Shown here: piece by piece, positions 1 to 64,000 of the stretch
Layout of the letters: each line of letters opens with the position of its first letter
How positions within the stretch are numbered: position 1 is the first letter of the stretch
Assembly (NCBI RefSeq): GCF_016919705.1
Contig: NZ_CP070368.1
Location: 1,054,001 to 1,118,000 of the forward strand
Direction of reading: 5' to 3'
Length of the DNA: 64,000 nucleotides
Source: Paracoccus methylovorus
GTDB taxonomy: Bacteria > Pseudomonadota > Alphaproteobacteria > Rhodobacterales > Rhodobacteraceae
Notes under the pieces: generated by a model
Told to the model about the DNA's origin: nothing
The model's database searches: none
What the model saw: the letters and a program-made list of their open reading frames with translations, nothing else
Translations under genes and position numbers: made by a program

Positions 1-638
1 TTTTGCGCCAGTTCCTGCTCGCGCCGGGCCTTGGCGCGGGCAATACGCTCGGCCATCTGCTTTTCGCGATGGCGGTGATAGGCGCGGATCAGCGGCACGG
101 TCATGTAATGCGCCGCGATCGCGACGGCCAACCCGGGCAGGATACCCCCCACCAGATAGGGCAGGAAGATCTGCTCGTTGAATTGCAGCAACTGGTCCCA
201 ATGCGCTGTGCGTTCGGCACTTAGCGGGGCCAGCAGGTTGTTCCACAACTCACTGCCCGCACGGGCGAATTCGTCAAAGATCAGGTGCGGGGTGAACTTG
301 CCTTCGGTCCCCAGCATCCAGCGACCCAGCCCGACCGAGGTCAGCGCGATAAAGGGCGTGGTCAGCGGATTGCCGATGAACGTGCCCAGCAGTGCCGCCA
401 GGATATTGCCGCGAATGATCCAGGCCAGAGCCGCGGCACCCATGAAGTGAAAGCCGAAAAGGGGCGTGAAGGAAATGAAGATGCCGCAAGCCCAGCCGCG
501 CGCCACCCGATGCGGCTGATCCGGCAAGCGGCGCAGCCGATGCAGCACATATTTCGACGCGCGCTTCCACCCAGAGCGTGGATAAAACATTTCGGTCCAC
601 ATCTGAGCATAGCTCAGCGGCTTGCGTCTTTTGAACAT
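1..638 (-). CDS. DUF2062 domain membrane protein (3' part outside window)
   Basis: The reading frame starts at the ATG at 638 and stays open to the window edge, so the C-terminus is missing. The visible 212 residues begin MFKRRKPLSYAQMW. A basic stretch is followed by a hydrophobic block at about residues 48-112 (two or three helices, with an IGNPLTTPFIA segment). The visible end is a charged, Arg/Glu-rich helix. This order (short basic N-terminus, then glycine-rich membrane helices containing a GNP motif) fits the DUF2062 family, whose function is not established. The gene follows rsh closely on the same strand and is probably co-transcribed with rpoZ-rsh. The family call comes from recognised sequence character, not from a search. 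Confidence 0.7.
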   Translation of the reverse strand, partial: MFKRRKPLSYAQMWTEMFYPRSGWKRASKYVLHRLRRLPDQPHRVARGWACGIFISFTPLFGFHFMGAAALAWIIRGNILAALLGTFIGNPLTTPFIALTSVGLGRWMLGTEGKFTPHLIFDEFARAGSELWNNLLAPLSAERTAHWDQLLQFNEQIFLPYLVGGILPGLAVAIAAHYMTVPLIRAYHRHREKQMAERIARAKARREQELAQ

Positions 639-650
639 GCCGGTCCCGCC

Positions 651-2768
651 TCAGCTAAGGTGGGCGGAAGGATCGCGGATGCGCGAAACCTGCGCCACGT
701 CGCTTTCGGTTTCCAGTGCCGTCAGCAGCGCGTGCAGATGTTCGCGGTCGCGCAATTCGACCTCGACCCGCAGGCGATAGAAATCCGGCTTGCGATCAAG
801 AAATTCCAGATCCGAAATATTCGCGCCCTGCGCGCCGATCAGCGTGCAGATCCGGCCCAGCACGCCCGCGTCATGGCGAATGGTCAGCGACAGCATGGTC
901 GAATACGCCGCCGGGTGTTGACCCTCGCGCCAGTGCAGATCGACCCAGCGTCCCGGGCTTTCCTCGAACTCGGCCAAGACCGGGCAGTCGATGGCATGGA
1001 TCACCACGCCCTTGCCGCGATAGGTGATGCCGATGATACGCTCGCCAGGCAGCGGATTGCAGCAAGGCGCGCGGGTGAATTCCTGATCGGCTTCCAGCCC
1101 CGCCACCGCGCGCTTGGCGTCGATCTCGCTGCGCTTTTCGGCCAGTTCGGGATAAAGCGTGGTCAGCACGTCATGGGCCGAGATCTCGGCACTGCCGATC
1201 CGCGCCAGCAGCTCATCCGCATCCGGCAGCGCCATGGTCTTGGCCGCGGTGCGCAATGCCTTGTCGCTGACCTTGCGGCCCATGTGTTCAAAGGCCACCC
1301 GGACCAGTTCCGAGCCAAGACGGATAAAGCGCGTCCGATCCTCTTGCCGCAGCGAACGCCTGATCGCCGCCTTGGCGCGGCCGGTGACGACGATATCCAG
1401 CCAGGTGGCCTGCGGGCGCTGGCCGGAAGCGGCGATGATATCGACCGACTGTCCGTTCTTGAGCCGCGTCCACAGCGGCACGCGGATGCCGTCCACTTTG
1501 GCCCCGACGCAGGAGCTGCCCAGCCGGGTATGGATGGCATAGGCGAAATCCAGCGGTGTCGCGCCTTTCGGCAGCGGGATCACGTCGCCCTTGGGCGTAA
1601 AGCAGAATACCTGGTCGGAATACATTTCGAGCTTCACATGCTCGAGGAATTCGTCGTGATCCTCTTCGCCGAAACGCTCGGTCAGGCTGGCGATCCATTC
1701 GCCCGGATCGACGGCAAAGGGGTTTGCCGTGCGCACCCCGTCGCGATAGGCCCAATGCGCGGCCACGCCGGCTTCCGCAACCTCGTGCATCTGACGGGTG
1801 CGGATCTGAACCTCGACCCGCTTGCCGTCCCGGCCCGAGACGGTGGTGTGGATCGAGCGATAGCCGTTCGCCTTGGGCTGGCTGATGTAATCCTTGAACC
1901 GGCCCGGCACCGCGCGCCAGCGGTGATGGATCACGCCCAGCGTGCGATAACAGTCCGGCTCGGTCCGGGTAATGATGCGAAAACCGTAAATGTCCGACAG
2001 CCGCGAGAAGGAAAGCTGCTTTTCCTGCATCTTGCGCCAGATGCTGAAGGGACGCTTGGCGCGGCCATAGACATCGGCCTCGATCCCCTCGCGTTCAAGT
2101 TCGGACCGGATATCGGCGGTGATCTTTGGGATGACGTCGCCGGATTCGCGTTGCAGGCTGACAAAGCGGCGGATGATGGAATTGCGCGCCTCGGGGTTGA
2201 GAACCTTGAAGGCAAGGTCTTCCAACTCTTCGCGCATCCATTGCATGCCCATGCGGCCGGCCAGCGGCGCATAGATGTCCATGGTCTCGCGCGCCTTTTG
2301 CGATTGCTTGTCGGTGCGCATCGACTTGATGGTCCGCATATTGTGCAGACGGTCGGCCAATTTCACCAAAATCACGCGAAGATCGCGCGACATCGCCATG
2401 AAAAGTTTGCGAAAATTCTCGGCCTGCTTGGAATGCGCGCCCGAAAGCTGCAGGTTGGTCAGCTTGGTGACCCCGTCGACCAATTCGGCGATTTCGCGCC
2501 CGAATATCTGCGCAACCTCGGCCCAGGTCGAGCGTGTGTCCTCGATCGTGTCATGCAAAAGCGCGGTGACGATGGTGGCATCGTCCAACCGCATTTCGGT
2601 CAGGATGGCAGCGACGGCCACAGGATGGGTGAAATAAGGCTCGCCCGAGTGGCGGAACTGCCCCTCATGCATGCGACGCCCGTATTCATAGGCATCGCGG
2701 ATCAGATCGGCGTTTGTGCGCGGATTGTAATTGCGGATAAGCGCGATGAGGTCTTCGACGTCGATCAT
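651..2768 (-). CDS. rsh: Bifunctional (p)ppGpp synthetase/hydrolase Rsh (RelA/SpoT homologue)
   Basis: The 705-residue product has the full long-RSH domain order. An HD hydrolase domain carries HDTIED at residues 72-77. The synthetase domain (about 235-350) has the DIYGFRI and KANGYRSIHTTV blocks, followed by the HEVAEAGVAAHW segment. A TGS domain spans about 385-445 (begins VFCFTPKGDVIPLP) and an ACT-type domain lies at about 625-700. It makes and degrades (p)ppGpp in the cytoplasm, coupling starvation to transcription. Alphaproteobacteria typically carry one such bifunctional enzyme instead of separate RelA and SpoT, and both catalytic motif sets are present here. It lies 21 bp downstream of rpoZ on the same strand, the usual arrangement. 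Confidence 0.95.
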   Translation of the reverse strand: MIDVEDLIALIRNYNPRTNADLIRDAYEYGRRMHEGQFRHSGEPYFTHPVAVAAILTEMRLDDATIVTALLHDTIEDTRSTWAEVAQIFGREIAELVDGVTKLTNLQLSGAHSKQAENFRKLFMAMSRDLRVILVKLADRLHNMRTIKSMRTDKQSQKARETMDIYAPLAGRMGMQWMREELEDLAFKVLNPEARNSIIRRFVSLQRESGDVIPKITADIRSELEREGIEADVYGRAKRPFSIWRKMQEKQLSFSRLSDIYGFRIITRTEPDCYRTLGVIHHRWRAVPGRFKDYISQPKANGYRSIHTTVSGRDGKRVEVQIRTRQMHEVAEAGVAAHWAYRDGVRTANPFAVDPGEWIASLTERFGEEDHDEFLEHVKLEMYSDQVFCFTPKGDVIPLPKGATPLDFAYAIHTRLGSSCVGAKVDGIRVPLWTRLKNGQSVDIIAASGQRPQATWLDIVVTGRAKAAIRRSLRQEDRTRFIRLGSELVRVAFEHMGRKVSDKALRTAAKTMALPDADELLARIGSAEISAHDVLTTLYPELAEKRSEIDAKRAVAGLEADQEFTRAPCCNPLPGERIIGITYRGKGVVIHAIDCPVLAEFEESPGRWVDLHWREGQHPAAYSTMLSLTIRHDAGVLGRICTLIGAQGANISDLEFLDRKPDFYRLRVEVELRDREHLHALLTALETESDVAQVSRIRDPSAHLS

Positions 2769-2789
2769 GATGTGCCGAAGACCTTTGGA

Positions 2790-3146
2790 TCAGTTCCTGC
2801 CCTGGGCTTCCAGCATCATGCGCAGCATGCGCTCTTCCGACTCTTCGTCGGCGGGCTTGGGACGGTCGATCTCGGCGCCAAGCAGCAGGGCCATCGCGTC
2901 TTCTTCGGGCTCATCGACCTCGATCTGGGTCTGATTGGCCTCGATCATGCGTTCGCGCAGCTCGTCCACCGGCTGGGTTTCATCCGCGATCTCGCGCAGC
3001 GAGACAACGGGGTTCTTGTCGTTGTCACGATCGATGGTCAGCGGGCTGCCAGCCGCGATTTCACGCGCGCGATGGGACGCCAGCATCACCAGGTCAAAAC
3101 GGTTTGGAACCTTATCGACGCAATCTTCGACTGTAACGCGGGCCAT
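2790..3146 (-). CDS. rpoZ: DNA-directed RNA polymerase subunit omega
   Basis: The 118-residue protein starts [30 protein letters not shown], the typical omega N-terminus with the conserved FDLV and AHRA-like segment. The acidic C-terminal tail (about residues 72-118) is longer than in enterobacteria but usual for Rhodobacterales. Omega helps assemble and stabilise RNA polymerase and forms part of one ppGpp-binding site in many proteobacteria. Its position directly upstream of rsh is conserved and functionally sensible. It is probably the first gene of an rpoZ-rsh-DUF2062 transcript; folK lies 70 bp further upstream on the same strand. Confidence 0.95.
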
Positions 3147-3216
3147 CGGTCACCTTATCAGCTGGAATCGGGGTGCAGGGGCAAAGCCGGATATTTGGGG
3201 GCTTGTCGTGGAAATG

Positions 3217-3810
3217 TCAAGCACCCGCAGGCCTCATTCCTGCCAAAGCTTCGGGTGGCAAAGCAGCAAGCATCTGCGCCACGCTTAGCCCCAATGACGG
3301 ATGCACCCAGCCCGGCGCGATCTCGGCCAAGGGCGCCAGGACGAATCCGCGATCCTGCATGCGGGGATGGGGCAGGATCAGCCGCTCGGGGGCCAGCAGC
3401 GCCTGTTTTGTGGGCGGCAGGTCGCGCCAGTGCTGCTGCATCGCGGCATCGGGCAGCACCAGATCGCCGTGGGCCAGCAGATCCAGATCCAGCCCGCGCG
3501 CCTGCCACCGCGCGCCGTCGCGCTTGCGGCCCAGTTCAGCCTCGATCGCGTGCAGCTCGCGCAAAAGTTGTTCCGGCGGATAGGCGCAGCGAAAAGTGGC
3601 CGCGGCATTCACATATTCGGGACCCGAACCGGGGGGAAAAGCCGGCGTAATCCAGAGACGGCTTACGGCAAGCGGCACAACCTGAGGTAATTCCAAGATT
3701 TTACCCAAGGCAAACCGCAGACTGTCCGCCGGCAAACCTGCCGAACTAGTCAGGTTTGCACCCAGCGCAACGAGGACTAAGTTCGCATTCTGATTTAGGT
3801 TTCGAGACAT
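3217..3810 (-). CDS. folK: 2-amino-4-hydroxy-6-hydroxymethyldihydropteridine pyrophosphokinase
   Basis: The 197-residue protein matches HPPK: a LVALGANL strand near residue 13, the central RGLDLDLLAHGD motif (Asp residues bind the two Mg2+ ions), and the PHPRMQDRGFVLAPL motif. HPPK transfers pyrophosphate from ATP to the pterin in folate synthesis. The segment before VALGANL is a short Asn-rich leader beginning MSRNLNQN. Its ATG lies only 12 bp from the GTG of the divergent NYN gene, so the two promoters must overlap or sit inside the opposing reading frames. Confidence 0.92.
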   Translation of the reverse strand: MSRNLNQNANLVLVALGANLTSSAGLPADSLRFALGKILELPQVVPLAVSRLWITPAFPPGSGPEYVNAAATFRCAYPPEQLLRELHAIEAELGRKRDGARWQARGLDLDLLAHGDLVLPDAAMQQHWRDLPPTKQALLAPERLILPHPRMQDRGFVLAPLAEIAPGWVHPSLGLSVAQMLAALPPEALAGMRPAGA

Positions 3811-3822
3811 CTCGGGGGAAAC

Positions 3823-4374
3823 GTGTTTTACAAGGACGACCGGCTGGCGTTGTTCATTGACGGGTCGAATCTATATGCCGCGGCAAAGTCGTTGGGATTT
3901 GATATCGACTACAAATTGCTACGACAGGAATTCGAACGGCGCGGAAAACTGGTCCGCGCCTATTATTATACGGCACTGCTGGAGAACGAGGAATATTCAC
4001 CAATTCGCCCTTTGGTTGATTGGCTGCATTACAATGGCTATTCCATGGTAACGAAACCTGCGCGCGAATATACCGATGCGCTGGGTCGCCGCAAGGTCAA
4101 GGGCAACATGGATGTCGAGTTGGTGGTCAATGCCATGGAGCTGGCGCCACGACTGGACCACGCGGTCCTGTTTTCGGGCGACGGCGACTTCCGACCGTTG
4201 GTCGAGGCGCTTCAGCGCCTGGGCGTGCGTGTCTCGGTGGTGTCGACCATGCGCAGTCAACCACCGATGATCGCCGACGAATTGCGTCGTCAGGCCGACA
4301 ATTTCATTGAACTCGACGCGTTGCGCGACATTATCGGACGCCCGCCACGCGAACCCGCACCGCAGGAAAGCTGA
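3823..4374 (+). CDS. NYN domain protein, LabA/DUF88-like (probable RNase)
   Basis: The 183-residue protein starts at a GTG (3823). It has the NYN/PIN-like acidic set: Asp13 in FIDGSNLY, Asp97 in KGNMDVEL, and Asp120 and Asp122 in FSGDGDFRPLVEAL. NYN proteins share the PIN nuclease fold and are thought to process RNA with one metal ion; this subfamily resembles LabA/DUF88. All metal-ligand positions look intact, so an active nuclease is likely, but the substrate is unknown. It is read away from folK and converges on the OmpA-like gene, with an inverted repeat in the gap. The domain call is firm; the function is inferred. Confidence 0.85.
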   Translation: MFYKDDRLALFIDGSNLYAAAKSLGFDIDYKLLRQEFERRGKLVRAYYYTALLENEEYSPIRPLVDWLHYNGYSMVTKPAREYTDALGRRKVKGNMDVELVVNAMELAPRLDHAVLFSGDGDFRPLVEALQRLGVRVSVVSTMRSQPPMIADELRRQADNFIELDALRDIIGRPPREPAPQES

Positions 4375-4436
4375 TCCCGCAGCGCGCCGCCCGGCCTGTG
4401 ACCGGGGCCAGAGGGCGGTTCATACTTGCTGCGGGA
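4375..4436. terminator. Nested inverted repeat between convergent genes
   Basis: A 9-bp perfect inverted repeat, TCCCGCAGC (4375-4383) and GCTGCGGGA (4428-4436), encloses a second pair, CCGCCC and GGGCGG. The whole block folds into one long stem-loop. It sits directly after the NYN stop codon and before the convergent OmpA-like stop codon. No clear T-run follows on either side, so it may be a factor-assisted terminator or an mRNA 3' end stabiliser rather than a classic intrinsic terminator. Confidence 0.45.
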
Positions 4437-4474
4437 ATAATCCATTAGGCGCGACCGATGCGTCGTCATCGTGC

Positions 4475-5866
4475 CTAGCGTTCGGTCAGTTTCAACTCGA
4501 TCCGGCGATTCTGGGCCCGGGCCTCGGGCGTGTCCCCCTGTGCCACCGGACGGGTGTCGGCAAAGCCGGCAGGTGCAAGGCGGGTCGCCGGGAAGCCCAG
4601 CTCATCCACCATGTAGCGCACCACCGCCAGCGCCCGGGCCTGGCTGAGTTCCCAGTTGTCACGATAGCGCCCCAGCCCCGAAAGCGGCAGGTTGTCGGTG
4701 TGCCCGTCGACGCGGATCATCCAGTCGATTTCCGGCGGTATATCGCCGGAAATCTGCTTGAGCATGTCCGCCACCCGGGCGATCTGCGCCTGACCTTCGG
4801 TCGAGAGCGTTGCCTCGCCCGTCGCAAACAGCACTTCGGATGAAAAGACAAAGCGGTCGCCCACGACCTGCACGCCTTCGCGTCCCGCAAGGATCTGCGA
4901 CAGCCGTCCGAAGAATTCAGAACGATAACGCGCCAGATCCTTTGCCTCGGTTTCGGCCTTCACGCGCGCCTCTTCTTCCAGTGCACGGCGCTTGCGTTCC
5001 TCTTCGGTGGCGCGCAGCAGGGCGAGGTTCAGTTGCCGCCCCAGATCCTCGGCCCGCAGATCGGCCTCCTTGCGCTCCTCGCCGGTCGCGTCCAGCACGG
5101 CGCGGAGGCTGCCCAATTGGTCGTTCAACTGCGCCACCTGCTGATTGAGCAACGCGACACGGCGCTGATCCTCGGTCGAAAGCGCCTCTTGCTGGGAAAG
5201 CTGCTGCTGGGCCAAGGCCAGCAGGGCAGCCTGTTTCTGGGCCTCGCTGGCCTGGGCTTCCGCCTGCTCGCCCAGTTCCGATTTCGCAGCCTCGGCGGCG
5301 GCAAGCAGGGTCAGCGTTTCCTCGGCCTGCTTACGCGCCGCTTCCAGTTCCAGCGTGGTGGCGTCAAGCTCGGCATCGGCATTCGCCAGACGTTCGCGCA
5401 GGGCCTCGGCGGCAGCAGCATCTGTCAACCGCGCGGCTTGGGTTTCGTCCAACTCCTGCTGCGTTTCAGTATTACGGCGCCGTAAATCGACGATCAACGC
5501 CTCCAGCGCCTCGCGTCGGGCGGCTGCCAGCCGCGCCGCCTCGGTCTGGGCGTCGATTTCGGCGCGGGCGCTGGCCACCGCCTGTTCCGAACTCAATAGG
5601 CGCGCGCGCTCCGCCACGAGGTCACGGTCAAGCGAAGCGGCCTGCGCCTGCGAGGTGGACAGGGCCTCGGAAAGCTGGGCCACCTGTTGGCCAAGCTGAT
5701 CCAACTCGCTGTCCTGCGTGACGATCTGGTCGCGCAGCACGGATTGCACCAGCAAAAAGATGGTCAGCACGAACATGATGACCATCAGGAGTGCCGTCAT
5801 CGCGTCGACGAATCCCGGCCAGATCGTCGCCGAAAACCGGTTGCCGCCGCCTCGGCTAAGCCCCAT
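4475..5866 (-). CDS. MotB/OmpA-like stator protein with long coiled coil
   Basis: The 463-residue protein has one N-terminal transmembrane helix (about residues 15-45) preceded by WPGFVDAMTALLMVIM. Asp21 there sits where MotB/TolR/ExbD proteins keep their proton-carrying Asp. Residues 50-320 form a long Gln/Ala/Glu coiled coil. The C-terminus (about 335-463) is an OmpA-like peptidoglycan-binding domain with VDGHTDNLP, ELSQARALAV and NRRIELKL. It overlaps the ExbB/MotA-like gene by 11 bp, so the two are probably made together as a proton-driven motor complex linking the inner membrane to the cell wall. The coiled coil is much longer than in flagellar MotB, and no flagellar genes are nearby. 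The physiological role is unknown. Confidence 0.8.
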   Translation of the reverse strand: MGLSRGGGNRFSATIWPGFVDAMTALLMVIMFVLTIFLLVQSVLRDQIVTQDSELDQLGQQVAQLSEALSTSQAQAASLDRDLVAERARLLSSEQAVASARAEIDAQTEAARLAAARREALEALIVDLRRRNTETQQELDETQAARLTDAAAAEALRERLANADAELDATTLELEAARKQAEETLTLLAAAEAAKSELGEQAEAQASEAQKQAALLALAQQQLSQQEALSTEDQRRVALLNQQVAQLNDQLGSLRAVLDATGEERKEADLRAEDLGRQLNLALLRATEEERKRRALEEEARVKAETEAKDLARYRSEFFGRLSQILAGREGVQVVGDRFVFSSEVLFATGEATLSTEGQAQIARVADMLKQISGDIPPEIDWMIRVDGHTDNLPLSGLGRYRDNWELSQARALAVVRYMVDELGFPATRLAPAGFADTRPVAQGDTPEARAQNRRIELKLTER

Positions 5867-7502
5867 CGCCGCGCTCCATATTGCGGATGGCGCGGGTCAG
5901 GGCCGCCAGATCGCTGCGCAACTCGGCAATCAACCCATCGCGGTTGCTGGCCGTTTCTTCGACCAGCCGGCCCAGTTGCACATCGATCGAACGCAGCCGC
6001 ATCCGTGCCTCGGGATCGTCGCCCGCGGTTGGCCGCTGCGCGCCAAGTTCCAGAATACGATCCTGCCCCTCGGCAAGCCGCTCCAGCGCACGAACCAGCC
6101 GCGAGTTGTCCACTGCCGGCACGGGCGCCTCGGCCAGTGTCACCAGCCGGGCCTGCCCATCGGCCAGCCGATCAAGCACCCCGTCCAGCGCGGAAGGATC
6201 GAAGGCGGGTGGAGGCGGCACTTCGGCCAGCGTAGCAAGCCGAGCCTGACCTTCGGCGACCCGCTCGACCGCCGCCAGCAGCGCCGGATCATGCCGCGGT
6301 TCGGCCGCCAGCCGGTCCAGCGCGGCAAGCAGATCTGGGTCGCGTCGCGGCTCGGCCAAGGCCGCAACTGCACGTTCCACACCGGCCAGCGCCTGCGCCG
6401 TCACCTCGCGTTCAGCGGCAAGGGCTGCGCCCAGTTCGTCACGGTCCGAGCCAAGCAGTCCGGCCAACCGCTCCACCCCCTGCGCCAGCGCCAGCGAGCG
6501 TTGGTCGGCGGCAGTGGCCTCTTCGTCGCGCAATTCATCGCGCTGCAGATAGAATTCCTGCATGCCGGCAAGCTGCGCCTCGACGCGCTCGACAAAGCCG
6601 GCCAACGCCGCCTCGCCCAGTCCCTGCCCTTCTGCACCGCCAAGTCCGATGCGGGTGAACCCCGACATCCATTCCTCAAGCTCGCGATAGAAGCGGTTCT
6701 GGCCATGGCTCACGAACAGTTCCAGCAACCCCACCACCAGTGAGCCGGCGAGGCCCAGAAGCGAACTGGAAAAGGCGGTCGCCATGCCGCCAAGCTGCGT
6801 TTCCAGCCCCGACATCAGCTTGTTAAAGACTTCAAGCCCGGTCTCGCCCTCCTTGGGCGACAGCGCGCGGATAGTGTCGACCACCGCAGGCACAGTGGTG
6901 GCGAGGCCATAAAACGTCCCCAGCAGACCCAGAAAGATCAACAGGTTGGCCAGATAGCGGGTGATGTCGCGCGCCTCGTCGATCCGGGTCGCCACGGATT
7001 CCAGCATCGAGCGCGAGGATTCGGTTGAGATCGCCCCGCCCGCCGGCCCACGCTGGCCCAACAACGCGGCCAAAGGCGCCAAGAGGCGCGGCGCATCGTC
7101 GGGGCCGGTCGGTTCAGCCGCGTCGATGCCCCTTTCGGCGGCATTGCGGCGGCGGGCTGCGAAGCGCTCGATCCAACTGACGGATTTGACGAGTTCGGCC
7201 ACCTGCAGAAAGCACCCCAACACGCCCATGACAAAGACGGCGAGGATCAGCCCGTTGAGGTATTCGTTCGAGTGAAAGATCGAAACGATCCGGCCATAGG
7301 CGAACCATGCCCCGGCCACGACCAGCACGAGGACGATCAGCATCAACAGGATCTGCCGTACGGGCTGCGAGAATTGCGGCTGCGAAGGGCCGCCCCCACT
7401 TGGTCCCGCGTCGCGCGTGGCCGCCAGTCGGGCGGCGCGAGAGCGGCGGCCTTCGGGTGTGGCGGGTGGACCCTCGGGCGGTTCAGCGTCAGTCCGGGAC
7501 AA
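5856..7502 (-). CDS. MotA/TolQ/ExbB-like proton channel with long repetitive tail
   Basis: The 548-residue product starts at a TTG (7502) after a weak G-rich ribosome site. Membrane helices lie at about residues 48-75, 82-108, 178-210 and 238-264. The third and fourth contain the LGLLGTFYGLATT and MATAFSSSLLGLAGSL blocks typical of MotA/TolQ/ExbB. Residues 290-548 form a soluble Ala/Leu/Arg-rich tail with repeated units of the type LERLAEGQARLxxLAE. It pairs with the overlapping MotB/OmpA-like gene. The long coiled tail recalls ZorA of Zorya defence systems, but no other Zorya gene is visible, so a conserved envelope function is more likely. Confidence 0.78.
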   Translation of the reverse strand: MSRTDAEPPEGPPATPEGRRSRAARLAATRDAGPSGGGPSQPQFSQPVRQILLMLIVLVLVVAGAWFAYGRIVSIFHSNEYLNGLILAVFVMGVLGCFLQVAELVKSVSWIERFAARRRNAAERGIDAAEPTGPDDAPRLLAPLAALLGQRGPAGGAISTESSRSMLESVATRIDEARDITRYLANLLIFLGLLGTFYGLATTVPAVVDTIRALSPKEGETGLEVFNKLMSGLETQLGGMATAFSSSLLGLAGSLVVGLLELFVSHGQNRFYRELEEWMSGFTRIGLGGAEGQGLGEAALAGFVERVEAQLAGMQEFYLQRDELRDEEATAADQRSLALAQGVERLAGLLGSDRDELGAALAAEREVTAQALAGVERAVAALAEPRRDPDLLAALDRLAAEPRHDPALLAAVERVAEGQARLATLAEVPPPPAFDPSALDGVLDRLADGQARLVTLAEAPVPAVDNSRLVRALERLAEGQDRILELGAQRPTAGDDPEARMRLRSIDVQLGRLVEETASNRDGLIAELRSDLAALTRAIRNMERGDGA

Positions 7503-7586
7503 GTTCGACCCCCATGCTGCTATTCGACCCCGACTGTAGAGGCCGCACCCGCGCCTGCCAAGCGTCCCCTGTGGGGGAAATCGCGT

Positions 7587-8141
7587 CTATTTCCCACCCG
7601 GTTGCAACAAGCCCCGCACCTGTTGCGCCAATTCATCCATTACCCGATCCTCGACCCCCATCTGGGCCAGATGCCGGGTGGTGTTGAACAGGTAATCCGC
7701 GTTGGCCCCGCGCCCGCCTCGTGCCCGTGCGATGATTCGGGCCTGTTCCTGCAGGTTCAGCGGGCCGCTATACTGGTCGTGATCGCGCCGGATGACATAG
7801 GTGATGGCCTCGATGGCCCGGCCGTCCTCCAGCACCAGCGGCAAAACCAGTTCGGCATAGGCGTTGGTGGTCAGTTCGCGCTCGCGCAGGCCAAGCAGCG
7901 TCTCGGGCCAGTCCGGCTCGGCCACGCGCAGCGCAAGGCCGCGACAATGTGCCTCGGGATCGGCGTCAAGCCCCAGCACCAGCCCCGGCGCCTCGATGGT
8001 GCCACGATAGACAACCGAGCGCAGGCAGAAGCTGCGGGCATAACCGTCAAGCCGGGCCAGGACCATCTCTGCCACGGGAAAGCCCGGGTCCCACATCAGC
8101 GAGCCATAGGCAAAGACCCAATGCTCCGGCCGTTCACCCAT
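7587..8141 (-). CDS. chaC: ChaC-type gamma-glutamylcyclotransferase
   Basis: The 184-residue protein begins MGERPEHWVFAYGSLMWDPGF. FAYGSL is the substrate-binding loop of the gamma-glutamylcyclotransferase fold, and the CLRSVVYRGTIEAPGLVLGL segment fits the ChaC branch. ChaC enzymes split glutathione into 5-oxoproline and Cys-Gly in the cytoplasm. Length matches the family (about 180-230). The start is the ATG at 8141. It is divergent from the DUF2125-like gene and downstream of no obvious partner. The substrate is assigned by family, not shown. Confidence 0.85.
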   Translation of the reverse strand: MGERPEHWVFAYGSLMWDPGFPVAEMVLARLDGYARSFCLRSVVYRGTIEAPGLVLGLDADPEAHCRGLALRVAEPDWPETLLGLRERELTTNAYAELVLPLVLEDGRAIEAITYVIRRDHDQYSGPLNLQEQARIIARARGGRGANADYLFNTTRHLAQMGVEDRVMDELAQQVRGLLQPGGK

Positions 8142-8230
8142 TCTTTACTCCGCCGTCCTAGATAATACAGTCGGGAAAAACTTAGGACAGCAGGACCGGC
8201 GTTCCAAGACGCCATGACAACCGCGAGGAT

Positions 8231-9241
8231 ATGATGCGCCGAATGCTTGCCCTGTTGGTCGCCCTTGCCCTGGTTCTGGGCGGGCTTTGGCTGGGTGGCG
8301 AAAGCCTGCTGGCGCAGCAGATGCGCCGCCTTGCGGCCGAACAGCCCATGACGGATCTGGGCGCAGTGCAGGAATTGCGCGATCCGGGCCGATTTGGGGT
8401 GCGAGCCTTGGGCCTTGAATTGCAAACCGATGCCGGACGGCTTGGCTTGCAGCAAGCCGAGCTTTGGCTGAGCCCCCTGCACCCCACCACCTTGCGATTT
8501 GCCCTGGCACCCAAGGGCATGCTGGATGCTGGTTCTGGCCCGTTGGAGCTGGGTCTGGGCGATGCCATGGCCCAACTGCGCTTCTCACCGTGGAACGGAC
8601 TGGGTCTGGCAGCAGCCCAGATCAAGGCTGGACCCTTGACCATCGCGGGGACAGAGCTTGCGACAGCGGTGCGGATCAATGCTGTGGGGCGCACATTGGA
8701 TCAGGATGCGCCAAGCGGGGCCGCAGTCAGCTATGATCTGAACCTGACACTGCATGGGCTGGACCCCGGCGCGTTTGCGACCTTATCCCTGCCCGGCCCG
8801 TTAAACGCGACCGCTACGGGACGGATCTGGCTGGATGCCCTGCCCCAGCCATGGACGTTGACGCCCGATCTGGCCCCCCTGCCCGTGGGCTTGCGGCTGG
8901 ACGAGGTGGAATTGCAATTGGGCGGGTTGCAGGCACGTATCATCGGCCGGGTCCAAGCCGATGCGCAGGATCGCGCCGAAGGTCGGCTCGTGCTTTACAC
9001 CACCGACGCCAAGCCGCTTTTGCAGGCGGCTGCCAGTGCCGGGCTGATTCCGTCCAGAGTGGTGAGATTGGCCGGCACCATGTTGAAGACCATCTCGGAC
9101 CTGCCATTGCCGGACGAGGACGGCCAGCGCTTTCCACCCCCGGCCGAGGGTGAGTTGCGCCTGCCGCTGCGATTTGCCGATGGCAAGGTCAGCCTCGGGC
9201 CGCTGACGCTCGGTCCGGCGCCAGTCTTTCCACGCCGCTAG
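8231..9241 (+). CDS. DUF2125-like envelope protein
   Basis: The product (336 residues) has an N-terminal hydrophobic anchor or signal (LALLVALALVLGGLWLGG, about residues 6-23). The rest is a soluble, beta-rich body with many Leu/Gly strands and no enzyme motif. It resembles DUF2125, an uncharacterised alphaproteobacterial family anchored in or exported across the inner membrane. Two ATGs are adjacent (8231 and 8234). The GAGG at 8225-8228 is better spaced for 8234, so the true protein may be one residue shorter. It converges on tyrA with a 4-bp overlap. Family assignment is moderate; function unknown. Confidence 0.6.
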   Translation: MMRRMLALLVALALVLGGLWLGGESLLAQQMRRLAAEQPMTDLGAVQELRDPGRFGVRALGLELQTDAGRLGLQQAELWLSPLHPTTLRFALAPKGMLDAGSGPLELGLGDAMAQLRFSPWNGLGLAAAQIKAGPLTIAGTELATAVRINAVGRTLDQDAPSGAAVSYDLNLTLHGLDPGAFATLSLPGPLNATATGRIWLDALPQPWTLTPDLAPLPVGLRLDEVELQLGGLQARIIGRVQADAQDRAEGRLVLYTTDAKPLLQAAASAGLIPSRVVRLAGTMLKTISDLPLPDEDGQRFPPPAEGELRLPLRFADGKVSLGPLTLGPAPVFPRR

Positions 9242-10173
9242 GGTTTGGACGTATCGCCCGCTGCCAGACTGCGGCCGAAATCCGGCGCCGCCGTGTCCTG
9301 CCCGGCCTCGATGATGCCGCGGCGGATCGCCCGTGTGCGGGTGAAGTAATCGTGCAGTTGCTGACCGTCACCCATGCGGATGGCGCGCTGCAGCACGAAA
9401 AGCTCCTCGGTGAACCGGCCGAGGATGTCCAGCACCGCATCCTTGTTCTGCAAGAACACATCGCGCCACATGGTCGGATCCGAGGCCGCGATGCGGGTAA
9501 AGTCCCGAAACCCGGCGGCGGAATATTTGATGACCTCGCTTTCGGTGACCCGCTTGAGATGATCGGCCACGCCGACCATGGTATAGGCGATCAGATGCGG
9601 CGTATGGCTCGTTACCGCCAGCACCAGATCATGATGCGCTGCATCCATGGTTTCGACATTGGCCCCCATAGCGCGGATCAGCGCCGAAAGCCGTTCCACC
9701 GCTTCCAGCTCACCACCTTCGACGGGGGTCAGAAGCCACCAGCGGTTCTGAAACAGCGAGGCAAAACCCGAACGCGGCCCGGAATGTTCAGTCCCTGCCA
9801 GCGGATGGCCGGGAATAAAATGCACGCCCGCAGGAATATGCGGAGCAACCTCGTCTATGACCGCCTGCTTGACCGAACCCACATCGGTCACCGTCGCGCC
9901 CGGCTTCAGATGCGGCGCGATTTCGGCCATCACCGCGCCCATGGCGCCAACAGGAACAGCCAGAACCACCAGATCAGCGCCGGCGACGGCCTCGGCTGCG
10001 GTTTCGGTCACCTGATCGACCAGCGCGATCTCGCGCGCAACGGCGCGGGTCTCGGGACTGCGGGCATGGCCGACGATCTCGCCCGCCAGCCCCGCCTCAC
10101 GCATGGCCAGCGACATGGAGCCAGCGATAAGGCCAAGCCCGATCAGGGCAACGCGATCATAGATCGCCGCCAT
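9238..10173 (-). CDS. tyrA: Prephenate/arogenate dehydrogenase family protein
   Basis: The 311-residue protein starts [24 protein letters not shown], a Rossmann nucleotide-binding loop (GxGxxxGS). It also has the TDVGSVK, PGHPLAGTEHSGP and LTPVEGG blocks of TyrA. It catalyses the oxidative decarboxylation step leading to tyrosine. The chosen ATG (10173) overlaps the hisC stop by one base (TGATG), which favours it over in-frame starts further upstream inside hisC. It is the last gene of the yajC-to-tyrA run. NAD versus NADP and prephenate versus arogenate preference cannot be read from the sequence. Confidence 0.92.
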   Translation of the reverse strand: MAAIYDRVALIGLGLIAGSMSLAMREAGLAGEIVGHARSPETRAVAREIALVDQVTETAAEAVAGADLVVLAVPVGAMGAVMAEIAPHLKPGATVTDVGSVKQAVIDEVAPHIPAGVHFIPGHPLAGTEHSGPRSGFASLFQNRWWLLTPVEGGELEAVERLSALIRAMGANVETMDAAHHDLVLAVTSHTPHLIAYTMVGVADHLKRVTESEVIKYSAAGFRDFTRIAASDPTMWRDVFLQNKDAVLDILGRFTEELFVLQRAIRMGDGQQLHDYFTRTRAIRRGIIEAGQDTAAPDFGRSLAAGDTSKP

Positions 10174-11276
10174 CAGCGACGCCCCGCGCGTTCGGCCATG
10201 AACTGGCCGACGACATGGGCCACGCGCCGGCAAGAGGCCTCGTCGCCCACGGTGATGCGCAGGCACTGCGGCAGGCCATAGCCGCCGACCCGACGCACGA
10301 TCAGCCCCTGGGCCTTGAGGTATTCGTCGCAGGCCTCGGCCGTCATCACATCGGCAAAGCGGGCCAGAATGAAATTCGCACAAGAGGTATCCGAAGGCAC
10401 CCCCTTCTCGGCCAGCGCCTCGGCCAGCCACGCCCGCATCCTTGCGTTTTCGGCTTGGCAACGGGTGATATGTTCACGGTCGCGCATGGCAGCCTCGGCC
10501 CCTTCCAGCGCGATACTGGACAGGTTGAAGGGACCACGGATACGATTCAACACATCCACGATCTCGCGCGGACCATAGCCCCAGCCGACCCGCAGCCCGC
10601 CAAGCCCATAAATCTTCGAAAAGGTCCGGGTCATGAACACATTGGGCAGCCGACTCGCCAGTTCGGCACCGCCGTCGTATTCCTCGACATATTCCGCATA
10701 GGCCGCATCGACCACCAGGATCGCCTGCGGCACGGCGCGTGCCAGCCGCTCAAGCTCGGGCAGGCCGATCATGGTGCCGGTCGGGTTGTTGGGATTGGCG
10801 ACGAAAATCAGCCGTGTCTGTTCGGTTGCGCCCTCGATCAGCGCGTCGACGTCGGTTACCCGGTCGCGCTCGGCCACCTGAACCGGGGTAGCGCCTGCGG
10901 CATGGGCGCTGATGCGATACATCAGGAAACCATGTTCGGTAAACAGCACCTCGGTTCCCGGCCCGGCATAGGCCTGGCACAGCAGGTGGATGATCTCGTC
11001 AGAGCCCACGCCGCAGATGATCCGATCGGGGTCCAGCCCATGCACCTCGCCGATCGCACCGCGCAGACCGGCGTGGTCGGTGTTGGGATAGCGATGCATA
11101 CTGTGTGCAGCCCGGATCACCGCTTCGCGCGCCTTGTCCGACGGGCCAAAGGGATTCTCGTTCGAGGAAAGCTTCACGACATTCTCGACCCCCGCCACCT
11201 TGGAAGCCCCGCCTTCGTAAAGCGAGATCTCCATGATGCCGGGTTGCGGAGCGATGGTCGTCTGGTTCTGCGACAT
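10173..11276 (-). CDS. hisC: Histidinol-phosphate aminotransferase
   Basis: The 367-residue, fold-type I PLP enzyme has [10 protein letters not shown] near residue 37, [11 protein letters not shown] near 155, and the PLP lysine in [20 protein letters not shown]. HisC transfers an amino group in histidine synthesis. In alphaproteobacteria the hisC-tyrA pair is common and the enzyme often also handles aromatic amino acids. Here it is coupled to tyrA by a 1-bp overlap, supporting a shared role in aromatic amino acid synthesis. It lies 135 bp after ccmG on the same strand. Confidence 0.93.
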
Positions 11277-11411
11277 GGCGGTCCTCTTGCAAGCCCGGCT
11301 GTCTTAGCGCCCGCAGCAGGGCTTGGAAAGCCTTGTCCACAGGCGAACCGCCAACTGCTTCTTCGTTGCCCAAATACCCCATGAAAGGGCGCCAATGGGC
11401 CAAAGCGGGTC

Positions 11412-11951
11412 TCACTCGGCCGCCAGCGCCTTTTCCAACTCGGGCAGGAATCGGCTCTGGTAATCCTCGCGCACCAAGGGCCCGGCATAGCGGTAAAGGA
11501 TCTGTCCCTTGCCATCCACGATAAAGGTCTCGGGCGGCGCGGTCACACCCCAGTCTATGGCGATGCGCCCGCGTGGATCGGTGGCCAGCGCGTGATAGGG
11601 ATCGCCATGTTCGGACAGAAACCCCAAGGCGGCGGATTCCGGATCCTTCAGATCCACGCCATAAACCGGCAGGCTCTTGGAAAGCTCGGTCAGGGTCGGA
11701 TGCTCGGCCCGGCAAGGAGGGCACCAACTGGCCCAGAAATTCACCAGCTTCACGCCCGGTTCGCGCAGCATTTCATCGGTCAACTGGGTCTTGCCTGGCA
11801 AGGTGGTCTCGCCCACCGCGGGCGCCTCGCGCCCGATCATGGCCGAGGGCAGCGCATCGGGATCGTTGCGCATCAATGCCCAACCGGCAAGTCCGGCAAA
11901 ACCGGCAAACACCGCCACCGGCAGCAGCATCATCGGTGAAAACCTAGCCAC
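11412..11951 (-). CDS. ccmG: Thiol:disulfide oxidoreductase for cytochrome c maturation
   Basis: This is a membrane-anchored thioredoxin-fold protein with one N-terminal helix (LLPVAVFAGFAGLAGWAL), the active site WASWCPPCRAEHP and the cis-Pro loop GVTAPPETFIVD. It reduces the heme-binding cysteines of apocytochrome c in the periplasm. The GTG at 11951 gives MARFSPMMLLP and overlaps ccmD by 8 bp; ATGs at 11933 or 11930 are alternatives. It belongs to the ccmABCDG run and is probably translationally coupled to ccmD. Confidence 0.92.
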   Translation of the reverse strand: MARFSPMMLLPVAVFAGFAGLAGWALMRNDPDALPSAMIGREAPAVGETTLPGKTQLTDEMLREPGVKLVNFWASWCPPCRAEHPTLTELSKSLPVYGVDLKDPESAALGFLSEHGDPYHALATDPRGRIAIDWGVTAPPETFIVDGKGQILYRYAGPLVREDYQSRFLPELEKALAAE

Positions 11952-12087
11952 GGCGCTCGTGCTCCTGCAATTCGCGGCGGGCACGGGCATTGGCCAGCAC
12001 GGTCTGCACGATAATGCCGATCAGCAGCACCAGAGTTGCGCCGTAGGCAGCCAGAACGGTTCCGGCATATCTGCCAAGTTCGGTCAT
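11944..12087 (-). CDS. ccmD: Heme exporter protein D (small)
   Basis: The 47-residue protein starts MTELGRYAGTVLAAYGATLVLLIGIIVQTVLANARARREL: one membrane helix followed by a positively charged cytoplasmic tail ending in HERRG. CcmD helps release holo-CcmE from the CcmABC heme-handling complex. The gene sits between ccmC (4-bp overlap) and ccmG (8-bp overlap), the usual place. The size matches the family. No separate longer frame is needed: the longer frame through this region belongs to ccmC's shadow. Confidence 0.88.
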   Translation of the reverse strand: MTELGRYAGTVLAAYGATLVLLIGIIVQTVLANARARRELQEHERRG

Positions 12088-12809
12088 GCACGGTTCTCCC
12101 TTGCCAACAGCGCGGCGAGGCGGCGGCGGCGGATCTCGGTCCGGGTGCGGATCAAGAGCAGCGCCAGAAACAGCAGGAAGAACCCCGCCATGCTCAGATA
12201 AAGCGGATAGCGATAGACGGCCGCCATCCGCTCTCCGGGCGCCAAGGACAGCGAGGCGCCCTGATGCAGCCCCTGATTCCAGAAATTCACCGCATAGCGC
12301 GACAAAAGCGCAAAGACCGAACCGACAAGGCACAGCACTCCGGTCAGGTCGGCGGCGCTGTCGGGGTTTTCGACCGCCTCCCACAGCGCCATATAGCCCA
12401 GATAGAACAAAAGCAGAATCAGGAACGAGGTCAGTCGCGGATCCCATTCCCACCATGTTCCCCACATCGGTTGGCCCCATACCGCGCCGGTGATCAGCGC
12501 GATCAGCGTCATCACCGCCCCGACAGGCGCGGCGGCCTTGGCGGCAAGCGCGCTGACATGGTGGCGCCGGATCAGCCAGATCAACGAGGTCACCAGCATC
12601 ATCAGCCAGATGTTGATCGCCATCAGCGCGGCAGGCACATGCAGGAAGACGATCTTGACGGTCGATCCCTGCTTGTAATCCTCGGGGGTCAGAAAGCCCC
12701 AGACCAGCCCGGTCACGGTGCTGAGCACCGCCGCGGCAATCACCCATGGCAGAACCGCGCCCGACGTGCGCATGAACTTGACGGGGTTGGCATATTCCCA
12801 AATCGACAT
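12084..12809 (-). CDS. ccmC: Heme exporter/handling protein C
   Basis: The 241-residue protein has six membrane helices. Between them is the Trp-rich WWEWDPRLTS periplasmic motif (near residue 120) that binds heme in CcmC, along with VHVPAALMAIN and conserved His residues. CcmC loads heme onto CcmE in the periplasm. It overlaps ccmD by 4 bp, and 52 bp separate it from ccmB upstream. Confidence 0.94.
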   Translation of the reverse strand: MSIWEYANPVKFMRTSGAVLPWVIAAAVLSTVTGLVWGFLTPEDYKQGSTVKIVFLHVPAALMAINIWLMMLVTSLIWLIRRHHVSALAAKAAAPVGAVMTLIALITGAVWGQPMWGTWWEWDPRLTSFLILLLFYLGYMALWEAVENPDSAADLTGVLCLVGSVFALLSRYAVNFWNQGLHQGASLSLAPGERMAAVYRYPLYLSMAGFFLLFLALLLIRTRTEIRRRRLAALLARENRA

Positions 12810-12861
12810 GCTAGTTCCCTACTCTGGCCTTGCCGCCCGCTCAAGTGCCCAGACGCCGCAT

Positions 12862-13518
12862 TCACCGCAGATTGACACGCAGTGCGGCGGCTGCGGCAAA
12901 AGGTGACAGGGCCAATGTGGCCAGCGTGATCCCCGCAAGAAAGACCAAAGGCGTGCCTGCCTCGGCACCTACGGCACCGCGCCGCACCGCTTCGGCTCCG
13001 AAGATCAGTGTCGGCATATAAAGCGGCAGCACCAGCAGCGATAAAAGCAAACCGCCGCGCCGCAGCCCCACCGTCACCGCCGCACCAAAGGCCCCCAGCA
13101 TCGACAGAGCCGGAGTTCCCAACACCAGCGAGGCGACAAGCCAGGGATAGGCCGGCCCCGGCAGATGCAGCAGCAGCGCAAAGACCGGCGCAGAAAGCGC
13201 AAGCGGCAGACCGGTCACCAGCCAATGGGCCAGCGCCTTGATCGCCACGGCGCCCTCCAGCGGCAGGGGCGCGGTGGCCAACAGGTCAAGGCTGCCATCC
13301 TCGAAATCCAGCGCGAATATCCGGTCCAGCGACAGCAGGCAGGACAGAAGCGCGCCCACCCACAGGATACCGGGCGCAATCCGCGACAATGTGCCGCCCT
13401 CGGGACCGACGCCGAACGGCACCAGCGTGCAGACGATAAGGAAAAACGCCAGCGCCAGCCCAAATCCTCCACCGGCACGGGTGGCAAGCCGCAGGTCGCG
13501 GATCAGTAGCGCCTTCAT
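12862..13518 (-). CDS. ccmB: Heme exporter protein B (ABC permease)
   Basis: The 218-residue, six-helix permease starts MKALLIRDLRLATRAGGGFGLALAFFL. The IFALDFEDGSLDLL segment (near residue 70) is characteristic of CcmB. With CcmA it forms the ABC transporter that drives release of holo-CcmE. The ATG at 13518 is chosen because the ccmA stop is only 10 bp upstream and MKALLIRDL is the family start. Confidence 0.93.
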   Translation of the reverse strand: MKALLIRDLRLATRAGGGFGLALAFFLIVCTLVPFGVGPEGGTLSRIAPGILWVGALLSCLLSLDRIFALDFEDGSLDLLATAPLPLEGAVAIKALAHWLVTGLPLALSAPVFALLLHLPGPAYPWLVASLVLGTPALSMLGAFGAAVTVGLRRGGLLLSLLVLPLYMPTLIFGAEAVRRGAVGAEAGTPLVFLAGITLATLALSPFAAAAALRVNLR

Positions 13519-13528
13519 CCGCCCATCC

Positions 13529-14161
13529 TCATCCGAATGCCTCGTTGAAACCGGCTGGCCTTGATTCGCAACGCAGGTTCGCGGCACGGAATGTGCCAAG
13601 CTCAAGAATCCCGGCTTCGGGCAGGCCCAGTTCGATATGGGTGGCGATCACCGCCGCCCCGCCGCGCCCCAGATGGTCGCGCAGCATCGAAACGAGCAGC
13701 GCGACCGAATCGTGGTCCAGCGATACCGTCGGTTCATCCAGCAGCCAGACCGGCCGTCCCGTCACCATCAACCGCGCCAGCCCAAGCCGCCGTTTCTGCC
13801 CGGCGGAAAGCGCATGGGCCGGCCGCGCGGCCAGTTCGCGCAGGTTCATTGCCCCAAGCGCCGGCGCAATTTCCCGACTGCCAAAGATATCGGCCCAGAA
13901 GCGCAGGTTCTCGGTCACGGTCAAGGCCGGTTTCAGCCCGTCGGAATGGCCTGCATAGGCGATGGCGTCAGGCGCAGCCTCGACCGTGCCCGCGACAAGG
14001 GGCTGCAAGCCCGTCAACGTCCGCAAAAGCGTGGTCTTGCCGATACCGTTCGGCCCCCGCAGCACCAGCGCGCTGCCCGCGTTCAGGATGAAACTGACGC
14101 CCTCGATGGCACGTAGCCCACCCCGTGCCACAGCGACGTCGCGGACGGAAAGCAGGCTCAT
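13529..14161 (-). CDS. ccmA: Heme exporter ATP-binding protein A
   Basis: The 210-residue ABC ATPase has Walker [10 protein letters not shown] (near residue 35), an ABC signature variant [14 protein letters not shown], and Walker [13 protein letters not shown]. It powers the CcmABCD complex in cytochrome c maturation. Its start overlaps the stop of the upstream Mth938-like gene by 4 bp, so translation of the two is probably coupled. Confidence 0.94.
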
Positions 14162-14514
14162 AATGGGATCAGCGCACAGGCCACGCGCCGGCCTTCGGAC
14201 AGCGTGACGTTATAGCTGCGCGCGGCCGAGGGGGAATTCATCGGCTCGGCCATCACCCCTGCTTCTTCCAGCGCAGCGCTCAGCGCGCGTGGCGGAAAGG
14301 CGATCTCGGCCCCCATGCCTAGAAACAGCACATCCACCCGACCGGCCAGCGCCAGCAATCCGGCGTGATCGTCAAGTCCCCCCCAAGGTTGCACACCGTC
14401 AGGGGTGACGATCACCGACCCATAATGCACCACGCCGCCGACACGAAAAAAACCGGGCCCGTAGCCGTCCACCGGCACGGCCCCAGAAAATTCGGTCGGC
14501 GTCATCGTGGGCAT
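14158..14514 (-). CDS. Mth938-like domain protein (DUF498)
   Basis: The 118-residue protein begins [27 protein letters not shown] and has the [16 protein letters not shown] and [26 protein letters not shown] segments of the Mth938/AAMDC family. The family's biochemical role is unknown. The gene is wedged between secF (1-bp overlap) and ccmA (4-bp overlap), a conserved alphaproteobacterial position suggesting co-expression with secretion and cytochrome assembly genes. Confidence 0.85.
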
Positions 14515-15506
14515 CAGGGCGCGTCCCGGAAGGCGGCTGGAATGTCCTCGCCCGGCGCCTTTTCCTTGGGATCGGGTTTGGACCAGTCGCGTTTGACGCC
14601 CAGCCACAGCACGATGTTCTTGGCGACGTAGATCGTCGAGTAGCAGCCGACGACCACCCCCCAAAGCATGGCGATGACGAATTCGCGCACCACGTCGCCA
14701 CCAAAGATCAGCATGGCGGTCAGCGCAATGGCGGTGGTTACGGCGGTCATGATGGTGCGCGACAGAGTTTCGTTCACCGTCAGGTTCATCACGTCGATCA
14801 GCGGCATGGTCTTGTATTTGACCAGATTTTCGCGCAGCCGGTCAAAGACCACCACGGTATCGTTGACCGAATAGCCCAGCGTGGTCAGCAGCGCCGCAAT
14901 GGTCGTCAGGTCGAAACGCAGCTGGAACGCGGCGAACAGCCCGACCGTCAGCAGCACGTCGTGGACCAGCGCGACCACGCCGCCAAGCGCGAACTGCCAT
15001 TCGAAGCGCAGCCAGATATACAGCAGGATGCCAATGGTCGCCGCGCCCACGGCATAGAAAGCCGTCTTGATCAGCTCACCCGACACCTTGGGCCCGACCG
15101 ATTCGACGGCGGCAAAGACCACCTGCGGATCGACGGTTTGCAGCGCCGCCTCGATCTCGTTCAACTGCTCGGGTGTAACCGATCCGGTCTCGTCCATGGT
15201 GCCGATTCGGATCATGGCGACATGCTTGGTCGTGCCAAAACTGGGATCGAAAACCTCGGTGATCGAGACGTCGCCCAGATTCAACTCGTTCAGGGCCTGA
15301 CGATAGTCGCCGACTTCAAAGGCGGTGGGGCTTTCGGTGCGGATCGTGGTGCCGCCCTTGAAGTCGATGCCGAAGTTCAGTCCCATCGTCAGGATGAGCA
15401 CCACCGAGGCGACCATGGCCACGGCCGAGATGCCGAAAGTCAGCCATTGCCAGCGAAAGAAGTTATAGCTCGTATTGTCGGGAACGAGTTTCAGACGAAA
15501 TGCCAT
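14514..15506 (-). CDS. secF: Protein translocase subunit SecF
   Basis: The 330-residue RND-type membrane protein has six helices. The first is followed by LNFGIDFKGGTTI (SecF signature), and the later helices contain TLGYSVNDTVVVFDRLREN. With SecD it uses the proton gradient to assist late stages of Sec export. It lies 12 bp after secD and is followed by a 1-bp overlap with the Mth938-like gene. Confidence 0.95.
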   Translation of the reverse strand: MAFRLKLVPDNTSYNFFRWQWLTFGISAVAMVASVVLILTMGLNFGIDFKGGTTIRTESPTAFEVGDYRQALNELNLGDVSITEVFDPSFGTTKHVAMIRIGTMDETGSVTPEQLNEIEAALQTVDPQVVFAAVESVGPKVSGELIKTAFYAVGAATIGILLYIWLRFEWQFALGGVVALVHDVLLTVGLFAAFQLRFDLTTIAALLTTLGYSVNDTVVVFDRLRENLVKYKTMPLIDVMNLTVNETLSRTIMTAVTTAIALTAMLIFGGDVVREFVIAMLWGVVVGCYSTIYVAKNIVLWLGVKRDWSKPDPKEKAPGEDIPAAFRDAP

Positions 15507-15518
15507 GGTCCTGCTCCC

Positions 15519-17183
15519 TTACAAGATCAATTCTTTGGGTTTACGCCATTCCAGCCAGAACACGATCAGCAGCCGCGTCAGATAGATCGCGGTGAAGACC
15601 GAGGTGACCAGACCGATGGTCAGCGTGACCGCAAAGCCTTTCACCGGACCGGAGCCGAGGAAGAACATCACCGCCGCGGCGATGAAGCTGGTGACGTTGG
15701 CATCGATGATTGCGCTCATCGCCTCGCTGAAGCCGTCGTCGATGGCTTTCACCACCCGCTTGCCGGCGCGCAACTCTTCACGGATGCGTTCATAGATGAT
15801 GACGTTGGCGTCCACGGCGGTGCCAACGGTCAGCACGATACCCGCGATACCCGGCAGCGTCAGCGTTGCCCCCATCATCGACATGATCGACAGGATAAGG
15901 ATGATGTTGACGATGACCGCGATCGAGGCGAAGGCACCGAAAAGACCATAGCTTGCAATCATATAGGCCACCACCGCCACCGTGGCGATGACCGCGGAAA
16001 GCCGTCCGGCGTCGACGGAATCCTGCCCCAGTTCCGGGCCGATGGTGCGTTCTTCCAGGAAGGTCATCTCGGCGGGCAGCGCGCCGGCGCGCAAAAGCAC
16101 GGCGAGCCTTGTGGAATCCTCGACGTTCATCGCGCCCGAGATCTGGCCCGAGCCGGTGGTGATCGCCTGCCGGATCACAGGGGCCGATATCACCTGATTG
16201 TCCAGCACGATGGCGAAGGGCTGGCCGATATTGGCCGAAGTATATGCCCCGAACCGCTTGGCGCCCGAAGGGCCGAATCGGAATTCCACCGCCGGAGCGC
16301 CGTTCTGGTCAAAGCTGGGCCGGGCGTCGGTCAGATCCTCGCCGGTAACGACGGGGCTTTCCTCGATGATGTAAAAGACGCCGGGCTCATCCATCGAGGG
16401 CAACAGGACATTGCCGGGACCGGGGCGTGCATTGGCGTCCGAGGTGCGGCTGATGACCGGGTTGAAGGTCAGTTTCGCCGTGGTGCCGATCAGTTGCTTC
16501 AGCTCTTCTGCCGAGCCGATGCCGGGCACCTGGATCAGGATGCGATCCTTGCCCTGCCGCATGATCGTTGGTTCGCGCGTGCCGACCTCGTCGATGCGGC
16601 GGCGGATGATTTCCAGCGACTGCTGTACCGTGCGGTCGTCGGTCGCGGCCTTTTCAGCCTCGGACAACTGCACGCTCAACCGGTTGCCGTTGGCCGAGAT
16701 CGCAAGATCGCTTTGCCCCGCCCCTGTCAGCGAGGCGACCGGGGTGGCAAGACCACGGGCGATTTCGACCGCCTTGGCCATCTGATCGGGATTGCCGATC
16801 TCGACCGCAAGCTGGCCGTCGGGCGCCTGAACGCGGCGAACCGCGCCCACGACATCGCGCTGCGCCGCCAATGCATCGCGCAACTCGGGCCAAAGCGCAT
16901 CCATACGCGCCTTGTAGACATCCTGGACATGCACCTCGCCCAGAAGATGGGCCCCGCCGCGCAGGTCGAGGCCCAGATTGACCAGACCCGAGGGCAGCCA
17001 GTTCGGCCAGCCCGCGCGGGCCGCAGCCTCGTCGGGGGTTTCGAAACCGTTGCGTTCGACGGCGGCGATGGCGTCGTTATGCTGCTCGACCCGATTATAA
17101 AACAGGTTCGGCGCGGCATAGAGCAGTCCCAGGGCGACAAGCCCCAGGATCAGCAGACGCTTCCAGAATGGGATGTCCAGCAT
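15519..17183 (-). CDS. secD: Protein translocase subunit SecD
   Basis: The 554-residue protein starts with one helix, then a large periplasmic region with the LGLDLRGGAHLLGEV motif. The C-terminal five helices include TVGTAVDANVIIYERIREEL and a final VTSVFTAIYLTRLLI. Length and order match SecD. It acts with SecF, YajC and SecYEG at the inner membrane. The gene lies 15 bp after yajC, giving the conserved yajC-secD-secF order. Confidence 0.95.
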   Translation of the reverse strand: MLDIPFWKRLLILGLVALGLLYAAPNLFYNRVEQHNDAIAAVERNGFETPDEAAARAGWPNWLPSGLVNLGLDLRGGAHLLGEVHVQDVYKARMDALWPELRDALAAQRDVVGAVRRVQAPDGQLAVEIGNPDQMAKAVEIARGLATPVASLTGAGQSDLAISANGNRLSVQLSEAEKAATDDRTVQQSLEIIRRRIDEVGTREPTIMRQGKDRILIQVPGIGSAEELKQLIGTTAKLTFNPVISRTSDANARPGPGNVLLPSMDEPGVFYIIEESPVVTGEDLTDARPSFDQNGAPAVEFRFGPSGAKRFGAYTSANIGQPFAIVLDNQVISAPVIRQAITTGSGQISGAMNVEDSTRLAVLLRAGALPAEMTFLEERTIGPELGQDSVDAGRLSAVIATVAVVAYMIASYGLFGAFASIAVIVNIILILSIMSMMGATLTLPGIAGIVLTVGTAVDANVIIYERIREELRAGKRVVKAIDDGFSEAMSAIIDANVTSFIAAAVMFFLGSGPVKGFAVTLTIGLVTSVFTAIYLTRLLIVFWLEWRKPKELIL

Positions 17184-17198
17184 TGTGCGTGATGGGCC

Positions 17199-17531
17199 TT
17201 AGCTGTTGGCGGCGGCGGGTTGGGTGCGGTTCACGAGGCCGGTCACGGTCGAGCGGACGACGCGAACCTTGACGCCGGGCGCGATCTCGACTTCCAGTTC
17301 GCTGTCGCGAACCGAGGTGACCTTGCCGATCAGACCGCCTTGGGTCACGACCTCATCGCCTTTTTTCAGCGCCTCGACCATGGCGCGATGTTCTTTCATG
17401 CGCTTCTGCTGCGGGCGGATCATCAGGAAATACATGATGACGAAAATCAGGACGAGCGGCAGGAACGAGGCGAGTCCAGCAGCGCCGGAGGCGCCTCCTG
17501 CGGCCTGAGCATAGGCGGGGGTCACGAGCAT
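17199..17531 (-). CDS. yajC: Preprotein translocase subunit YajC
   Basis: The 110-residue protein has an N-terminal membrane helix (LPLVLIFVIMYFLMIRP) followed by QQKRMKEHRAMVEALKKGDEVVTQGGLIGKV, the standard YajC core. The ATG at 17531 gives the short family-length protein; an in-frame extension to 18689 is antisense to mazG and spurious. It opens the yajC-secDF transcript, with 180 bp to the divergent mazG that probably holds both promoters. Confidence 0.95.
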   Translation of the reverse strand: MLVTPAYAQAAGGASGAAGLASFLPLVLIFVIMYFLMIRPQQKRMKEHRAMVEALKKGDEVVTQGGLIGKVTSVRDSELEVEIAPGVKVRVVRSTVTGLVNRTQPAAANS

Positions 17532-17711
17532 TAAGTCTATCCCTGTGCTGTCGTTCTCCGGGAGATCCCCCGGCGGAATTGGCGCGCACCCTATCCCCGG
17601 CCGGAACCGATGGCAAGAAAGCCCGGTGCCCAGCACGGTGGGTAACGCGACGTGGACATGGGCCCGCGCATGTGGCAGGTCAACGCGACAAGCCGACCAA
17701 GAGGGATCACG

Positions 17712-18548
17712 ATGGATCAGGATAACGCGACCCATCCCGCACTGGCCCGCGATGCCGCGGATCGCACCGGCATCCGCCGCCTGCTGGCGATCATGGCCGC
17801 ATTGCGCGACCCGCAATCCGGTTGTCCCTGGGATGTCGAGCAGGATTTCTCCTCGATCGCGCCCTATACCATCGAAGAGGCGCATGAGGTCGCCGATGCC
17901 ATCACGCGGCAGGCCTGGGAAGAGTTGCCGGGCGAGTTGGGCGATCTGCTGCTGCAGGTGGTTTTTCACGCGCAAATGGCCGAAGAAGCGGGAATGTTCG
18001 ATTTCACCGACGTGGTTCGCGCAGTTTCGGACAAGCTGATCTTCCGCCATCCGCATGTGTTCGGCGACGAATCGCGCGACAAATCCGCCCAACAGCAGAT
18101 CAAGGATTGGGAGGCGATCAAGGCCCGTGAACGCGCCGCCAAGGCGGAAAAGGGCGTGCTGGACGGGGTGGCGCTTGGCCTGCCGGCGCTGACCCGTGCG
18201 ATCAAGCTGCAAAACCGTGCCGCCCGCGTCGGTTTCGACTGGCCGGGTCCCGCCGACGTGCTGGACAAGATCGCCGAGGAAAGCCGCGAACTGGTCGAGG
18301 CAAAAGACAGTACCGATCACGCCCATTTGACCGAGGAATTCGGCGATCTGATGTTCGTGATGGCGAATCTGGCCCGGCATCTGGACATCGACCCCGAAGA
18401 GGCGCTGCGTCTGGCCAATGCCAAGTTCACCCGCCGCTTCGGCGCCATCGAGGCCGCGCTGGCCGCGCAAGGCCGCCACCCCGAGGACAGCGACCTTGCC
18501 GAGATGGATGCGCTTTGGAACGAGGCCAAGGCTGCCGAGCGCGCCTGA
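17712..18548 (+). CDS. mazG: Nucleoside triphosphate pyrophosphohydrolase MazG
   Basis: The 278-residue protein carries two MazG helical modules. The N-terminal one has CPWDVEQDFSSIAPYTIEEAHEV and ELPGELGDLLLQVVFHAQMAEE. The C-terminal one has GFDWPGPADVLDKIAEESREL and EEFGDLMFVMANLARHLDIDPEEAL. Its EExxE...ExxD sets bind Mg2+. MazG hydrolyses noncanonical or excess NTPs. The ATG at 17712 has a purine-rich site (AAGAGGG) 7-8 bp upstream; an earlier in-frame ATG at 17652 lacks one. The next gene overlaps its end. Confidence 0.93.
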   Translation: MDQDNATHPALARDAADRTGIRRLLAIMAALRDPQSGCPWDVEQDFSSIAPYTIEEAHEVADAITRQAWEELPGELGDLLLQVVFHAQMAEEAGMFDFTDVVRAVSDKLIFRHPHVFGDESRDKSAQQQIKDWEAIKARERAAKAEKGVLDGVALGLPALTRAIKLQNRAARVGFDWPGPADVLDKIAEESRELVEAKDSTDHAHLTEEFGDLMFVMANLARHLDIDPEEALRLANAKFTRRFGAIEAALAAQGRHPEDSDLAEMDALWNEAKAAERA

Positions 18549-19476
18549 TCCCTCGCCGATCCTGCCGGAAATCGCGCAGCTTGCCGGGGCCCGGTCGTTG
18601 CGCCTGTTGCGTGACCGCCCCGACCGGCTGGTGGTGCAGATCAGGCTGGGCGACGGCCGCATCGCCTGGCTCAAGCAATTCCGCAACACCGATCCGGCCG
18701 CCAGCGTGGATCAGGCCGAAGCGCGTCTGCAAGAGGCGGCACGGGCCTTGGGTCAGGGCTTCGATGCCGTTGCCCCACCCCTGCTGGCGCTGCCCGAACA
18801 GGGCATCCTGATCACCGCACCTGCGCCGGGTCAACCGGCCGCGCTGGCCTTGGCGGATGCGGATGATGCGCGGCGCTCCGAGTTGATCGCCCGCATGGGG
18901 ATATGGCTGCGCAATCTGGCAGCCACCACCCGGACACGCGGCACTTTTGGTCCCCGCTATTGGATTGGCGGGCTTGAGGCGCGGGTGGCGGCGGCCGCGG
19001 GCGGGTGGATAGATCGCGATCTGGTCGCCCGCCATATGCAGCGGATGCGTGCCGCGGCCGAGCCGTTGCGCGCTGCCGCCGTCGAGCGCGGGCTTTGCCA
19101 TGGCGACCTGACGCCGGACAATTTGTTTCTGGACACCCCTCGTCCGGGCGCAACGCGGCTGACCGCCATCGACACGCAGGGCAGCACCGTCATGGCGCTG
19201 GCGCGCGACATGGCCCGGCTGCTGGTTTGGCTGGAAAGCCGGCGCAATGAACCGCCGCCCAAGACCCGCGATGGCATCGCCCTGCCCGACTGGCAGGCGT
19301 TGACCGGGGTGCCGGGGCTTTTGGCACCCGATCAGGCCCCTATCCTGCACTTTCTGATCGGAGAGCTTATGTTGGCCTATTATCTCGACAGCGCCCGCCA
19401 GCCGGTGCGACGCAGGGCGCTGGTCCGGGGAATGCAGGCTTGGGCAGGCGACCCGGAGGTCAGGCCGGGGCCATGA
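18508..19476 (+). CDS. Phosphotransferase-family (APH-like) small-molecule kinase
   Basis: The kinase-fold protein has the catalytic loop GLCHGDLTPDNLFLD and a downstream metal-binding Asp in LTAIDTQGS, where aminoglycoside phosphotransferase relatives have an Asp-Phe/Tyr motif. A variable N-lobe (VVQIRLGDGRIAWLKQF) precedes it. Substrate is unknown: the superfamily covers choline, homoserine, fructosamine and antibiotic kinases. The start is uncertain. The ATG at 18508 overlaps mazG by 41 bp; a CTG nearer the mazG stop is possible. It is probably co-transcribed with mazG and converges on dusA with a 17-bp overlap. Confidence 0.72.
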   Translation: MRFGTRPRLPSAPDPSPILPEIAQLAGARSLRLLRDRPDRLVVQIRLGDGRIAWLKQFRNTDPAASVDQAEARLQEAARALGQGFDAVAPPLLALPEQGILITAPAPGQPAALALADADDARRSELIARMGIWLRNLAATTRTRGTFGPRYWIGGLEARVAAAAGGWIDRDLVARHMQRMRAAAEPLRAAAVERGLCHGDLTPDNLFLDTPRPGATRLTAIDTQGSTVMALARDMARLLVWLESRRNEPPPKTRDGIALPDWQALTGVPGLLAPDQAPILHFLIGELMLAYYLDSARQPVRRRALVRGMQAWAGDPEVRPGP

Positions 19477-20467
19477 CCTCGGCCAGCGCTGCATCATAGA
19501 CCGCCAGCGCCTCGGCCCGATCATGGGCACGCGATGCGCCTTCGGACAACTGCCGCCGCCAGCCCCGCGCGCCGGGACGTCCGTGGAACAGGCCCAGCAT
19601 ATGGCGCGTCACCTGATGCAGCCGACCGCCCAGGGTCAGATGCGCATCGACCAGTTCGCGCAATGCCCGCGCCGCCTCCAGCGGATCTGCAAAGCGCGGC
19701 TCCTCGCCCCAAAGCCGGTCGGCCTGTCCCAATATATCCCAAGGCTGGTGATAGGCGGCGCGTCCGATCATGACCCCATCCATGGCGTCCAGATGCCCGC
19801 GCGCTGTGTCGAGCGAGGCGATTCCGCCGTTGATCGACAGATGCAATTCGGGAAACTCCCGCTTCATCCGGTGCACCAAGGGATAGTCCAGCGGCGGGAC
19901 TTCGCGATTCTCGCGCGGGGACAGCCCCTGAAGCCAAGCTTTGCGGGCATGGATGGTTATCCGCCGCACACCTGCGTCGCGCATGCGATGCAGGAAATCG
20001 GGCAGCACATCCTCGGGCGTCTGGTCGTCCACGCCGATGCGGCATTTCACCGTGACCTCGACCGGGCTGGCCGCCATCATCGCCGCAACACATTCAGTGA
20101 CAAGGTCCGGCCGTGTCATCAGCACGGCGCCGAAGCAGCCCGATTGCACCCGGTCGCTGGGGCAGCCGACGTTCAGGTTGATCTCGTCATAGCCCCAATC
20201 GGCACCGATCCGCGCCGCTTCGGCCAGTTGCGCGGGATCGGAGCCGCCAAGTTGCAGCGCGACGGGGTGCTCGGTTGCGTCGAAATCCAGAAGCCGGGCG
20301 GGATCGCCGTGGATCAACGCCTGTGCCGTCACCATTTCCGTATAAAGCAGTGCGCGGCGCGACAGCAGCCGATGCACGCGCCGGCAAAGGCGATCAGTCC
20401 AGTCCATCATCGGCGCGACGGAAAGCCGCGCCGCATCCGCGATGCCATTGTTCTGGACCGGGGTCAT
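19460..20467 (-). CDS. dusA: tRNA-dihydrouridine(20/20a) synthase DusA
   Basis: The 335-residue FMN enzyme begins with the Dus core SVAPMMDWTDRLCRRVHRL. It has EINLNVGCPSDRVQSGCFGAVLM (catalytic Cys in VGCPS), KCRIGVDD, ITIHARKAWLQGLSPRENR and NGGI. The ARKAWLQGLSP segment and length are characteristic of DusA. It reduces uridines 20/20a in the tRNA D loop. It lies 25 bp downstream of tRNA-His on the same strand and may share its transcript. Confidence 0.93.
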   Translation of the reverse strand: MTPVQNNGIADAARLSVAPMMDWTDRLCRRVHRLLSRRALLYTEMVTAQALIHGDPARLLDFDATEHPVALQLGGSDPAQLAEAARIGADWGYDEINLNVGCPSDRVQSGCFGAVLMTRPDLVTECVAAMMAASPVEVTVKCRIGVDDQTPEDVLPDFLHRMRDAGVRRITIHARKAWLQGLSPRENREVPPLDYPLVHRMKREFPELHLSINGGIASLDTARGHLDAMDGVMIGRAAYHQPWDILGQADRLWGEEPRFADPLEAARALRELVDAHLTLGGRLHQVTRHMLGLFHGRPGARGWRRQLSEGASRAHDRAEALAVYDAALAEVMAPA

Positions 20468-20491
20468 GGATTTCCGACTGCCTGATTGCGA

Positions 20492-20568
20492 TGGTACCGC
20501 CTGCCCGGTTCGAACGGGCGACCTCTAGATCCACAATCTAGCGCTCTAACCAACTGAGCTAAGGCGGC
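20492..20568 (-). tRNA. tRNA-His(GUG)
   Basis: On the minus strand the 77-nt cloverleaf begins GCCGCCTTAGCTCAG and has a CTAGA/TCTAG anticodon stem around loop TTGTGGA (anticodon GTG, His). It has a GTTCGAAC T-loop region and ends AGGCGGT-A-CCA with encoded CCA. The acceptor stem closes with G1-U72, the discriminator is A73, and the base before G1 is T. The usual extra G-1 paired with C73 is therefore not encoded. This fits the alphaproteobacterial tRNA-His type, whose synthetase reads U72 and A73. Confidence 0.95.
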
Positions 20569-20682
20569 ACTGGCGGCTATCTAGCGCCAGCCTCCCTCCT
20601 GTGCAAGCCCGTCTTGCCGGATTTTCGCCTGCGGGTTAAGGAAAATCCCCAGATCCACAGGCTAAGCGCCAGGAGAGCCAGC

Positions 20683-20910
20683 ATGAGCATCAACAGCCAA
20701 AGCGATATCGCCGCGAATATCCAGATCGGCCCCACCGACCGCGGCATGGTCAGGATCTATATCGAGGCAGAGAATGTCGACCTGCCGCTGGATTTCGACC
20801 CCGAAGAGGCCGAGGAAATCGCCGAGGAACTGCTTGCCGCCGCCGAAGCCGCGCGCAGCATGGGCAGCCCGGGCAAACCCGGCAAGGGCGTCAAGAAGCC
20901 GCGTCGCTGA
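20683..20910 (+). CDS. Small acidic conserved protein (DUF6324-like)
   Basis: The 75-residue protein starts MSINSQSDIAANIQIGPTDRGMVRIYI after an AGGAG at 20671-20675. The middle is very acidic (DFDPEEAEEIAEELLAAAEAA) and the tail basic (KKPRR). I recall such short proteins as conserved in Rhodobacterales under DUF6324, function unknown; that label is from memory. It converges on mmcB with a 20-bp overlap. No signal peptide or membrane helix, so probably cytoplasmic. Confidence 0.7.
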   Translation: MSINSQSDIAANIQIGPTDRGMVRIYIEAENVDLPLDFDPEEAEEIAEELLAAAEAARSMGSPGKPGKGVKKPRR

Positions 20911-21367
20911 TTCCCAGCGGATCGGTCAGCGCCAACAACCGCAAAGTCGAGATGCGGGCGATGTCGCGCAAAAGCCTTGTGCGCCGGGCGCCCGCCAGTC
21001 GTGATTCGGGCGCCATGCGGATAAGTTCGGCACCCCAGGAATCGGCGCGGATCAGGCCCGAGCCCTCGGGCAGCAGCTCTTCGGGGAAATCCGCGTCCAC
21101 CGCCCAGAAAAAGCGGTCGCAGAACTCCAGATAGCCCTGCCATTTCCGGTCCGAGACAAAATCGGCCCGGCAGCTTTTGCATTCCACCACCCAGATCTCG
21201 CCCCGTGGCGATACCGAGATCACATCGACCCGCAGCCCGCCGGTCGGCACGAATTCCGGCAGCGCCGCATGGCCAAGCCCGGTCAGCATCCGCGCCACGC
21301 CGCGCGTAAGCCTCTGCCCCGGCAGCGCGGGCAAAAGATCATCGGTCTGATCGGCAGGCATGCTCAT
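20891..21367 (-). CDS. mmcB: MmcB family DNA repair protein (putative endonuclease)
   Basis: The roughly 158-residue protein has a restriction-endonuclease-like core: FVPTGGLRVDVISVSPRGEIWVVECKSCRADFVSDRKW. The spaced Asp, Glu and Lys of the PD-(D/E)xK type fall in RVD and VECKS. It matches MmcB, an SOS-regulated protein needed for mitomycin C resistance in Caulobacter. ATGs at 21367 and 21361 and a TTG at 21373 are possible starts; none has a strong ribosome site. A near-match to the LexA box lies just upstream. Confidence 0.82.
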   Translation of the reverse strand: MSMPADQTDDLLPALPGQRLTRGVARMLTGLGHAALPEFVPTGGLRVDVISVSPRGEIWVVECKSCRADFVSDRKWQGYLEFCDRFFWAVDADFPEELLPEGSGLIRADSWGAELIRMAPESRLAGARRTRLLRDIARISTLRLLALTDPLGISDAAS

Positions 21368-21378
21368 GCGCAAACCAT

Positions 21379-21393
21379 GAACGAAACGGAAAC
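21379..21393 (-). promoter_or_regulatory. Imperfect LexA (SOS) box upstream of mmcB
   Basis: The plus strand reads GAAC, 7 bp, AAAC. The alphaproteobacterial LexA operator is GTTC-N7-GTTC (GAAC-N7-GAAC on the other strand), so this has one mismatch in eight conserved bases. It lies 12-18 bp upstream of the candidate mmcB starts, where a repressor would act. Because mmcB is SOS-controlled in Caulobacter, the position is suggestive, but a one-mismatch site can occur by chance. Confidence 0.4.
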
Positions 21394-21638
21394 ATCATGC
21401 AAGCCCACCCTGCCCTTGCGGCGGACGGGCCAGAGTCCTATCTACGAAGGTGGCGGGTTTCTGCTCTTCTCGTGCGTGGCCATTTTTCTCACTGGCCTAT
21501 AATTTCACCGAGGGGGCTGGCTCTGTCGGGGCCCTGGTCCCGTTATCCGGCTCCCACCTGGACATCCAGGCTTTCGGGGAAACCTGCGCCGCCACGGTTG
21601 CTGCGGTTCCCGCCACCTCTTCCCTCCTGCCTCTTGTG

Positions 21639-21665
21639 AAAAAAAGGGCGACCCGAAGGCCGCCC
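21639..21665 (-). terminator. Intrinsic terminator of the DUF481-like gene
   Basis: On the minus strand GGGCGGCC, a UUCG tetraloop and GGUCGCCC (one G-U pair) are followed by seven U. It begins about 30 bp after the stop codon of the outer-membrane protein gene. It has the classic GC stem plus U-tract form. Confidence 0.9.
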
Positions 21666-21696
21666 CGAGAGAGAGGAGGGATCGTCTTTCCGAAGA

Positions 21697-22608
21697 TCAG
21701 AAGCCGTAGACCAGCGACACGCCAAGCGTGTTGTCGGTGCGGATCGCGCGATCCGAGACATATTCGGTCTTGTAGGACACGCGGGTCGCCAGAGCATCCG
21801 ACATCTTGAAGTTCAGACCCAGCTCGTTGGTGGCCGTGTCGTTGCTGTCCGAGGTCAGATAGTCGGTGTCGTTGGTCACGAAGAAGGTTTCGTTGATGCG
21901 GTGATAGAAACGCGACGACAGGATGTAGCCGACTTCCGTGTCCGAGGTGAAGGTAGAAGGATCGGTGTCTTCCAGCTCCACTTTTTTCGTGTAGCGGATA
22001 CCCACACCGGCTTGGACGCGCCATGCGGTGGTGTCGTTGTTCACGATGCGATAGCCCGGACCAACGCCAAGGAAGGCGTCGCGTTTCAGACGACCCTGCT
22101 GATCGGCAATCTCTTCCGCCGTCAGCCCGTCAAAGTCGCCGGCCAGGCCGTCGGTCGCAAGACGACCCAGGGCAAATGCATAGAAGCGATCGTTGACGTT
22201 ATAAATACCATCATAGATCACATAGGTCTTTTCGGTGTCGGTATCGCCGTCGTCGTCTTCGCCATATTCAAGCAAGATGCCGACAGATTGCGAGAAGGCA
22301 CCCTGGTTATGCGACAGGCGGCCGGCCAGGCTGAAGTCCTGGTTTTCATTGTTGCCGGTGCGGCCGGTATAGGTCAGGGCGACCGAGCCGAAAGTGCCTT
22401 GGCGGCGCTCGGGGTTGCCAAAGCGATAAGCGTCCGATGAGCGGTCGAAATCGTCGCGAACCGCGTCTTCGACATCTCTCATCTGTTCGCTGACTTCCGA
22501 AATGCCGGTGGCGTTGGCACCCGTGGCGATCTCGGATTGTGCAAAAGCTGGGGCCGAGAACGAGGCGGCCAAAGCCGTGGCACCGACGAGGTAAGCTAGC
22601 GTTTTCAT
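21697..22608 (-). CDS. DUF481-like outer-membrane beta-barrel protein
   Basis: The 303-residue protein has a signal peptide (MKTLAYLVGATALAASFSAPAFAQSE). A series of alternating strands ends in VSLVYGF, the C-terminal Phe expected for outer-membrane barrels. The body, with paired aromatic strands and acidic loops (YGEDDDGDTDTEKT), resembles the DUF481/YdiY family. It is not a standard general porin: the L3-type motif is not evident. The long 5' region and strong terminator suggest a monocistronic, well expressed gene. Function unknown. Confidence 0.72.
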   Translation of the reverse strand: MKTLAYLVGATALAASFSAPAFAQSEIATGANATGISEVSEQMRDVEDAVRDDFDRSSDAYRFGNPERRQGTFGSVALTYTGRTGNNENQDFSLAGRLSHNQGAFSQSVGILLEYGEDDDGDTDTEKTYVIYDGIYNVNDRFYAFALGRLATDGLAGDFDGLTAEEIADQQGRLKRDAFLGVGPGYRIVNNDTTAWRVQAGVGIRYTKKVELEDTDPSTFTSDTEVGYILSSRFYHRINETFFVTNDTDYLTSDSNDTATNELGLNFKMSDALATRVSYKTEYVSDRAIRTDNTLGVSLVYGF

Positions 22609-22929
22609 TTTTGTCAGTCCTTTTCCGAACCGTTTCGTGTCCGCGGCTCCGGCGTTCCGGGACCACGAGCATCTCTGCTGGGTCAGAGGTAGAGCCGTCC
22701 CACCGGTCCATAAAGGGGGGCGAAAAACAGCACAGAAGATCGCAAAAACGTGAAATTTCCCGGGAACCAAACGGTCGGCGGAAAAGGGATCACGCAAAAT
22801 CGTGATGAAACTTTTTCTCCTGAAGGTTGCGCAGAAATTTCCGGCGCGACGTCAGTCGGTAAAAGGGCACCACACCCCTCACGAAAGATGAATATCCGGA
22901 AACATGCAGAGGACAGTGTCCGCATGCAT
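22609..22929. other. Non-coding region upstream of the outer-membrane gene
   Basis: No convincing gene is seen here. It holds the promoter and a possibly long leader of the DUF481-like gene. Two perfect palindromes stand out: TTCCCGGGAA (22757-22766) and ATCACG-CAAAAT-CGTGAT (22789-22806). Either could be an operator or a leader hairpin. The short frames on both strands lack ribosome sites and recognisable features. Confidence 0.5.
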
Positions 22930-22954
22930 AAAAAAAAGGCACCCTCAGGGTGCC
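22930..22954 (-). terminator. Intrinsic terminator after the small membrane protein gene
   Basis: On the minus strand GGCACCC-UGA-GGGUGCC, a perfect 7-bp stem with a 3-nt loop, is followed by eight U. It lies 80 bp after the stop of the small membrane protein gene and probably ends the riboflavin/nusB transcript. On the plus strand the hairpin is followed only by GATTTT, so it mainly acts leftward. Confidence 0.88.
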
Positions 22955-23033
22955 GATTTTCAGGTAAAAATGTTGCGAAAGGTCCACAGTGGCGAGGTAA
23001 AAATATCGCACCTCTCTAAACTGGATGTGAAGA

Positions 23034-23339
23034 TCAGGGCTGGCGAGGGCGCACAGTGGCCAGCGCAGACACGGTTTGGCGGCGAATCCGCTGCCGCAAC
23101 CCGCCGCGCGGATCGTCCGGTCGGGCCATCAGCATGACCCGGATGCCGAACTGCACGCCGGAAAACAGGACGGTATGGAAAAAGACCAGCATCAGCACCG
23201 CGATCCAGCCGCCGCGCGTCGCCGTCACCAGATGCCGCAGCGTGCCGATATCCAGCGCCAGCAGCAGTGCTGTGAACACCAGCGCCAGCACAAAGCCTAT
23301 GGCGATGCTGATGATATACAGCCGGACGAGTTTCGGCAT
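23034..23339 (-). CDS. Small two-helix inner-membrane protein
   Basis: The 101-residue protein begins MPKLVRLYIISIAIGFVLALVFTALLLALDIG. It has a second helix, GGWIAVLMLVFFHTVLFSGVQFGIRVMLM, and a basic tail (RGGLRQRIRRQ). No family is recognised with confidence; short proteins of this shape are common beside nusB in Rhodobacterales. The ATG at 23339 is chosen because the first helix starts directly after it; in-frame residues further upstream are not hydrophobic. It follows nusB by about 100 bp and is closed by a strong terminator. Confidence 0.65.
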   Translation of the reverse strand: MPKLVRLYIISIAIGFVLALVFTALLLALDIGTLRHLVTATRGGWIAVLMLVFFHTVLFSGVQFGIRVMLMARPDDPRGGLRQRIRRQTVSALATVRPRQP

Positions 23340-23441
23340 GACTTTCCCCGGGATCAGATGACGCGGACCCATCTTAGCGCGGATCACGGCAAACCCCGAG
23401 GAGAAAATACCGCCCGCGCCCTGTGTCAGATCGTCCCGCGT

Positions 23442-23942
23442 TCAGAACGCTTCCGGCCGCGCCTCGCGCGCCATGTGGTCCAGCACCGCATTGACGAATT
23501 TCGACTCGCGCCCCTCGGCAAAGAAGGTCTGCGCCAGCCGGACATATTCGGTGATAACCACCTTGGGCGGTGTCTTTGGCGTCATCAGCTCCGCCCCCGC
23601 CGCACGAAAGACCGAGCGCAGCACCGGGTCGATACGGTTGATCGGCCACTTCGCCACCAGCGCACGGTCGGTCATCTGGTCGATCTTCGACTGCCAGGTG
23701 ACGGCATCGTCCACGATGCGGGTGAACAGCGCCTGATCCGCCTCGTCCGATACGATATCGTCGTCCTCGTCCTCGCGGCCGATGCGCCAGTTCAGGAATT
23801 CGCGCTGCACACGGTCGGCCGACACGCCTGCCGCCTCCATCTGAAACAGCGCCTGCACTGCATAAAGCCGCGCGGCCGCTGCGCGGGCCTGCCGCGCCTG
23901 ACGGTCGCCGGAGCGGCCCGATTTATCGCCCGAGCCACTCAT
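23442..23942 (-). CDS. nusB: Transcription antitermination factor NusB
   Basis: The 166-residue, all-helical protein has ARLYAVQALFQMEAAG near the N-terminus, and RALVAKWPINRIDPVLRSVFRAAGAEL and PPKVVITEYVRLAQTFFAEGRESKFVNAVLDHMA near the C-terminus. These are the NusB core blocks. The charged N-terminus (SGSGDKSGRSGDRQARQ) extends it slightly. NusB with NusE binds boxA RNA for rRNA antitermination. It overlaps ribH by 4 bp, the usual ribH-nusB arrangement. Confidence 0.94.
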   Translation of the reverse strand: MSGSGDKSGRSGDRQARQARAAAARLYAVQALFQMEAAGVSADRVQREFLNWRIGREDEDDDIVSDEADQALFTRIVDDAVTWQSKIDQMTDRALVAKWPINRIDPVLRSVFRAAGAELMTPKTPPKVVITEYVRLAQTFFAEGRESKFVNAVLDHMAREARPEAF

Positions 23943-24490
23943 GCGCTGCCCGGCCCGTCGATTTCGCCCGCCAGCCGGATCACGTCCTTGGGCACCGCCG
24001 CCTTGTCACGCGACGTCTGCGTCTCCCACCCCCGTTTGAGCGCGATCAGATGCAATGCCGCGGCAGCAGCGCCGCCGCCCTTGTTCTGACCCAGAGGATC
24101 GGCGCGCACCTCGGCCTGGGGCATGTTCTCGACGGTCAGGATGCCGTTGCCGATGCAATGCCCCTGCAGGCCCAGCAGCATCAGCCCGCGTGAGCTGTCG
24201 TTGCAGACGGTGTCGTAATGGGTCGTCTCGCCCCGGACGATGCAACCCAGCGCGACATAGCCGTCGTAAAGATTGCGGCTGGCGGCCAGCGCGATAGCGG
24301 TGGGGATTTCCAGAGCACCGGGCACCTCGACCAGATCGACAGCGGCGCCGGCGCCTTCGGCCACGGCGCGCGCGCCGGCGATCAGCCCGTCGGCGATCTG
24401 ACGGTAATAAGGCGCGACCACGATCAGCAGGCGCAGGCTGCCCTCGATCCGGGGCAGCGGCAGTTGGTCATGTTCGATGCTGGCAGCCAT
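23939..24490 (-). CDS. ribH: 6,7-dimethyl-8-ribityllumazine synthase
   Basis: The protein (183 residues from the ATG at 24490) has VAPYYRQIADGLIAGA, VPGALEIPTAI, ALGCIVRGETTHYD and GNGILTVENMPQAEVRA, the lumazine synthase core with its catalytic His in the last-but-one block. It condenses the ribityl pyrimidine with the C4 unit from RibB. It lies 4 bp after ribB and overlaps nusB by 4 bp. Confidence 0.95.
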   Translation of the reverse strand: MAASIEHDQLPLPRIEGSLRLLIVVAPYYRQIADGLIAGARAVAEGAGAAVDLVEVPGALEIPTAIALAASRNLYDGYVALGCIVRGETTHYDTVCNDSSRGLMLLGLQGHCIGNGILTVENMPQAEVRADPLGQNKGGGAAAAALHLIALKRGWETQTSRDKAAVPKDVIRLAGEIDGPGSA

Positions 24491-24494
24491 TGAG

Positions 24495-25613
24495 TCACTC
24501 TTTGGGAATCGAACGCGTGGAATGGATCGAAAGCCCGTAGGCGTCAAGCCCGACCGCCCTGAGCGGCGCGGAATTGGTCAGAACCACCAGTTCCGACAGG
24601 CCAAGCGCCGACAGGATCTGCGCGCCCAGCCCGTATTGCCGCAACACATGCGAAGAGACCTCGTCCTGACGCGGCAGCCGCGACTCGAGATCGCGGAACA
24701 GCACGACGACGCCCCTGCCTTCCTGAGCGATCAGGTCCATGGCGGCGCCAAGCGTGCCGGCGTTCTGGCGACCGATGCCCAGTACGTCATGCAGCGGGTC
24801 CAGCACATGCATGCGCACCAGAACCGGGCCGGGGGCGGTCAGGTCGCCCTTGGTCAGCACCATATGCTCGGCGCCCGTGGTTTCGTCGGCAAAGATGCGC
24901 ATCATCCATTCGCCGCCAAAAGTCGAGTGCACTGCACGCTGGGCGCGCTCGGCGATCAGATTGTCATGGCGGCGACGATAGGCGATCAGGTCGCTGATGG
25001 TGCCGATCTTCAGCCCGTGACGTTGTGCAAAGGCGACCAGATCCGGCAGCCGGGCCATCGAGCCGTCCTCGTTCATGATCTCACAGATCACGCCCGAGGG
25101 GTTCAGCCCGGCCAGCCGCGCCAGATCGACCGCCGCCTCGGTATGGCCGGCACGCACCAGCACGCCGCCATCGCGGGCACGCAAAGGAAAGACATGGCCG
25201 GGCGTGGCGATATCGGCCGCACCCTTGCTGGGGTCGATGGCCACCGCGACGGTATGGGCGCGGTCATGGGCCGAGATGCCGGTGGTCACGCCCTCGCGCG
25301 CCTCGATCGACATGGTGAATGCGGTCTCGTGCCGGCTGGAGTTCTTGGGGCTCATCAATTGCAGGCCAAGCGCGTCGATGCGCGTGCCGGGCATCGCCAG
25401 ACAGATCAGGCCGCGGCCATGAGTCGCCATGAAATTGACTGCCTCGGGCGTCGCCATCTGGGCGGGAATAACCAGATCGCCTTCGTTCTCGCGGTCTTCG
25501 TGGTCGACGAGAATGAACATACGACCGTTGCGGGCCTCGTTGATGATCTCCTCGGTCGGAGAGATCGCTTCGGACCAGTCGCGCTCGACGGGTCCCGGCT
25601 TGTCATAGTTCAT
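24495..25613 (-). CDS. ribB: 3,4-dihydroxy-2-butanone-4-phosphate synthase with degenerate GTP cyclohydrolase II domain
   Basis: The 372-residue protein has a complete N-terminal RibB domain: ILVDHEDRENEGDLVIPA, TGISAHDRAHT, GHVFPLRARDGGVLVRAGHTEAAVDL. The C-terminal half is RibA-like, but where RibA has the zinc-binding CxxxxCxC cysteines this protein reads HVLDPLHDVLGIG with no Cys. GTP cyclohydrolase II activity is therefore unlikely, though RHLRQYGLGAQILSALG-like folding parts remain. A separate ribA should exist elsewhere. The ATG at 25613 has AGGAG 7-8 bp upstream; the in-frame TTG at 25628 precedes it. Confidence 0.9.
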   Translation of the reverse strand: MNYDKPGPVERDWSEAISPTEEIINEARNGRMFILVDHEDRENEGDLVIPAQMATPEAVNFMATHGRGLICLAMPGTRIDALGLQLMSPKNSSRHETAFTMSIEAREGVTTGISAHDRAHTVAVAIDPSKGAADIATPGHVFPLRARDGGVLVRAGHTEAAVDLARLAGLNPSGVICEIMNEDGSMARLPDLVAFAQRHGLKIGTISDLIAYRRRHDNLIAERAQRAVHSTFGGEWMMRIFADETTGAEHMVLTKGDLTAPGPVLVRMHVLDPLHDVLGIGRQNAGTLGAAMDLIAQEGRGVVVLFRDLESRLPRQDEVSSHVLRQYGLGAQILSALGLSELVVLTNSAPLRAVGLDAYGLSIHSTRSIPKE

Positions 25614-26169
25614 CCGCCGCTCCTGCAAAGAACTGCTGGCCGGTGACGAACCCCGCCAGCCCGGCCGCTATCATCATTTCGCGCTCATGTTCGGTTTCGC
25701 CGATCATCAGCACCGCATCCCCGGGCAGGCCCTGCGTCCGCAGCCAGCCTTTCATCCTGTCCCGCATCGCCGACCAGCTGGTGCCAAAGGGCGGCAGGCT
25801 TCCGGCCGAGATCGCACCGATTTGCACCGCGATCACATCCGGCGCAAGCCCCGGCGCGCAACCCAGGTGCGGTGCAGCCGCGCTTTGCGCAATGCGGCGG
25901 CGTTCGGCGGGGGCGACCTTGTGGTCGTTGCGAAATACCCCCAGCGCGTTCGTCGAATAAAGAAAGGCGATCAGATCGCGGCCGGTCGTCGCCCGCACAC
26001 CGGCATAGGTCTTGTAATCCAGCCCCAGGTCTTTCGCGCGGCGCAGGTGCATGCGCACCACCTCGACCGGCAACCGCGCGCCCAGCAATTCGCGCCGCGC
26101 GACCGACCAGCAATGGGTGCGAAAGCCGCTGCCGGCGGCGGGGCCGCGATTGTGGCCGATCCCGGCCAT
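25603..26169 (-). CDS. Unknown conserved protein in riboflavin operon
   Basis: The 188-residue protein begins MAGIGHNRGPAAGSGFRTHCWSVARRELLG. Two regions look conserved by character: an Arg-rich helix (RLPVEVVRMHLRRAKDLGLDYKTYAGVRATTGRDLIAFLYSTNALGVFRND) and a C-terminal alpha/beta part. No catalytic motif, signal peptide or membrane helix is recognised. It overlaps ribE by one base (TGATG) and ribB by 11 bp, so it is translationally coupled to riboflavin enzymes. A regulatory or enzyme-accessory role in flavin metabolism is possible but not shown. Confidence 0.75.
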   Translation of the reverse strand: MAGIGHNRGPAAGSGFRTHCWSVARRELLGARLPVEVVRMHLRRAKDLGLDYKTYAGVRATTGRDLIAFLYSTNALGVFRNDHKVAPAERRRIAQSAAAPHLGCAPGLAPDVIAVQIGAISAGSLPPFGTSWSAMRDRMKGWLRTQGLPGDAVLMIGETEHEREMMIAAGLAGFVTGQQFFAGAADEL

Positions 26170-26762
26170 CACCCCGCCTCGGCCAGCCGCGCGACATAGC
26201 GCGCCAGCGTGTCGATTTCCAAATTGACCTGATCGCCCGGCTGAGCCTCGCCCCAGATGGTCACGGCCTGCGTATGCGGAATCAGGTTCACGCCGAAACG
26301 GCTGCCCTGCACCTCGTTGACGGTCAGCGAGGTGCCGTTCAGCGCCACCGACCCCTTGGATGCGATAAAACGGGCCAGCGCATCGGGGGCGCGCAGGGTG
26401 ATACGAGTGCTGTCGCCCTCGTCATGCATCTCTTCGATGACGGCGACGCCATCGACATGACCCGAAACGATATGCCCGCCCAACTCGTCCCCGACGCGCA
26501 GCGCGCGTTCAAGGTTCAGCCGCTTGCCCGGCGCCCAGCCATTGGCGCCGATATTGGTCTTGGAGAGGGTCTCGGCCGAGATATCGACGTCGAACCAGTC
26601 CGCCCCTTTCTCGACCACGGTCAGGCAGATGCCGTCGCAGGCGATCGAGGCACCCAGATCGACCCCCGCCATCTCGTAATGGCAGGAAATCCGCGCCCGC
26701 ATGTCGCCGCGCATCTCGACCCGGGAAACCTCGCCGATATCGGTGATGATGCCGGTAAACAT
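26169..26762 (-). CDS. ribE: Riboflavin synthase alpha chain
   Basis: The 197-residue protein starts MFTGIITDIGEVSRVEMRGD and shows two lumazine-binding repeats: about 1-95 with SIACDGICLTVVEKGADWFDVDI, and 96-190 with HIVSGHVDGVAVI and SVALNGTSLTVNEV. It dismutates two lumazines to riboflavin plus a pyrimidine. MFTGI is the family start; a longer in-frame extension is rejected. It appears to open the ribE-unknown-ribB-ribH-nusB operon. No FMN riboswitch is seen upstream. Confidence 0.95.
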   Translation of the reverse strand: MFTGIITDIGEVSRVEMRGDMRARISCHYEMAGVDLGASIACDGICLTVVEKGADWFDVDISAETLSKTNIGANGWAPGKRLNLERALRVGDELGGHIVSGHVDGVAVIEEMHDEGDSTRITLRAPDALARFIASKGSVALNGTSLTVNEVQGSRFGVNLIPHTQAVTIWGEAQPGDQVNLEIDTLARYVARLAEAG

Positions 26763-26828
26763 GGACGCTCCCCTTCTTTTGCTGCCCGAGAAGTAGAGCC
26801 TTGGCGCGTGATCTTCAAGCAATGCCGC

Positions 26829-26844
26829 AACGTGATATCGCGTT
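26829..26844. promoter_or_regulatory. Near-palindrome between ribE and kpsS
   Basis: AACGTGATATCGCGTT is a 16-bp near-perfect palindrome, AACG(T/C)GATATC(G/A)CGTT, centred on GATATC. It lies in the 208-bp gap between divergent ribE and kpsS. The position suits an operator for either gene. The protein that would bind it is unknown. Confidence 0.3.
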
Positions 26845-26970
26845 ACATCAGGAAAGGTCGTGACAGCGGCGGGATTTTGGTGAAATCAGAAAGTGCATGA
26901 CCTCGGTGGTAGGGCCCCGCCTGTAGCGAAAAGCCCAATTCCTGTATCGTTTCCAGTTGCCAAGGTTCCC

Positions 26971-28383
26971 ATGCTTAGCCCCACGCCCCGTACGCGCGAT
27001 CATCGTGACGTTTCCTCTGCGGCGACCCCGACCAGGAAGACGGTCAAGCCGACATTGGCAACGCCCAAGCTTGCGCCAGTGACTGCCACGGCCTCGCTGC
27101 CCGCGGCGAAGCGGGTTTTTCTGTTGCTGCAAGGTCCGCATGGCCCGTTCTTCGACGGGGTCGGCCGACTTTTGCGCGATACCGGGGCGCAGGTCTGGCG
27201 GGTAGGCTTCAATGCGGGCGACGAATTCTTCTGGTCCGACAAGGCCTGCTTCATCCGCCATGGCAGCGGCCCCGAGGATTGGCCCGAGCATCTGGAGCGT
27301 ATCATCGTCGAAAAAGGCGTGACCGACATCATGCTTTACGGCGATGTGCGCCCGATCCATGCCGCCGCACGCGAGGCGGCGCAGCGTCACGATCTGGTGC
27401 TGCATGTCTTCGAGGAAGGCTATCTGCGTCCGTTCTGGATCACTTACGAGCGCGGCGGCTCGAACGGGCACTCGGCCCTGACGCATATCCCGCTGCGAGA
27501 GATGCGCAATGCGCTGCACGACCGTATCGCCGAGATGAACCGCCCCCCTGCGCGCTGGGGCGACATGCGGCAGCACAAATTCTATGGCGCGCTTTATCAT
27601 TTTCTGGTGCTGGCGGCGAACCGGCGTTATCCGGGCTATCGCACGCATCGCCAGATCGGCGTGTTCCAAGAGTTCCAGCTGAACCTGCGCCGCTTTCTGC
27701 TGACGCCCTTTGACATGTTTGCCCGCATGCGCGAGGCGCGCGCGGTGCGTCGCGGCGGCTTTCCCTATGTTCTGGTGCTGATGCAGCTTGAACATGATTC
27801 GAATTTTGTCGCCCATTCGCCATACTGCCGCATGTCGGAATTCACCGATGAGGTGCTGACGGCCTTTGCCCGCTCGGCGCCTGCCCACCACCGCATCGTC
27901 TTCAAGGCCCATCCGCTTGAGGACGGGCGCGGCGGTATTCGTCACGCCATCATCGCCAAGGCCCGCGAACTGGGGATCGAGCATCGGGTGCATTTCGTGC
28001 GCGGCGGCAAGCTGGCAGGGCTGCTGAATCAGGCCCGCGCGACGGTGACGGTCAACTCTACCGCCGCACAACAGGCGCTGTGGCGCGGCCTGCCGGTCAA
28101 GGCCATGGGACATGCGGTTTTTGACAAACCCGGCCTTGTATCTGACCAAAGCCTTGACGAATTCCTGCGCGATCCCCGTCCGCCCCACGCCCCGGCCTAT
28201 CGCCGCTATCGCGATTTCCTGTTGGAAAGCAGTCAGGTGCCGGGGGGATTTTATGCCGCACGCTCGCGCGCCCACGCACTGCGCATCGTGGTGGACATGG
28301 TTCTGGCGTCCGAGGATCCTTATCAGGCGCTTTTTGCCGGGCGTGGTAAATATCGGCAACAGATGGGCGTCAACGACGATTAA
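26971..28383 (+). CDS. kpsS: Capsular polysaccharide export/Kdo-linker protein KpsS-like
   Basis: From the ATG at 26971 the protein is 470 residues. After a ~48-residue Pro/Thr-rich leader comes the KpsS/LipB domain starting RVFLLLQGPHGPFFDGVGRLL, then ILYGDVRPIH-type and HVFEEGYLRPFWITYE blocks, FKAHPLEDGRGG and VNSTAAQQALWRGLPVKAMG. KpsS adds the first Kdo to the phosphatidylglycerol anchor of group 2 capsule. The start is uncertain: the frame is open from 26893, with weak ribosome sites at both. It is the first gene of a capsule trio. Confidence 0.86.
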   Translation: MLSPTPRTRDHRDVSSAATPTRKTVKPTLATPKLAPVTATASLPAAKRVFLLLQGPHGPFFDGVGRLLRDTGAQVWRVGFNAGDEFFWSDKACFIRHGSGPEDWPEHLERIIVEKGVTDIMLYGDVRPIHAAAREAAQRHDLVLHVFEEGYLRPFWITYERGGSNGHSALTHIPLREMRNALHDRIAEMNRPPARWGDMRQHKFYGALYHFLVLAANRRYPGYRTHRQIGVFQEFQLNLRRFLLTPFDMFARMREARAVRRGGFPYVLVLMQLEHDSNFVAHSPYCRMSEFTDEVLTAFARSAPAHHRIVFKAHPLEDGRGGIRHAIIAKARELGIEHRVHFVRGGKLAGLLNQARATVTVNSTAAQQALWRGLPVKAMGHAVFDKPGLVSDQSLDEFLRDPRPPHAPAYRRYRDFLLESSQVPGGFYAARSRAHALRIVVDMVLASEDPYQALFAGRGKYRQQMGVNDD

Positions 28384-28481
28384 ACAGGGCAAAAATATGG
28401 AAAACCCCCGGATGCTGCGCTAACGTGCCGGAAAATAATGCCTGCGATCCGGGAATCGCGCGAGAGGACAGGAGTAACAGT

Positions 28482-29660
28482 TTGACGCAAGCAGCTTTTT
28501 CACCCCTTCGAACCGGGACGGCACCGGTTCGCGCGCGCCGTATCGCCGCCCGGCTGGGGCGGGCCATGATTCTGGGGGGGATGCTTCTGGTGTCGGCCTG
28601 CGGGCTGCCGCGCTCGGGTCCCACCAAGGGGCAGATCCTTTCCAGCTCGGTCGAAAGGGGCGGCACCACTCATATCGTGAATGTCGACGACCGGGTGAAC
28701 CGCGCCGCGAACTATACTCCGGCCTACGGTTTCTCGGCAGATTTCCGCGCCGCCAGCGCGGTTGCCGCCGATGATATCCGCCCCGGCGACGTGCTGGGCC
28801 TGTCGATCTGGGAAAACGTCGATGACGGCCTTCTGGCCTCGATGGGGTCAAGCTCGACCCAATTGTCGGAACTGCAGGTGGACAGCCAGGGCTATATCTT
28901 CGTGCCCTATGCCGGCCGGGTTCTGGCCGCAGGCAACAGCCCCGAGGAGCTGCGCCGCATCATTACGCAAAAACTGGAAACCCAGACCCCCGACCCGCAG
29001 GTCATGGTGACCCGTGTGGCCGGCGATGGCGCAACCGTTTCGGTCATGGGCAAGGTCAACTCGCAAGGCGTCTTCCCGATCGAACGCCCGACTCGCACCC
29101 TTTCGGCAATGCTGTCGCGGGCCGGCGGCGTTTCCATCGAGCCCGAGATTGCGGTGGTCACCGTCAAGCGCGGTAACTCCAGCGGCAAGGTCTGGCTGCG
29201 TGACCTGTATTCCAATGCCCGCAACGACATTGCGCTGCGCCCCGGCGACGTCATTCTCGTCGAAGAGGATGAACGCAGCTTTACCGCGCTTGGCGCGCTT
29301 GGCGGCCAGACAAAGGTGCCGTTGGGCAACGACCAGATCAACGCGATCGAGGCAGTGGCGATGGTCGGTGGTCTCAGCACCACGCTGGCCGATCCCAAGG
29401 GTGTGTTCGTCCTGCGCGACGAGCCGCAAAGCGTGGCGCGCGCCGTGCTGGGCCGTCAGGACATCTATGGCAACCAGCGTGTCGCCTATATCCTGGACCT
29501 GACCAAGCCCGACGGCATGTTCCTGGCGCGAGATTTCGTCATTCGCGACAGCGATACCGTCTATGTGACCGAGGCGCCCTTCGTCCAATGGAGCAAGACG
29601 CTGCGGTCGATGCTGTCCCCCGCCACCGAAATCGCTTCGGTGAACAACTCCTTCGACTAA
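28482..29660 (+). CDS. Wza/KpsD-like polysaccharide export lipoprotein (OPX family)
   Basis: A TTG at 28482 with ACAGGAG 7 bp upstream gives a 392-residue preprotein. Its signal (RRIAARLGRAMILGGMLLVSAC) ends in a lipobox cysteine. The mature part has the polysaccharide export signature DDIRPGDVLGLSIWENVDDG (about residue 105) and SLBB-like segments: VSVMGKVNSQGVFPIERPTRTLSAML, and a repeat near 270-340. It would form or cap the outer-membrane exit channel for capsule. ATG at 28566 is an alternative start but cuts into the signal's basic region. Confidence 0.85.
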   Translation: MTQAAFSPLRTGTAPVRARRIAARLGRAMILGGMLLVSACGLPRSGPTKGQILSSSVERGGTTHIVNVDDRVNRAANYTPAYGFSADFRAASAVAADDIRPGDVLGLSIWENVDDGLLASMGSSSTQLSELQVDSQGYIFVPYAGRVLAAGNSPEELRRIITQKLETQTPDPQVMVTRVAGDGATVSVMGKVNSQGVFPIERPTRTLSAMLSRAGGVSIEPEIAVVTVKRGNSSGKVWLRDLYSNARNDIALRPGDVILVEEDERSFTALGALGGQTKVPLGNDQINAIEAVAMVGGLSTTLADPKGVFVLRDEPQSVARAVLGRQDIYGNQRVAYILDLTKPDGMFLARDFVIRDSDTVYVTEAPFVQWSKTLRSMLSPATEIASVNNSFD

Positions 29661-29665
29661 GGGGC

Positions 29666-31660
29666 ATGGAACCTGTGAACAAAGCCGCCGGGGATTCCCG
29701 GCGGCTTTTCATATGCAACGGCGGTTTCCTGACCCGGCCGCGCCTGCGCCGCATCCTGCAACTGGCGGGCTGGTCCCTGCGCGTTGGCCTGCCCGGCCCC
29801 GGCGATCATGTCGGCATCTGGGGCAACAGCCCGACCGCATGGCGGGGCAAGGCATTGGCCGAATGGCGTGGTGTTGGACTGGTACGGGTCGAGGATGCCT
29901 TTCTGCGTTCGGTCCTGCCGGGGCGGGCGCGTGGCGCGGTGGCGCGGCGCGGGCCCATCGGTCTGTTGATCGACCCCATCGGGCTGCATTTCGACCCCGA
30001 ATCCCCTTCGCTGATCGAAACCCTGGTCCATGCGCCCGCATCGCAGGCGCATCTTGACGCCGCCCGACAGGGTATCGCGCGGCTGATCGCCGCCGATCTG
30101 TCGAAATACAATGCGCATCTGCCCGAGGTCGCACCGCCCGAGCCCGGCTACGTTCTGGTCATCGACCAGACACGCGGCGATGCCTCGCTGCTGGGTGCAA
30201 CGCGCGCAGATTTTCTGGACCTGCTGACCGCTGCCCGCGACGAAAACCCCAGTCTGCCACTGGTGATCCGCAGCCACCCCGAGACCGCCCGCGGCCTGCG
30301 TCCCGGCCACTTCACCCCGCAGGACCTGCGCCCGGGCGAGGTTTTTTGCGAAACTGCCGTCTCGCCCTGGGCGCTGTTGCGCAATGCCGCACGGGTCTAT
30401 GCGTTCTCGTCGCAGATGGGATATGAGGCGATGCTGGCCGGCCATCGGCCCCGCATCTTTGGCCGTCCGTTTTATGCCGGCTGGGGGCTGAGCGACGACC
30501 AGAGTCCTATCCCTCGCCGCAGCCCTGCCAGTATCGAGCAGCTTTTCACCGCCAGCCATCTGCTGGCCCCGGTCTGGTATGACCCCTGCCGCGACCGGTT
30601 GACCGATTTCGAAGGTGCGCTTTGCCAGATCGAGGCCGAGGCCCGCGCCTGGCGGCAGGACCATGCCGGTCATCTGGCCTATGGCATCCGGCTGTGGAAG
30701 CGTCCCTTCATGGCACGGTTTTTCGGCAGCGGCCGGGGTGTGCGCTTTACCGCCAGCCCCGGCCCCAATGTCACCCTGGCCTGGGCCAACCGCGCCAAGG
30801 AAGTATCGGGCGCGCTGCAGGTCGAAGATGGCTTTATTCGTTCGCGTGGCCTTGGCGCCGCGCTGGTGCCGCCCCTGTCTTTGGTCGCCGACGATCTGGG
30901 CATCTATTACGATCCCGGCCGCGAAAGCCGGTTCGAGCGGTTGATGGCCGAACCCCTGCCCCCCGGTGGCCGTGAACGCGCCCTGCGGCTTGCCCACGAT
31001 CTGATTGAGGCCGGGATCACCAAATACAACCTGTCCGGCCAGCCGCCCGCCCTGCCTGCCGGGCATCGCATTCTGGTGCCGGGACAGGTCGAAAATGACG
31101 CCTCGATTCGGCTTGGTGCGACGGGGGTGTGCACCAACCTTGCGCTGCTGGAACGCGCGCGGGCCGAGAACCCGCAGGCCGTGCTGATCTATAAACCGCA
31201 TCCCGATGTCGAGGCCGGCCTGCGCCCGGGCCTGATCCCCGAGGCCGACCTGCTCCGGCTGGCGGATATTGTTGCCCGCAACACAGCAGCCGATACGCTG
31301 ATGGCCGAGGTCGATGAGGTCTGGACCATGACCTCGACCCTGGGTTTCGAAGCATTGCTGCGCGGTATAGCCGTTACGACGCTGGGCGCGCCTTTCTATG
31401 CCGGTTGGGGGCTGACGCGCGACCTCGGGCCGGTCCCGGCACGGCGGCGCATGCAGGCCGATCTGGCGCAACTGGCTCATTGCGCGCTGATCGCCTATCC
31501 GCGCTATTTCGATCCGGTCAGCCGTCTGCCCTGCCCGCCTGAAGTTGCGCTGGAACGGCTACGCGATCCGCGCTTTGGGGCTGCGGGCGGCCCGGCGCTG
31601 CGGCTGCTTTCCAAGGCGCAGGGCCTGCTGGCCGGTCATGCGTGGATCTGGCGGCGCTAG
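29666..31660 (+). CDS. kpsC: Capsule Kdo-linker glycosyltransferase KpsC-like (two modules)
   Basis: The 664-residue protein contains two related glycosyltransferase modules. The first (about 15-310) ends with YAFSSQMGYEAMLAGHRPRIFGRPFYAGWGLSDDQ. The second (about 330-600) ends with TMTSTLGFEALLRGIAVTTLGAPFYAGWGLTRD. Each has LLIDPIGLHFDP- or DDLGIYYDPGRESRFE-like and RSHPET/YKPHPDVEAGLRPG blocks. In group 2 capsules KpsC extends the beta-Kdo linker on the lipid anchor using two transferase centres. The ATG at 29666 follows the upstream stop by 5 bp. It converges on ribD with a 4-bp overlap. Confidence 0.9.
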   Translation: MEPVNKAAGDSRRLFICNGGFLTRPRLRRILQLAGWSLRVGLPGPGDHVGIWGNSPTAWRGKALAEWRGVGLVRVEDAFLRSVLPGRARGAVARRGPIGLLIDPIGLHFDPESPSLIETLVHAPASQAHLDAARQGIARLIAADLSKYNAHLPEVAPPEPGYVLVIDQTRGDASLLGATRADFLDLLTAARDENPSLPLVIRSHPETARGLRPGHFTPQDLRPGEVFCETAVSPWALLRNAARVYAFSSQMGYEAMLAGHRPRIFGRPFYAGWGLSDDQSPIPRRSPASIEQLFTASHLLAPVWYDPCRDRLTDFEGALCQIEAEARAWRQDHAGHLAYGIRLWKRPFMARFFGSGRGVRFTASPGPNVTLAWANRAKEVSGALQVEDGFIRSRGLGAALVPPLSLVADDLGIYYDPGRESRFERLMAEPLPPGGRERALRLAHDLIEAGITKYNLSGQPPALPAGHRILVPGQVENDASIRLGATGVCTNLALLERARAENPQAVLIYKPHPDVEAGLRPGLIPEADLLRLADIVARNTAADTLMAEVDEVWTMTSTLGFEALLRGIAVTTLGAPFYAGWGLTRDLGPVPARRRMQADLAQLAHCALIAYPRYFDPVSRLPCPPEVALERLRDPRFGAAGGPALRLLSKAQGLLAGHAWIWRR

Positions 31661-32652
31661 TCGCGCAGCCAGCAATGCATGATATCCGGCCCGATCCGGC
31701 GCATCTCGGCCAGTCGAAAGCGCGGCGCATCGGCCAGATGCTCCAGTCCCAATGCACCGATCCCGGCCCGGCCGTCACTGCCCAGCACGACCCCGGCGCT
31801 ATAGCCGATCAACTGATCGACCAGCCCGGCGCGCAAAAGACTTGCCGCCAACACTCCGCCGCCTTCGCAAAACACCCGGGTCAGGCCACGCGCGCCAAGC
31901 TCGGCCATGAATGCCTCGGGAGCACCCGACACCTGCCACAACGGGCCGTGTTCAGCCCCCTCGGCCGGCAGGTCCGGCAAGGGGCGCGACGAAACGACGA
32001 TCCGCACCGGCTGACGCAGCGGGCCAAAGCCGCGCACGTTCAGTGCCGGGCGGTCGGCGCGGGCCGTCTTGCCGCCCACCATCACCGCATCATGGGCAAG
32101 ACGCAGAGCATGGACGTGGCGACGGGCCTGCGCATCGGTGATCCACTGGCTTTCGCCAGACGCGGTGGCGATACGGCCATCGAAACTGCTGGCCAGTTTC
32201 AGCGTCAGCATCGGCCGGCCATGCTGAAGGCGGGTCAGGAAACCGCGTTGCACCTCGCGCGCCTCGGCTTCCCAGACGCCCTCGCTGACCGTGATCCCGG
32301 CCGCGCGCAGGATGGCATGACCGCGTCCCGCCACGCGCGGATCGGGATCGGTCAGCGCAGTCACAACGCGCGCGACACCGGCCCGGACCAATGCCTCGGC
32401 GCAAGGGGGGGTCTTGCCGTGATGGGCACAGGGTTCAAGCGTGACATAGGCCGTGGCGCCCTTCGCCGCCCTGCCCGCCTGAGCCAGCGCCATGGCCTCG
32501 GCATGGGGTCGCCCGCCGGGCTGGGTCCAGCCGCGTCCGACCACGACTCCTTCGCGGACCATCACGCAACCCACCGCGGGATTCGGCCAGACATTGCCCA
32601 GACCGCGCCGCGCAAGCGCAAGCGCATGGCGCATGTGGCGGCGGTCGCTCAC
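31657..32652 (-). CDS. ribD: Bifunctional riboflavin biosynthesis deaminase/reductase
   Basis: The 331-residue protein has an N-terminal zinc deaminase domain, [11 protein letters not shown] (His/Glu) and [21 protein letters not shown] (Cys pair). The C-terminal reductase has [34 protein letters not shown] and [15 protein letters not shown]. It catalyses the second and third steps of riboflavin synthesis. It is coupled to nrdR by a 4-bp overlap, a common alphaproteobacterial pair, and is separate from the ribE operon. Confidence 0.95.
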
Positions 32653-33113
32653 TCTTCGACGAGGCCCGGCCGCAGTTCCGAGACGAATTTGTCGAAATCG
32701 TCCGCCGCCTGAAAATTCTTGTAAACGCTGGCAAAGCGCACATAGGAGACGGTATCGATCCGGGCCAGAGTCTCCATCACGATCTCGCCTATGACTTTCG
32801 AGGGGATATCGGTGTCGCCCATGCTTTCCAGCCGGCGCACGATGCCCGAGATCATCTGGTCGATCCGCTCGGGCTCGATGGGGCGCTTTTGCATGGCGAT
32901 GCGGATCGAGCGTTCCAGCTTGATACGGTCGAAATCCTCGCGACGGCCGCTGGATTTCACGACCACCAGATCGCGCAACTGCACCCGTTCATAGGTGGTG
33001 AAACGCCCGCCGCAGGCCGGACAAAAGCGGCGTCGGCGTATCGCCACGTTGTCTTCGGCCGGACGCGAATCCTTGACCTGCGTATCGACATTTCCACAGA
33101 ACGGACAGCGCAT
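32649..33113 (-). CDS. nrdR: Transcriptional regulator NrdR
   Basis: The 154-residue protein starts [45 protein letters not shown]: a CxxC...CxxC zinc ribbon followed by an ATP-cone domain ([30 protein letters not shown]). NrdR represses ribonucleotide reductase genes in response to (d)ATP. The ATG at 33113 is the family start; upstream in-frame residues (from 33167) are spurious. It precedes ribD. Confidence 0.95.
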
Positions 33114-33262
33114 CCCTTGTTCCCCCAAAGCCCCGGACCCCTGCCAGTATAGGCAAGCCCAAACCACTTGGGTAGTCCGTTGAGCATACTACAAGATCGG
33201 CGATGGTCCGACCCGGTCACCTGACGCTGCGACAATGCCGCACGCTTGCGCGCATCCGGTAA

Positions 33263-34483
<1,221 letters not shown>

Positions 34484-34520
34484 AACGCCGTCGCGCTGGT
34501 TTCGATATGCCGGCGAAACG

Positions 34521-34551
34521 AAAAAGGCCCCCGGATTTCCGGGGGCCTTTT
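34521..34551. terminator. Bidirectional intrinsic terminator
   Basis: A 12-bp perfect stem, AAGGCCCCCGGA with TCCGGGGGCCTT and a 2-nt loop, has A-runs on the left and T-runs on the right. It lies 40 bp after the plus-strand TRAP binding-protein gene and 5 bp after the minus-strand large permease gene, so it can end both transcripts. Confidence 0.92.
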
Positions 34552-34555
34552 GGTT

Positions 34556-36340
34556 TCAGTTCGAAGGATTCAGTCCGGGGGGCGGCGCCAGCCCCGGCAG
34601 GCTGTTCGCCGGCGCAATCGCAGGGGCGGCTGGCGGGGCCATGCCCTCCAATCCCGGCGGTGCCGCAAGTCCGGGCAGACCGCCCGTCACGTCGCCCAAT
34701 CCGCCCGGCAGACCCGGAGAGGGAAGAGTGCCGCCAAGCGCAGGCAGTTCAAAGGCGGATTCCGGGGCCAGACGCTCGGGTTCGGCGCTGGTGACCAGCC
34801 CGGGGAAGAATACCACCGCGGCCGCCATCGCAAGCTGGATCAGCATGAAGGGGATCGCGCCAAAGTAGATCTGTCCCGTGGTCACTGGCTGCATCCTGCG
34901 CCCGGTCACACTGTCCACATAGGGCCGACGCGGCGCGACCGAGCGCAGGAAGTGCAGCGAAAACCCGAAGGGCGGATGCATGAACGAGGTCTGCATGATC
35001 AGTGCCAGGATCACCCCGAACCAGACAAGGTCGATGCCGATGGCCTTGGCAGGCATCACCAGCAGCGGCACGATGATGAAGGCAAGTTCGAAATAATCGA
35101 GGAAGAACGCCAGGAAAAAGATCAGCGCAGCCACGAAAAAGACAAAGCCCATCTCACCGCCGGGCAAAGACACCAGCAGGTGCTCGATCCACAAATGGCC
35201 GTTCACACCGTAAAAAGTCAGCGAGAACACGCGCGCGCCCATGATGATGAACATCACGAAAGCCGAAAGCCGTGCCGTGCTTTCCAGCCCTTGCCGCAGC
35301 AGGCTCCAGGTCATCCGCTTCTTGGCGATGGCCATGATCAGCGCGCCGGCCGCGCCCATGGCGCCGCCCTCGGTCGGCGTGGCGATGCCTAGAAAGATGG
35401 TGCCCAGCACCAGAAAGATCAGCGCCAGTGGCGGTATCAGCACGATCACCACCTGCTGCGCCAGATGGGACATCAGTCCCAGCTTCAGGTGCCGGTCAGC
35501 CAGCGCCAATACATAGGCCAGGGCCGCGCCGGCCATCACGCCGACAATATCGGCATCGACGCCCATTGTCGGATGAAGCCAGTTGAAGGCCGCATATGCA
35601 GCACCTGCGGCAATGGCGATCACCACCAGCAGCGAGATCACGCCCGAACCAAGCGTGCGCGCCTCGGGCGGCAGGGCGGGAACGAAATCGGGCCGCACGA
35701 GCGACAGGATAAAGACGAAAATGGCATAGCAGCCCGCCAGTATCAGCGAAGGCAGCAGCGCGCCGGCATACATCGAGCCGATATCCACCGTAAGCTGGTC
35801 GGCCAGCACGATCAGCACCAGCGACGGCGGCACGATCTGCGCCAATGTCCCGGAACTTGCGATCACCCCACTTGCCACCCGGCGGTCATAGCCATAGCGC
35901 AGCATGATCGGCAACGAGATAAGCCCCATTGCGATGACGGAAGCCGCGACCACGCCGGTCGTTGCGGCAAGAAGTGCGCCCACAAGGATCACCGCATAGG
36001 CCAGACCGCCGCGGATTGGGCCGAAAAGCTGGCCCACCGTGTCCAGCAGGTCCTCGGCCATGCCGGATTTCTCCAGCACGATCCCCATGAAGGTAAAGAA
36101 CGGAATGGCCAGCATCGTGTCATTGGAAAGCTGCTGCCACATCCGGTTCGGAAGCGTGCCCAGCAGCGACCAGTCAAGACTGATGACGCCCCCCGAAAGC
36201 GGCGCAAGCTCGACGCCAATGATAAAGAAGAACAGCCCGTTCGCGGCCAGCGCGAAGGCAACCGGATAGCCGAAGAGCAGAAAGAACACCAGCGAGGCAA
36301 ACATGATCGGCGCCATGTTCTGCGCGATGAAAACCATCAT
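34556..36340 (-). CDS. TRAP transporter large permease (DctM/TakM-like)
   Basis: The 594-residue membrane protein has 12-13 helices with the DctM blocks ATTGVVAASVIAMGLISLPIMLRYGYDRRVASGVIASSGTLAQIVPPS and LGIATPTEGGAMGAAGAL. It drives solute uptake with the sodium or proton gradient. The C-terminal ~80 residues after the last helix are unusual: Pro/Gly/Leu-rich with repeated LPGL/PPGL units and ending GLNPSN. The start ATG overlaps the small permease stop by 4 bp. It forms a QM pair with DctQ and probably works with the convergent TakP-like protein. Confidence 0.9.
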   Translation of the reverse strand: MMVFIAQNMAPIMFASLVFFLLFGYPVAFALAANGLFFFIIGVELAPLSGGVISLDWSLLGTLPNRMWQQLSNDTMLAIPFFTFMGIVLEKSGMAEDLLDTVGQLFGPIRGGLAYAVILVGALLAATTGVVAASVIAMGLISLPIMLRYGYDRRVASGVIASSGTLAQIVPPSLVLIVLADQLTVDIGSMYAGALLPSLILAGCYAIFVFILSLVRPDFVPALPPEARTLGSGVISLLVVIAIAAGAAYAAFNWLHPTMGVDADIVGVMAGAALAYVLALADRHLKLGLMSHLAQQVVIVLIPPLALIFLVLGTIFLGIATPTEGGAMGAAGALIMAIAKKRMTWSLLRQGLESTARLSAFVMFIIMGARVFSLTFYGVNGHLWIEHLLVSLPGGEMGFVFFVAALIFFLAFFLDYFELAFIIVPLLVMPAKAIGIDLVWFGVILALIMQTSFMHPPFGFSLHFLRSVAPRRPYVDSVTGRRMQPVTTGQIYFGAIPFMLIQLAMAAAVVFFPGLVTSAEPERLAPESAFELPALGGTLPSPGLPGGLGDVTGGLPGLAAPPGLEGMAPPAAPAIAPANSLPGLAPPPGLNPSN

Positions 36341-36960
36341 TTACGGGTCTCCTCGCCCTGCTTTTCATCTTCAAGCGCGGCCGCCATCTCTCGTGCCAGA
36401 ATATCGCCTTCCATGGCGGCAGCTTCGTGCGTCGAGATGAAGGGAGTCGGATCCTCGATGATGCCCCGCATGATGGCGATTTTCTTGATGATTTCGGAAA
36501 TACCCTGAAGGAACAGCATGATAAATCCGACCAGCAGAAGCATCTTGGCCGGCCAGACCGTCAACCCGCCGGCATTGGTCGAAACCTCACCACTACGCCA
36601 GGACCGCATCACCCATGGGTAGAGATACCAGATCATCACCGTGGCGAAGGGCATCAGGAAAAAGACATGCCCGATCAGGTCGATCCAGTGCTGCCGGCGG
36701 CGGGTCCATATGCCGTAAAGGATGTCGATGCGGATATGTTCGTTTTCCTTGAGCGTATAGGCTGCGGCGCCCAGAAATGCGGCGCCGTAGAGATACCACT
36801 GCAATTCCAGCCAAGCATTGGACGAGGTTTGAAACACCTTGCGGATGATCGCGTTACCCGCGCTGACAAGCACGGCGGCCAGAATCAGCCAGCTTACGCC
36901 TCGACCGATGATTGTATTGACGCGGTCGATGCCGCGAGAAAGCCCCAGCAGGGCACCCAT
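36337..36960 (-). CDS. TRAP transporter small permease (DctQ-like)
   Basis: The 207-residue protein has four helices: GVSWLILAAVLVSAGNAIIRKVF, WLELQWYLYGAAFLGAAAYTLKENEHIRIDI, HVFFLMPFATVMIWYLYPWVMRSW and WPAKMLLLVGFIMLFLQGISEIIKKI. The ENEHIRIDI segment is the DctQ hallmark. The ATG at 36960 has GGGAGG upstream; a longer frame to 37284 is antisense to cobS. It is the first gene of the QM operon. Confidence 0.9.
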   Translation of the reverse strand: MGALLGLSRGIDRVNTIIGRGVSWLILAAVLVSAGNAIIRKVFQTSSNAWLELQWYLYGAAFLGAAAYTLKENEHIRIDILYGIWTRRRQHWIDLIGHVFFLMPFATVMIWYLYPWVMRSWRSGEVSTNAGGLTVWPAKMLLLVGFIMLFLQGISEIIKKIAIMRGIIEDPTPFISTHEAAAMEGDILAREMAAALEDEKQGEETRK

Positions 36961-37094
36961 ATGAGAAACCTCCCTATATATCGGCCGCCCCTTGGCTTGG
37001 AGAGCAGCAGGTAGTCTCGACCTCTTCATGTAGGCGCTGGGTATGGGTGAACCGCCAGAACGCGTCAAGAAGAACGCGACGCGACGTAACGACC

Positions 37095-37862
37095 CTAGGC
37101 AAGCGCCGTCAGGACCACCAAACCCGCGACCTCGCCCACCTGCTGCATGGCGCCCAGCACGTCGCCGGTCTGGCCGCCAAGCGTCCGCAGGGCACGGCGG
37201 GCAAGCCAGATCTGCGCCAAAGCCACAGCCAGCAGAAGCGCCAGCCAGACCGCGACCGGCTGCGACAGGAACAGCGCGGGCCACAGCAAAACGGCCGCTC
37301 CAAAAAACAACGCAACCGCAGTCGTGCCGCGCGTCGGCCGTCCAGCCGCGCGGCCCAGGCCATCAGGCCGCGCCGGCGCCATGAATCCCAGCCCCGCCGC
37401 CATACCCGCGCGAGAAGCCGCCGCCAGCCCGATCACGGCAGCCACCGCCAGCCATGGATCGTCGAAAAGCGCGGCGATGGTTGCCACGCGCAACCCGACG
37501 ATCAGGATCAGCGCCAGCACACCATAGCTGCCGATGCGGGAATCGCGCATGATCTCCAGCCGGCGTTCGCGCGTGGCGCCCCCGTTGCCATCGGCGAAAT
37601 CGGCCAGCCCATCCTCGTGCAATCCACCGGTGGCAAGGATCATCATGCCGACGGCCAGCAGCGCGGCAACGCTGGCAGGCAGGCCGGTCACGGAAGCCAA
37701 CGCCAAAGGAAGGGCGCCGATCAACCCGACCACCAGCCCGGTCAGGGGAAAGGCCCAGACTGCTTGCGCGAGCACCGGAGGCGCGGCGGGCAAAAGCCGG
37801 CCGACAGGCAACCGGGTCAACCAGACCAGCGCCAGCACCGCCTGCGCGAGACGCTTAGCCAA
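37095..37862 (-). CDS. cobS: Adenosylcobinamide-GDP ribazoletransferase
   Basis: The multi-helix membrane protein has LTRLPVGRL at the start, GGLHEDGLADFADGNGG (Asp-rich metal motif) and IGSYGVLALILIVGLRV. It joins adenosylcobinamide-GDP to alpha-ribazole in the last step of cobalamin assembly. No ATG fits. The TTG at 37862 has GAGG 6 bp upstream and overlaps cobT by 8 bp; the TTG at 37877 is an alternative. It is the third gene of a cobU-cobT-cobS run. Confidence 0.9.
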   Translation of the reverse strand: MAKRLAQAVLALVWLTRLPVGRLLPAAPPVLAQAVWAFPLTGLVVGLIGALPLALASVTGLPASVAALLAVGMMILATGGLHEDGLADFADGNGGATRERRLEIMRDSRIGSYGVLALILIVGLRVATIAALFDDPWLAVAAVIGLAAASRAGMAAGLGFMAPARPDGLGRAAGRPTRGTTAVALFFGAAVLLWPALFLSQPVAVWLALLLAVALAQIWLARRALRTLGGQTGDVLGAMQQVGEVAGLVVLTALA

Positions 37863-38811
37863 TCCCGGCCTCGGCAAAGGTGGCCATGCGGTTGTGGCAT
37901 TCCAGCGCCGCCCGCAGGATGAGCAGCGCCACCGCCGCGCCCGAACCCTCGCCCAGCCGCATATCCAGCGTGACCACCGGCTCTTTTTTCATCACCGCGA
38001 TCAGGCGGCGATGGCCCGGCTCGGCGCTTTGATGGCCGATCAGGCAATGATCCAGCGCGTTGGGGTCATTTACCAGCAGCACCCCCGCCGCAGCCGAGCA
38101 GATGAACCCATCCAGGATCACCGGAATCCCCAGCTCGCGCGCCCGGATCACCGCGCCGCAGATCGCGGCCTGTTCGCGCCCACCATAGGAGCCAAGGATC
38201 GAGGCCGCCGTGGCCGCCCCCTTGTGCCGCTTGAGCCCGGCATCGACAGCGCGCAGCTTGTTGGCCATAATTTCGTCCACAGCGCCCGTGCCGGGGCCGA
38301 CCCAATCCTGGGCCGTGCCGCCAAAGGTTGCCGCCGCCAGCACCGCCGCGACGGTGGAATTGCCGATCCCCATCTCGCCCAGCAGGATGACATCGGCCTC
38401 TGGGTCCACGGCGTCATTGCCTGTCTGGATGGCCGCGACCAGCTCGTCGACCTCCATCGCCATGCCTTGGGTGAAATCCCCGGTCGGCCGGTCCAGATCC
38501 AACGCGATTACCTGCAGATCGGCCCCGGCGAGCCGACAAAGCTGGTTGATCGCCGCGCCGCCCTGGCGGAAGTTCTCGACCATCTGGGCCGTGACCTCGA
38601 CCGGAAAGGGGTTGACGCCCTGCCGGGTGATGCCGTGATTGCCGGCAAAAATCAGGGCTTGGGCACGGTTGATCTGCGGGCGCTCGCGGCCCTGCCAGCC
38701 GGCCATGAACACCGCCAGCTCTTCCAACCGGCCAAGCGATCCGGGGGGCTTGGTCAGTTGATCCTGACGGTTGCGGGCGGCGGTGGCGGCGGTTTGATCG
38801 AACTCTTTCAC
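37855..38811 (-). CDS. cobT: Nicotinate-nucleotide--dimethylbenzimidazole phosphoribosyltransferase
   Basis: The 318-residue protein has LTKPPGSLGRLEELAVFMAGWQG, FAGNHGITRQGVNPFPVEVTAQMV, EMGIGNSTVAAVLAAA and, near the end, MRLGEGSGAAVALLILRAA with the catalytic Glu. It makes alpha-ribazole-phosphate from 5,6-dimethylbenzimidazole for the lower ligand of cobalamin. It lies 10 bp after cobU. Confidence 0.94.
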   Translation of the reverse strand: MKEFDQTAATAARNRQDQLTKPPGSLGRLEELAVFMAGWQGRERPQINRAQALIFAGNHGITRQGVNPFPVEVTAQMVENFRQGGAAINQLCRLAGADLQVIALDLDRPTGDFTQGMAMEVDELVAAIQTGNDAVDPEADVILLGEMGIGNSTVAAVLAAATFGGTAQDWVGPGTGAVDEIMANKLRAVDAGLKRHKGAATAASILGSYGGREQAAICGAVIRARELGIPVILDGFICSAAAGVLLVNDPNALDHCLIGHQSAEPGHRRLIAVMKKEPVVTLDMRLGEGSGAAVALLILRAALECHNRMATFAEAGIG

Positions 38812-38821
38812 GATGTCCCTC

Positions 38822-39337
38822 TTATGGTTTCAGGCGCAGGGGCAGGCCGCTGACGGCCATCCAGACCTCGTCCGCGGCCCCGGCTACCGCCTGGTTCATC
38901 CAGCCATGCTCGTCCCGGAAGCGGCGGGCAAGCGCATTTTCGGGCACGATGCCCAACCCCAGTTCATTCGTCACCAGAACGACCGGGCTTTTCTGCGCGG
39001 TCAGCATCTGACACAGCGCGCGGATCAGGGGGGCGGGTTCAGCCACTGCCATGACATTCGACAGCCACAAGGTCAGGCAATCGACCAGCCGCACACCTTG
39101 CCCGTCGGTGCGCGACAATGCCCCGGCAAGATCAAGCGGCTCTTCGACCGTCTGCCAGCCGGCGCCGCGGCGGTCGCGGTGCAGGCCAATGCGCTGCGTC
39201 ATTTCGTCATCCCACGCCTGGGCGGTAGCGATATAGATCCGCGGGTCCTGATGGCGGGCGACAATGGATTCGGCCAATGCGGACTTGCCCGAACGGGCGC
39301 CGCCGGTGACCATGATGATGCGCGGATCGGTGCTCAT
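38822..39337 (-). CDS. cobU: Bifunctional adenosylcobinamide kinase/guanylyltransferase
   Basis: The 171-residue protein has the P-loop IIMVTGGARSGKSALAE at residues 7-22, YIATAQAWDDEMTQRIGLHRDRRG (guanylylated His), and LVTNELGLGIVPENALARRFRDEHGWMNQ. It phosphorylates and then guanylylates adenosylcobinamide. It opens the cob run. No cobalamin riboswitch is seen in the 131 bp upstream. Confidence 0.94.
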   Translation of the reverse strand: MSTDPRIIMVTGGARSGKSALAESIVARHQDPRIYIATAQAWDDEMTQRIGLHRDRRGAGWQTVEEPLDLAGALSRTDGQGVRLVDCLTLWLSNVMAVAEPAPLIRALCQMLTAQKSPVVLVTNELGLGIVPENALARRFRDEHGWMNQAVAGAADEVWMAVSGLPLRLKP

Positions 39338-39468
39338 GATGGTCTTGTTTCACATGGGCGGGCGCTGCGAAAGCCGGAAATCGCGCTTGCTGTCTTACAG
39401 GTTTTACGCTCAATTTTAACCATTCGCGCGGACCAGGCTCCGCGACGCGAAACATCAAAGAGGTGCCC

Positions 39469-41073
39469 ATGACGCGTCTGTTCCTGACAACCGCTCTGGT
39501 CGCGGGGATTGCCCTGCCGGCGCTGGCCGTTGCGCCCACAGAGGGCGAGAAACTGGCCGAGAACCAATCCTATACCTTCTGGCTGCTGGACGCGATCAAG
39601 ACCGCCGATCCGCAGAAGAACACCGATGTCGAGGGTTCAGACATCATTCGCCAGCTTTTCGAAGGGCTGTTGAACGAAGATCCCAAGGGCGCACCGGTGC
39701 CGGGCGTCGCGACCTCGTTCGATGTCTCGGATGACAAGCTGACCTATACCTTCCACCTGCGCCCCGAGGCAAAGTGGTCAAACGGCGATCCGGTCACGGC
39801 GCATGATTTCGTCTATGCTTGGCGGCGCCTCGCCAATCCCGACACGGCTTCGGAATACGCGTGGTTCATGGAGTTGATGAACGTCGAGAACGCCAATGCC
39901 GTGGTCAAGGGCGAGAAAAAGCCCGAGGAACTGGGCGTTACAGCCACCGACGACCACACGCTGCAGGTCAGGCTTTCTGCACCCACCCCCTATTTCCCCA
40001 AGATGGTCACCCATGGCTCGACCTTTCCGGTCAACCAGAAGGTCATCGAGGCCGAAGGCGACAACTGGACCCAGCCCGGCAAGCTGGTTGGCAACGGCGC
40101 CTATATCCTGAAAAGCCACGACCTTGGCGTGCAGATCAGCATGGAGAAAAATCCCGATTACTGGGACGCCGGAAATGTCGTCATGGAGCGCATTCAGGGC
40201 CTGACGGTGAACGACAACAACGTCGCGCTGACCCGCTATCAGGCGGGCGAACTTGACCGCGTGCAGATCCCGGCCGGGCAATATCCGCGCCTGAAAGAGC
40301 AACTGCCCGATCAGGCGGTCTCGATCCCCTATTCCTGCACCTATGCCTATCTGATGAATGTCAGCGAGAAAGGCCCCGAGGCGCTGAAGGACGTGCGCGT
40401 GCGCAAGGCGCTGTCTTATGCCATGCAGCGCGACGTCGTGGTCGATCAGATCCTGCAAGGCGGCCAAAAACCGGCCTATAACTGGGTGCACTGGGCCATC
40501 GAGGGCTTCCAGATGCCTGAAATCGACTATGCGGCGTGGTCTCAGGCCGAGCGGCTGGAAAAGGCCAAGGCGCTGCTGGCCGAAGCGGGCTACGGCCCCG
40601 ACAAGCCGCTGAAGCTGACGCTGCAGTACAATACCGACGAGAACCACAAGAAGATCGCCGTCGCCGCGCAGCAGTTCTACAAGCAGCTTGGCGTTGAGCT
40701 GACGCTGAACAATGTCGAATGGAAGGTGCATACCGACCGCATGCAATCGGGCGATTTCGAGCTGGCCCGCTATGCCTGGTGCGCGGATTACAACGAAGCC
40801 TCGACCTTCCTCGATTATTTCCGCAGCACGGGGATGAACTACGGCAAGTACTCCAACCCGGAATTCGACAAGCTGATGGACCAATCCAAGACCGCCGATG
40901 ACCCGAACGTCCAGTATAGTGCCGCCGAAAAGATCCTGGCCGAGGACATGCCGCTGGTGCCGGTCTATCAATACTCCAAGGTCGATATGATCCGCGACGA
41001 CATCAGGGGCCTTTCGACCGAAAACGTGATGAACGACTGGTACGCCAAGGACATCTATCGCATCCAGAAGTAA
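39469..41073 (+). CDS. oppA: Oligopeptide ABC transporter substrate-binding protein
   Basis: The 534-residue protein has a signal peptide (MTRLFLTTALVAGIALPALA). The SBP_bac_5 fold is shown by DIIRQLFEGLLNEDPKGAPVPGVATSFDVSDD, YTFHLRPEAKWSNGDPVTAHDFVYAWRR and PLVPVYQYSKVDMI. The YAWRRLANP and family length point to OppA-type peptide binding in the periplasm. The ATG at 39469 has AAAGAGG 6 bp upstream; a GTG at 39463 is rejected. It begins a complete oppABCDF operon. A TTAACCAT CtrA-type half site lies about 45 bp upstream (39416-39423), weak alone. Confidence 0.92.
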   Translation: MTRLFLTTALVAGIALPALAVAPTEGEKLAENQSYTFWLLDAIKTADPQKNTDVEGSDIIRQLFEGLLNEDPKGAPVPGVATSFDVSDDKLTYTFHLRPEAKWSNGDPVTAHDFVYAWRRLANPDTASEYAWFMELMNVENANAVVKGEKKPEELGVTATDDHTLQVRLSAPTPYFPKMVTHGSTFPVNQKVIEAEGDNWTQPGKLVGNGAYILKSHDLGVQISMEKNPDYWDAGNVVMERIQGLTVNDNNVALTRYQAGELDRVQIPAGQYPRLKEQLPDQAVSIPYSCTYAYLMNVSEKGPEALKDVRVRKALSYAMQRDVVVDQILQGGQKPAYNWVHWAIEGFQMPEIDYAAWSQAERLEKAKALLAEAGYGPDKPLKLTLQYNTDENHKKIAVAAQQFYKQLGVELTLNNVEWKVHTDRMQSGDFELARYAWCADYNEASTFLDYFRSTGMNYGKYSNPEFDKLMDQSKTADDPNVQYSAAEKILAEDMPLVPVYQYSKVDMIRDDIRGLSTENVMNDWYAKDIYRIQK

Positions 41074-41143
41074 GCCTTGGGGGGGCGGACAACTGCGCGC
41101 CCCTTCCGTCCTGTCCGGCACCTGTCTCCTTGGGAACCTGCGC

Positions 41144-42061
41144 ATGTTCGGCTTTATCCTGCGGCGGCTTGCGGTCGCCATTCCGACCCTGCTTTTGCTG
41201 ATCGTCGTGTCGTTCCTCTTGATGCATGCCGCCCCCGGCGGGCCATTCACGCAGGAACGCCCCCTGCCGCCGCAGGTGCTGGCCAACCTGAATGCCAAAT
41301 ACGGCCTGGACGAGCCGCTTTGGCGTCAGATCGCCGGCTATGTCTGGGGGATCGTCGCGCATTTCGACTTTGGCCCCAGCTTCGTCTATCCCGACCGCTC
41401 CGTGAACCAGATCATCGCCGCCGGCTTTCCGGTGACGCTGACCTATGGCGGCATCGCCTTTGTCGTCGCGGTGGTGGTCGGCGTCGGTCTGGGGGCCGCC
41501 GCGGCGATCCGGCAGAATTCGTGGCTGGACTATCTTGCCGTCGGCATTTCGATCGGGGCGCAGGTGCTGCCGAATTTCGTCATGGCGCCGATTCTGGTGC
41601 TGGTCTTTACGCTGTGGCTGGGCTGGCTGCCGGGCGGGGGCTGGGGCGGCCCGATTTACTGGGTCATGCCGGTCATCGCGCTTTCGACCAGCTTCATGGC
41701 CTCCATCGCGCGCATCACCCGCAGCTCGATGCTGGAGGTGCTGGGCTCCAACCATATCCGCACCGCCCGCGCCAAGGGCCTGCCAGAGCGCAGCGTGATC
41801 CTGCGCCACGCGCTGAAGCCCGCAATGCTGCCGGTGATCAGCTACCTTGGCCCGGCTTTCGTCACCATGATCACCGGGTCTGTGGTGATAGACATGTATT
41901 TCTCGACCGGCGGCATCGGCCGCAGCTTCGTCGATTCAGCACTGAACCGCGACTATGCGGTGATGATGGGGATCACCATCCTCGTTGGGGCGTTGACCAT
42001 TCTTTTCAGCCTTGTGGTCGATGTGCTTTACGCCTGGATCGATCCGAAAATCCGGTACTGA
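41144..42061 (+). CDS. oppB: Oligopeptide ABC transporter permease
   Basis: The 305-residue permease starts MFGFILRRLAVAIPTLLLLIVVSFLLMHAAPGGPF, the OppB/DppB N-terminus. It has six helices and the EAA-type loop ARAKGLPERSVILRHALKPAMLPVISY. It forms the channel with OppC. It lies 70 bp after oppA and 3 bp before oppC. Confidence 0.94.
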   Translation: MFGFILRRLAVAIPTLLLLIVVSFLLMHAAPGGPFTQERPLPPQVLANLNAKYGLDEPLWRQIAGYVWGIVAHFDFGPSFVYPDRSVNQIIAAGFPVTLTYGGIAFVVAVVVGVGLGAAAAIRQNSWLDYLAVGISIGAQVLPNFVMAPILVLVFTLWLGWLPGGGWGGPIYWVMPVIALSTSFMASIARITRSSMLEVLGSNHIRTARAKGLPERSVILRHALKPAMLPVISYLGPAFVTMITGSVVIDMYFSTGGIGRSFVDSALNRDYAVMMGITILVGALTILFSLVVDVLYAWIDPKIRY

Positions 42062-42064
42062 GCC

Positions 42065-42988
42065 ATGATCGACACCCATCAGATGCAATCGCTGGCCGCA
42101 CGATTTTCGGAACCCGAGGTCAGGGGCCGCAGCCCATGGGCGGATGCCCGCCGCCGCTTTCGCCGCAACAAGGCCGCCATGGCCAGCCTTGTGGTGCTGA
42201 TCGCGGTTGGACTCTTCGCGGTGTTCGGCAACCAGCTTGCCGTCTGGTCGAATGAAGAGATGGATTTCGCGATCATGGGTCAGGCGGCGCAGCTTGGCGG
42301 GCCAGGCTGGTCGAACGGTCATTATTTCGGCACCGACGATCTGGGGCGCGACCTGTTCTCGCGCACGGTGCAGGGCACGCAGGTCAGCCTGATGGTCGGG
42401 CTGATCGGCGCCGGCATCGCGGTCGTGGTCGGCACGCTTTACGGCGCGACGGCCGGCTATGTCGGCGGCCGCACCGATGCCGTCATGATGCGTGCGGTCG
42501 ATGTGCTGATGTCGATCCCCTATATGTTCGTGCTGATCCTGCTGCTGGTGATCTTTGGCCGCTCGATGTCGATGCTGTTTCTGGGCATCGGGCTGATTTC
42601 CTGGCTCGACATGTCCCGCATTGTGCGCGGCCAGACCCTGAGCCTGAAGAACCGCGAATTCATCGAAGCCGCCCGCGCCACCGGCGTCCCGGCATGGCGG
42701 ATCGTGCTGCGCCATATCGTACCAAACCTGATGGGCGTGGTTGCGGTCTATGCCACGCTTCTGGTGCCGCTGATGATCCTGTCGGAAAGCTTCATCAGCT
42801 TTCTGGGCCTTGGCGTGCAAGAGCCGCTGACGTCTTGGGGGGCGCTGATTTCCGAAGGCGCTGGCACGATGAACTACGGCACCTTGTGGCAACTGGCTTT
42901 TCCGCTGTTCTTCTTTTGCATCACGCTGTTCGCCTTTTTCTTTGTCGGCGACGGTCTGCGCGATGCGCTCGACCCGAAGGATCGCTGA
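42065..42988 (+). CDS. oppC: Oligopeptide ABC transporter permease
   Basis: The 307-residue permease has a cytoplasmic N-terminus (RSPWADARRRFRRNKAAMASLVVLIAVGLFAVFG). Family blocks follow: FGTDDLGRDLFSR-like HYFGTDDLGRDLFSRTVQGTQVSL, the EAA loop EAARATGVPAWRIVLRHIVPNLMGVV, and EPLTSWGALISEGAG. It pairs with OppB in peptide uptake. The oppD ATG begins one base after its stop codon. Confidence 0.94.
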   Translation: MIDTHQMQSLAARFSEPEVRGRSPWADARRRFRRNKAAMASLVVLIAVGLFAVFGNQLAVWSNEEMDFAIMGQAAQLGGPGWSNGHYFGTDDLGRDLFSRTVQGTQVSLMVGLIGAGIAVVVGTLYGATAGYVGGRTDAVMMRAVDVLMSIPYMFVLILLLVIFGRSMSMLFLGIGLISWLDMSRIVRGQTLSLKNREFIEAARATGVPAWRIVLRHIVPNLMGVVAVYATLLVPLMILSESFISFLGLGVQEPLTSWGALISEGAGTMNYGTLWQLAFPLFFFCITLFAFFFVGDGLRDALDPKDR

Positions 42989-42989
42989 T

Positions 42990-44057
42990 ATGGCCCTGCT
43001 GGAAATCCGCGACCTGAACGTGCGCTTTGCCACCACCGACGGCGAAGTTTCGGCAGTGAACGGCATCGACCTGGACCTTTCGCGCGGGGAAACGCTGGGC
43101 ATCGTGGGCGAGTCGGGCTCGGGCAAGTCGCAACTTGCCTTTTCGATCATGGGGTTGCTGGCCCGCAATGGCCGCGCCTCGGGTTCGGTCAGGTTCGATG
43201 GAACCGAGATCCTGAATGCGGCCCCAAGGTTGATGAACCAGATCCGAGCCCGCCGCATCGCCATGGTCTTTCAGGACCCGATGACCAGCCTGAACCCCTA
43301 TATGCGGGTCTCGAACCAGATGGCCGAGGTCCTGATGCTGCACAAGGGACTGGGCAAGTCCGCCGCCGTGGCCGAGGCGGTGCGGATGCTCGACGCGGTG
43401 AAAATCCCCGATGCCCGCGCCCGCATCCGGCTTTATCCGCACGAGTTCTCGGGCGGGATGCGCCAGCGGGTGATGATCGCCATGGCGCTGCTGTGCCGCC
43501 CGGACCTGTTGATCGCCGATGAACCGACGACGGCGCTGGACGTGACCGTGCAGGCGCAGATCATGGAGTTGCTGGCTGACCTGCGCCGCGAATTTGGCAT
43601 GGCGATGATCCTGATAACCCACGATCTGGGGGTGGTCGCAGGGGCTTGCGAGCGGGTGATGGTCATGTATGGCGGCCGGGTGATGGAGCGAGCACCGGTG
43701 GAGCCGATCTTTGCCGATCCGGCGCACCCCTATACGCAAGGACTGCTGGCAGCGATCCCGCGCGTGGACCAAAAGGGGGCAAGGCTGTCGGCCATTCCCG
43801 GCAGCCCGCCCAACATGACCAGCCCTTTGCCCGGCTGTCCCTTTGCGCCGCGTTGCGCCTATGCAATGCCGGTCTGCGAAACGCTGCCGCCGCTTGATCC
43901 CTTTGCGCCGGGGCGCGAACGCGCCTGCCATGCCGGTCTTGCGCAGGTGCGCGCCGGCCATGCGCCCCTGCCCGGGCCTGCCACCGCCGATCTGGCCGGG
44001 CTGCCCGGCGCTCCCCCGCCAGACACCGGCACAACGGGTGCAGAGATCTGGCCATGA
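42990..44057 (+). CDS. oppD: Oligopeptide ABC transporter ATPase
   Basis: The 355-residue ATPase has Walker A GESGSGKS, signature [15 protein letters not shown], and Walker [13 protein letters not shown]. The C-terminal oligopeptide domain has [14 protein letters not shown] and a Cys cluster, [17 protein letters not shown]...RACH. The tail after the last Cys is Pro/Ala-rich. The ATG at 42990 gives [11 protein letters not shown]. It overlaps oppF by 4 bp. Confidence 0.94.
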
Positions 44058-45067
44058 CCAACCAGCCGCTGATCCGGGCGCATGATCTGCGCGTTACGTT
44101 CGAACTGCCCGCAACGGGCACCCTGCCCTGGGCCAAGCCGCGTCTGCTGCATGCCGTGGCTGGGGTCGATTTCACCCTCATGCCCGGAGAGACCTTGGGC
44201 ATCGTCGGCGAATCCGGGTCGGGCAAATCGACGCTGGCCCGTGCTCTGATCGGCCTTGTCCCGGCCACCGGTCAGGCGTTCTGGCAGGACGGGACTGATC
44301 TGATCGGCCTCACGCCGCGCAAAATGCTGAAATACCGCCGCGAAATCCAGATGGTATTTCAGGACCCGTTGGCGAGCCTCAACCCGCGCATGACCGTGGG
44401 CCAGATCATCGCCGAACCCCTGACCACCCACCACAAGGGCCTTGGCCGCGACGAGGTCAAACGTCGCGTCAAGGACATGATGGACCGCGTCGGGCTGCTG
44501 CCCAACCAGATCAATCGCTATCCGCACGAATTCTCGGGCGGGCAATGCCAGCGCATCGGCATCGCACGGGCGCTGATCGTCCAGCCGAAACTGGTGATCT
44601 GCGACGAGCCGGTCTCGGCGCTGGATGTCTCGATTCAGGCGCAGGTCATAAATCTGCTCGACGATCTGAAACGCGACCTTGGGCTTGCGCTGATCTTCAT
44701 CGCCCATGATCTTTCGGTGGTAAAGCATATCAGCGACCGGGTGCTGGTGATGTATCTAGGCCGCGTCATGGAGCTGGCCGAGGCACAGGCGCTTTATGCA
44801 GGTCCGCGCCACCCCTATACGCAGGCGCTGCTTTCCGCCGTGCCGATCCCCGATCCGGCGTTGGAACGCGATAAGCGCATGATCCCCTTGCAGGGCGAAT
44901 TGCCATCGCCGATGAGCCCGCCCTCGGGTTGCGTCTTCCGCACCCGTTGTTCGCGGGCACAAGGCATCTGCGCCAGCCACCGACCCGCGCTGGAGGGTGG
45001 CGGGCATCTGACCGCCTGTCATTTCCCCGGCGCGCTGCGCCCCGAAGAGTTGATGACCGGCACTTGA
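44054..45067 (+). CDS. oppF: Oligopeptide ABC transporter ATPase
   Basis: The 337-residue ATPase has [55 protein letters not shown] and the C-terminal GCVFRTRCSRAQGICASHRPAL cysteine motif. It energises OppBC with OppD. The insert LPATGTLPWAKPRLLHAVAGVDF near the start is typical of OppF. It ends the opp operon; the next gene starts 42 bp later. Confidence 0.94.
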   Translation: MTNQPLIRAHDLRVTFELPATGTLPWAKPRLLHAVAGVDFTLMPGETLGIVGESGSGKSTLARALIGLVPATGQAFWQDGTDLIGLTPRKMLKYRREIQMVFQDPLASLNPRMTVGQIIAEPLTTHHKGLGRDEVKRRVKDMMDRVGLLPNQINRYPHEFSGGQCQRIGIARALIVQPKLVICDEPVSALDVSIQAQVINLLDDLKRDLGLALIFIAHDLSVVKHISDRVLVMYLGRVMELAEAQALYAGPRHPYTQALLSAVPIPDPALERDKRMIPLQGELPSPMSPPSGCVFRTRCSRAQGICASHRPALEGGGHLTACHFPGALRPEELMTGT

Positions 45068-45109
45068 AGCGGGTTGTCTGCACACCCGCTCCGGGCGCAG
45101 CATTCCGCC

Positions 45110-45595
45110 ATGAACAAGGACCCGATTCGCGAAACGACCGATGATGCCCGCGCACTGGCCCGGCAATTGCTCGAGCGCGCGCGCCATGCCAGCCTGGGTA
45201 CGCTCGACCCAGAAACGGGCGCGCCTCTGGTAACCCGCATTGCCCTGCAATCCGACACCGATGGTGCGCCGCTTGCCCTGCTGTCGGGGCTTGCCACACA
45301 TAGCCGTGCGTTGGCCACCGACCCGCGCGTCGGATTGCTGATCGTGGCCGAGGCTGACAAGGGCGACGCCATGACCCATGCCCGCCTGTCGATTCTTGGC
45401 CGCGCCCTGCCCGTGCAGCCGGACGACCGGCGCCGCGCTCGTTGGCTGGACCGCGATCCCAAGGCGCGGGTCTATCTGGATCTGCCGGATTTTCGCTTCT
45501 GGCGGATCGAGCCGGTCTCGGGCCTGCTGAACGCGGGTTTCGGTCAGGCATTCCGACTGCAACCCGGTGACATGCTGAAACCCCCGGCGGAATGA
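45110..45595 (+). CDS. Pyridoxamine 5'-phosphate oxidase-fold protein (HugZ-like)
   Basis: The 161-residue split-barrel protein starts MNKDPIRETTDDARALARQLLERARHASLGTLDPETGAPLVTRIALQSD and has HSRALATDPRVGLLIV. The fold binds FMN or heme; short forms like this occur in heme utilisation and flavin reductase roles. It lacks the C-terminal domain of full HugZ proteins. It follows oppF on the same strand but shares no evident function with peptide uptake. The exact cofactor is unknown. Confidence 0.8.
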   Translation: MNKDPIRETTDDARALARQLLERARHASLGTLDPETGAPLVTRIALQSDTDGAPLALLSGLATHSRALATDPRVGLLIVAEADKGDAMTHARLSILGRALPVQPDDRRRARWLDRDPKARVYLDLPDFRFWRIEPVSGLLNAGFGQAFRLQPGDMLKPPAE

Positions 45596-45610
45596 TCCGC
45601 CGAGGGCAAA

Positions 45611-45631
45611 AGACCGGGGCAAGAGCGGTCT
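45611..45631. terminator. Short inverted repeat between convergent genes
   Basis: AGACCG and CGGTCT with a 9-nt loop lie in the 36-bp gap between the PNP-oxidase-fold gene (plus) and the beta-helix gene (minus), with AAAA on the left and TTC on the right. The stem is only 6 bp, so it is a weak terminator candidate. Confidence 0.4.
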
Positions 45632-47926
45632 TCAGTCCGGGTTGTCCATGCGCAGGCGCAACCTGACCGAGCCGCGCACCGCTGTGCCCCAGTTCACGGC
45701 AACCTGCTGCCGCGCCGTGCCCACGGCGGCCTGCACCCAAGGCATCTCGGTGATGCGCGTATTCCCGGCATTGGTGATCTGGCTGGTCGCATGAATGGAT
45801 TCGACATTGCGCACCCAGCCGTTGAACGGCAGCGCCTGATTCACCGTCAGCAGCCAGCGGTTCGAGGCGGTGGATTGCGTGTGCGACACATCCACCGGGT
45901 TGGCGACATAGGTGTTCACGCCGTTGAACATATTGCCCTGAAAGTGAATGTTGCGCATCCGCTGATAGTTCAGGCCGGCAAAGGTGGTATCCACCTTTTC
46001 GACACGGGCGATCTTGGTGAACAGCGATTTGAACACATTGCCCATTACCGACAGCCCATGGATGAAATGCCCGCTGCCATAGGGCTTGACCACCAGCCAA
46101 GTGAACCCCGACGTGGTGTTCGAGGCCAGAAAGGTGTTGCCGGTGATCGTCAGCCCGCCGAACGAGTATTCGTCCCCCTCGAAATTCGGAAAAGGGTCAT
46201 GTTCGTTCGTCCATTCGATCGAGCAATTGTCGATATAGTTCCCCACAACCGTTGCCTGCACATTTGTCTGGGTCAGCACCAGCCCCCCGAAGCGGACGCC
46301 ATTCTGGGCATTGTCACCCTGAAACCAGTGGTTGCCTTCGATCATGTGGCCGCCGCCGTTCATGACGGCGAAATGCGCGAAACGGTTAAAGCGGCTGTGG
46401 CGGATCTTGGTGTCGTTGTTGTTGACGTTCAGCGCGATGGTGGAACGGTTCTGGGCCAGCGCGCTCATCTCATTCGACAAGAACTCGCAGCGCTCAACCA
46501 GCATCCCCTGACAGGCCGTGCCGATCGAGGTGATGCCGCGATCCTTGGGACGGGTGAAATAGCAATCGCGAAAACAGTTCATGTTGCCGGTCTTGGCCAG
46601 CATGACGCCACTGGCATTTCCCTCGAGCACGAATTCGATATCGTCGAAGTTGAAGCGGCTGAGATGCTCCATCTCGGAAAAATCGAAAGCATAGCGATAG
46701 CGCGTAAAGGTATAGGTGCGCGTGGCAGCCCCACCGTAAAGCGGCTGCGATAAAGTCAGCGTGCCCGCCGCCACGTTCTTGGCCGTGACATAAACCTCGC
46801 GCCCGACGCCATTGCCCGAGACGCGCGCGCCGATCTCGATATTGGCGATATTCTTGACGGCAGTAAGCATTTGCGACTTCGCCGGATCATAGGTCCCGGC
46901 CGATGTCACCACCCGCGTATCCCAGGCCGTGCCCGGCACGATGCTGATCTGGCCATTGGCAATCACGCGGCGGTTGGCAAAGCTGGTCATGCCCGGAACC
47001 GCGCCGGAAATGGTGATCGGTTCGTCCAGATGCACGTTGCGTCCGCACAGATCCAGCACCGAATGATCGGTAAAGCCCAGCAGGGCCTGCAAGGCGCGTT
47101 TCATCCCCTCGGTCTCGTCGCCGAAGGCAGCGGCATAGGTGGGATAGTCAAAGCTGCGGGTCAGCGCCAGCCGGGCAGTGCGCGGCATGGTCAGCGTGCC
47201 GACAAAGCGAATGGGCGAAGAAATGTTAAGGTCCGAACCGATGTGATAGCGCCCTTCGGGCACCAGCACCTGCCGCCCCGCCGCGGCCTGATCGGCAGCG
47301 ACGAATGCACCGCGATCATTGGCCACCCCGTCACCGACAGCGCCGAAATCGCGCACATCGACCCAATCCAGCATCCCCGGCACGAAGGCCGCAGTCACGT
47401 CCTCGATCACCAGGCTTTCGATGCGGATCGAGCCGTTGTTGTCGCCTGTCAGGTCCAGTCCGAAATGCCCGAAAGTGGCATTGCGTCCCCAAGGCATGTC
47501 CACGCCGTCGCGTCGTCCGGTGCCGACGATGGCACTGACCTCGACCACCTGGCCGTAACCCGGCAGCGTGACCGCAGGTCCGGTTTGCGTGACGCCGGCC
47601 ACGTTGTTTCCCGCGGCATTGCCGGCGAAGGCGGCGATACGCACCTGCGGCAAGTTGCCGGCAATGGCTTTCACCCGGGTCGAGATGCGCAGATAACTGC
47701 CCGGGTTGATGGGTGTCCGCTGCATATAGCGGATCGAGGTCACGGCCGCTTGCTTGAGGATTTCCAGACAACTGCCGAAATCCTCATCCGCCGGAACGAT
47801 GGCCGCGTTCGCCGCCCCTGCCCATGTCGGAGATCCCGCCCGGCCATCGGTCTGGGACCACAGATTCAGGCCCAGCCGAAAGGCCCGCGGCATCAACGAC
47901 TGGGTGCCGATAATCGCAATGGTCAT
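45632..47926 (-). CDS. Large right-handed beta-helix protein (pectate-lyase-3-like); possible GTA tail fibre
   Basis: The 764-residue protein begins MTIAIIGTQSLMPRAFRLGLNLWS and has no signal peptide or membrane helix. Residues 1-185 form a distinct N-terminal domain. At about 187 the pectate-lyase-3 start VDWVDVRDFGAVGDGVANDRGAFVAADQAAAGRQVLVPEGRYHIG leads into a long parallel beta-helix (about 200-690) with repeated Asn/Gly strands. A beta-sandwich-like C-terminus follows. This plan resembles phage tailspikes. In Rhodobacter capsulatus such a protein serves as the gene transfer agent tail fibre, encoded away from the main cluster and under CtrA control. A perfect CtrA box lies 74 bp upstream of its ATG. 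A polysaccharide-degrading enzyme is the alternative. Confidence 0.72.
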   Translation of the reverse strand: MTIAIIGTQSLMPRAFRLGLNLWSQTDGRAGSPTWAGAANAAIVPADEDFGSCLEILKQAAVTSIRYMQRTPINPGSYLRISTRVKAIAGNLPQVRIAAFAGNAAGNNVAGVTQTGPAVTLPGYGQVVEVSAIVGTGRRDGVDMPWGRNATFGHFGLDLTGDNNGSIRIESLVIEDVTAAFVPGMLDWVDVRDFGAVGDGVANDRGAFVAADQAAAGRQVLVPEGRYHIGSDLNISSPIRFVGTLTMPRTARLALTRSFDYPTYAAAFGDETEGMKRALQALLGFTDHSVLDLCGRNVHLDEPITISGAVPGMTSFANRRVIANGQISIVPGTAWDTRVVTSAGTYDPAKSQMLTAVKNIANIEIGARVSGNGVGREVYVTAKNVAAGTLTLSQPLYGGAATRTYTFTRYRYAFDFSEMEHLSRFNFDDIEFVLEGNASGVMLAKTGNMNCFRDCYFTRPKDRGITSIGTACQGMLVERCEFLSNEMSALAQNRSTIALNVNNNDTKIRHSRFNRFAHFAVMNGGGHMIEGNHWFQGDNAQNGVRFGGLVLTQTNVQATVVGNYIDNCSIEWTNEHDPFPNFEGDEYSFGGLTITGNTFLASNTTSGFTWLVVKPYGSGHFIHGLSVMGNVFKSLFTKIARVEKVDTTFAGLNYQRMRNIHFQGNMFNGVNTYVANPVDVSHTQSTASNRWLLTVNQALPFNGWVRNVESIHATSQITNAGNTRITEMPWVQAAVGTARQQVAVNWGTAVRGSVRLRLRMDNPD

Positions 47927-47999
47927 GCCAATTCTCTCCTAATCCAGAACATGCGGGGCGGTTGCCCGCGCGGTCCGGCAGGAATTTGGCAATCTCACG

Positions 48000-48015
48000 T
48001 TAACCAGTCGTTAAC
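48000..48015 (-). promoter_or_regulatory. Perfect CtrA binding site
   Basis: TTAA-CCAGTCG-TTAAC matches the full CtrA consensus TTAA-N7-TTAAC exactly, and the reverse strand also matches (TTAA-CGACTGG-TTAAC). It lies 74 bp upstream of the beta-helix gene start and after the lysS stop, so the beta-helix gene is its only plausible target. CtrA controls cell cycle, motility and gene transfer agent genes in alphaproteobacteria. Confidence 0.75.
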
Positions 48016-48065
48016 CATGCGCGCGCGGCAACGCGGCCGCGCGCAACCGGTTCACGGACTGCGGA

Positions 48066-49655
48066 TCAGGCTGTTGGTTCGGAAACCAGCTCTCCGGCCA
48101 GCGCCCGTTCGATCAGCACCCGCGTCTCATCCACGCCGTAAAGCGCGATAAAGCCACCAAAGCGGGGACCCTGATCGGCGCCCAGAAGCACCTGATACAG
48201 CGTCTGGAACCAGTCCTTCATCGGCTCGAACCCATGTTCTCGGCCGATGGCAAAGACCATGGTTTGCAGGGCCTCGGCATCGGCGGGCTGGTCCCATGCG
48301 GCCAGACGACCTGCCAGATCCTCCAGGGCGCGGCGCTCGACCTCGGTAGGCGCGCGGAAGGTCCGGGTCGGAGCCACGAAGTCCGTGAAATAACGCACGG
48401 CAAACTCGGCGGCCTGATCCAGCGTCGGGTGCGTCTTGGGGCTGGCCTCGGGCGCATAGCGGCGGATAAAGCCCCACAACCCGGTCTTGTCCTTGGCCCC
48501 AGCAACCGAGGCGAGGTTCAGCAGCATCTGGAATGGTACCACCATGTCCGAGGCCGGCACATCGCCGCCATGGATATGCCAGACAGGATTGGCGAGTTGC
48601 TGCTCGGCCGTCTGGTCGGGATAGGCGCGCAACTGCTGGTGATATTCGTCCACCGCCTTGGGGATGACGTCGAAATACATCCGTTTCGCCGTCTTGGGCT
48701 TTTGGAACATGAAATAGGACAGGCTCTCGGTCGCGGCATAGGTCAGCCATTCGTCGATCGAAAGACCATTTCCCTTGGATTTGCTGATCTTCTGGCCGTG
48801 CTGGTCCAGGAACAGCTCATAGGTGAAATGTTCCGGCGCCCGCCCGCCCAGAATATTACAGATCGAATCGTAGATCGGCGTGTTGGTGGAATGATCCTTG
48901 CCGTACATCTCGAAATCCACGTCCAGCGCCGCCCAGCGAGCGCCGAAATCGGGCTTCCATTGCAGCTTCACATTGCCGCCGGTGATGGGCAGCGTCGTTT
49001 CCTCGCCCTCGTCGTCAAAGGTGATCGTGCCGTTTTTCGCATCGATATGCTTGATCGGCACATACAGCACCCGGCCCGATTTGGGGCTGATCGGCAGGAA
49101 GCAGGAATAGGTCTGCTGCCGCTCCTCGCGCAGAGAGGCCAGCATGACCTCCATGATGGCGTCGTATTTCTCGGCGGCTTTCAGCAGCGTCGCGTCGAAC
49201 TGGCCCGACTTGTAGAACTCGGTCGCGCTGATGAATTCATATTCGAAACCAAAGGTATCCAGGAACCGGCGCAGCATGGCGTTATTATGGGCGCCGAAAC
49301 TGTCGTATTCGCCGAACGGGTCCGGCACGGTGGTCAGCGGCTCTTGCAGATGCTGGTGCAGCATCTCGTTGTTGGGCACGTTGTCGGGCACTTTGCGCAT
49401 CCCGTCCAGATCGTCCGAGAAACAGAACAACCGCGTCGGAATATCCGAGATCATCTGGAACGCCCGGCGCACCATCGTCGTGCGCGCCACCTCGCCAAAG
49501 GTGCCGATATGCGGCAGACCCGAGGGGCCGTAGCCGGTCTCGAACAGCACATAACCCTTGTCGGGGTCCTTCTTTTCATAGCGTTTCAGCACGCGGCGGG
49601 CCTCTTCAAAGGGCCAAGCCTTGGATTTCATCGCGGCATCACGCAGGGCGGTCAT
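48066..49655 (-). CDS. lysS: Lysyl-tRNA synthetase, class I
   Basis: The 529-residue protein has class I signatures: a HIGH-type [16 protein letters not shown] (residues about 43-58) and KMSKS-type [15 protein letters not shown] (near 287). Class I LysRS is found in archaea and in some bacteria including alphaproteobacteria, instead of the class II enzyme of E. coli. The start ATG at 49655 is supported by N-terminal alignment; a second in-frame ATG follows eight codons later. Divergent from the TerB-like gene. Confidence 0.96.
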
Positions 49656-49746
49656 CGGGAGTTCTCCATTTCACAGGCCTTTCCCCGTATTGAAACGCGG
49701 ACGTTTGGTCAATAATTACACCGGTAACCCGACGGAGAGAAATAGC

Positions 49747-50169
49747 ATGACCGACAACCTGCCCTCGTTCTCGCCCTGCGACGCACTGGTTGCGGTCATG
49801 GTGGCGGTCTCGGCCTCGGACCAGAACCCCCGCACCTCGGAACTCGTCGCGATCGAGCGTGCGGTCAACCATACGCCGGTCTTTGCCTCTTACGACATCG
49901 ACCGCGTCCGCGCCGTGTCCCAGACCGTGGTGACGCTGTTCGAGGAAGAGGATGGGTTGGACGCCCTGTTCGGCCTTGTGCGTCAGGCGCTGCCGGAAAA
50001 GCTGTTCGATACGGCCTATGTGCTGGCCTGCGACGTTGCGGCATCCGACGGCCGGCTGGGCGAGATCGAGGCCGAGATGCTGGCCGAGATCCGCGATCAG
50101 CTGGATATCGACCGCCTGCACTCTGCCGCCATCGAACTGGCCGCCCGCGCCCGCCATCGCGTGCTTTAA
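49747..50169 (+). CDS. TerB-like tellurite resistance domain protein
   Basis: The 140-residue, helical protein begins MTDNLPSFSPCDALVAVMVAVSASDQNPRTSELVAIERAV and has LFDTAYVLACDVAASDGRLGEIEAEMLAEIRDQLDID. The AASDGRLGEIEAEML metal-binding helix pair is the TerB/TerB-like signature. No other ter genes are here, so this is the common stand-alone form with an unknown role. It ends in a 4-bp convergent overlap with dacB. Confidence 0.85.
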   Translation: MTDNLPSFSPCDALVAVMVAVSASDQNPRTSELVAIERAVNHTPVFASYDIDRVRAVSQTVVTLFEEEDGLDALFGLVRQALPEKLFDTAYVLACDVAASDGRLGEIEAEMLAEIRDQLDIDRLHSAAIELAARARHRVL

Positions 50170-51626
50170 GGCGAAAGCCTTGCGCCCTGAACGGTGGCGA
50201 CGGGGGCCGGCACACCGAATTCGACAAGCCAACCCTCGATCAGCGCCTGCTGCAACGCTTTCGCGCGTTTGGTCCAGCCCATCACCCCCTCGGGCAGTTC
50301 CTGGCCTTCGCTTGCGGCGCGGCGTGCCTCGTCGGCCGCAAGGATGGCAAAGGCCAGTTCCCGCCCATCCGGAGCCTGCGCATAACCCGCCAGGTTCGAG
50401 ACGAAGTTCAGCGTGCCGGTCTTGGCCTCGATGCGAATATCGCTGTCCTTGCGCTTGCCGCGCGCATCCCTGAGCGCAATCAGCTTCATCAACCCACGCA
50501 GATCGCGCACCCGCCCCGGTCCTGCCATCAGCGCGGCCAGAGTCCCGGCGCTGATCCGGTTTTGCGGCGACAGGCCGGAATGGTCGTGAAAGACGAAATC
50601 CCCGGCGATTCCCTGTTCGCGCAGCCATTCGGCCATGACAGCCGCCGAAGCCGCCACATCGCCCGATCCGCTTGCGGCCAACCCGATCACCTCGGCTGTC
50701 AGGTTGGTCGAATACTCCATCATGTCCTGCACGATCTGGCGCAGGGGCGGGCTGTCGTGCCGGGCAATCTCGGCCCCTTCGGGCAATATCTCGATTACCT
50801 CTGGATTTGGCAGCGCCAGACCGCGGGCGCGGCACAGCGTCTGGAAAACGTCACCGGCGTAAAGTTCGGGACGGCGGACAGGCAGCCAGCGGCTGCCCGA
50901 TTTGCCAAGGCTGCTGCGCGCAATGGTCCAGTTTTCCAGTTTGCCCGCCTCATAGGTGAACAGCGGCAGCCCCCGGTTCACCGCCGCAACAGAGGCGGTA
51001 TAGGCACGCGGCGACAGTTTGCGACCCCGCGCCTGCAAGGACAGTTGGTATCCCTTGTCGCCCTGCCGCCAATCCAGATGCACCCGGTTGAAGTTCAGGA
51101 TCATCCCCGAGATCGAGGGGTTATAGGGCAAATGCTCATCCTGCGCCGGGTCCAGCCGATCGATGCGCGGCAGCGCCCCACCCCAGACGGCAAAGGCGGT
51201 CGGCGCGGGACGGCCTGCGGCCAGTTCATCTGCCACCGCAGCGGCGGCCAGTTCGTCCAGCGCGTCCGTGTCCAGCACCGGATCGCCGCCGCCCGCCAAG
51301 ATCAGCGTATTGCCGGCCCGGATGACCCGGGTGGTAAAACGATGCCCTTCGCCCAGCCGGTCCAGCGCATAAAGCGCCGTCACCGATTTCAGCGTGCTGG
51401 CCGGGGCCATCGCCCGCTGGCCCTGCCGCTGGGCCAGTACCTGACCCGTGGCCGGGTCGATCACCGCGAAACCCACCTCGCCGCCAAGCGCCGCGCCCGC
51501 GATCAAGGCTTCGACGTCAAAACCCGAGGGGCGCGCGGCGGGCCTTTGCTGGGCAGCCGTCATGCGGGGGGCCAGCGCCAACAGCCCCAGTCCCGCCACA
51601 AAACCGCGCCGCGTCAATCCGTTCAT
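50166..51626 (-). CDS. dacB: D-alanyl-D-alanine carboxypeptidase/endopeptidase (PBP4 family)
   Basis: The 486-residue protein has a twin-arginine-like signal ([26 protein letters not shown]). The three class C penicillin-binding motifs are present: SxxK in [10 protein letters not shown] (near 84), SxN in [12 protein letters not shown], and KTG in [17 protein letters not shown]4 enzymes trim peptidoglycan peptides and open cross-links in the periplasm. The ATG at 51626 overlaps nadD by 4 bp; the longer open frame to 52106 is not part of it. It ends the fhs-nadD-dacB run. Confidence 0.92.
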
Positions 51627-52240
51627 GAGCGTCCCTTCTCGTCGCCCTGCCCCGCCCCCGCGCGGATCGCGCTGGAGCTCAGCTTGTTCAGCGGCAGGTT
51701 TATCATTACCCAGGCCGGAGGCATAGCGCGCGCCAGCCGCCGCGCCTGCGTCTCGGGCAGACGGGCGCGCCACAGCATCCGCGCCGCACGCGAAAACCGC
51801 GCCGGCATCTGCCAGCCGGGACGCGCGATCACGCCGATCGGCACACGGGCGGCGATGTCCTGCCAACGGTCCCAGCGGTCGAACTGCACCAGATTGTCCG
51901 CCCCCATCAGCCAGACAAAATGCACGCCGGGGTAAAGCCGTTGCAGCGCCACAAGGGTGTCGCGGGTCATGCGGGTGCCCAGCCCCGCCTCGATCCCGGT
52001 GATCTCGACCCGGGGATTGCGCATGATCCGCCGGGCGCGGGCGATACGTTCGGCCAGCGGCGCCGGGCCATGCGGCTTTAGCGGGTTGCCGGGGCTGACC
52101 AGCCACCAGATGCGGTCAAGCCCAAAGCGGCGCAACGCCTCTTCGGTGATCTGCACATGGCCTTCATGCGCGGGGTCGAAGGAACCGCCCAAAAGGCCGA
52201 CCGTCATGCCCGGCCGCGCGATGGGAAACCCTGCGCGCAT
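51623..52240 (-). CDS. nadD: Nicotinate-nucleotide adenylyltransferase
   Basis: The 205-residue protein has the nucleotidyltransferase start [27 protein letters not shown] (GxFDPxHxGH) and the C-terminal [16 protein letters not shown] (SxTxxR-like). It adenylates nicotinate mononucleotide in NAD synthesis. The ATG at 52240 directly follows the fhs stop by three bases; an in-frame ATG at 52207 would also work. Confidence 0.93.
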
Positions 52241-52243
52241 CAA

Positions 52244-53911
52244 TCAGAACAGGCCCTGGACATGCCCGTCAGCATCCAGCCCCACGCGCAGCGCCGCAGG
52301 ATCGCGCGGCAGGCCCGGCATCGTCATGATGTCGCCGCAGATCGCCACCACGAACCCCGCGCCGGCCGCCAGTCGAACCTCGCGCACGGGAATGGTAAAG
52401 CCCTCAGGCGCGCCAAGTGCCGCCGGATTGGCGGAAAAGGAATATTGCGTCTTGGCCATGCAGACCGGCAAATGGCCGTATCCGGCGGCCTGCCACTCGT
52501 TCAGCCGTTCAAGGATATGCGGCAGGAACTCGACCTGATCGGCGCGATAGATGCGGCGACAGATGGTTTCGATCTTTTCGGCCAGCGGCATTTCGTCGGG
52601 ATAGAGCGGCGTAAAATCCCCACCTCCCTCGGTAAGTGCGACCACGGCATGGGCCAGTTCCTCGGCGCCCCGGCCGCCCTCGGCCCAATGGCGGCACAGC
52701 ACCGCCTGAACGCCATGTTCGCGGCAGTAATCGGAAAGCGCGGCGATCTCGGCATCGCTGTCCCCCGAGAAATGGTTGATCGCCACCACCACCGGCAGGC
52801 CAAAACTGCGCATATTCTCGATATGGCGGCCCAGATTGGCACAGCCCGCCTGCAATGCCGCGACATTTTCCGCCGCAAGATCGGCGCGCGCGACGCCGCC
52901 GTTCATCTTCAGCGCCCGCACCGTGGCCACCAGCACGGCGGCGTCGGGCTGCAGGCCGGCCAACCGGCATTTGATGTTGAGGAATTTCTCGGCCCCCAGA
53001 TCCGCACCGAAACCGGCCTCGGTCACCACGTAATCCGACAGCGCCAAAGCCGTGCGTGTGGCCATGACCGAGTTGCAGCCATGCGCGATATTGGCGAAAG
53101 GCCCGCCGTGGACCAGCGCCGGGTTGTTTTCCAGCGTCTGCACCAGATTGGGCTGCAAGGCATCGCGCAGCAGCACGGTCATCGCACCCTCGGCCCCCAG
53201 ATCATGCGCGGTCACCGGCTTGCGGTCAAAGGTCTGGCCGATGACGATACGTCCCAGCCGCGCCTGCAAATCGGCCAGATCCGAGGCCAGACACAGGATC
53301 GCCATCACCTCGGAGGCGACGGTGATGTCAAAGCCGCATTCGCGCGGCACCCCGTTTGCCGGACCGCCAAGCGCCACCACAACCTGACGCAACACCCGGT
53401 CGTTCATGTCCATGACCCGCCGCCATGTCACCCGACGCGGGTCGATACGCAGCGCATTGCCCCAATGGATATGGTTGTCGATCATCGCCGCCAGCAGGTT
53501 GTGCGCGCTGGTCACGGCATGGAAATCGCCGGTGAAATGCAGGTTCATGTCCTCCATCGGCACGATCTGCGCGTAACCGCCGCCCGCGGCCCCGCCCTTC
53601 ATGCCGAAATTCGGACCCAAGGATGCCTCGCGGATGCAGACGGTGGCCTGCTTGCCGATCCGGTTCAGTGCGTCGCCCAGACCGACCGTGGTGGTGGTCT
53701 TGCCCTCGCCCGCCGGGGTGGGGTTGATCGCGGTGACCAGGATCAGCCGGCCCTGTGGACGCCCGGCAATACCCGCAATGACCTCATGCGCGATCTTGGC
53801 CTTGTCATGGCCATAGGGCAGGAAATCGGCCTCGCCCAACCCCAGCCGGGCTGCAATCTGCGCGATGGGCAGCTTTTCCGCCTCGCGGGCGATCTGGATA
53901 TCCGATTTCAT
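52244..53911 (-). CDS. fhs: Formate--tetrahydrofolate ligase
   Basis: The 555-residue protein has [27 protein letters not shown] (P-loop), [39 protein letters not shown], and [19 protein letters not shown]. It activates formate to 10-formyltetrahydrofolate with ATP, supplying one-carbon units and, in formate or methanol users, feeding assimilation. The ATG at 53911 has GGAGAG upstream; the longer in-frame extension to 54724 is antisense to opgC. First gene before nadD-dacB. Confidence 0.95.
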
Positions 53912-53950
53912 GATCTCTCCTCGACTTGCGGGGGATAGTTGAGCGTTTTG

Positions 53951-53977
53951 CGCCGGGCGGGGCAACCCTGCCCGGCG
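53951..53977 (-). terminator. Hairpin between opgC and fhs
   Basis: An 8-bp perfect inverted repeat, CGCCGGGC (53951-53958) and GCCCGGCG (53970-53977), lies 3 bp after the opgC stop. On the minus strand it is followed by CAAAACG, not a T-run. It may be a weak terminator or an mRNA-stabilising hairpin. Confidence 0.4.
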
Positions 53978-53979
53978 GC

Positions 53980-55113
53980 TTAATCCAGCCCGAGGCGTGC
54001 CCGCAATGGCGGCAACCACCCCTCGCGCCGCATCCATATCGCTGCGATGACCCAAAAGGCGGTGATCAGCCAGATGTCGATGGCCAGCCGCAACCACAGG
54101 TTTGCCGGACCCGGCTGCACCGTCATATCCAGCGCGTCGCCCCAGATCGACAACATCACGCAGACGATAAAGGAAAACAATCCGCCGCGCCCGATCTCGG
54201 CCAGCGCCTCGCCCGGGACGGTGGCGGCCATCCACGCGAAAGGCCGCGCCAGCGGCACCGCGACGATCCAGCTTGCCGCCAGAATGGTGATGAAGCGCAC
54301 GAAATCCAGCGACCACTTGTCGATGCCGCCGGTGATCTGGCGCAGGAACAGGCTGACCGGCTTGGCGGGGGCGCCGATCCTCCAGCTCACGACGATCACG
54401 AGGCTGAACAGCAGCACCCCCACCGAAGCCCAGGTCAGCAAAGCTGAGTGGCGTCGAAGCACCGGCATGATCCTGTCGCGAAAGGCCCCCATCGCCACGC
54501 CGGCAAAGAACAGCAACTGCCAGCCGAAAGGGTTGAACAACAGACCCGGCCCCGGCCGCTGGTTCGGGATCAGCGCGTTCAGCGGCTGCGCAAAGATCCA
54601 GATCGCCACGGACACCGCCATGGCCAGCCATGGCCAGCGCAAAAGGAACGGCACCGTCAAGGGAACGGTCGCGATCAGCAGCACATAAAGCGCCAGCACA
54701 TCCAGCAGGTTCGGCTGCATCCACATCAACGCCACCGTGGCGACATAGCCGATGGGATGCTCGACGATCCAGCGCGCATATTGGAACCAGACCGCGGTAT
54801 GGTTCAGTTGCAGCTTGAACAGCAGCGCCGAGAACAGTGCCAGCAGGATGGCCCCTGCGATAAGCGCCAGCCAGACTTGCACCGCGCGGCGCAGAAACCG
54901 CAGTTGGGCGGCGCGCAGGCCCTGACGCGCCTCGACCTTGACCCAGACCATGCCGACCAGAAAACCCGACAGCAGCACGAACAGCTCGGCCGCATCGAAT
55001 ACGGCGAAATTGGTCAGCGTCAGGTTGCGCAGCACCCCGATCGGCATGTGGTCCAGCATGATGCAGACCAGCGCATAGCCGCGCAGCATGTCCAAAGCGG
55101 CGATACGTTTCAT
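53980..55113 (-). CDS. opgC: Glucans biosynthesis protein OpgC (acyltransferase-3-like)
   Basis: The 377-residue protein has about ten helices. It starts [54 protein letters not shown], the OpgC/Acyl_transf_3 N-terminus with a conserved His. OpgC succinylates periplasmic glucans in enterobacteria; R. sphaeroides relatives act likewise. Its start overlaps opgH by 4 bp, completing an opgG-opgH-opgC operon. Confidence 0.9.
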
Positions 55114-57290
55114 GCGGGCAGCTTCGAAAAGGCTTCGATCAGCGCGCGGTTCTCGACCAGCGCCAGTTGCTCGGACGGGTCAAGAAAGCCAAGCGCCTGC
55201 GTCTGCGAGGCGGCATGGGCGATCTTGGCTTCGGCCGAAATGGCGTCCAGCCGCTCTTCCACCGGCCCATGCGGATTATCCGGCAAAAGTCCCAGGATGC
55301 GCGCGCGCAATGCTGCGTCCTGCCCCAAGGCGCCCAGTCCTGACGGCAGGTCGCCGCCGATGCGGAAATCCAGCGCATGGGCTGCGGTCAGCACCTCGGG
55401 CGGCTGGCGTTCTTCGGGCGTGACCAGCAGGCCCTGCCGGCGCGCCCAACGGCCGAAGACCGGACTTGCCGACCAGCGCGAAGTCAGAGGCGACAGGATC
55501 AGCCCCGCCAGAATCGGCGACAACCACACCAGTTGCCACGGCGCCAGGAACGCCAGCACGATCAAGGTCGCCAACCCGGTCACGACATGGATGGCATGGC
55601 GCCGCAGCACCACGCTCCACGGCGGGACCTGACCGGCCCTGACCTGTGCCTCCCAACCGGAATCGCGGCCGCGCAGTATCTCGATGATCTGCCGGGTCTG
55701 GATCAGCATCTGAACCGGCGCAATCAGGGCAGAAAGGACGATCTCGAACATGGCCGAGGCCAAAAGCCGCGCATTACCCCCCGAATCCTTGGCCAGAGGC
55801 CGCAGCCACGCCCGGAAGATCGCGATGAATTTCGGCACCAGCAGACAGGACATGGCAGCCACGAACAGCCACAGCATCCGCACCGGGTCGAACGTCGGCC
55901 ATGTCGGGAAAAGCTGATAGGTCTGCGGAAAGTAATCCGGGCGCGACAGCAGAACATTGGCTGACAGCGCAAGGCCGACAAGGATCATCGCCAGCCAGAT
56001 CGGAGACATCAGAAAACCCAGAATGCCGATGACGAAGTGCACCCGGCTGATCCAGGCGAAACCGCGCGAAAAGATCAGCCGCGCATGTTGCAGGTTGCCC
56101 TGCGCCCAGCGGCGTTCGCGCACGGCCATATCCAGCAACGTGGGCGGGCAACCCTCGAAGCTTTGGCGCAGATCGTGATCCAGCCGCACCTTCCAGCCAG
56201 CACGGCGCAACAGCGCGGCCTCGACGAAATCATGGCTCAGGATGGCGCCGCCGAAGGGCGGCTTGCCCGGCAGTTCCGGCAAGCCGCAACATTGCGCGAA
56301 AGCACTGACACGGATGATCGCGTTATGGCCCCAGAAGTTGCCACTGTCGCCCGACCATGCCGCGACGCCGCGGGCGATGGCCGGGCCATAGATGCGGCCG
56401 GCGAATTGCGTCAGCCGGGCAAAGATGGTCTGGCCGCCGACCAGCATCGGCATGGTCTGGATCAGGCCGATGGCCGGATCGGCGTTCATCCGCGCGGACA
56501 AGGTCTTGATCGTCGCGGCGCCGACGACACTGTCGGCATCCAGCACAACCAGTTGGTCATAGCGCCCGCCCCAGCGGCGCACGAATTCGCCGACATTGCC
56601 GGCCTTGCGGCCCCGGTTGCTGCTGCGGCGCCGATACCAGACCGGTACCGGAGATATGTCGCGCAAGCGGCTGATCGCCGTCATCTCTTCCAGCACGGCA
56701 TCGGGATCATAGCTGTCGGAAAGGACAAAGATCTCGGCCCGATCACCCAGACCCTCGCGGAAAAGGTCGCGCGCCAAGGCGGCAAGCAAACCTGCCGTCG
56801 CCGCCGCGTTTTCGTGATAGACCGGCATGACCACGGCGATCCTTGCGTCGTTCGGTCCATCGGGCGTGCGCAGGCGACGCGCGAAAATACCCGCCATCAT
56901 CGAGGTAAAGGAAAATCCGACCCAGGTGAACGTCACCGCGAACAGCACCAGCAACACCGATTGCAGCAAGGTCACGTTCGAGCCGAAGGTCAGCACCATC
57001 TGCCGCCAGCCGATCCAGGCAATCGCCGCCGCGCCGCCAAAGGCAACCAGCCGCGCGGCAATGGCGCCGAGTCCGGGCCAGCGGCTGTCGGGCCCCATGG
57101 GCGGACGGGCGCGGAAATCCTGCTCGGGCATGTCCAGCGGCGCCTCGGGCGGCGTGGCCGGTCCCTGTGGCTGCGGCAGATCCAGCGCCACCCACCCCTC
57201 CTCGGCCGAAAGCGGCAAGTTCCGCGCCTTGCTGGCCGGATAAGATCCCGGCTGGCTTGTGGTCTCGCTCACCTCGTTCACGTCGATCAC
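55110..57290 (-). CDS. opgH: Periplasmic glucan glucosyltransferase
   Basis: The 726-residue inner-membrane glycosyltransferase (GT2) has N-terminal helices (about 85-135), then [82 protein letters not shown], and [12 protein letters not shown] (Q/RxxRW). It makes the beta-glucan backbone from UDP-glucose and passes it across the membrane. The GTG at 57290 overlaps the opgG stop by 4 bp (GTGA), preferred over the GTG at 57314. Confidence 0.94.
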
Positions 57291-58867
57291 TCGCGTGTCC
57301 AGCGGGCGATCCACGTCTCGCTGAGCGGACCTTCCGGTCCATTGAGCACCGCCGACAGATCGGCCAGCTTGGCGCCCTCGGGCAAAAACTCAAAGGCCAG
57401 ACGCATCCGGCCCTGTTCGGGCAGACGCAGCAGGTAACTGTGCCCGATCCGCCCGGCCGAGGCGCGCAACTGCGGCACCGGATCATCAGACCCAAACAGC
57501 CCCAGTTCAAAATCGACGATATAGGTGCGGGCGTTGGAATTGTTGATCGCCCGACCTGACATGGTTTCCATCACGCGAGAAATCGGCGCACTATCAGGTA
57601 TTTCCGCGCCGAATGTCAGAATATAGTTGAAGTCGTAGCGATTGCCTTTGACCAGCGGATCGCCCGGCTGCCAGAACGCCACGATATTGTCGTTGAACTC
57701 GTTTTCGACCGGAATCTCGATCAGTGTCACCGCGCCTTTGCCCCAGCTGTCCTGCGGCGCGATCCAGGCCGAAGGACGTCTTTCATAGCGCGCCTCGGCA
57801 TCCTTGTAGGATTCGAAATCCCGTGCCCGTTGTGCCAGGCCAAAACCCATCGGGTCATTGTCCATGAACGCCGAGACCTGCAGGGTGCTGTGCGCCGAAA
57901 GCACCCGCCAAAGCCTCTGTTCGCTGCCGGTCAGCATCTGCAACCCGTCGCTGTCATGCACGGCTGGGCGGTAATCGTCCACGCGCGACCTGTCGGTCGG
58001 ACCGAACCAATACATCGAGGTCAGCGGCGCAATGCCGGCGTTGCGCATGTCGCGGCGCGGGAACAGCGCCACGCGGGTATCGAAAACCGTTTCGGCGCCC
58101 GGTGTGATGCGGAACTCGAACGCACCCGAAACCGAACGGCTGTCCAGAAGCGCATGGACCAGCACCGAACGGTCCTGCGGTCCCGGCTTGTGGATCCAAA
58201 AGCCGCGAAACAGCGGAAACTCCTCGCCCTCGGGGCTGCCGGTGCCGATGGCAAGACCGCGCGCAGACAGGCCGTAAAGCGTGCCGCGCGATACGGCGCG
58301 GAAATAACTGGCGCCCTGAAAGACCGCGATTTCGTCCATGACGTCGGGTCGGTTCAGCGGCGCCCGGATGCGGAAACCGGACCACCCCATGTTCCCCAGC
58401 GTTTCATAGTCCACGCCATCAGGGAACTGCGCAGGGTCGAAGTCGAACATATGCGGGTCGAACCTCAGGGGGATCGCCACGCCCTCATCGACCAGATTGA
58501 TATCCACCGGCTCGTGGAAGATCGCGCCGGGCGGCAACAGGTCCAGCGCGAAATCGCGGCTGCCGGCCCAAGGATCGCGATCGCTGCGGAACCGAATACC
58601 GCGATATTGGTCATAGGTCAGGTTGCCGAAGGTGCCGATCAACTCGGCATCGCGATACTCATAGGGCTTGTCGGCCAGTTCCTTGGCCAAGGCCGCCACG
58701 TCCTCAAAGTCAAATGGCTTGGCCGCGGGTTCCTCGACCGGCTCGACCGCGGCTTCCGGCGCAGTTTCGGGGGCTTCCTGCGCAAAGGCCGCCCCGAGAG
58801 GGGATGACAGTGCGCTGACGGCCGTCATGGCCGCACCGGCAGAGATGACAAATTCGCGACGACGCAT
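57287..58867 (-). CDS. opgG: Periplasmic glucan biosynthesis protein OpgG
   Basis: The 526-residue protein has a twin-arginine-type signal (MRRREFVISAGAAMTAVSALSSPLGAAFAQ). Family blocks follow: FDFEDVAALAKELADKPYE, LTYDQYRGIRFRSDRDPW, WGPTDRSRVDDYRP-like WFGPTDRSRVDDYRPAVHDSDGL, and WIAPQDSWGKGAVTLIEIPVENEFNDNIVAFWQP. It acts in the periplasm to branch or shape glucans made by OpgH. It opens the opgGHC operon; downstream coupling is tight. A terminator-like hairpin of the next gene lies upstream of it. Confidence 0.94.
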   Translation of the reverse strand: MRRREFVISAGAAMTAVSALSSPLGAAFAQEAPETAPEAAVEPVEEPAAKPFDFEDVAALAKELADKPYEYRDAELIGTFGNLTYDQYRGIRFRSDRDPWAGSRDFALDLLPPGAIFHEPVDINLVDEGVAIPLRFDPHMFDFDPAQFPDGVDYETLGNMGWSGFRIRAPLNRPDVMDEIAVFQGASYFRAVSRGTLYGLSARGLAIGTGSPEGEEFPLFRGFWIHKPGPQDRSVLVHALLDSRSVSGAFEFRITPGAETVFDTRVALFPRRDMRNAGIAPLTSMYWFGPTDRSRVDDYRPAVHDSDGLQMLTGSEQRLWRVLSAHSTLQVSAFMDNDPMGFGLAQRARDFESYKDAEARYERRPSAWIAPQDSWGKGAVTLIEIPVENEFNDNIVAFWQPGDPLVKGNRYDFNYILTFGAEIPDSAPISRVMETMSGRAINNSNARTYIVDFELGLFGSDDPVPQLRASAGRIGHSYLLRLPEQGRMRLAFEFLPEGAKLADLSAVLNGPEGPLSETWIARWTRE

Positions 58868-59000
58868 TGATCGACCCCTTATTCGGGCAGGAAAGCCCGG
58901 AAATTCCGAGGGGATTTCGCATTGCCGCGCGCATCAGGCAAGCCTTTTCGCGACCGAAGGCAGGGTCTTGCCGAGAGTTGATCGGAATTGAGCTGCCAAA

Positions 59001-59034
59001 GGGGCTGCGCCGGCCCGAAAGCCCGCGCAGCCCC
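59001..59034 (-). terminator. Hairpin after the His-rich secreted protein gene
   Basis: A 10-bp perfect inverted repeat, GGGGCTGCGC (59001-59010) and GCGCAGCCCC (59025-59034), with an inner GGC/GCC pair, starts 22 bp after the gene's stop. On the minus strand it is followed by TTTGG, a short U-tract. It probably separates this gene from opgG. Confidence 0.55.
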
Positions 59035-59056
59035 ATCGGCCTGTAGCCAAGCAGCC

Positions 59057-59929
59057 TTAGAGGTTGATTTCCCGCTTGACCTGCCCTTTCGGGCTAAGTT
59101 CGACCTTGACCGGCTCGCCCTCGGGGTTGATTGCCTGCGCCATGATGCGAGGCCCGTCCTGCGTGATCTCACCGATCCGGCTGTAGCCAGCCGCCGTCAA
59201 GGCCATGCGGACTTCGCCGGGATCAAGCTGGGTCGGGGCCAGCGCGCCCTGACGCTGCGGCGCATCGGCAGCAGGCGGCTGGGGCGCGGCACCGGCCGGC
59301 GGCATGTCGCGACCCGGCCCCCGGTCTCCGCGCGGCCCGTGGTCGCGCCCGCGGTGATCGTCGCGGCGGTCGTGTCCGCGATGCGCGCGGCCCTTGTCAC
59401 GGTGGTCACCCGGCCGCTTGCCCTGCCAGCCATCGCCACGATCCGCATCGCCCCGACCAAAGCGCATCAGGGTGCCATCCTGGGTAAAGGCGGCGCGAAG
59501 CTTGTTCTTTTCGCCATCCTGTCCGGCCAGCATCACGCCACGCTCGCCGGTAAACACCGCCTTGAGATCGCCCAGCTCGCCAAACACCGCGCTGTCGCGC
59601 ACGGCCTGCGGCACAAGCTGATCGGTCAGTGCCTTCGGCAGGGTTGCCTCGCCCCGGGCGCGCAGTCCGCGAAGCTGGCCCTTGTCATCCAGCATGGCGT
59701 CGATCTGCGTGCCATCGGGCAGCTTGCCCTCGATCCGGGTGGCGCCGCGCGGGCCGCGCTTGCTGGTCACGTCGCTGAGCCCTGCATCCTTCAACGCCTG
59801 GGGCAGTTCCGCCGGTGCCTGTGCTTGGGCCGCAGGCGGCACGGCCGGCGTTTCTTGCGCAAGCACCGGCGCCGACAGGGCCGCCAACAGGGCCGAAAGC
59901 GCGATCGAGGTTGAGAGTTTTCTGCTCAT
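59057..59929 (-). CDS. Secreted PepSY-like protein with His/Asp/Arg-rich linker
   Basis: The 290-residue protein has a signal peptide (MSRKLSTSIALSALLAALSAPVLAQ). Two small PepSY-like modules follow: ELPQALKDAGLSDVTSKRGPRGATRIEGKLPDGTQIDAMLDD, and at the end EVRMALTAAGYSRIGEITQDGPRIMAQAINPEGEPVKVELSPKGQVKREI. Between them residues about 165-210 are very rich in His, Asp, Arg and Gly, which would suit metal binding or a flexible linker. PepSY modules often sense or inhibit in the periplasm. The gene is divergent from a PepSY/two-component operon, with 128 bp between starts that likely hold both promoters. Confidence 0.7.
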   Translation of the reverse strand: MSRKLSTSIALSALLAALSAPVLAQETPAVPPAAQAQAPAELPQALKDAGLSDVTSKRGPRGATRIEGKLPDGTQIDAMLDDKGQLRGLRARGEATLPKALTDQLVPQAVRDSAVFGELGDLKAVFTGERGVMLAGQDGEKNKLRAAFTQDGTLMRFGRGDADRGDGWQGKRPGDHRDKGRAHRGHDRRDDHRGRDHGPRGDRGPGRDMPPAGAAPQPPAADAPQRQGALAPTQLDPGEVRMALTAAGYSRIGEITQDGPRIMAQAINPEGEPVKVELSPKGQVKREINL

Positions 59930-60057
59930 CTCTGGTTCCTTCGTAATCGGGGCATCGTCAGCAGCCCCGGACGAATCGGTGATAGCGCCTCGCCGGTCAA
60001 CCAAAGACCAACAACCCGTTTGGCTTTTGTTTGGATTTCGCCCATTAAATAGATCCA

Positions 60058-60465
60058 ATGAAACGCTTGCGCATCATACTCTTGCCGCTTCTTGTCGCGC
60101 TGGCACTGGCGCTGGCGCTGCCCACCTTTGGCGATGATGACCGCCGGCACGATCACGATGCCCCCTGGCCCGAAGATTGGGCAACCGAGTTCGAAAGCCT
60201 CAAGCAGCATGATTTCCGCGTCCTGCCGCTCAAGCGCGCGGTCGAGATCGCAGGCGAAAGGTTCCGCGGCCGGCTGATTGCGGCGCGTATCGTGCCGCCG
60301 CGCCCCGATGAGCGTGCCCGCGGCGTGATCCTGGTGCATGAACTGCGCCTGCTCACGCCAAAGCGCGACGTGCTGATGATCCGGCTGGACGCGCATAGCG
60401 GTGATTTTCTGGAAGTGGCGGGCGCGGGACTGACCGATGCCCGCCGAAAGGACGACAAACCATGA
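60058..60465 (+). CDS. Small PepSY domain periplasmic protein (FeuN-like position)
   Basis: The 135-residue protein has a signal peptide or N-terminal anchor (MKRLRIILLPLLVALALALALPTFG). A single PepSY-like module follows: FRVLPLKRAVEIAGERFRGRLIAARIVPPRPDERARGVILVHELRLLTPKRDVLMIRLDAHSGDFLEVAGAG. It overlaps the response regulator gene by 4 bp. Small periplasmic proteins encoded ahead of such kinases can inhibit them, as FeuN does for FeuQ in Sinorhizobium. That role is inferred from position. Confidence 0.75.
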   Translation: MKRLRIILLPLLVALALALALPTFGDDDRRHDHDAPWPEDWATEFESLKQHDFRVLPLKRAVEIAGERFRGRLIAARIVPPRPDERARGVILVHELRLLTPKRDVLMIRLDAHSGDFLEVAGAGLTDARRKDDKP

Positions 60466-61124
60466 AATGCCTGATCGTCGAGGATGATCCGACGCTGTCC
60501 TCGCAACTGGCTGCCGCAATGCGCGACGGCGGCTTTACCTGTGACATCGCCGCTGACGGAATACAGGGCGAATTTCTCGGTTCGACGGAAACCTACGATC
60601 TGGCCATCCTTGATCTGGGCCTGCCGGGCCTGCCGGGGATCGAGGTGCTGACGCGCTGGCGCGAAGGGAACGTGACCATGCCGGTGCTGATCCTGACCGC
60701 GCGCGGCGACTGGACCGACAAGGTGGCGGGCTTTCGCGCCGGGGCGGATGACTATGCGGTCAAGCCCTTTCGTCTGGAAGAGGTGGTGATCCGCGCCCAG
60801 ACCCTTGTGCGCCGTGCTGCCGGCCATGCGCAGGCCGTCATCAAGGCCGGCCCCCTGCGGCTTGACACCCAACTGGGCATCATCACCCGCAACGGGCTTG
60901 CGTTGAAGCTGACCGCCTTCGAGACCCGTATCCTTGCCTATCTGATCCACCACCAGAACCGCGTGGTCAGCCGCAGCGAAATGTCGGATCACCTTTACGA
61001 TTCCGCCGCTGACCGCGATTTCAAATCCATCGAGGTCGTGATCGGCCGCCTGCGCCGCAAGATCGGCGAGGGCCTGATCGAGACCCGGCGCGGCGAGGGC
61101 TACGTTCTGAGGACCGAGGCTTGA
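60462..61124 (+). CDS. OmpR/PhoB-family response regulator (FeuP/QseB-like)
   Basis: The 220-residue protein has a receiver domain with acidic pocket IVEDD and phospho-acceptor Asp51 in LAILDLGLPGLPG. Its switch residues TAR and KPF follow, then a winged-helix DNA-binding domain with LTAFETRILAYLIHHQNRVVSRSEMSDHLYD and GRLRRKIG. It is coupled to the PepSY gene (4-bp overlap) and the kinase (4-bp TTGA overlap). Closest in plan to PhoP/QseB/FeuP; target genes unknown, with the neighbouring opg and PepSY genes as first candidates. Confidence 0.92.
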   Translation: MKCLIVEDDPTLSSQLAAAMRDGGFTCDIAADGIQGEFLGSTETYDLAILDLGLPGLPGIEVLTRWREGNVTMPVLILTARGDWTDKVAGFRAGADDYAVKPFRLEEVVIRAQTLVRRAAGHAQAVIKAGPLRLDTQLGIITRNGLALKLTAFETRILAYLIHHQNRVVSRSEMSDHLYDSAADRDFKSIEVVIGRLRRKIGEGLIETRRGEGYVLRTEA

Positions 61125-62461
61125 TCCTGCCGCGCGATTCGATCCGCGCGCGGCTGCTCGGGCTTGCCGCGCTGCTGATCGGGGTGGCGCTGGTCGCGGG
61201 CTATCTGGCCATCGCCGCGATTTTGGAGGATTTCATTACCGGGCGTTTCGATGCCGAGACCGAGGCCATTGCCGATGCGCTGATCGCCGGCGCCGCGATT
61301 GATGCCGAGGGCCATTTGATCGCCGGTCCTGCCCCCACCGATCCGCGTTTCCAGATGCCGCTTTCAGGCTGGTTCTGGCAGCTGACGCAAGACGATCAGG
61401 TGATGGCGAAATCGCCTTCGCTTTTCGACAATGTGCTGAACCCGCCACAGGCCGATTTTCAGGGTGGCCCGGGCCTTGGTCCGGCGGGCGAGCCGCTGCG
61501 GGTCACGCGCCATCTCTTTACCCTGCCCGATTCCGCCTCGACACTGGCCGTGACTGTAACCGCCCCCCGGGCCGAGATCGACCTGGCCGTGGCGCGGCTG
61601 CGGCGACCGCTGGCCATCTCGCTTGCCGTTCTGGGCCTGGCGCTGGCGGCGGCCAGCGTGCTGCAGGTCGCGACGGGATTGCGCAGCCTGGACCGGCTTG
61701 GCCGCGATTTGCGCAGCATCCGCGCCGGCCGGACCGAGGCGCTGCCGCTGCCCGCCGTGGCCGAGTTGCGGCCCATCGCCACCGAGATCAATGCGCTTTT
61801 GGAGCAGAACCGCGCCGTGCTGGGCCGGGCGCGCGAACATGTCGGAAATCTCGCCCATTCGCTGAAAACGCCGCTGGCGGCGCTGGACAATGCCTTGCCG
61901 CCCGACCATCCTGGCCACAGCCTGATCGCACGCATGGATCGCCAGATCGGCTGGCACCTGAAGCGCGCCCGCAGCTCGGCCGCGCCCCGGCTTTTGGGGC
62001 AACGCACGCCGGTTGTGCCCGTGGTCGAGGACATCCTGTTGGTGCTTGGCGGTCCGATCCGCGATTCGGGCCTGCAGGTCGATATCCGGGCGGACAGCGA
62101 TACCGCCTTTGCCGGCGAGCGGCAGGACCTTGAAGAAATGATCGGAAATCTGCTGGAAAATGCGGTGAAATGGACCTCGACTCGTGTCCGGATCACCGCC
62201 TTGCGCGAAGCCGACCAACTGCGCATCATGATCGAGGACGACGGCCCCGGCATGCCGGACGAAGATCACGCGCTTGCCCTGACGCGCGGTGCGCGGCTTG
62301 ATGAGACGGGTCCCCCGGGCACCGGACTTGGCCTTGCCATCGTCGCCGATCTTGCCGCGCTGCATGGCGGAGAACTGACGCTGGAAAGCTCGGATTTGGG
62401 CGGGCTCAAGGCCGGTCTTCGTCTGCCTGCCGTGGTCCGGATCACCGCGCCGCGGGGCTAA
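61121..62461 (+). CDS. Sensor histidine kinase (FeuQ/PhoQ/QseC-like)
   Basis: The 446-residue kinase starts at a TTG overlapping the regulator stop. Helix 1 is at about 13-35 and helix 2 at about 160-180, with a ~125-residue periplasmic sensor between. After a HAMP-like linker come the H-box NLAHSLKTPLAALD, N-box MIGNLLENAVKW, G1 IEDDGPGMPD and G2 GTGLGLAIV. HSLKTPL is typical of PhoQ/FeuQ-type kinases. It is read with the PepSY protein and regulator, and probably senses an envelope signal. Its last base is 46 bp before tRNA-Ser. Confidence 0.92.
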   Translation: MILPRDSIRARLLGLAALLIGVALVAGYLAIAAILEDFITGRFDAETEAIADALIAGAAIDAEGHLIAGPAPTDPRFQMPLSGWFWQLTQDDQVMAKSPSLFDNVLNPPQADFQGGPGLGPAGEPLRVTRHLFTLPDSASTLAVTVTAPRAEIDLAVARLRRPLAISLAVLGLALAAASVLQVATGLRSLDRLGRDLRSIRAGRTEALPLPAVAELRPIATEINALLEQNRAVLGRAREHVGNLAHSLKTPLAALDNALPPDHPGHSLIARMDRQIGWHLKRARSSAAPRLLGQRTPVVPVVEDILLVLGGPIRDSGLQVDIRADSDTAFAGERQDLEEMIGNLLENAVKWTSTRVRITALREADQLRIMIEDDGPGMPDEDHALALTRGARLDETGPPGTGLGLAIVADLAALHGGELTLESSDLGGLKAGLRLPAVVRITAPRG

Positions 62462-62507
62462 ATTCCTCTTGCCTAGCGCCCGATGCCGGCCTATCCCCTG
62501 CGGGCTT

Positions 62508-62597
62508 GGAAGCGTGGCCGAGTGGTTTAAGGCTCTGGTCTTGAAAACCAGCGTGGGGGAGACTCCACCGTGGGTTCGAATCCCACCGCTTCCGCCA
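62508..62597 (+). tRNA. tRNA-Ser(UGA)
   Basis: The 90-nt class II tRNA begins GGAAGCGTGGCCGAGTGG. Anticodon stem CTGGT/ACCAG surrounds loop CTTGAAA (anticodon TGA, Ser). It has a long variable arm (GTGGGGGAGACTCCAC) and GGTTCGAATCC T-arm, and ends CGCTTCC-G-CCA with encoded CCA. Its 3' end is a plausible integration site for the accessory DNA that follows. Confidence 0.96.
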
Positions 62598-62712
62598 GCT
62601 ATCATTTTTTTATCAATAAAATCAGTAACTTAGAAGTCGATCGGTGGATTGCTTATCATCCCGCCTATCCAACCAGATTCAATGCGTCCCGATACGCCCG
62701 GCTACAGAATCA

Positions 62713-62718
62713 TTGACA
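62713..62718 (+). promoter_or_regulatory. -35 hexamer (TTGACA)
   Basis: A perfect TTGACA is followed 17 bp later by TAGGAA, a weak -10 match (62736-62741). It points toward the interrupted small gene. The LexA box overlaps the -10 position. Confidence 0.6.
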
Positions 62719-62727
62719 CCATTGCAG

Positions 62728-62742
62728 GAACAAAATAGGAAC
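62728..62742 (+). promoter_or_regulatory. LexA (SOS) box
   Basis: GAAC-AAAATAG-GAAC is an exact match to the alphaproteobacterial LexA operator (GTTC-N7-GTTC on the opposite strand). It covers the spacer end and the -10 of the TTGACA promoter, the right place for repression of the downstream gene. Confidence 0.75.
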
Positions 62743-62992
62743 AAATAGCGCCCGGCTCTCCCCTCCATCCCTCTGTAGCCGGGCGCGTTCCCCCGAACAG
62801 ATCACGGCAAACATGGTCAGGCGCAGCACCCCCCAGCACAAGATAGATGACCCGGCGTTCCCGGTACGAATCTTCCTGCTTGTTCCACCGTACGGGTACG
62901 GCACAATGCTGGATGATGTGCACAGATGGCTAGACGAACAGCTTGGCCGGGATAACTATGCCATCCACAGCGGCGGGACGCTATCAAGCTGC

Positions 62993-62996
62993 CTAG
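62993..62996. repeat. CTAG target duplication (left copy)
   Basis: CTAG directly precedes the left end of the IS and recurs at 63846-63849 directly after the right end. YTAR-type targets are typical for IS427-group elements of the IS5 family. Confidence 0.75.
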
Positions 62997-63056
62997 GGCG
63001 TGTTGACAAAAGGGATTCACCGGGCGCGGTGATCGTGATTCAAGCTGGTATCTGCA

Positions 63057-63488
63057 ATGGAGACCAGCGTGGCACGAAACCTGATGTCGAACGACGAGTG
63101 GGCGTTCTTTGAACGCTTCATCCTGGCTGTCCGTTCTCCGAACGGCCGCAAGCCCACGAACCATCGGCTTGTTCTGGATGGGATTTTCTGGATCGCCCGA
63201 ACGGGGTCGCCCTGGCGCGACCTGCCGGAAGAGTTCGGCAAATGGTCGTCTGTCTATCGGCAGTTCCGGCGCTGGACGTTGGCGGGGCTGTGGGAACAGA
63301 TCCTGGAGGCGCTGAACGAGAGCCGGATCGTGCCGGATGCGCTGCAGATGATCGACAGCACCGTGGTTCGCGCTCATCATCAGGCAGCGGGCGCAAAAGG
63401 GGGACTCCGCGCCAAGGTTTCGGCCGCTCGCGAGGTGGCTTCACGACCAAGATCCATCTGCGGGTCAATGCGGCAGGCCTGCCCATGA
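63057..63488 (+). CDS. IS5/IS427-type transposase, upstream frame (orfA)
   Basis: The 143-residue frame begins METSVARNLMSNDEWAFFERFILAV; an internal ATG gives MSNDEWAFFERF. It holds the DUF4096-like N-terminal domain (RTGSPWRDLPEEFGKWSSVYRQFRRW) and the first catalytic Asp in LQMIDSTVVRAHHQAAGAKGG. After about codon 114 the sequence loses transposase character, and the real continuation is in the -1 frame. The change occurs around AAAAGGGGG (63395-63403). Confidence 0.85.
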   Translation: METSVARNLMSNDEWAFFERFILAVRSPNGRKPTNHRLVLDGIFWIARTGSPWRDLPEEFGKWSSVYRQFRRWTLAGLWEQILEALNESRIVPDALQMIDSTVVRAHHQAAGAKGGLRAKVSAAREVASRPRSICGSMRQACP

Positions 63489-63844
63489 GAACCGAGATCA
63501 CGGCCGGGCAGACATCGGACTACCTCGGCTTCGATCTGGTCATGGCTGACAACCTGCCCGAGCCAAGCGTTCTGCTCGCAGACCGCGGCTACGACTCCGA
63601 CAACATCCGCAAGACCATGGAGGTGCGCGACGTGGTGCCGGTCATCCCCATGCGCAAAACCCGGAAGCTACGGGTCGCCGTTGACCGCAGGCTCTACCGC
63701 CTGCGCAATCTCGTTGAGCGGTGCTTCAACAAGCTCAAGAATGCCCGTCGCGTCGCCACCCGCTACGACAAGACCGCCGAAAGCTTCCTGGGCTTCATCG
63801 ACATCACGTCGATCCGCCTCTGGCTCCGCCATTTGTCAACATGA
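63242..63844 (+). CDS. IS5/IS427-type transposase, downstream frame (orfB)
   Basis: The meaningful part starts near 63395 in this frame: RKRGTPRQGFGRSRGGFTTKIHLRVNAAG. It continues through LLADRGYDSDNIRK (second catalytic Asp) and YRLRNLVERCFNKLKNARRVATRYDK (catalytic Glu). It ends ITSIRLWLRHLST just inside the right terminal repeat. Residues encoded before 63395 in this frame are shadow. It would be expressed as a fusion with orfA by -1 frameshifting. Confidence 0.85.
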   Translation: MVVCLSAVPALDVGGAVGTDPGGAEREPDRAGCAADDRQHRGSRSSSGSGRKRGTPRQGFGRSRGGFTTKIHLRVNAAGLPMRTEITAGQTSDYLGFDLVMADNLPEPSVLLADRGYDSDNIRKTMEVRDVVPVIPMRKTRKLRVAVDRRLYRLRNLVERCFNKLKNARRVATRYDKTAESFLGFIDITSIRLWLRHLST

Positions 63845-63845
63845 C

Positions 63846-63849
63846 CTAG
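63846..63849. repeat. CTAG target duplication (right copy)
   Basis: This second CTAG copy follows the IS right end. Keeping only one copy restores the reading frame of the interrupted gene across the junction. Confidence 0.75.
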
Positions 63850-63983
63850 ATTCAATGGCTGTTTATTTCCGGCACCCTCGGCACGGCGCGGCGTTTCTCG
63901 ACGCCTTTCCAAAGTTGGAACTTGCTGACGGCACCGCGCAGCCCGGTTACTCGTCGCCGGGCTTGCCGTTCGGAAGGGGCTGA

Positions 63984-64000
63984 ATGCGCCGGATCAACCC
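63984..64000 (+). CDS. Start of next gene (cut by window end)
   Basis: An ATG directly abuts the TGA of the interrupted gene (TGAATG), giving MRRIN before the sequence ends. Tight packing suggests a coupled second gene in the same accessory operon. Only five codons are visible, so no function can be given. Confidence 0.4.

Follow-up and report, generated by a model that had tools for sequence, protein, structure and literature searches.

The window, by which we mean the whole 64,000-nucleotide stretch analysed here, lies on contig C1 of Paracoccus methylovorus and contains an ATG-initiated reading frame of 764 codons, flanked by the gene for class I lysyl-tRNA synthetase on one side and an oxidase-fold gene on the other. 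The frame, called tspA below, and its surroundings are laid out as follows.

45632..47926, minus strand: very probably the tspA ortholog, 764 aa, a tailspike of the gene transfer agent (GTA) and biofilm depolymerase (reading frame, homologs, residues, model, PMC13420450)
47387..47926, minus strand: N-terminal beta-sandwich domain, residues 1-180 (model strands 41 to 176; boundary from TspA, PMC13420450)
47177..47365, minus strand: PF12708 match (pectate-lyase-type), residues 188-250, cap region (Pfam)
45905..47386, minus strand: right-handed beta-helix, residues 181-674 (model and fold matches; boundaries from TspA, PMC13420450)
46694-46918, minus strand: insertion domain in the beta-helix, residues 337-411 (boundaries from TspA, PMC13420450)
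45635..45904, minus strand: C-terminal domain, residues 675-764, the trimerisation part in TspA (model; boundary from PMC13420450)
46412..46414, minus strand: D505 codon, a residue conserved in the active-site cleft of TspA (59/59 sequences; 47/47 GTA-positive rows)
46328..46330, minus strand: H533 codon, required for TspA activity (59/59; mutagenesis in PMC13420450)
46229..46231, minus strand: D566 codon, required for TspA activity (59/59; mutagenesis in PMC13420450)
47999..48016, minus strand: extended promoter box GGTTAACGACTGGTTAAC, CtrA-type (the stretch corresponds to the GafA-bound region in R. capsulatus)
48066..49655, minus strand: lysS, encoding class I lysyl-tRNA synthetase, next to tspA (PF01921)
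45110-45595: pyridoxamine-oxidase-fold gene, neighbour of tspA (PF01243)

An earlier note, made from the letters of this DNA, had read the frame as a real gene, and homologs in 121 of the 125 Paracoccus genomes (as a rule one full-length copy, with split copies in a few; four genomes lack the gene) and in 315 of 394 sampled genomes of the family show that it is no chance ORF. The family matches are single in 292 of the 315 genomes, and nearly all are full length among the best rows listed. Its placement between the oxidase-fold gene and lysS is borne out by Pfam, and lysS is adjacent to tspA in 30/30 loci of the genus. This distribution bears on the idea that the gene is a prophage tailspike, or a relic of one, stranded beside lysS. 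PHROG tail-spike and tail-protein families do match the protein (best E 3.5e-6), only across the cap region, residues 188-250. Against such an origin stand the absence of any match in the phage and plasmid collections, the wide and mostly single-copy occurrence in the family, and the trees of tspA and of the terminase and megatron parts, which by eye group genomes alike; we consider it scarcely credible. The gene is an old family gene, not a piece of prophage.

The protein plan described in the earlier note (an N-terminal attachment-like domain, a pectate-lyase-3 start and a long beta-helix) agrees with Pfam, where PF12708 is the sole domain found, and with the predicted structure (mean pLDDT 88.6), which has a strand-rich N-terminal part, a long beta-helix and a strand-rich C-terminus. 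The note had also reported no secretion signal, and by hydropathy the N-terminus indeed has no stretch resembling a signal peptide. Fold comparison, in which VIA-align covered mainly residues 238-739, matches the model both to phage tailspikes and to cellular enzymes (GH87, RbmB of Vibrio cholerae, AlgE epimerases), so the matches are not, as the note had allowed they might be, to secreted lyases only. D505, H533 and D566 have the same numbers as in TspA and are invariant in all 59 sequences. The calcium sites of TspA give a mixed picture: E271 and D287 are present in 59/59 sequences (46/47 and 44/47, respectively, in GTA-positive rows), but other ligands differ.

TspA (Rcc02623) of the Rhodobacter capsulatus GTA, described in a preprint of July 2026 (PMC13420450), is a detachable tail spike that dissolves biofilm around target cells; its trimeric state, particle attachment, activity and the binding of GafA have all been shown in that species (PMC13420450). 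The Paracoccus gene resembles it in having lysS as neighbour, in length (763/764 aa), in domain plan, in the numbering of the three active-site residues, in having no full-length phage homolog and in belonging to a GTA host. It differs in that the calcium ligands R297/D299 of TspA are N/H and the second TspA calcium site (D542, D602, N635) is not conserved, in that its promoter carries a full double box, and in that the GTA cluster sits on another contig, which is a separate replicon in relatives. Orthology, argued here from position, residue numbering, fold and distribution, is very probable, as is a GTA-tailspike mechanism.

Other proteins resemble the gene product less closely. The HK620 and Sf6 tailspikes share the right-handed beta-helix depolymerase fold, and Sf6 also places its active site between subunits (PMC13420450); identity in structural alignments is only about 9-17 percent, and phage tailspikes have an anchoring domain of their own where the TspA type has its N-terminal sandwich (PMC13420450). 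GH87 alpha-1,3-glucanases (5zru, 6k0m, 7c7d) share the beta-helix fold at about 9-12 percent identity, and the Streptomyces thermodiastaticus GH87 enzyme has an N-terminal domain similar to that of TspA (PMC13420450), but these are cellular enzymes without a link to particles.

The earlier note had placed the gene among candidates for GTA tail fibres. The link to the GTA stands, since the gene is orthologous to one whose product is carried by GTA particles (PMC13420450); the fibre assignment does not, the protein being a tailspike/depolymerase unrelated to Rcc00171. That DUF2793 tail fibre of RcGTA likewise sits on the GTA surface and has its gene away from the main cluster in R. capsulatus (PMC13420450), a parallel that favours a receptor-binding fibre of its type. 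However, Rcc00171 has another fold and domain: over residues 1-371 it forms a rod, then a knob, and ends in a lectin-like foot. A Pfam search finds no DUF2793 domain in the 764-residue protein, the active-site residues are invariant, and the genome has its own DUF2793 fibre (240 aa, PF10983), a separate gene directly after the megatron gene that gives no blastp match to the 764-residue protein. A fibre of the Rcc00171 type is thus exceedingly improbable.

The main GTA cluster, which the note had suggested looking for elsewhere in the genome, is present on contig C4 (1.5 Mb). Its order is terminase- and capsid-like genes (assigned by gene order), megatron (1296 aa, 1779 bits to NF048004), DUF2793 fibre and cysE; in this and the following gene orders, housekeeping gene names are our reading except where a family search was made. 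C4 is probably a replicon of its own, since in P. denitrificans, P. versutus (with two records), P. ferrooxidans and P. pantotrophus the same region is found at 85-86 percent identity on plasmid-listed records of 1.46-2.24 Mb. In three genomes (G031, G034 and G085) the two neighbourhoods are joined, in the order megatron-fibre-cysE-pyrD-DUF952-nucleotidase-nadD-dac-lysS-tspA, with about 9 kb from megatron to tspA. The genome of the window has this order split between C4 (up to the nucleotidase gene) and C1 (from nadD). Past nadD, at about 52207-52244 of the window, gene order diverges from that of the three joined genomes, whose nucleotidase, cysE and GTA genes here sit on C4. Three further GTA-like megatron loci on C4 (286910-288364, 333306-334199 and 440532-441428; L050-L052) are prophage-like by gene order, and one of them has its TIM domain match in two parts within a 1505-codon frame. 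Of two transposase-like ORFs at 63057-63844 of the window, the second resembles, by eye, one that lies on the margin of L052.

The promoter provides a further connection to the GTA. The CtrA box to which the earlier note refers is confirmed as a full TTAA-N7-TTAA upstream of the gene, the only one in the 64-kb window (48000-48014; 0.01 expected in shuffles), and its extended form ends 72 nt from the ATG. A full box occurs in 26/26 close loci (L002-L027, own locus included), beginning 77-101 nt upstream of the start codon, and within 300 nt in 27/59 loci overall (0 in shuffles). The full double box is restricted to close Paracoccus relatives, one distant site excepted; other genera have mostly partial sites. 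Genome-wide, the plain box is weak evidence by itself because it is rarer (12 places) than a reversed control pattern (18 places). Other full boxes (L037, L038, L040, L043) lie near genes that we take to be divL-, cckA-, comM- and MshE/GspE-type-like. The extended form GGTTAACGNNNGGTTAAC, by comparison, is perfect at two places only, before tspA and at the GTA lysis locus, which encodes a GTA_holin_3TM holin and a GH108 endolysin. The endolysin genes of other genera, 25 of them from 29 loci attempted, are not preceded by a full double box; 7/8 box positions were matched in 3/25. In R. capsulatus, GafA binds the tspA promoter 50-100 bp upstream of the start (PMC13420450), and putative CtrA half-sites are reported before the genes for the head spike, the fibre and lysis of RcGTA, with GafA sites in two of the three (PMC9638019). 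From the shared box we infer that tspA and the lysis genes may be under joint late control; the promoter box makes tspA a candidate for CtrA dependence. FliF is present in the genome, so a link of a CtrA-controlled gene to the flagellum cannot be dismissed on the ground that no flagellum exists.

A CtrA-regulated polysaccharide lyase or hydrolase that serves the cell's own envelope or biofilm, unrelated to the GTA, is a rival reading of the gene. The fold matches to RbmB and the AlgE epimerases are in keeping with it, as is the looseness of the association with the GTA in a survey of 394 family genomes using the GTA capsid protein as marker. Both genes occur in 267 genomes, tspA only in 48 (of the 315 tspA-positive), capsid only in 52 (of the 319 capsid-positive) and neither in 27, for an odds ratio of 2.9 (p 0.0003, with no correction for kinship); under stricter cut-offs the four counts are 260, 52, 54 and 28. 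These counts reject strict tracking of the GTA by tspA and, since both one-sided classes occur, make both GTA without TspA and TspA without GTA possible. Against a GTA-unrelated enzyme stand the lack of a signal-peptide-like start by hydropathy, the promoter box identical to that of the GTA lysis genes, the riding of R. capsulatus TspA on the particle (PMC13420450), and the greater frequency of split tspA after GTA loss. We judge this explanation very unlikely.

The decay of tspA after GTA loss can be followed in the 52 genomes that are tspA-positive and capsid-negative under the strict cut-offs. Their GTA_TIM domain is nearly whole in 13 (some of prophage type or decaying), reduced to a common partial match in 16, otherwise partial in 3 and missing in 20. 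Among the 20 GTA-less genomes, tspA is disrupted in four (G168, G246, G372, G459), carries H533Q in one (G513), is partial or cut by contig ends in three (G218, G428, G503), and is complete with D505, H533 and D566 in 12, among them G333, whose copy is three residues short at its end. In G271 a stop falls within the last residues of tspA. No disrupted tspA is seen in 44 capsid-positive controls, although these were picked among single-match genomes and are therefore biased (the split-copy genome G307 is excluded). Two-piece copies of tspA occur in 4/20 genomes without GTA vs 16/260 capsid-positive genomes (p 0.044), or 3/11 vs 7/203 when only assemblies with 100 contigs or fewer are counted (p 0.010). 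Dependence of tspA on the GTA thus has moderate support. An endolysin gene match is found in 15/20 GTA-less genomes and 44/44 controls. In G513 (L110; endolysin L290), H533Q in tspA is accompanied by an internal stop in the endolysin match.

The 16 genomes with the common partial GTA_TIM match share a second form of the locus, in which a single frame stands between mltG and cysE in place of the GTA cluster. The terminase, from residue 1 to about 178 and closing with ...FDxAWxDE, is joined in frame to the megatron from about residue 634 (xGCxAxDKG...); in two of the 16 the contig starts right at the junction, and in G178 the frame is broken further on. Among records with one genome per species, a degenerate junction pattern finds 71 such stretches. 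They belong to Ruegeria, Roseovarius, Sulfitobacter, Thioclava, Rhodobacter, Silicimonas and other genera, three of them to organisms that are Rhizobiales by name (Chelativorans, Mesorhizobium, Phyllobacterium); the pattern was not found in viral contigs. (The fusion loci are L094-L097, L119-L130 and L195-L265; the 71 species records and the 16 genomes of the family sample overlap.) All 71 match the megatron from residue 634-640, two alignments extending back to 603-604, and 70/71 match the terminase part too. The stop-to-stop frame has at least 780 codons in 41 of the 46 fusions not cut by an end, and the fibre gene is retained in 19 of 47 fusion loci with cysE in view. In the full-text literature, as far as it was accessible, we found no published account evidently describing a terminase-megatron fusion. 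Near the junction point, a megatron in G366 (L193, about 3584-4127) has an insert of about 540 bp close to residue 629.

Fusions are scattered among intact clusters, with at least eight changes in the tspA tree and at least six in the tree of the fused parts forced by well supported branches, and a single fusion clade is rejected (p-AU 0.00035, from quick trees with many weak branches). Microhomology was rejected as a cause of the identical junction: in the 12 of 20 intact clusters with both sites readable (8/20 were unreadable), no fewer than 4,150 of the 533,200 pairs of in-frame codons are equally or more similar. The dN/dS ratios of the 18 fusion pairs past filter are 0.16-0.57, and most of these pairs approach saturation; 0.16 (L236-L249) and 0.21 (L218-L226) come from the two pairs that are closest or least saturated. 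A structure prediction for the fusion (mean pLDDT 72, pTM 0.40) models the C-terminal megatron part and part of the terminase half fairly well, while residues 184-222 and most of 255-292, just past the junction, fall below pLDDT 50; because of this region, the model gives no support for a well-folded chimeric domain. The identical junction therefore recurs across lineages with no evident mechanism. It reflects either an ancient fusion allele whose flanks are constantly exchanged, or an exact fusion that is repeatedly favoured.

The fusion genomes also bear on whether TspA has a second, particle-independent job, as a soluble biofilm dispersal enzyme freed by lysis and kept after DNA transfer was abandoned. 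All 16 keep D505, H533 and D566, 15 have an unbroken tspA (G340 has a frameshift) and 15 have an endolysin match. Conservation of the parts that contact the baseplate is about equal in fusion and GTA-positive genomes (0.70 vs 0.65 for loop 26-36; 0.55 vs 0.54 for 205-320), and that of the C-terminal domain is slightly lower in fusion genomes (0.34 vs 0.37). Still, the losses may be recent and retention a mere lag, and the 20 GTA-less genomes include four disrupted copies and the H533Q substitution, so that such a job is possible but unlikely. Somewhat more doubtful is the broader proposal that the GTA programme has a core which can be separated from the rest and survives the end of DNA transfer, this core being TspA with the lysis genes and the fusion being a second, ancient form of the cluster. 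A short fused form would fit one small GTA particle, and the full cluster would not. If the proposal were true, fusion cells would still lyse, releasing a biofilm-cutting enzyme without DNA-carrying particles, and the two cluster forms could be an old polymorphism of producers and non-producers kept across genera.

For P. methylovorus, the preferred reading remains that the gene is the ortholog of TspA, and the inference drawn from raw sequence in the earlier note is supported in substance. By analogy, the Paracoccus protein would act like R. capsulatus TspA; its sugar target is presumed in the same way. CtrA and GafA would turn on the GTA programme in a few cells, where TspA, having no secretion signal, would build up in the cytoplasm and its trimers would seat loosely on the GTA baseplate. 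Lysis of the cell by the GTA holin and endolysin would then release TspA, which may cleave biofilm or slime polysaccharide in clefts between its subunits (D505, H533, D566), so that particles can reach recipient cells and the biofilm is perhaps loosened.

This brings Paracoccus, a genus absent from the main text of PMC13420450, into the range of the recently reported GTA tailspike, and ties tspA to the lysis genes through a promoter box that is perfect nowhere else in the genome. The survey bears on the long upkeep of lethal gene-transfer particles. Loss of tspA is commoner where the GTA is gone, yet tspA and endolysin persist where the cluster has collapsed to the fusion, and this pattern makes it directly testable whether selection acts on the remodelling of biofilm and not on DNA transfer.
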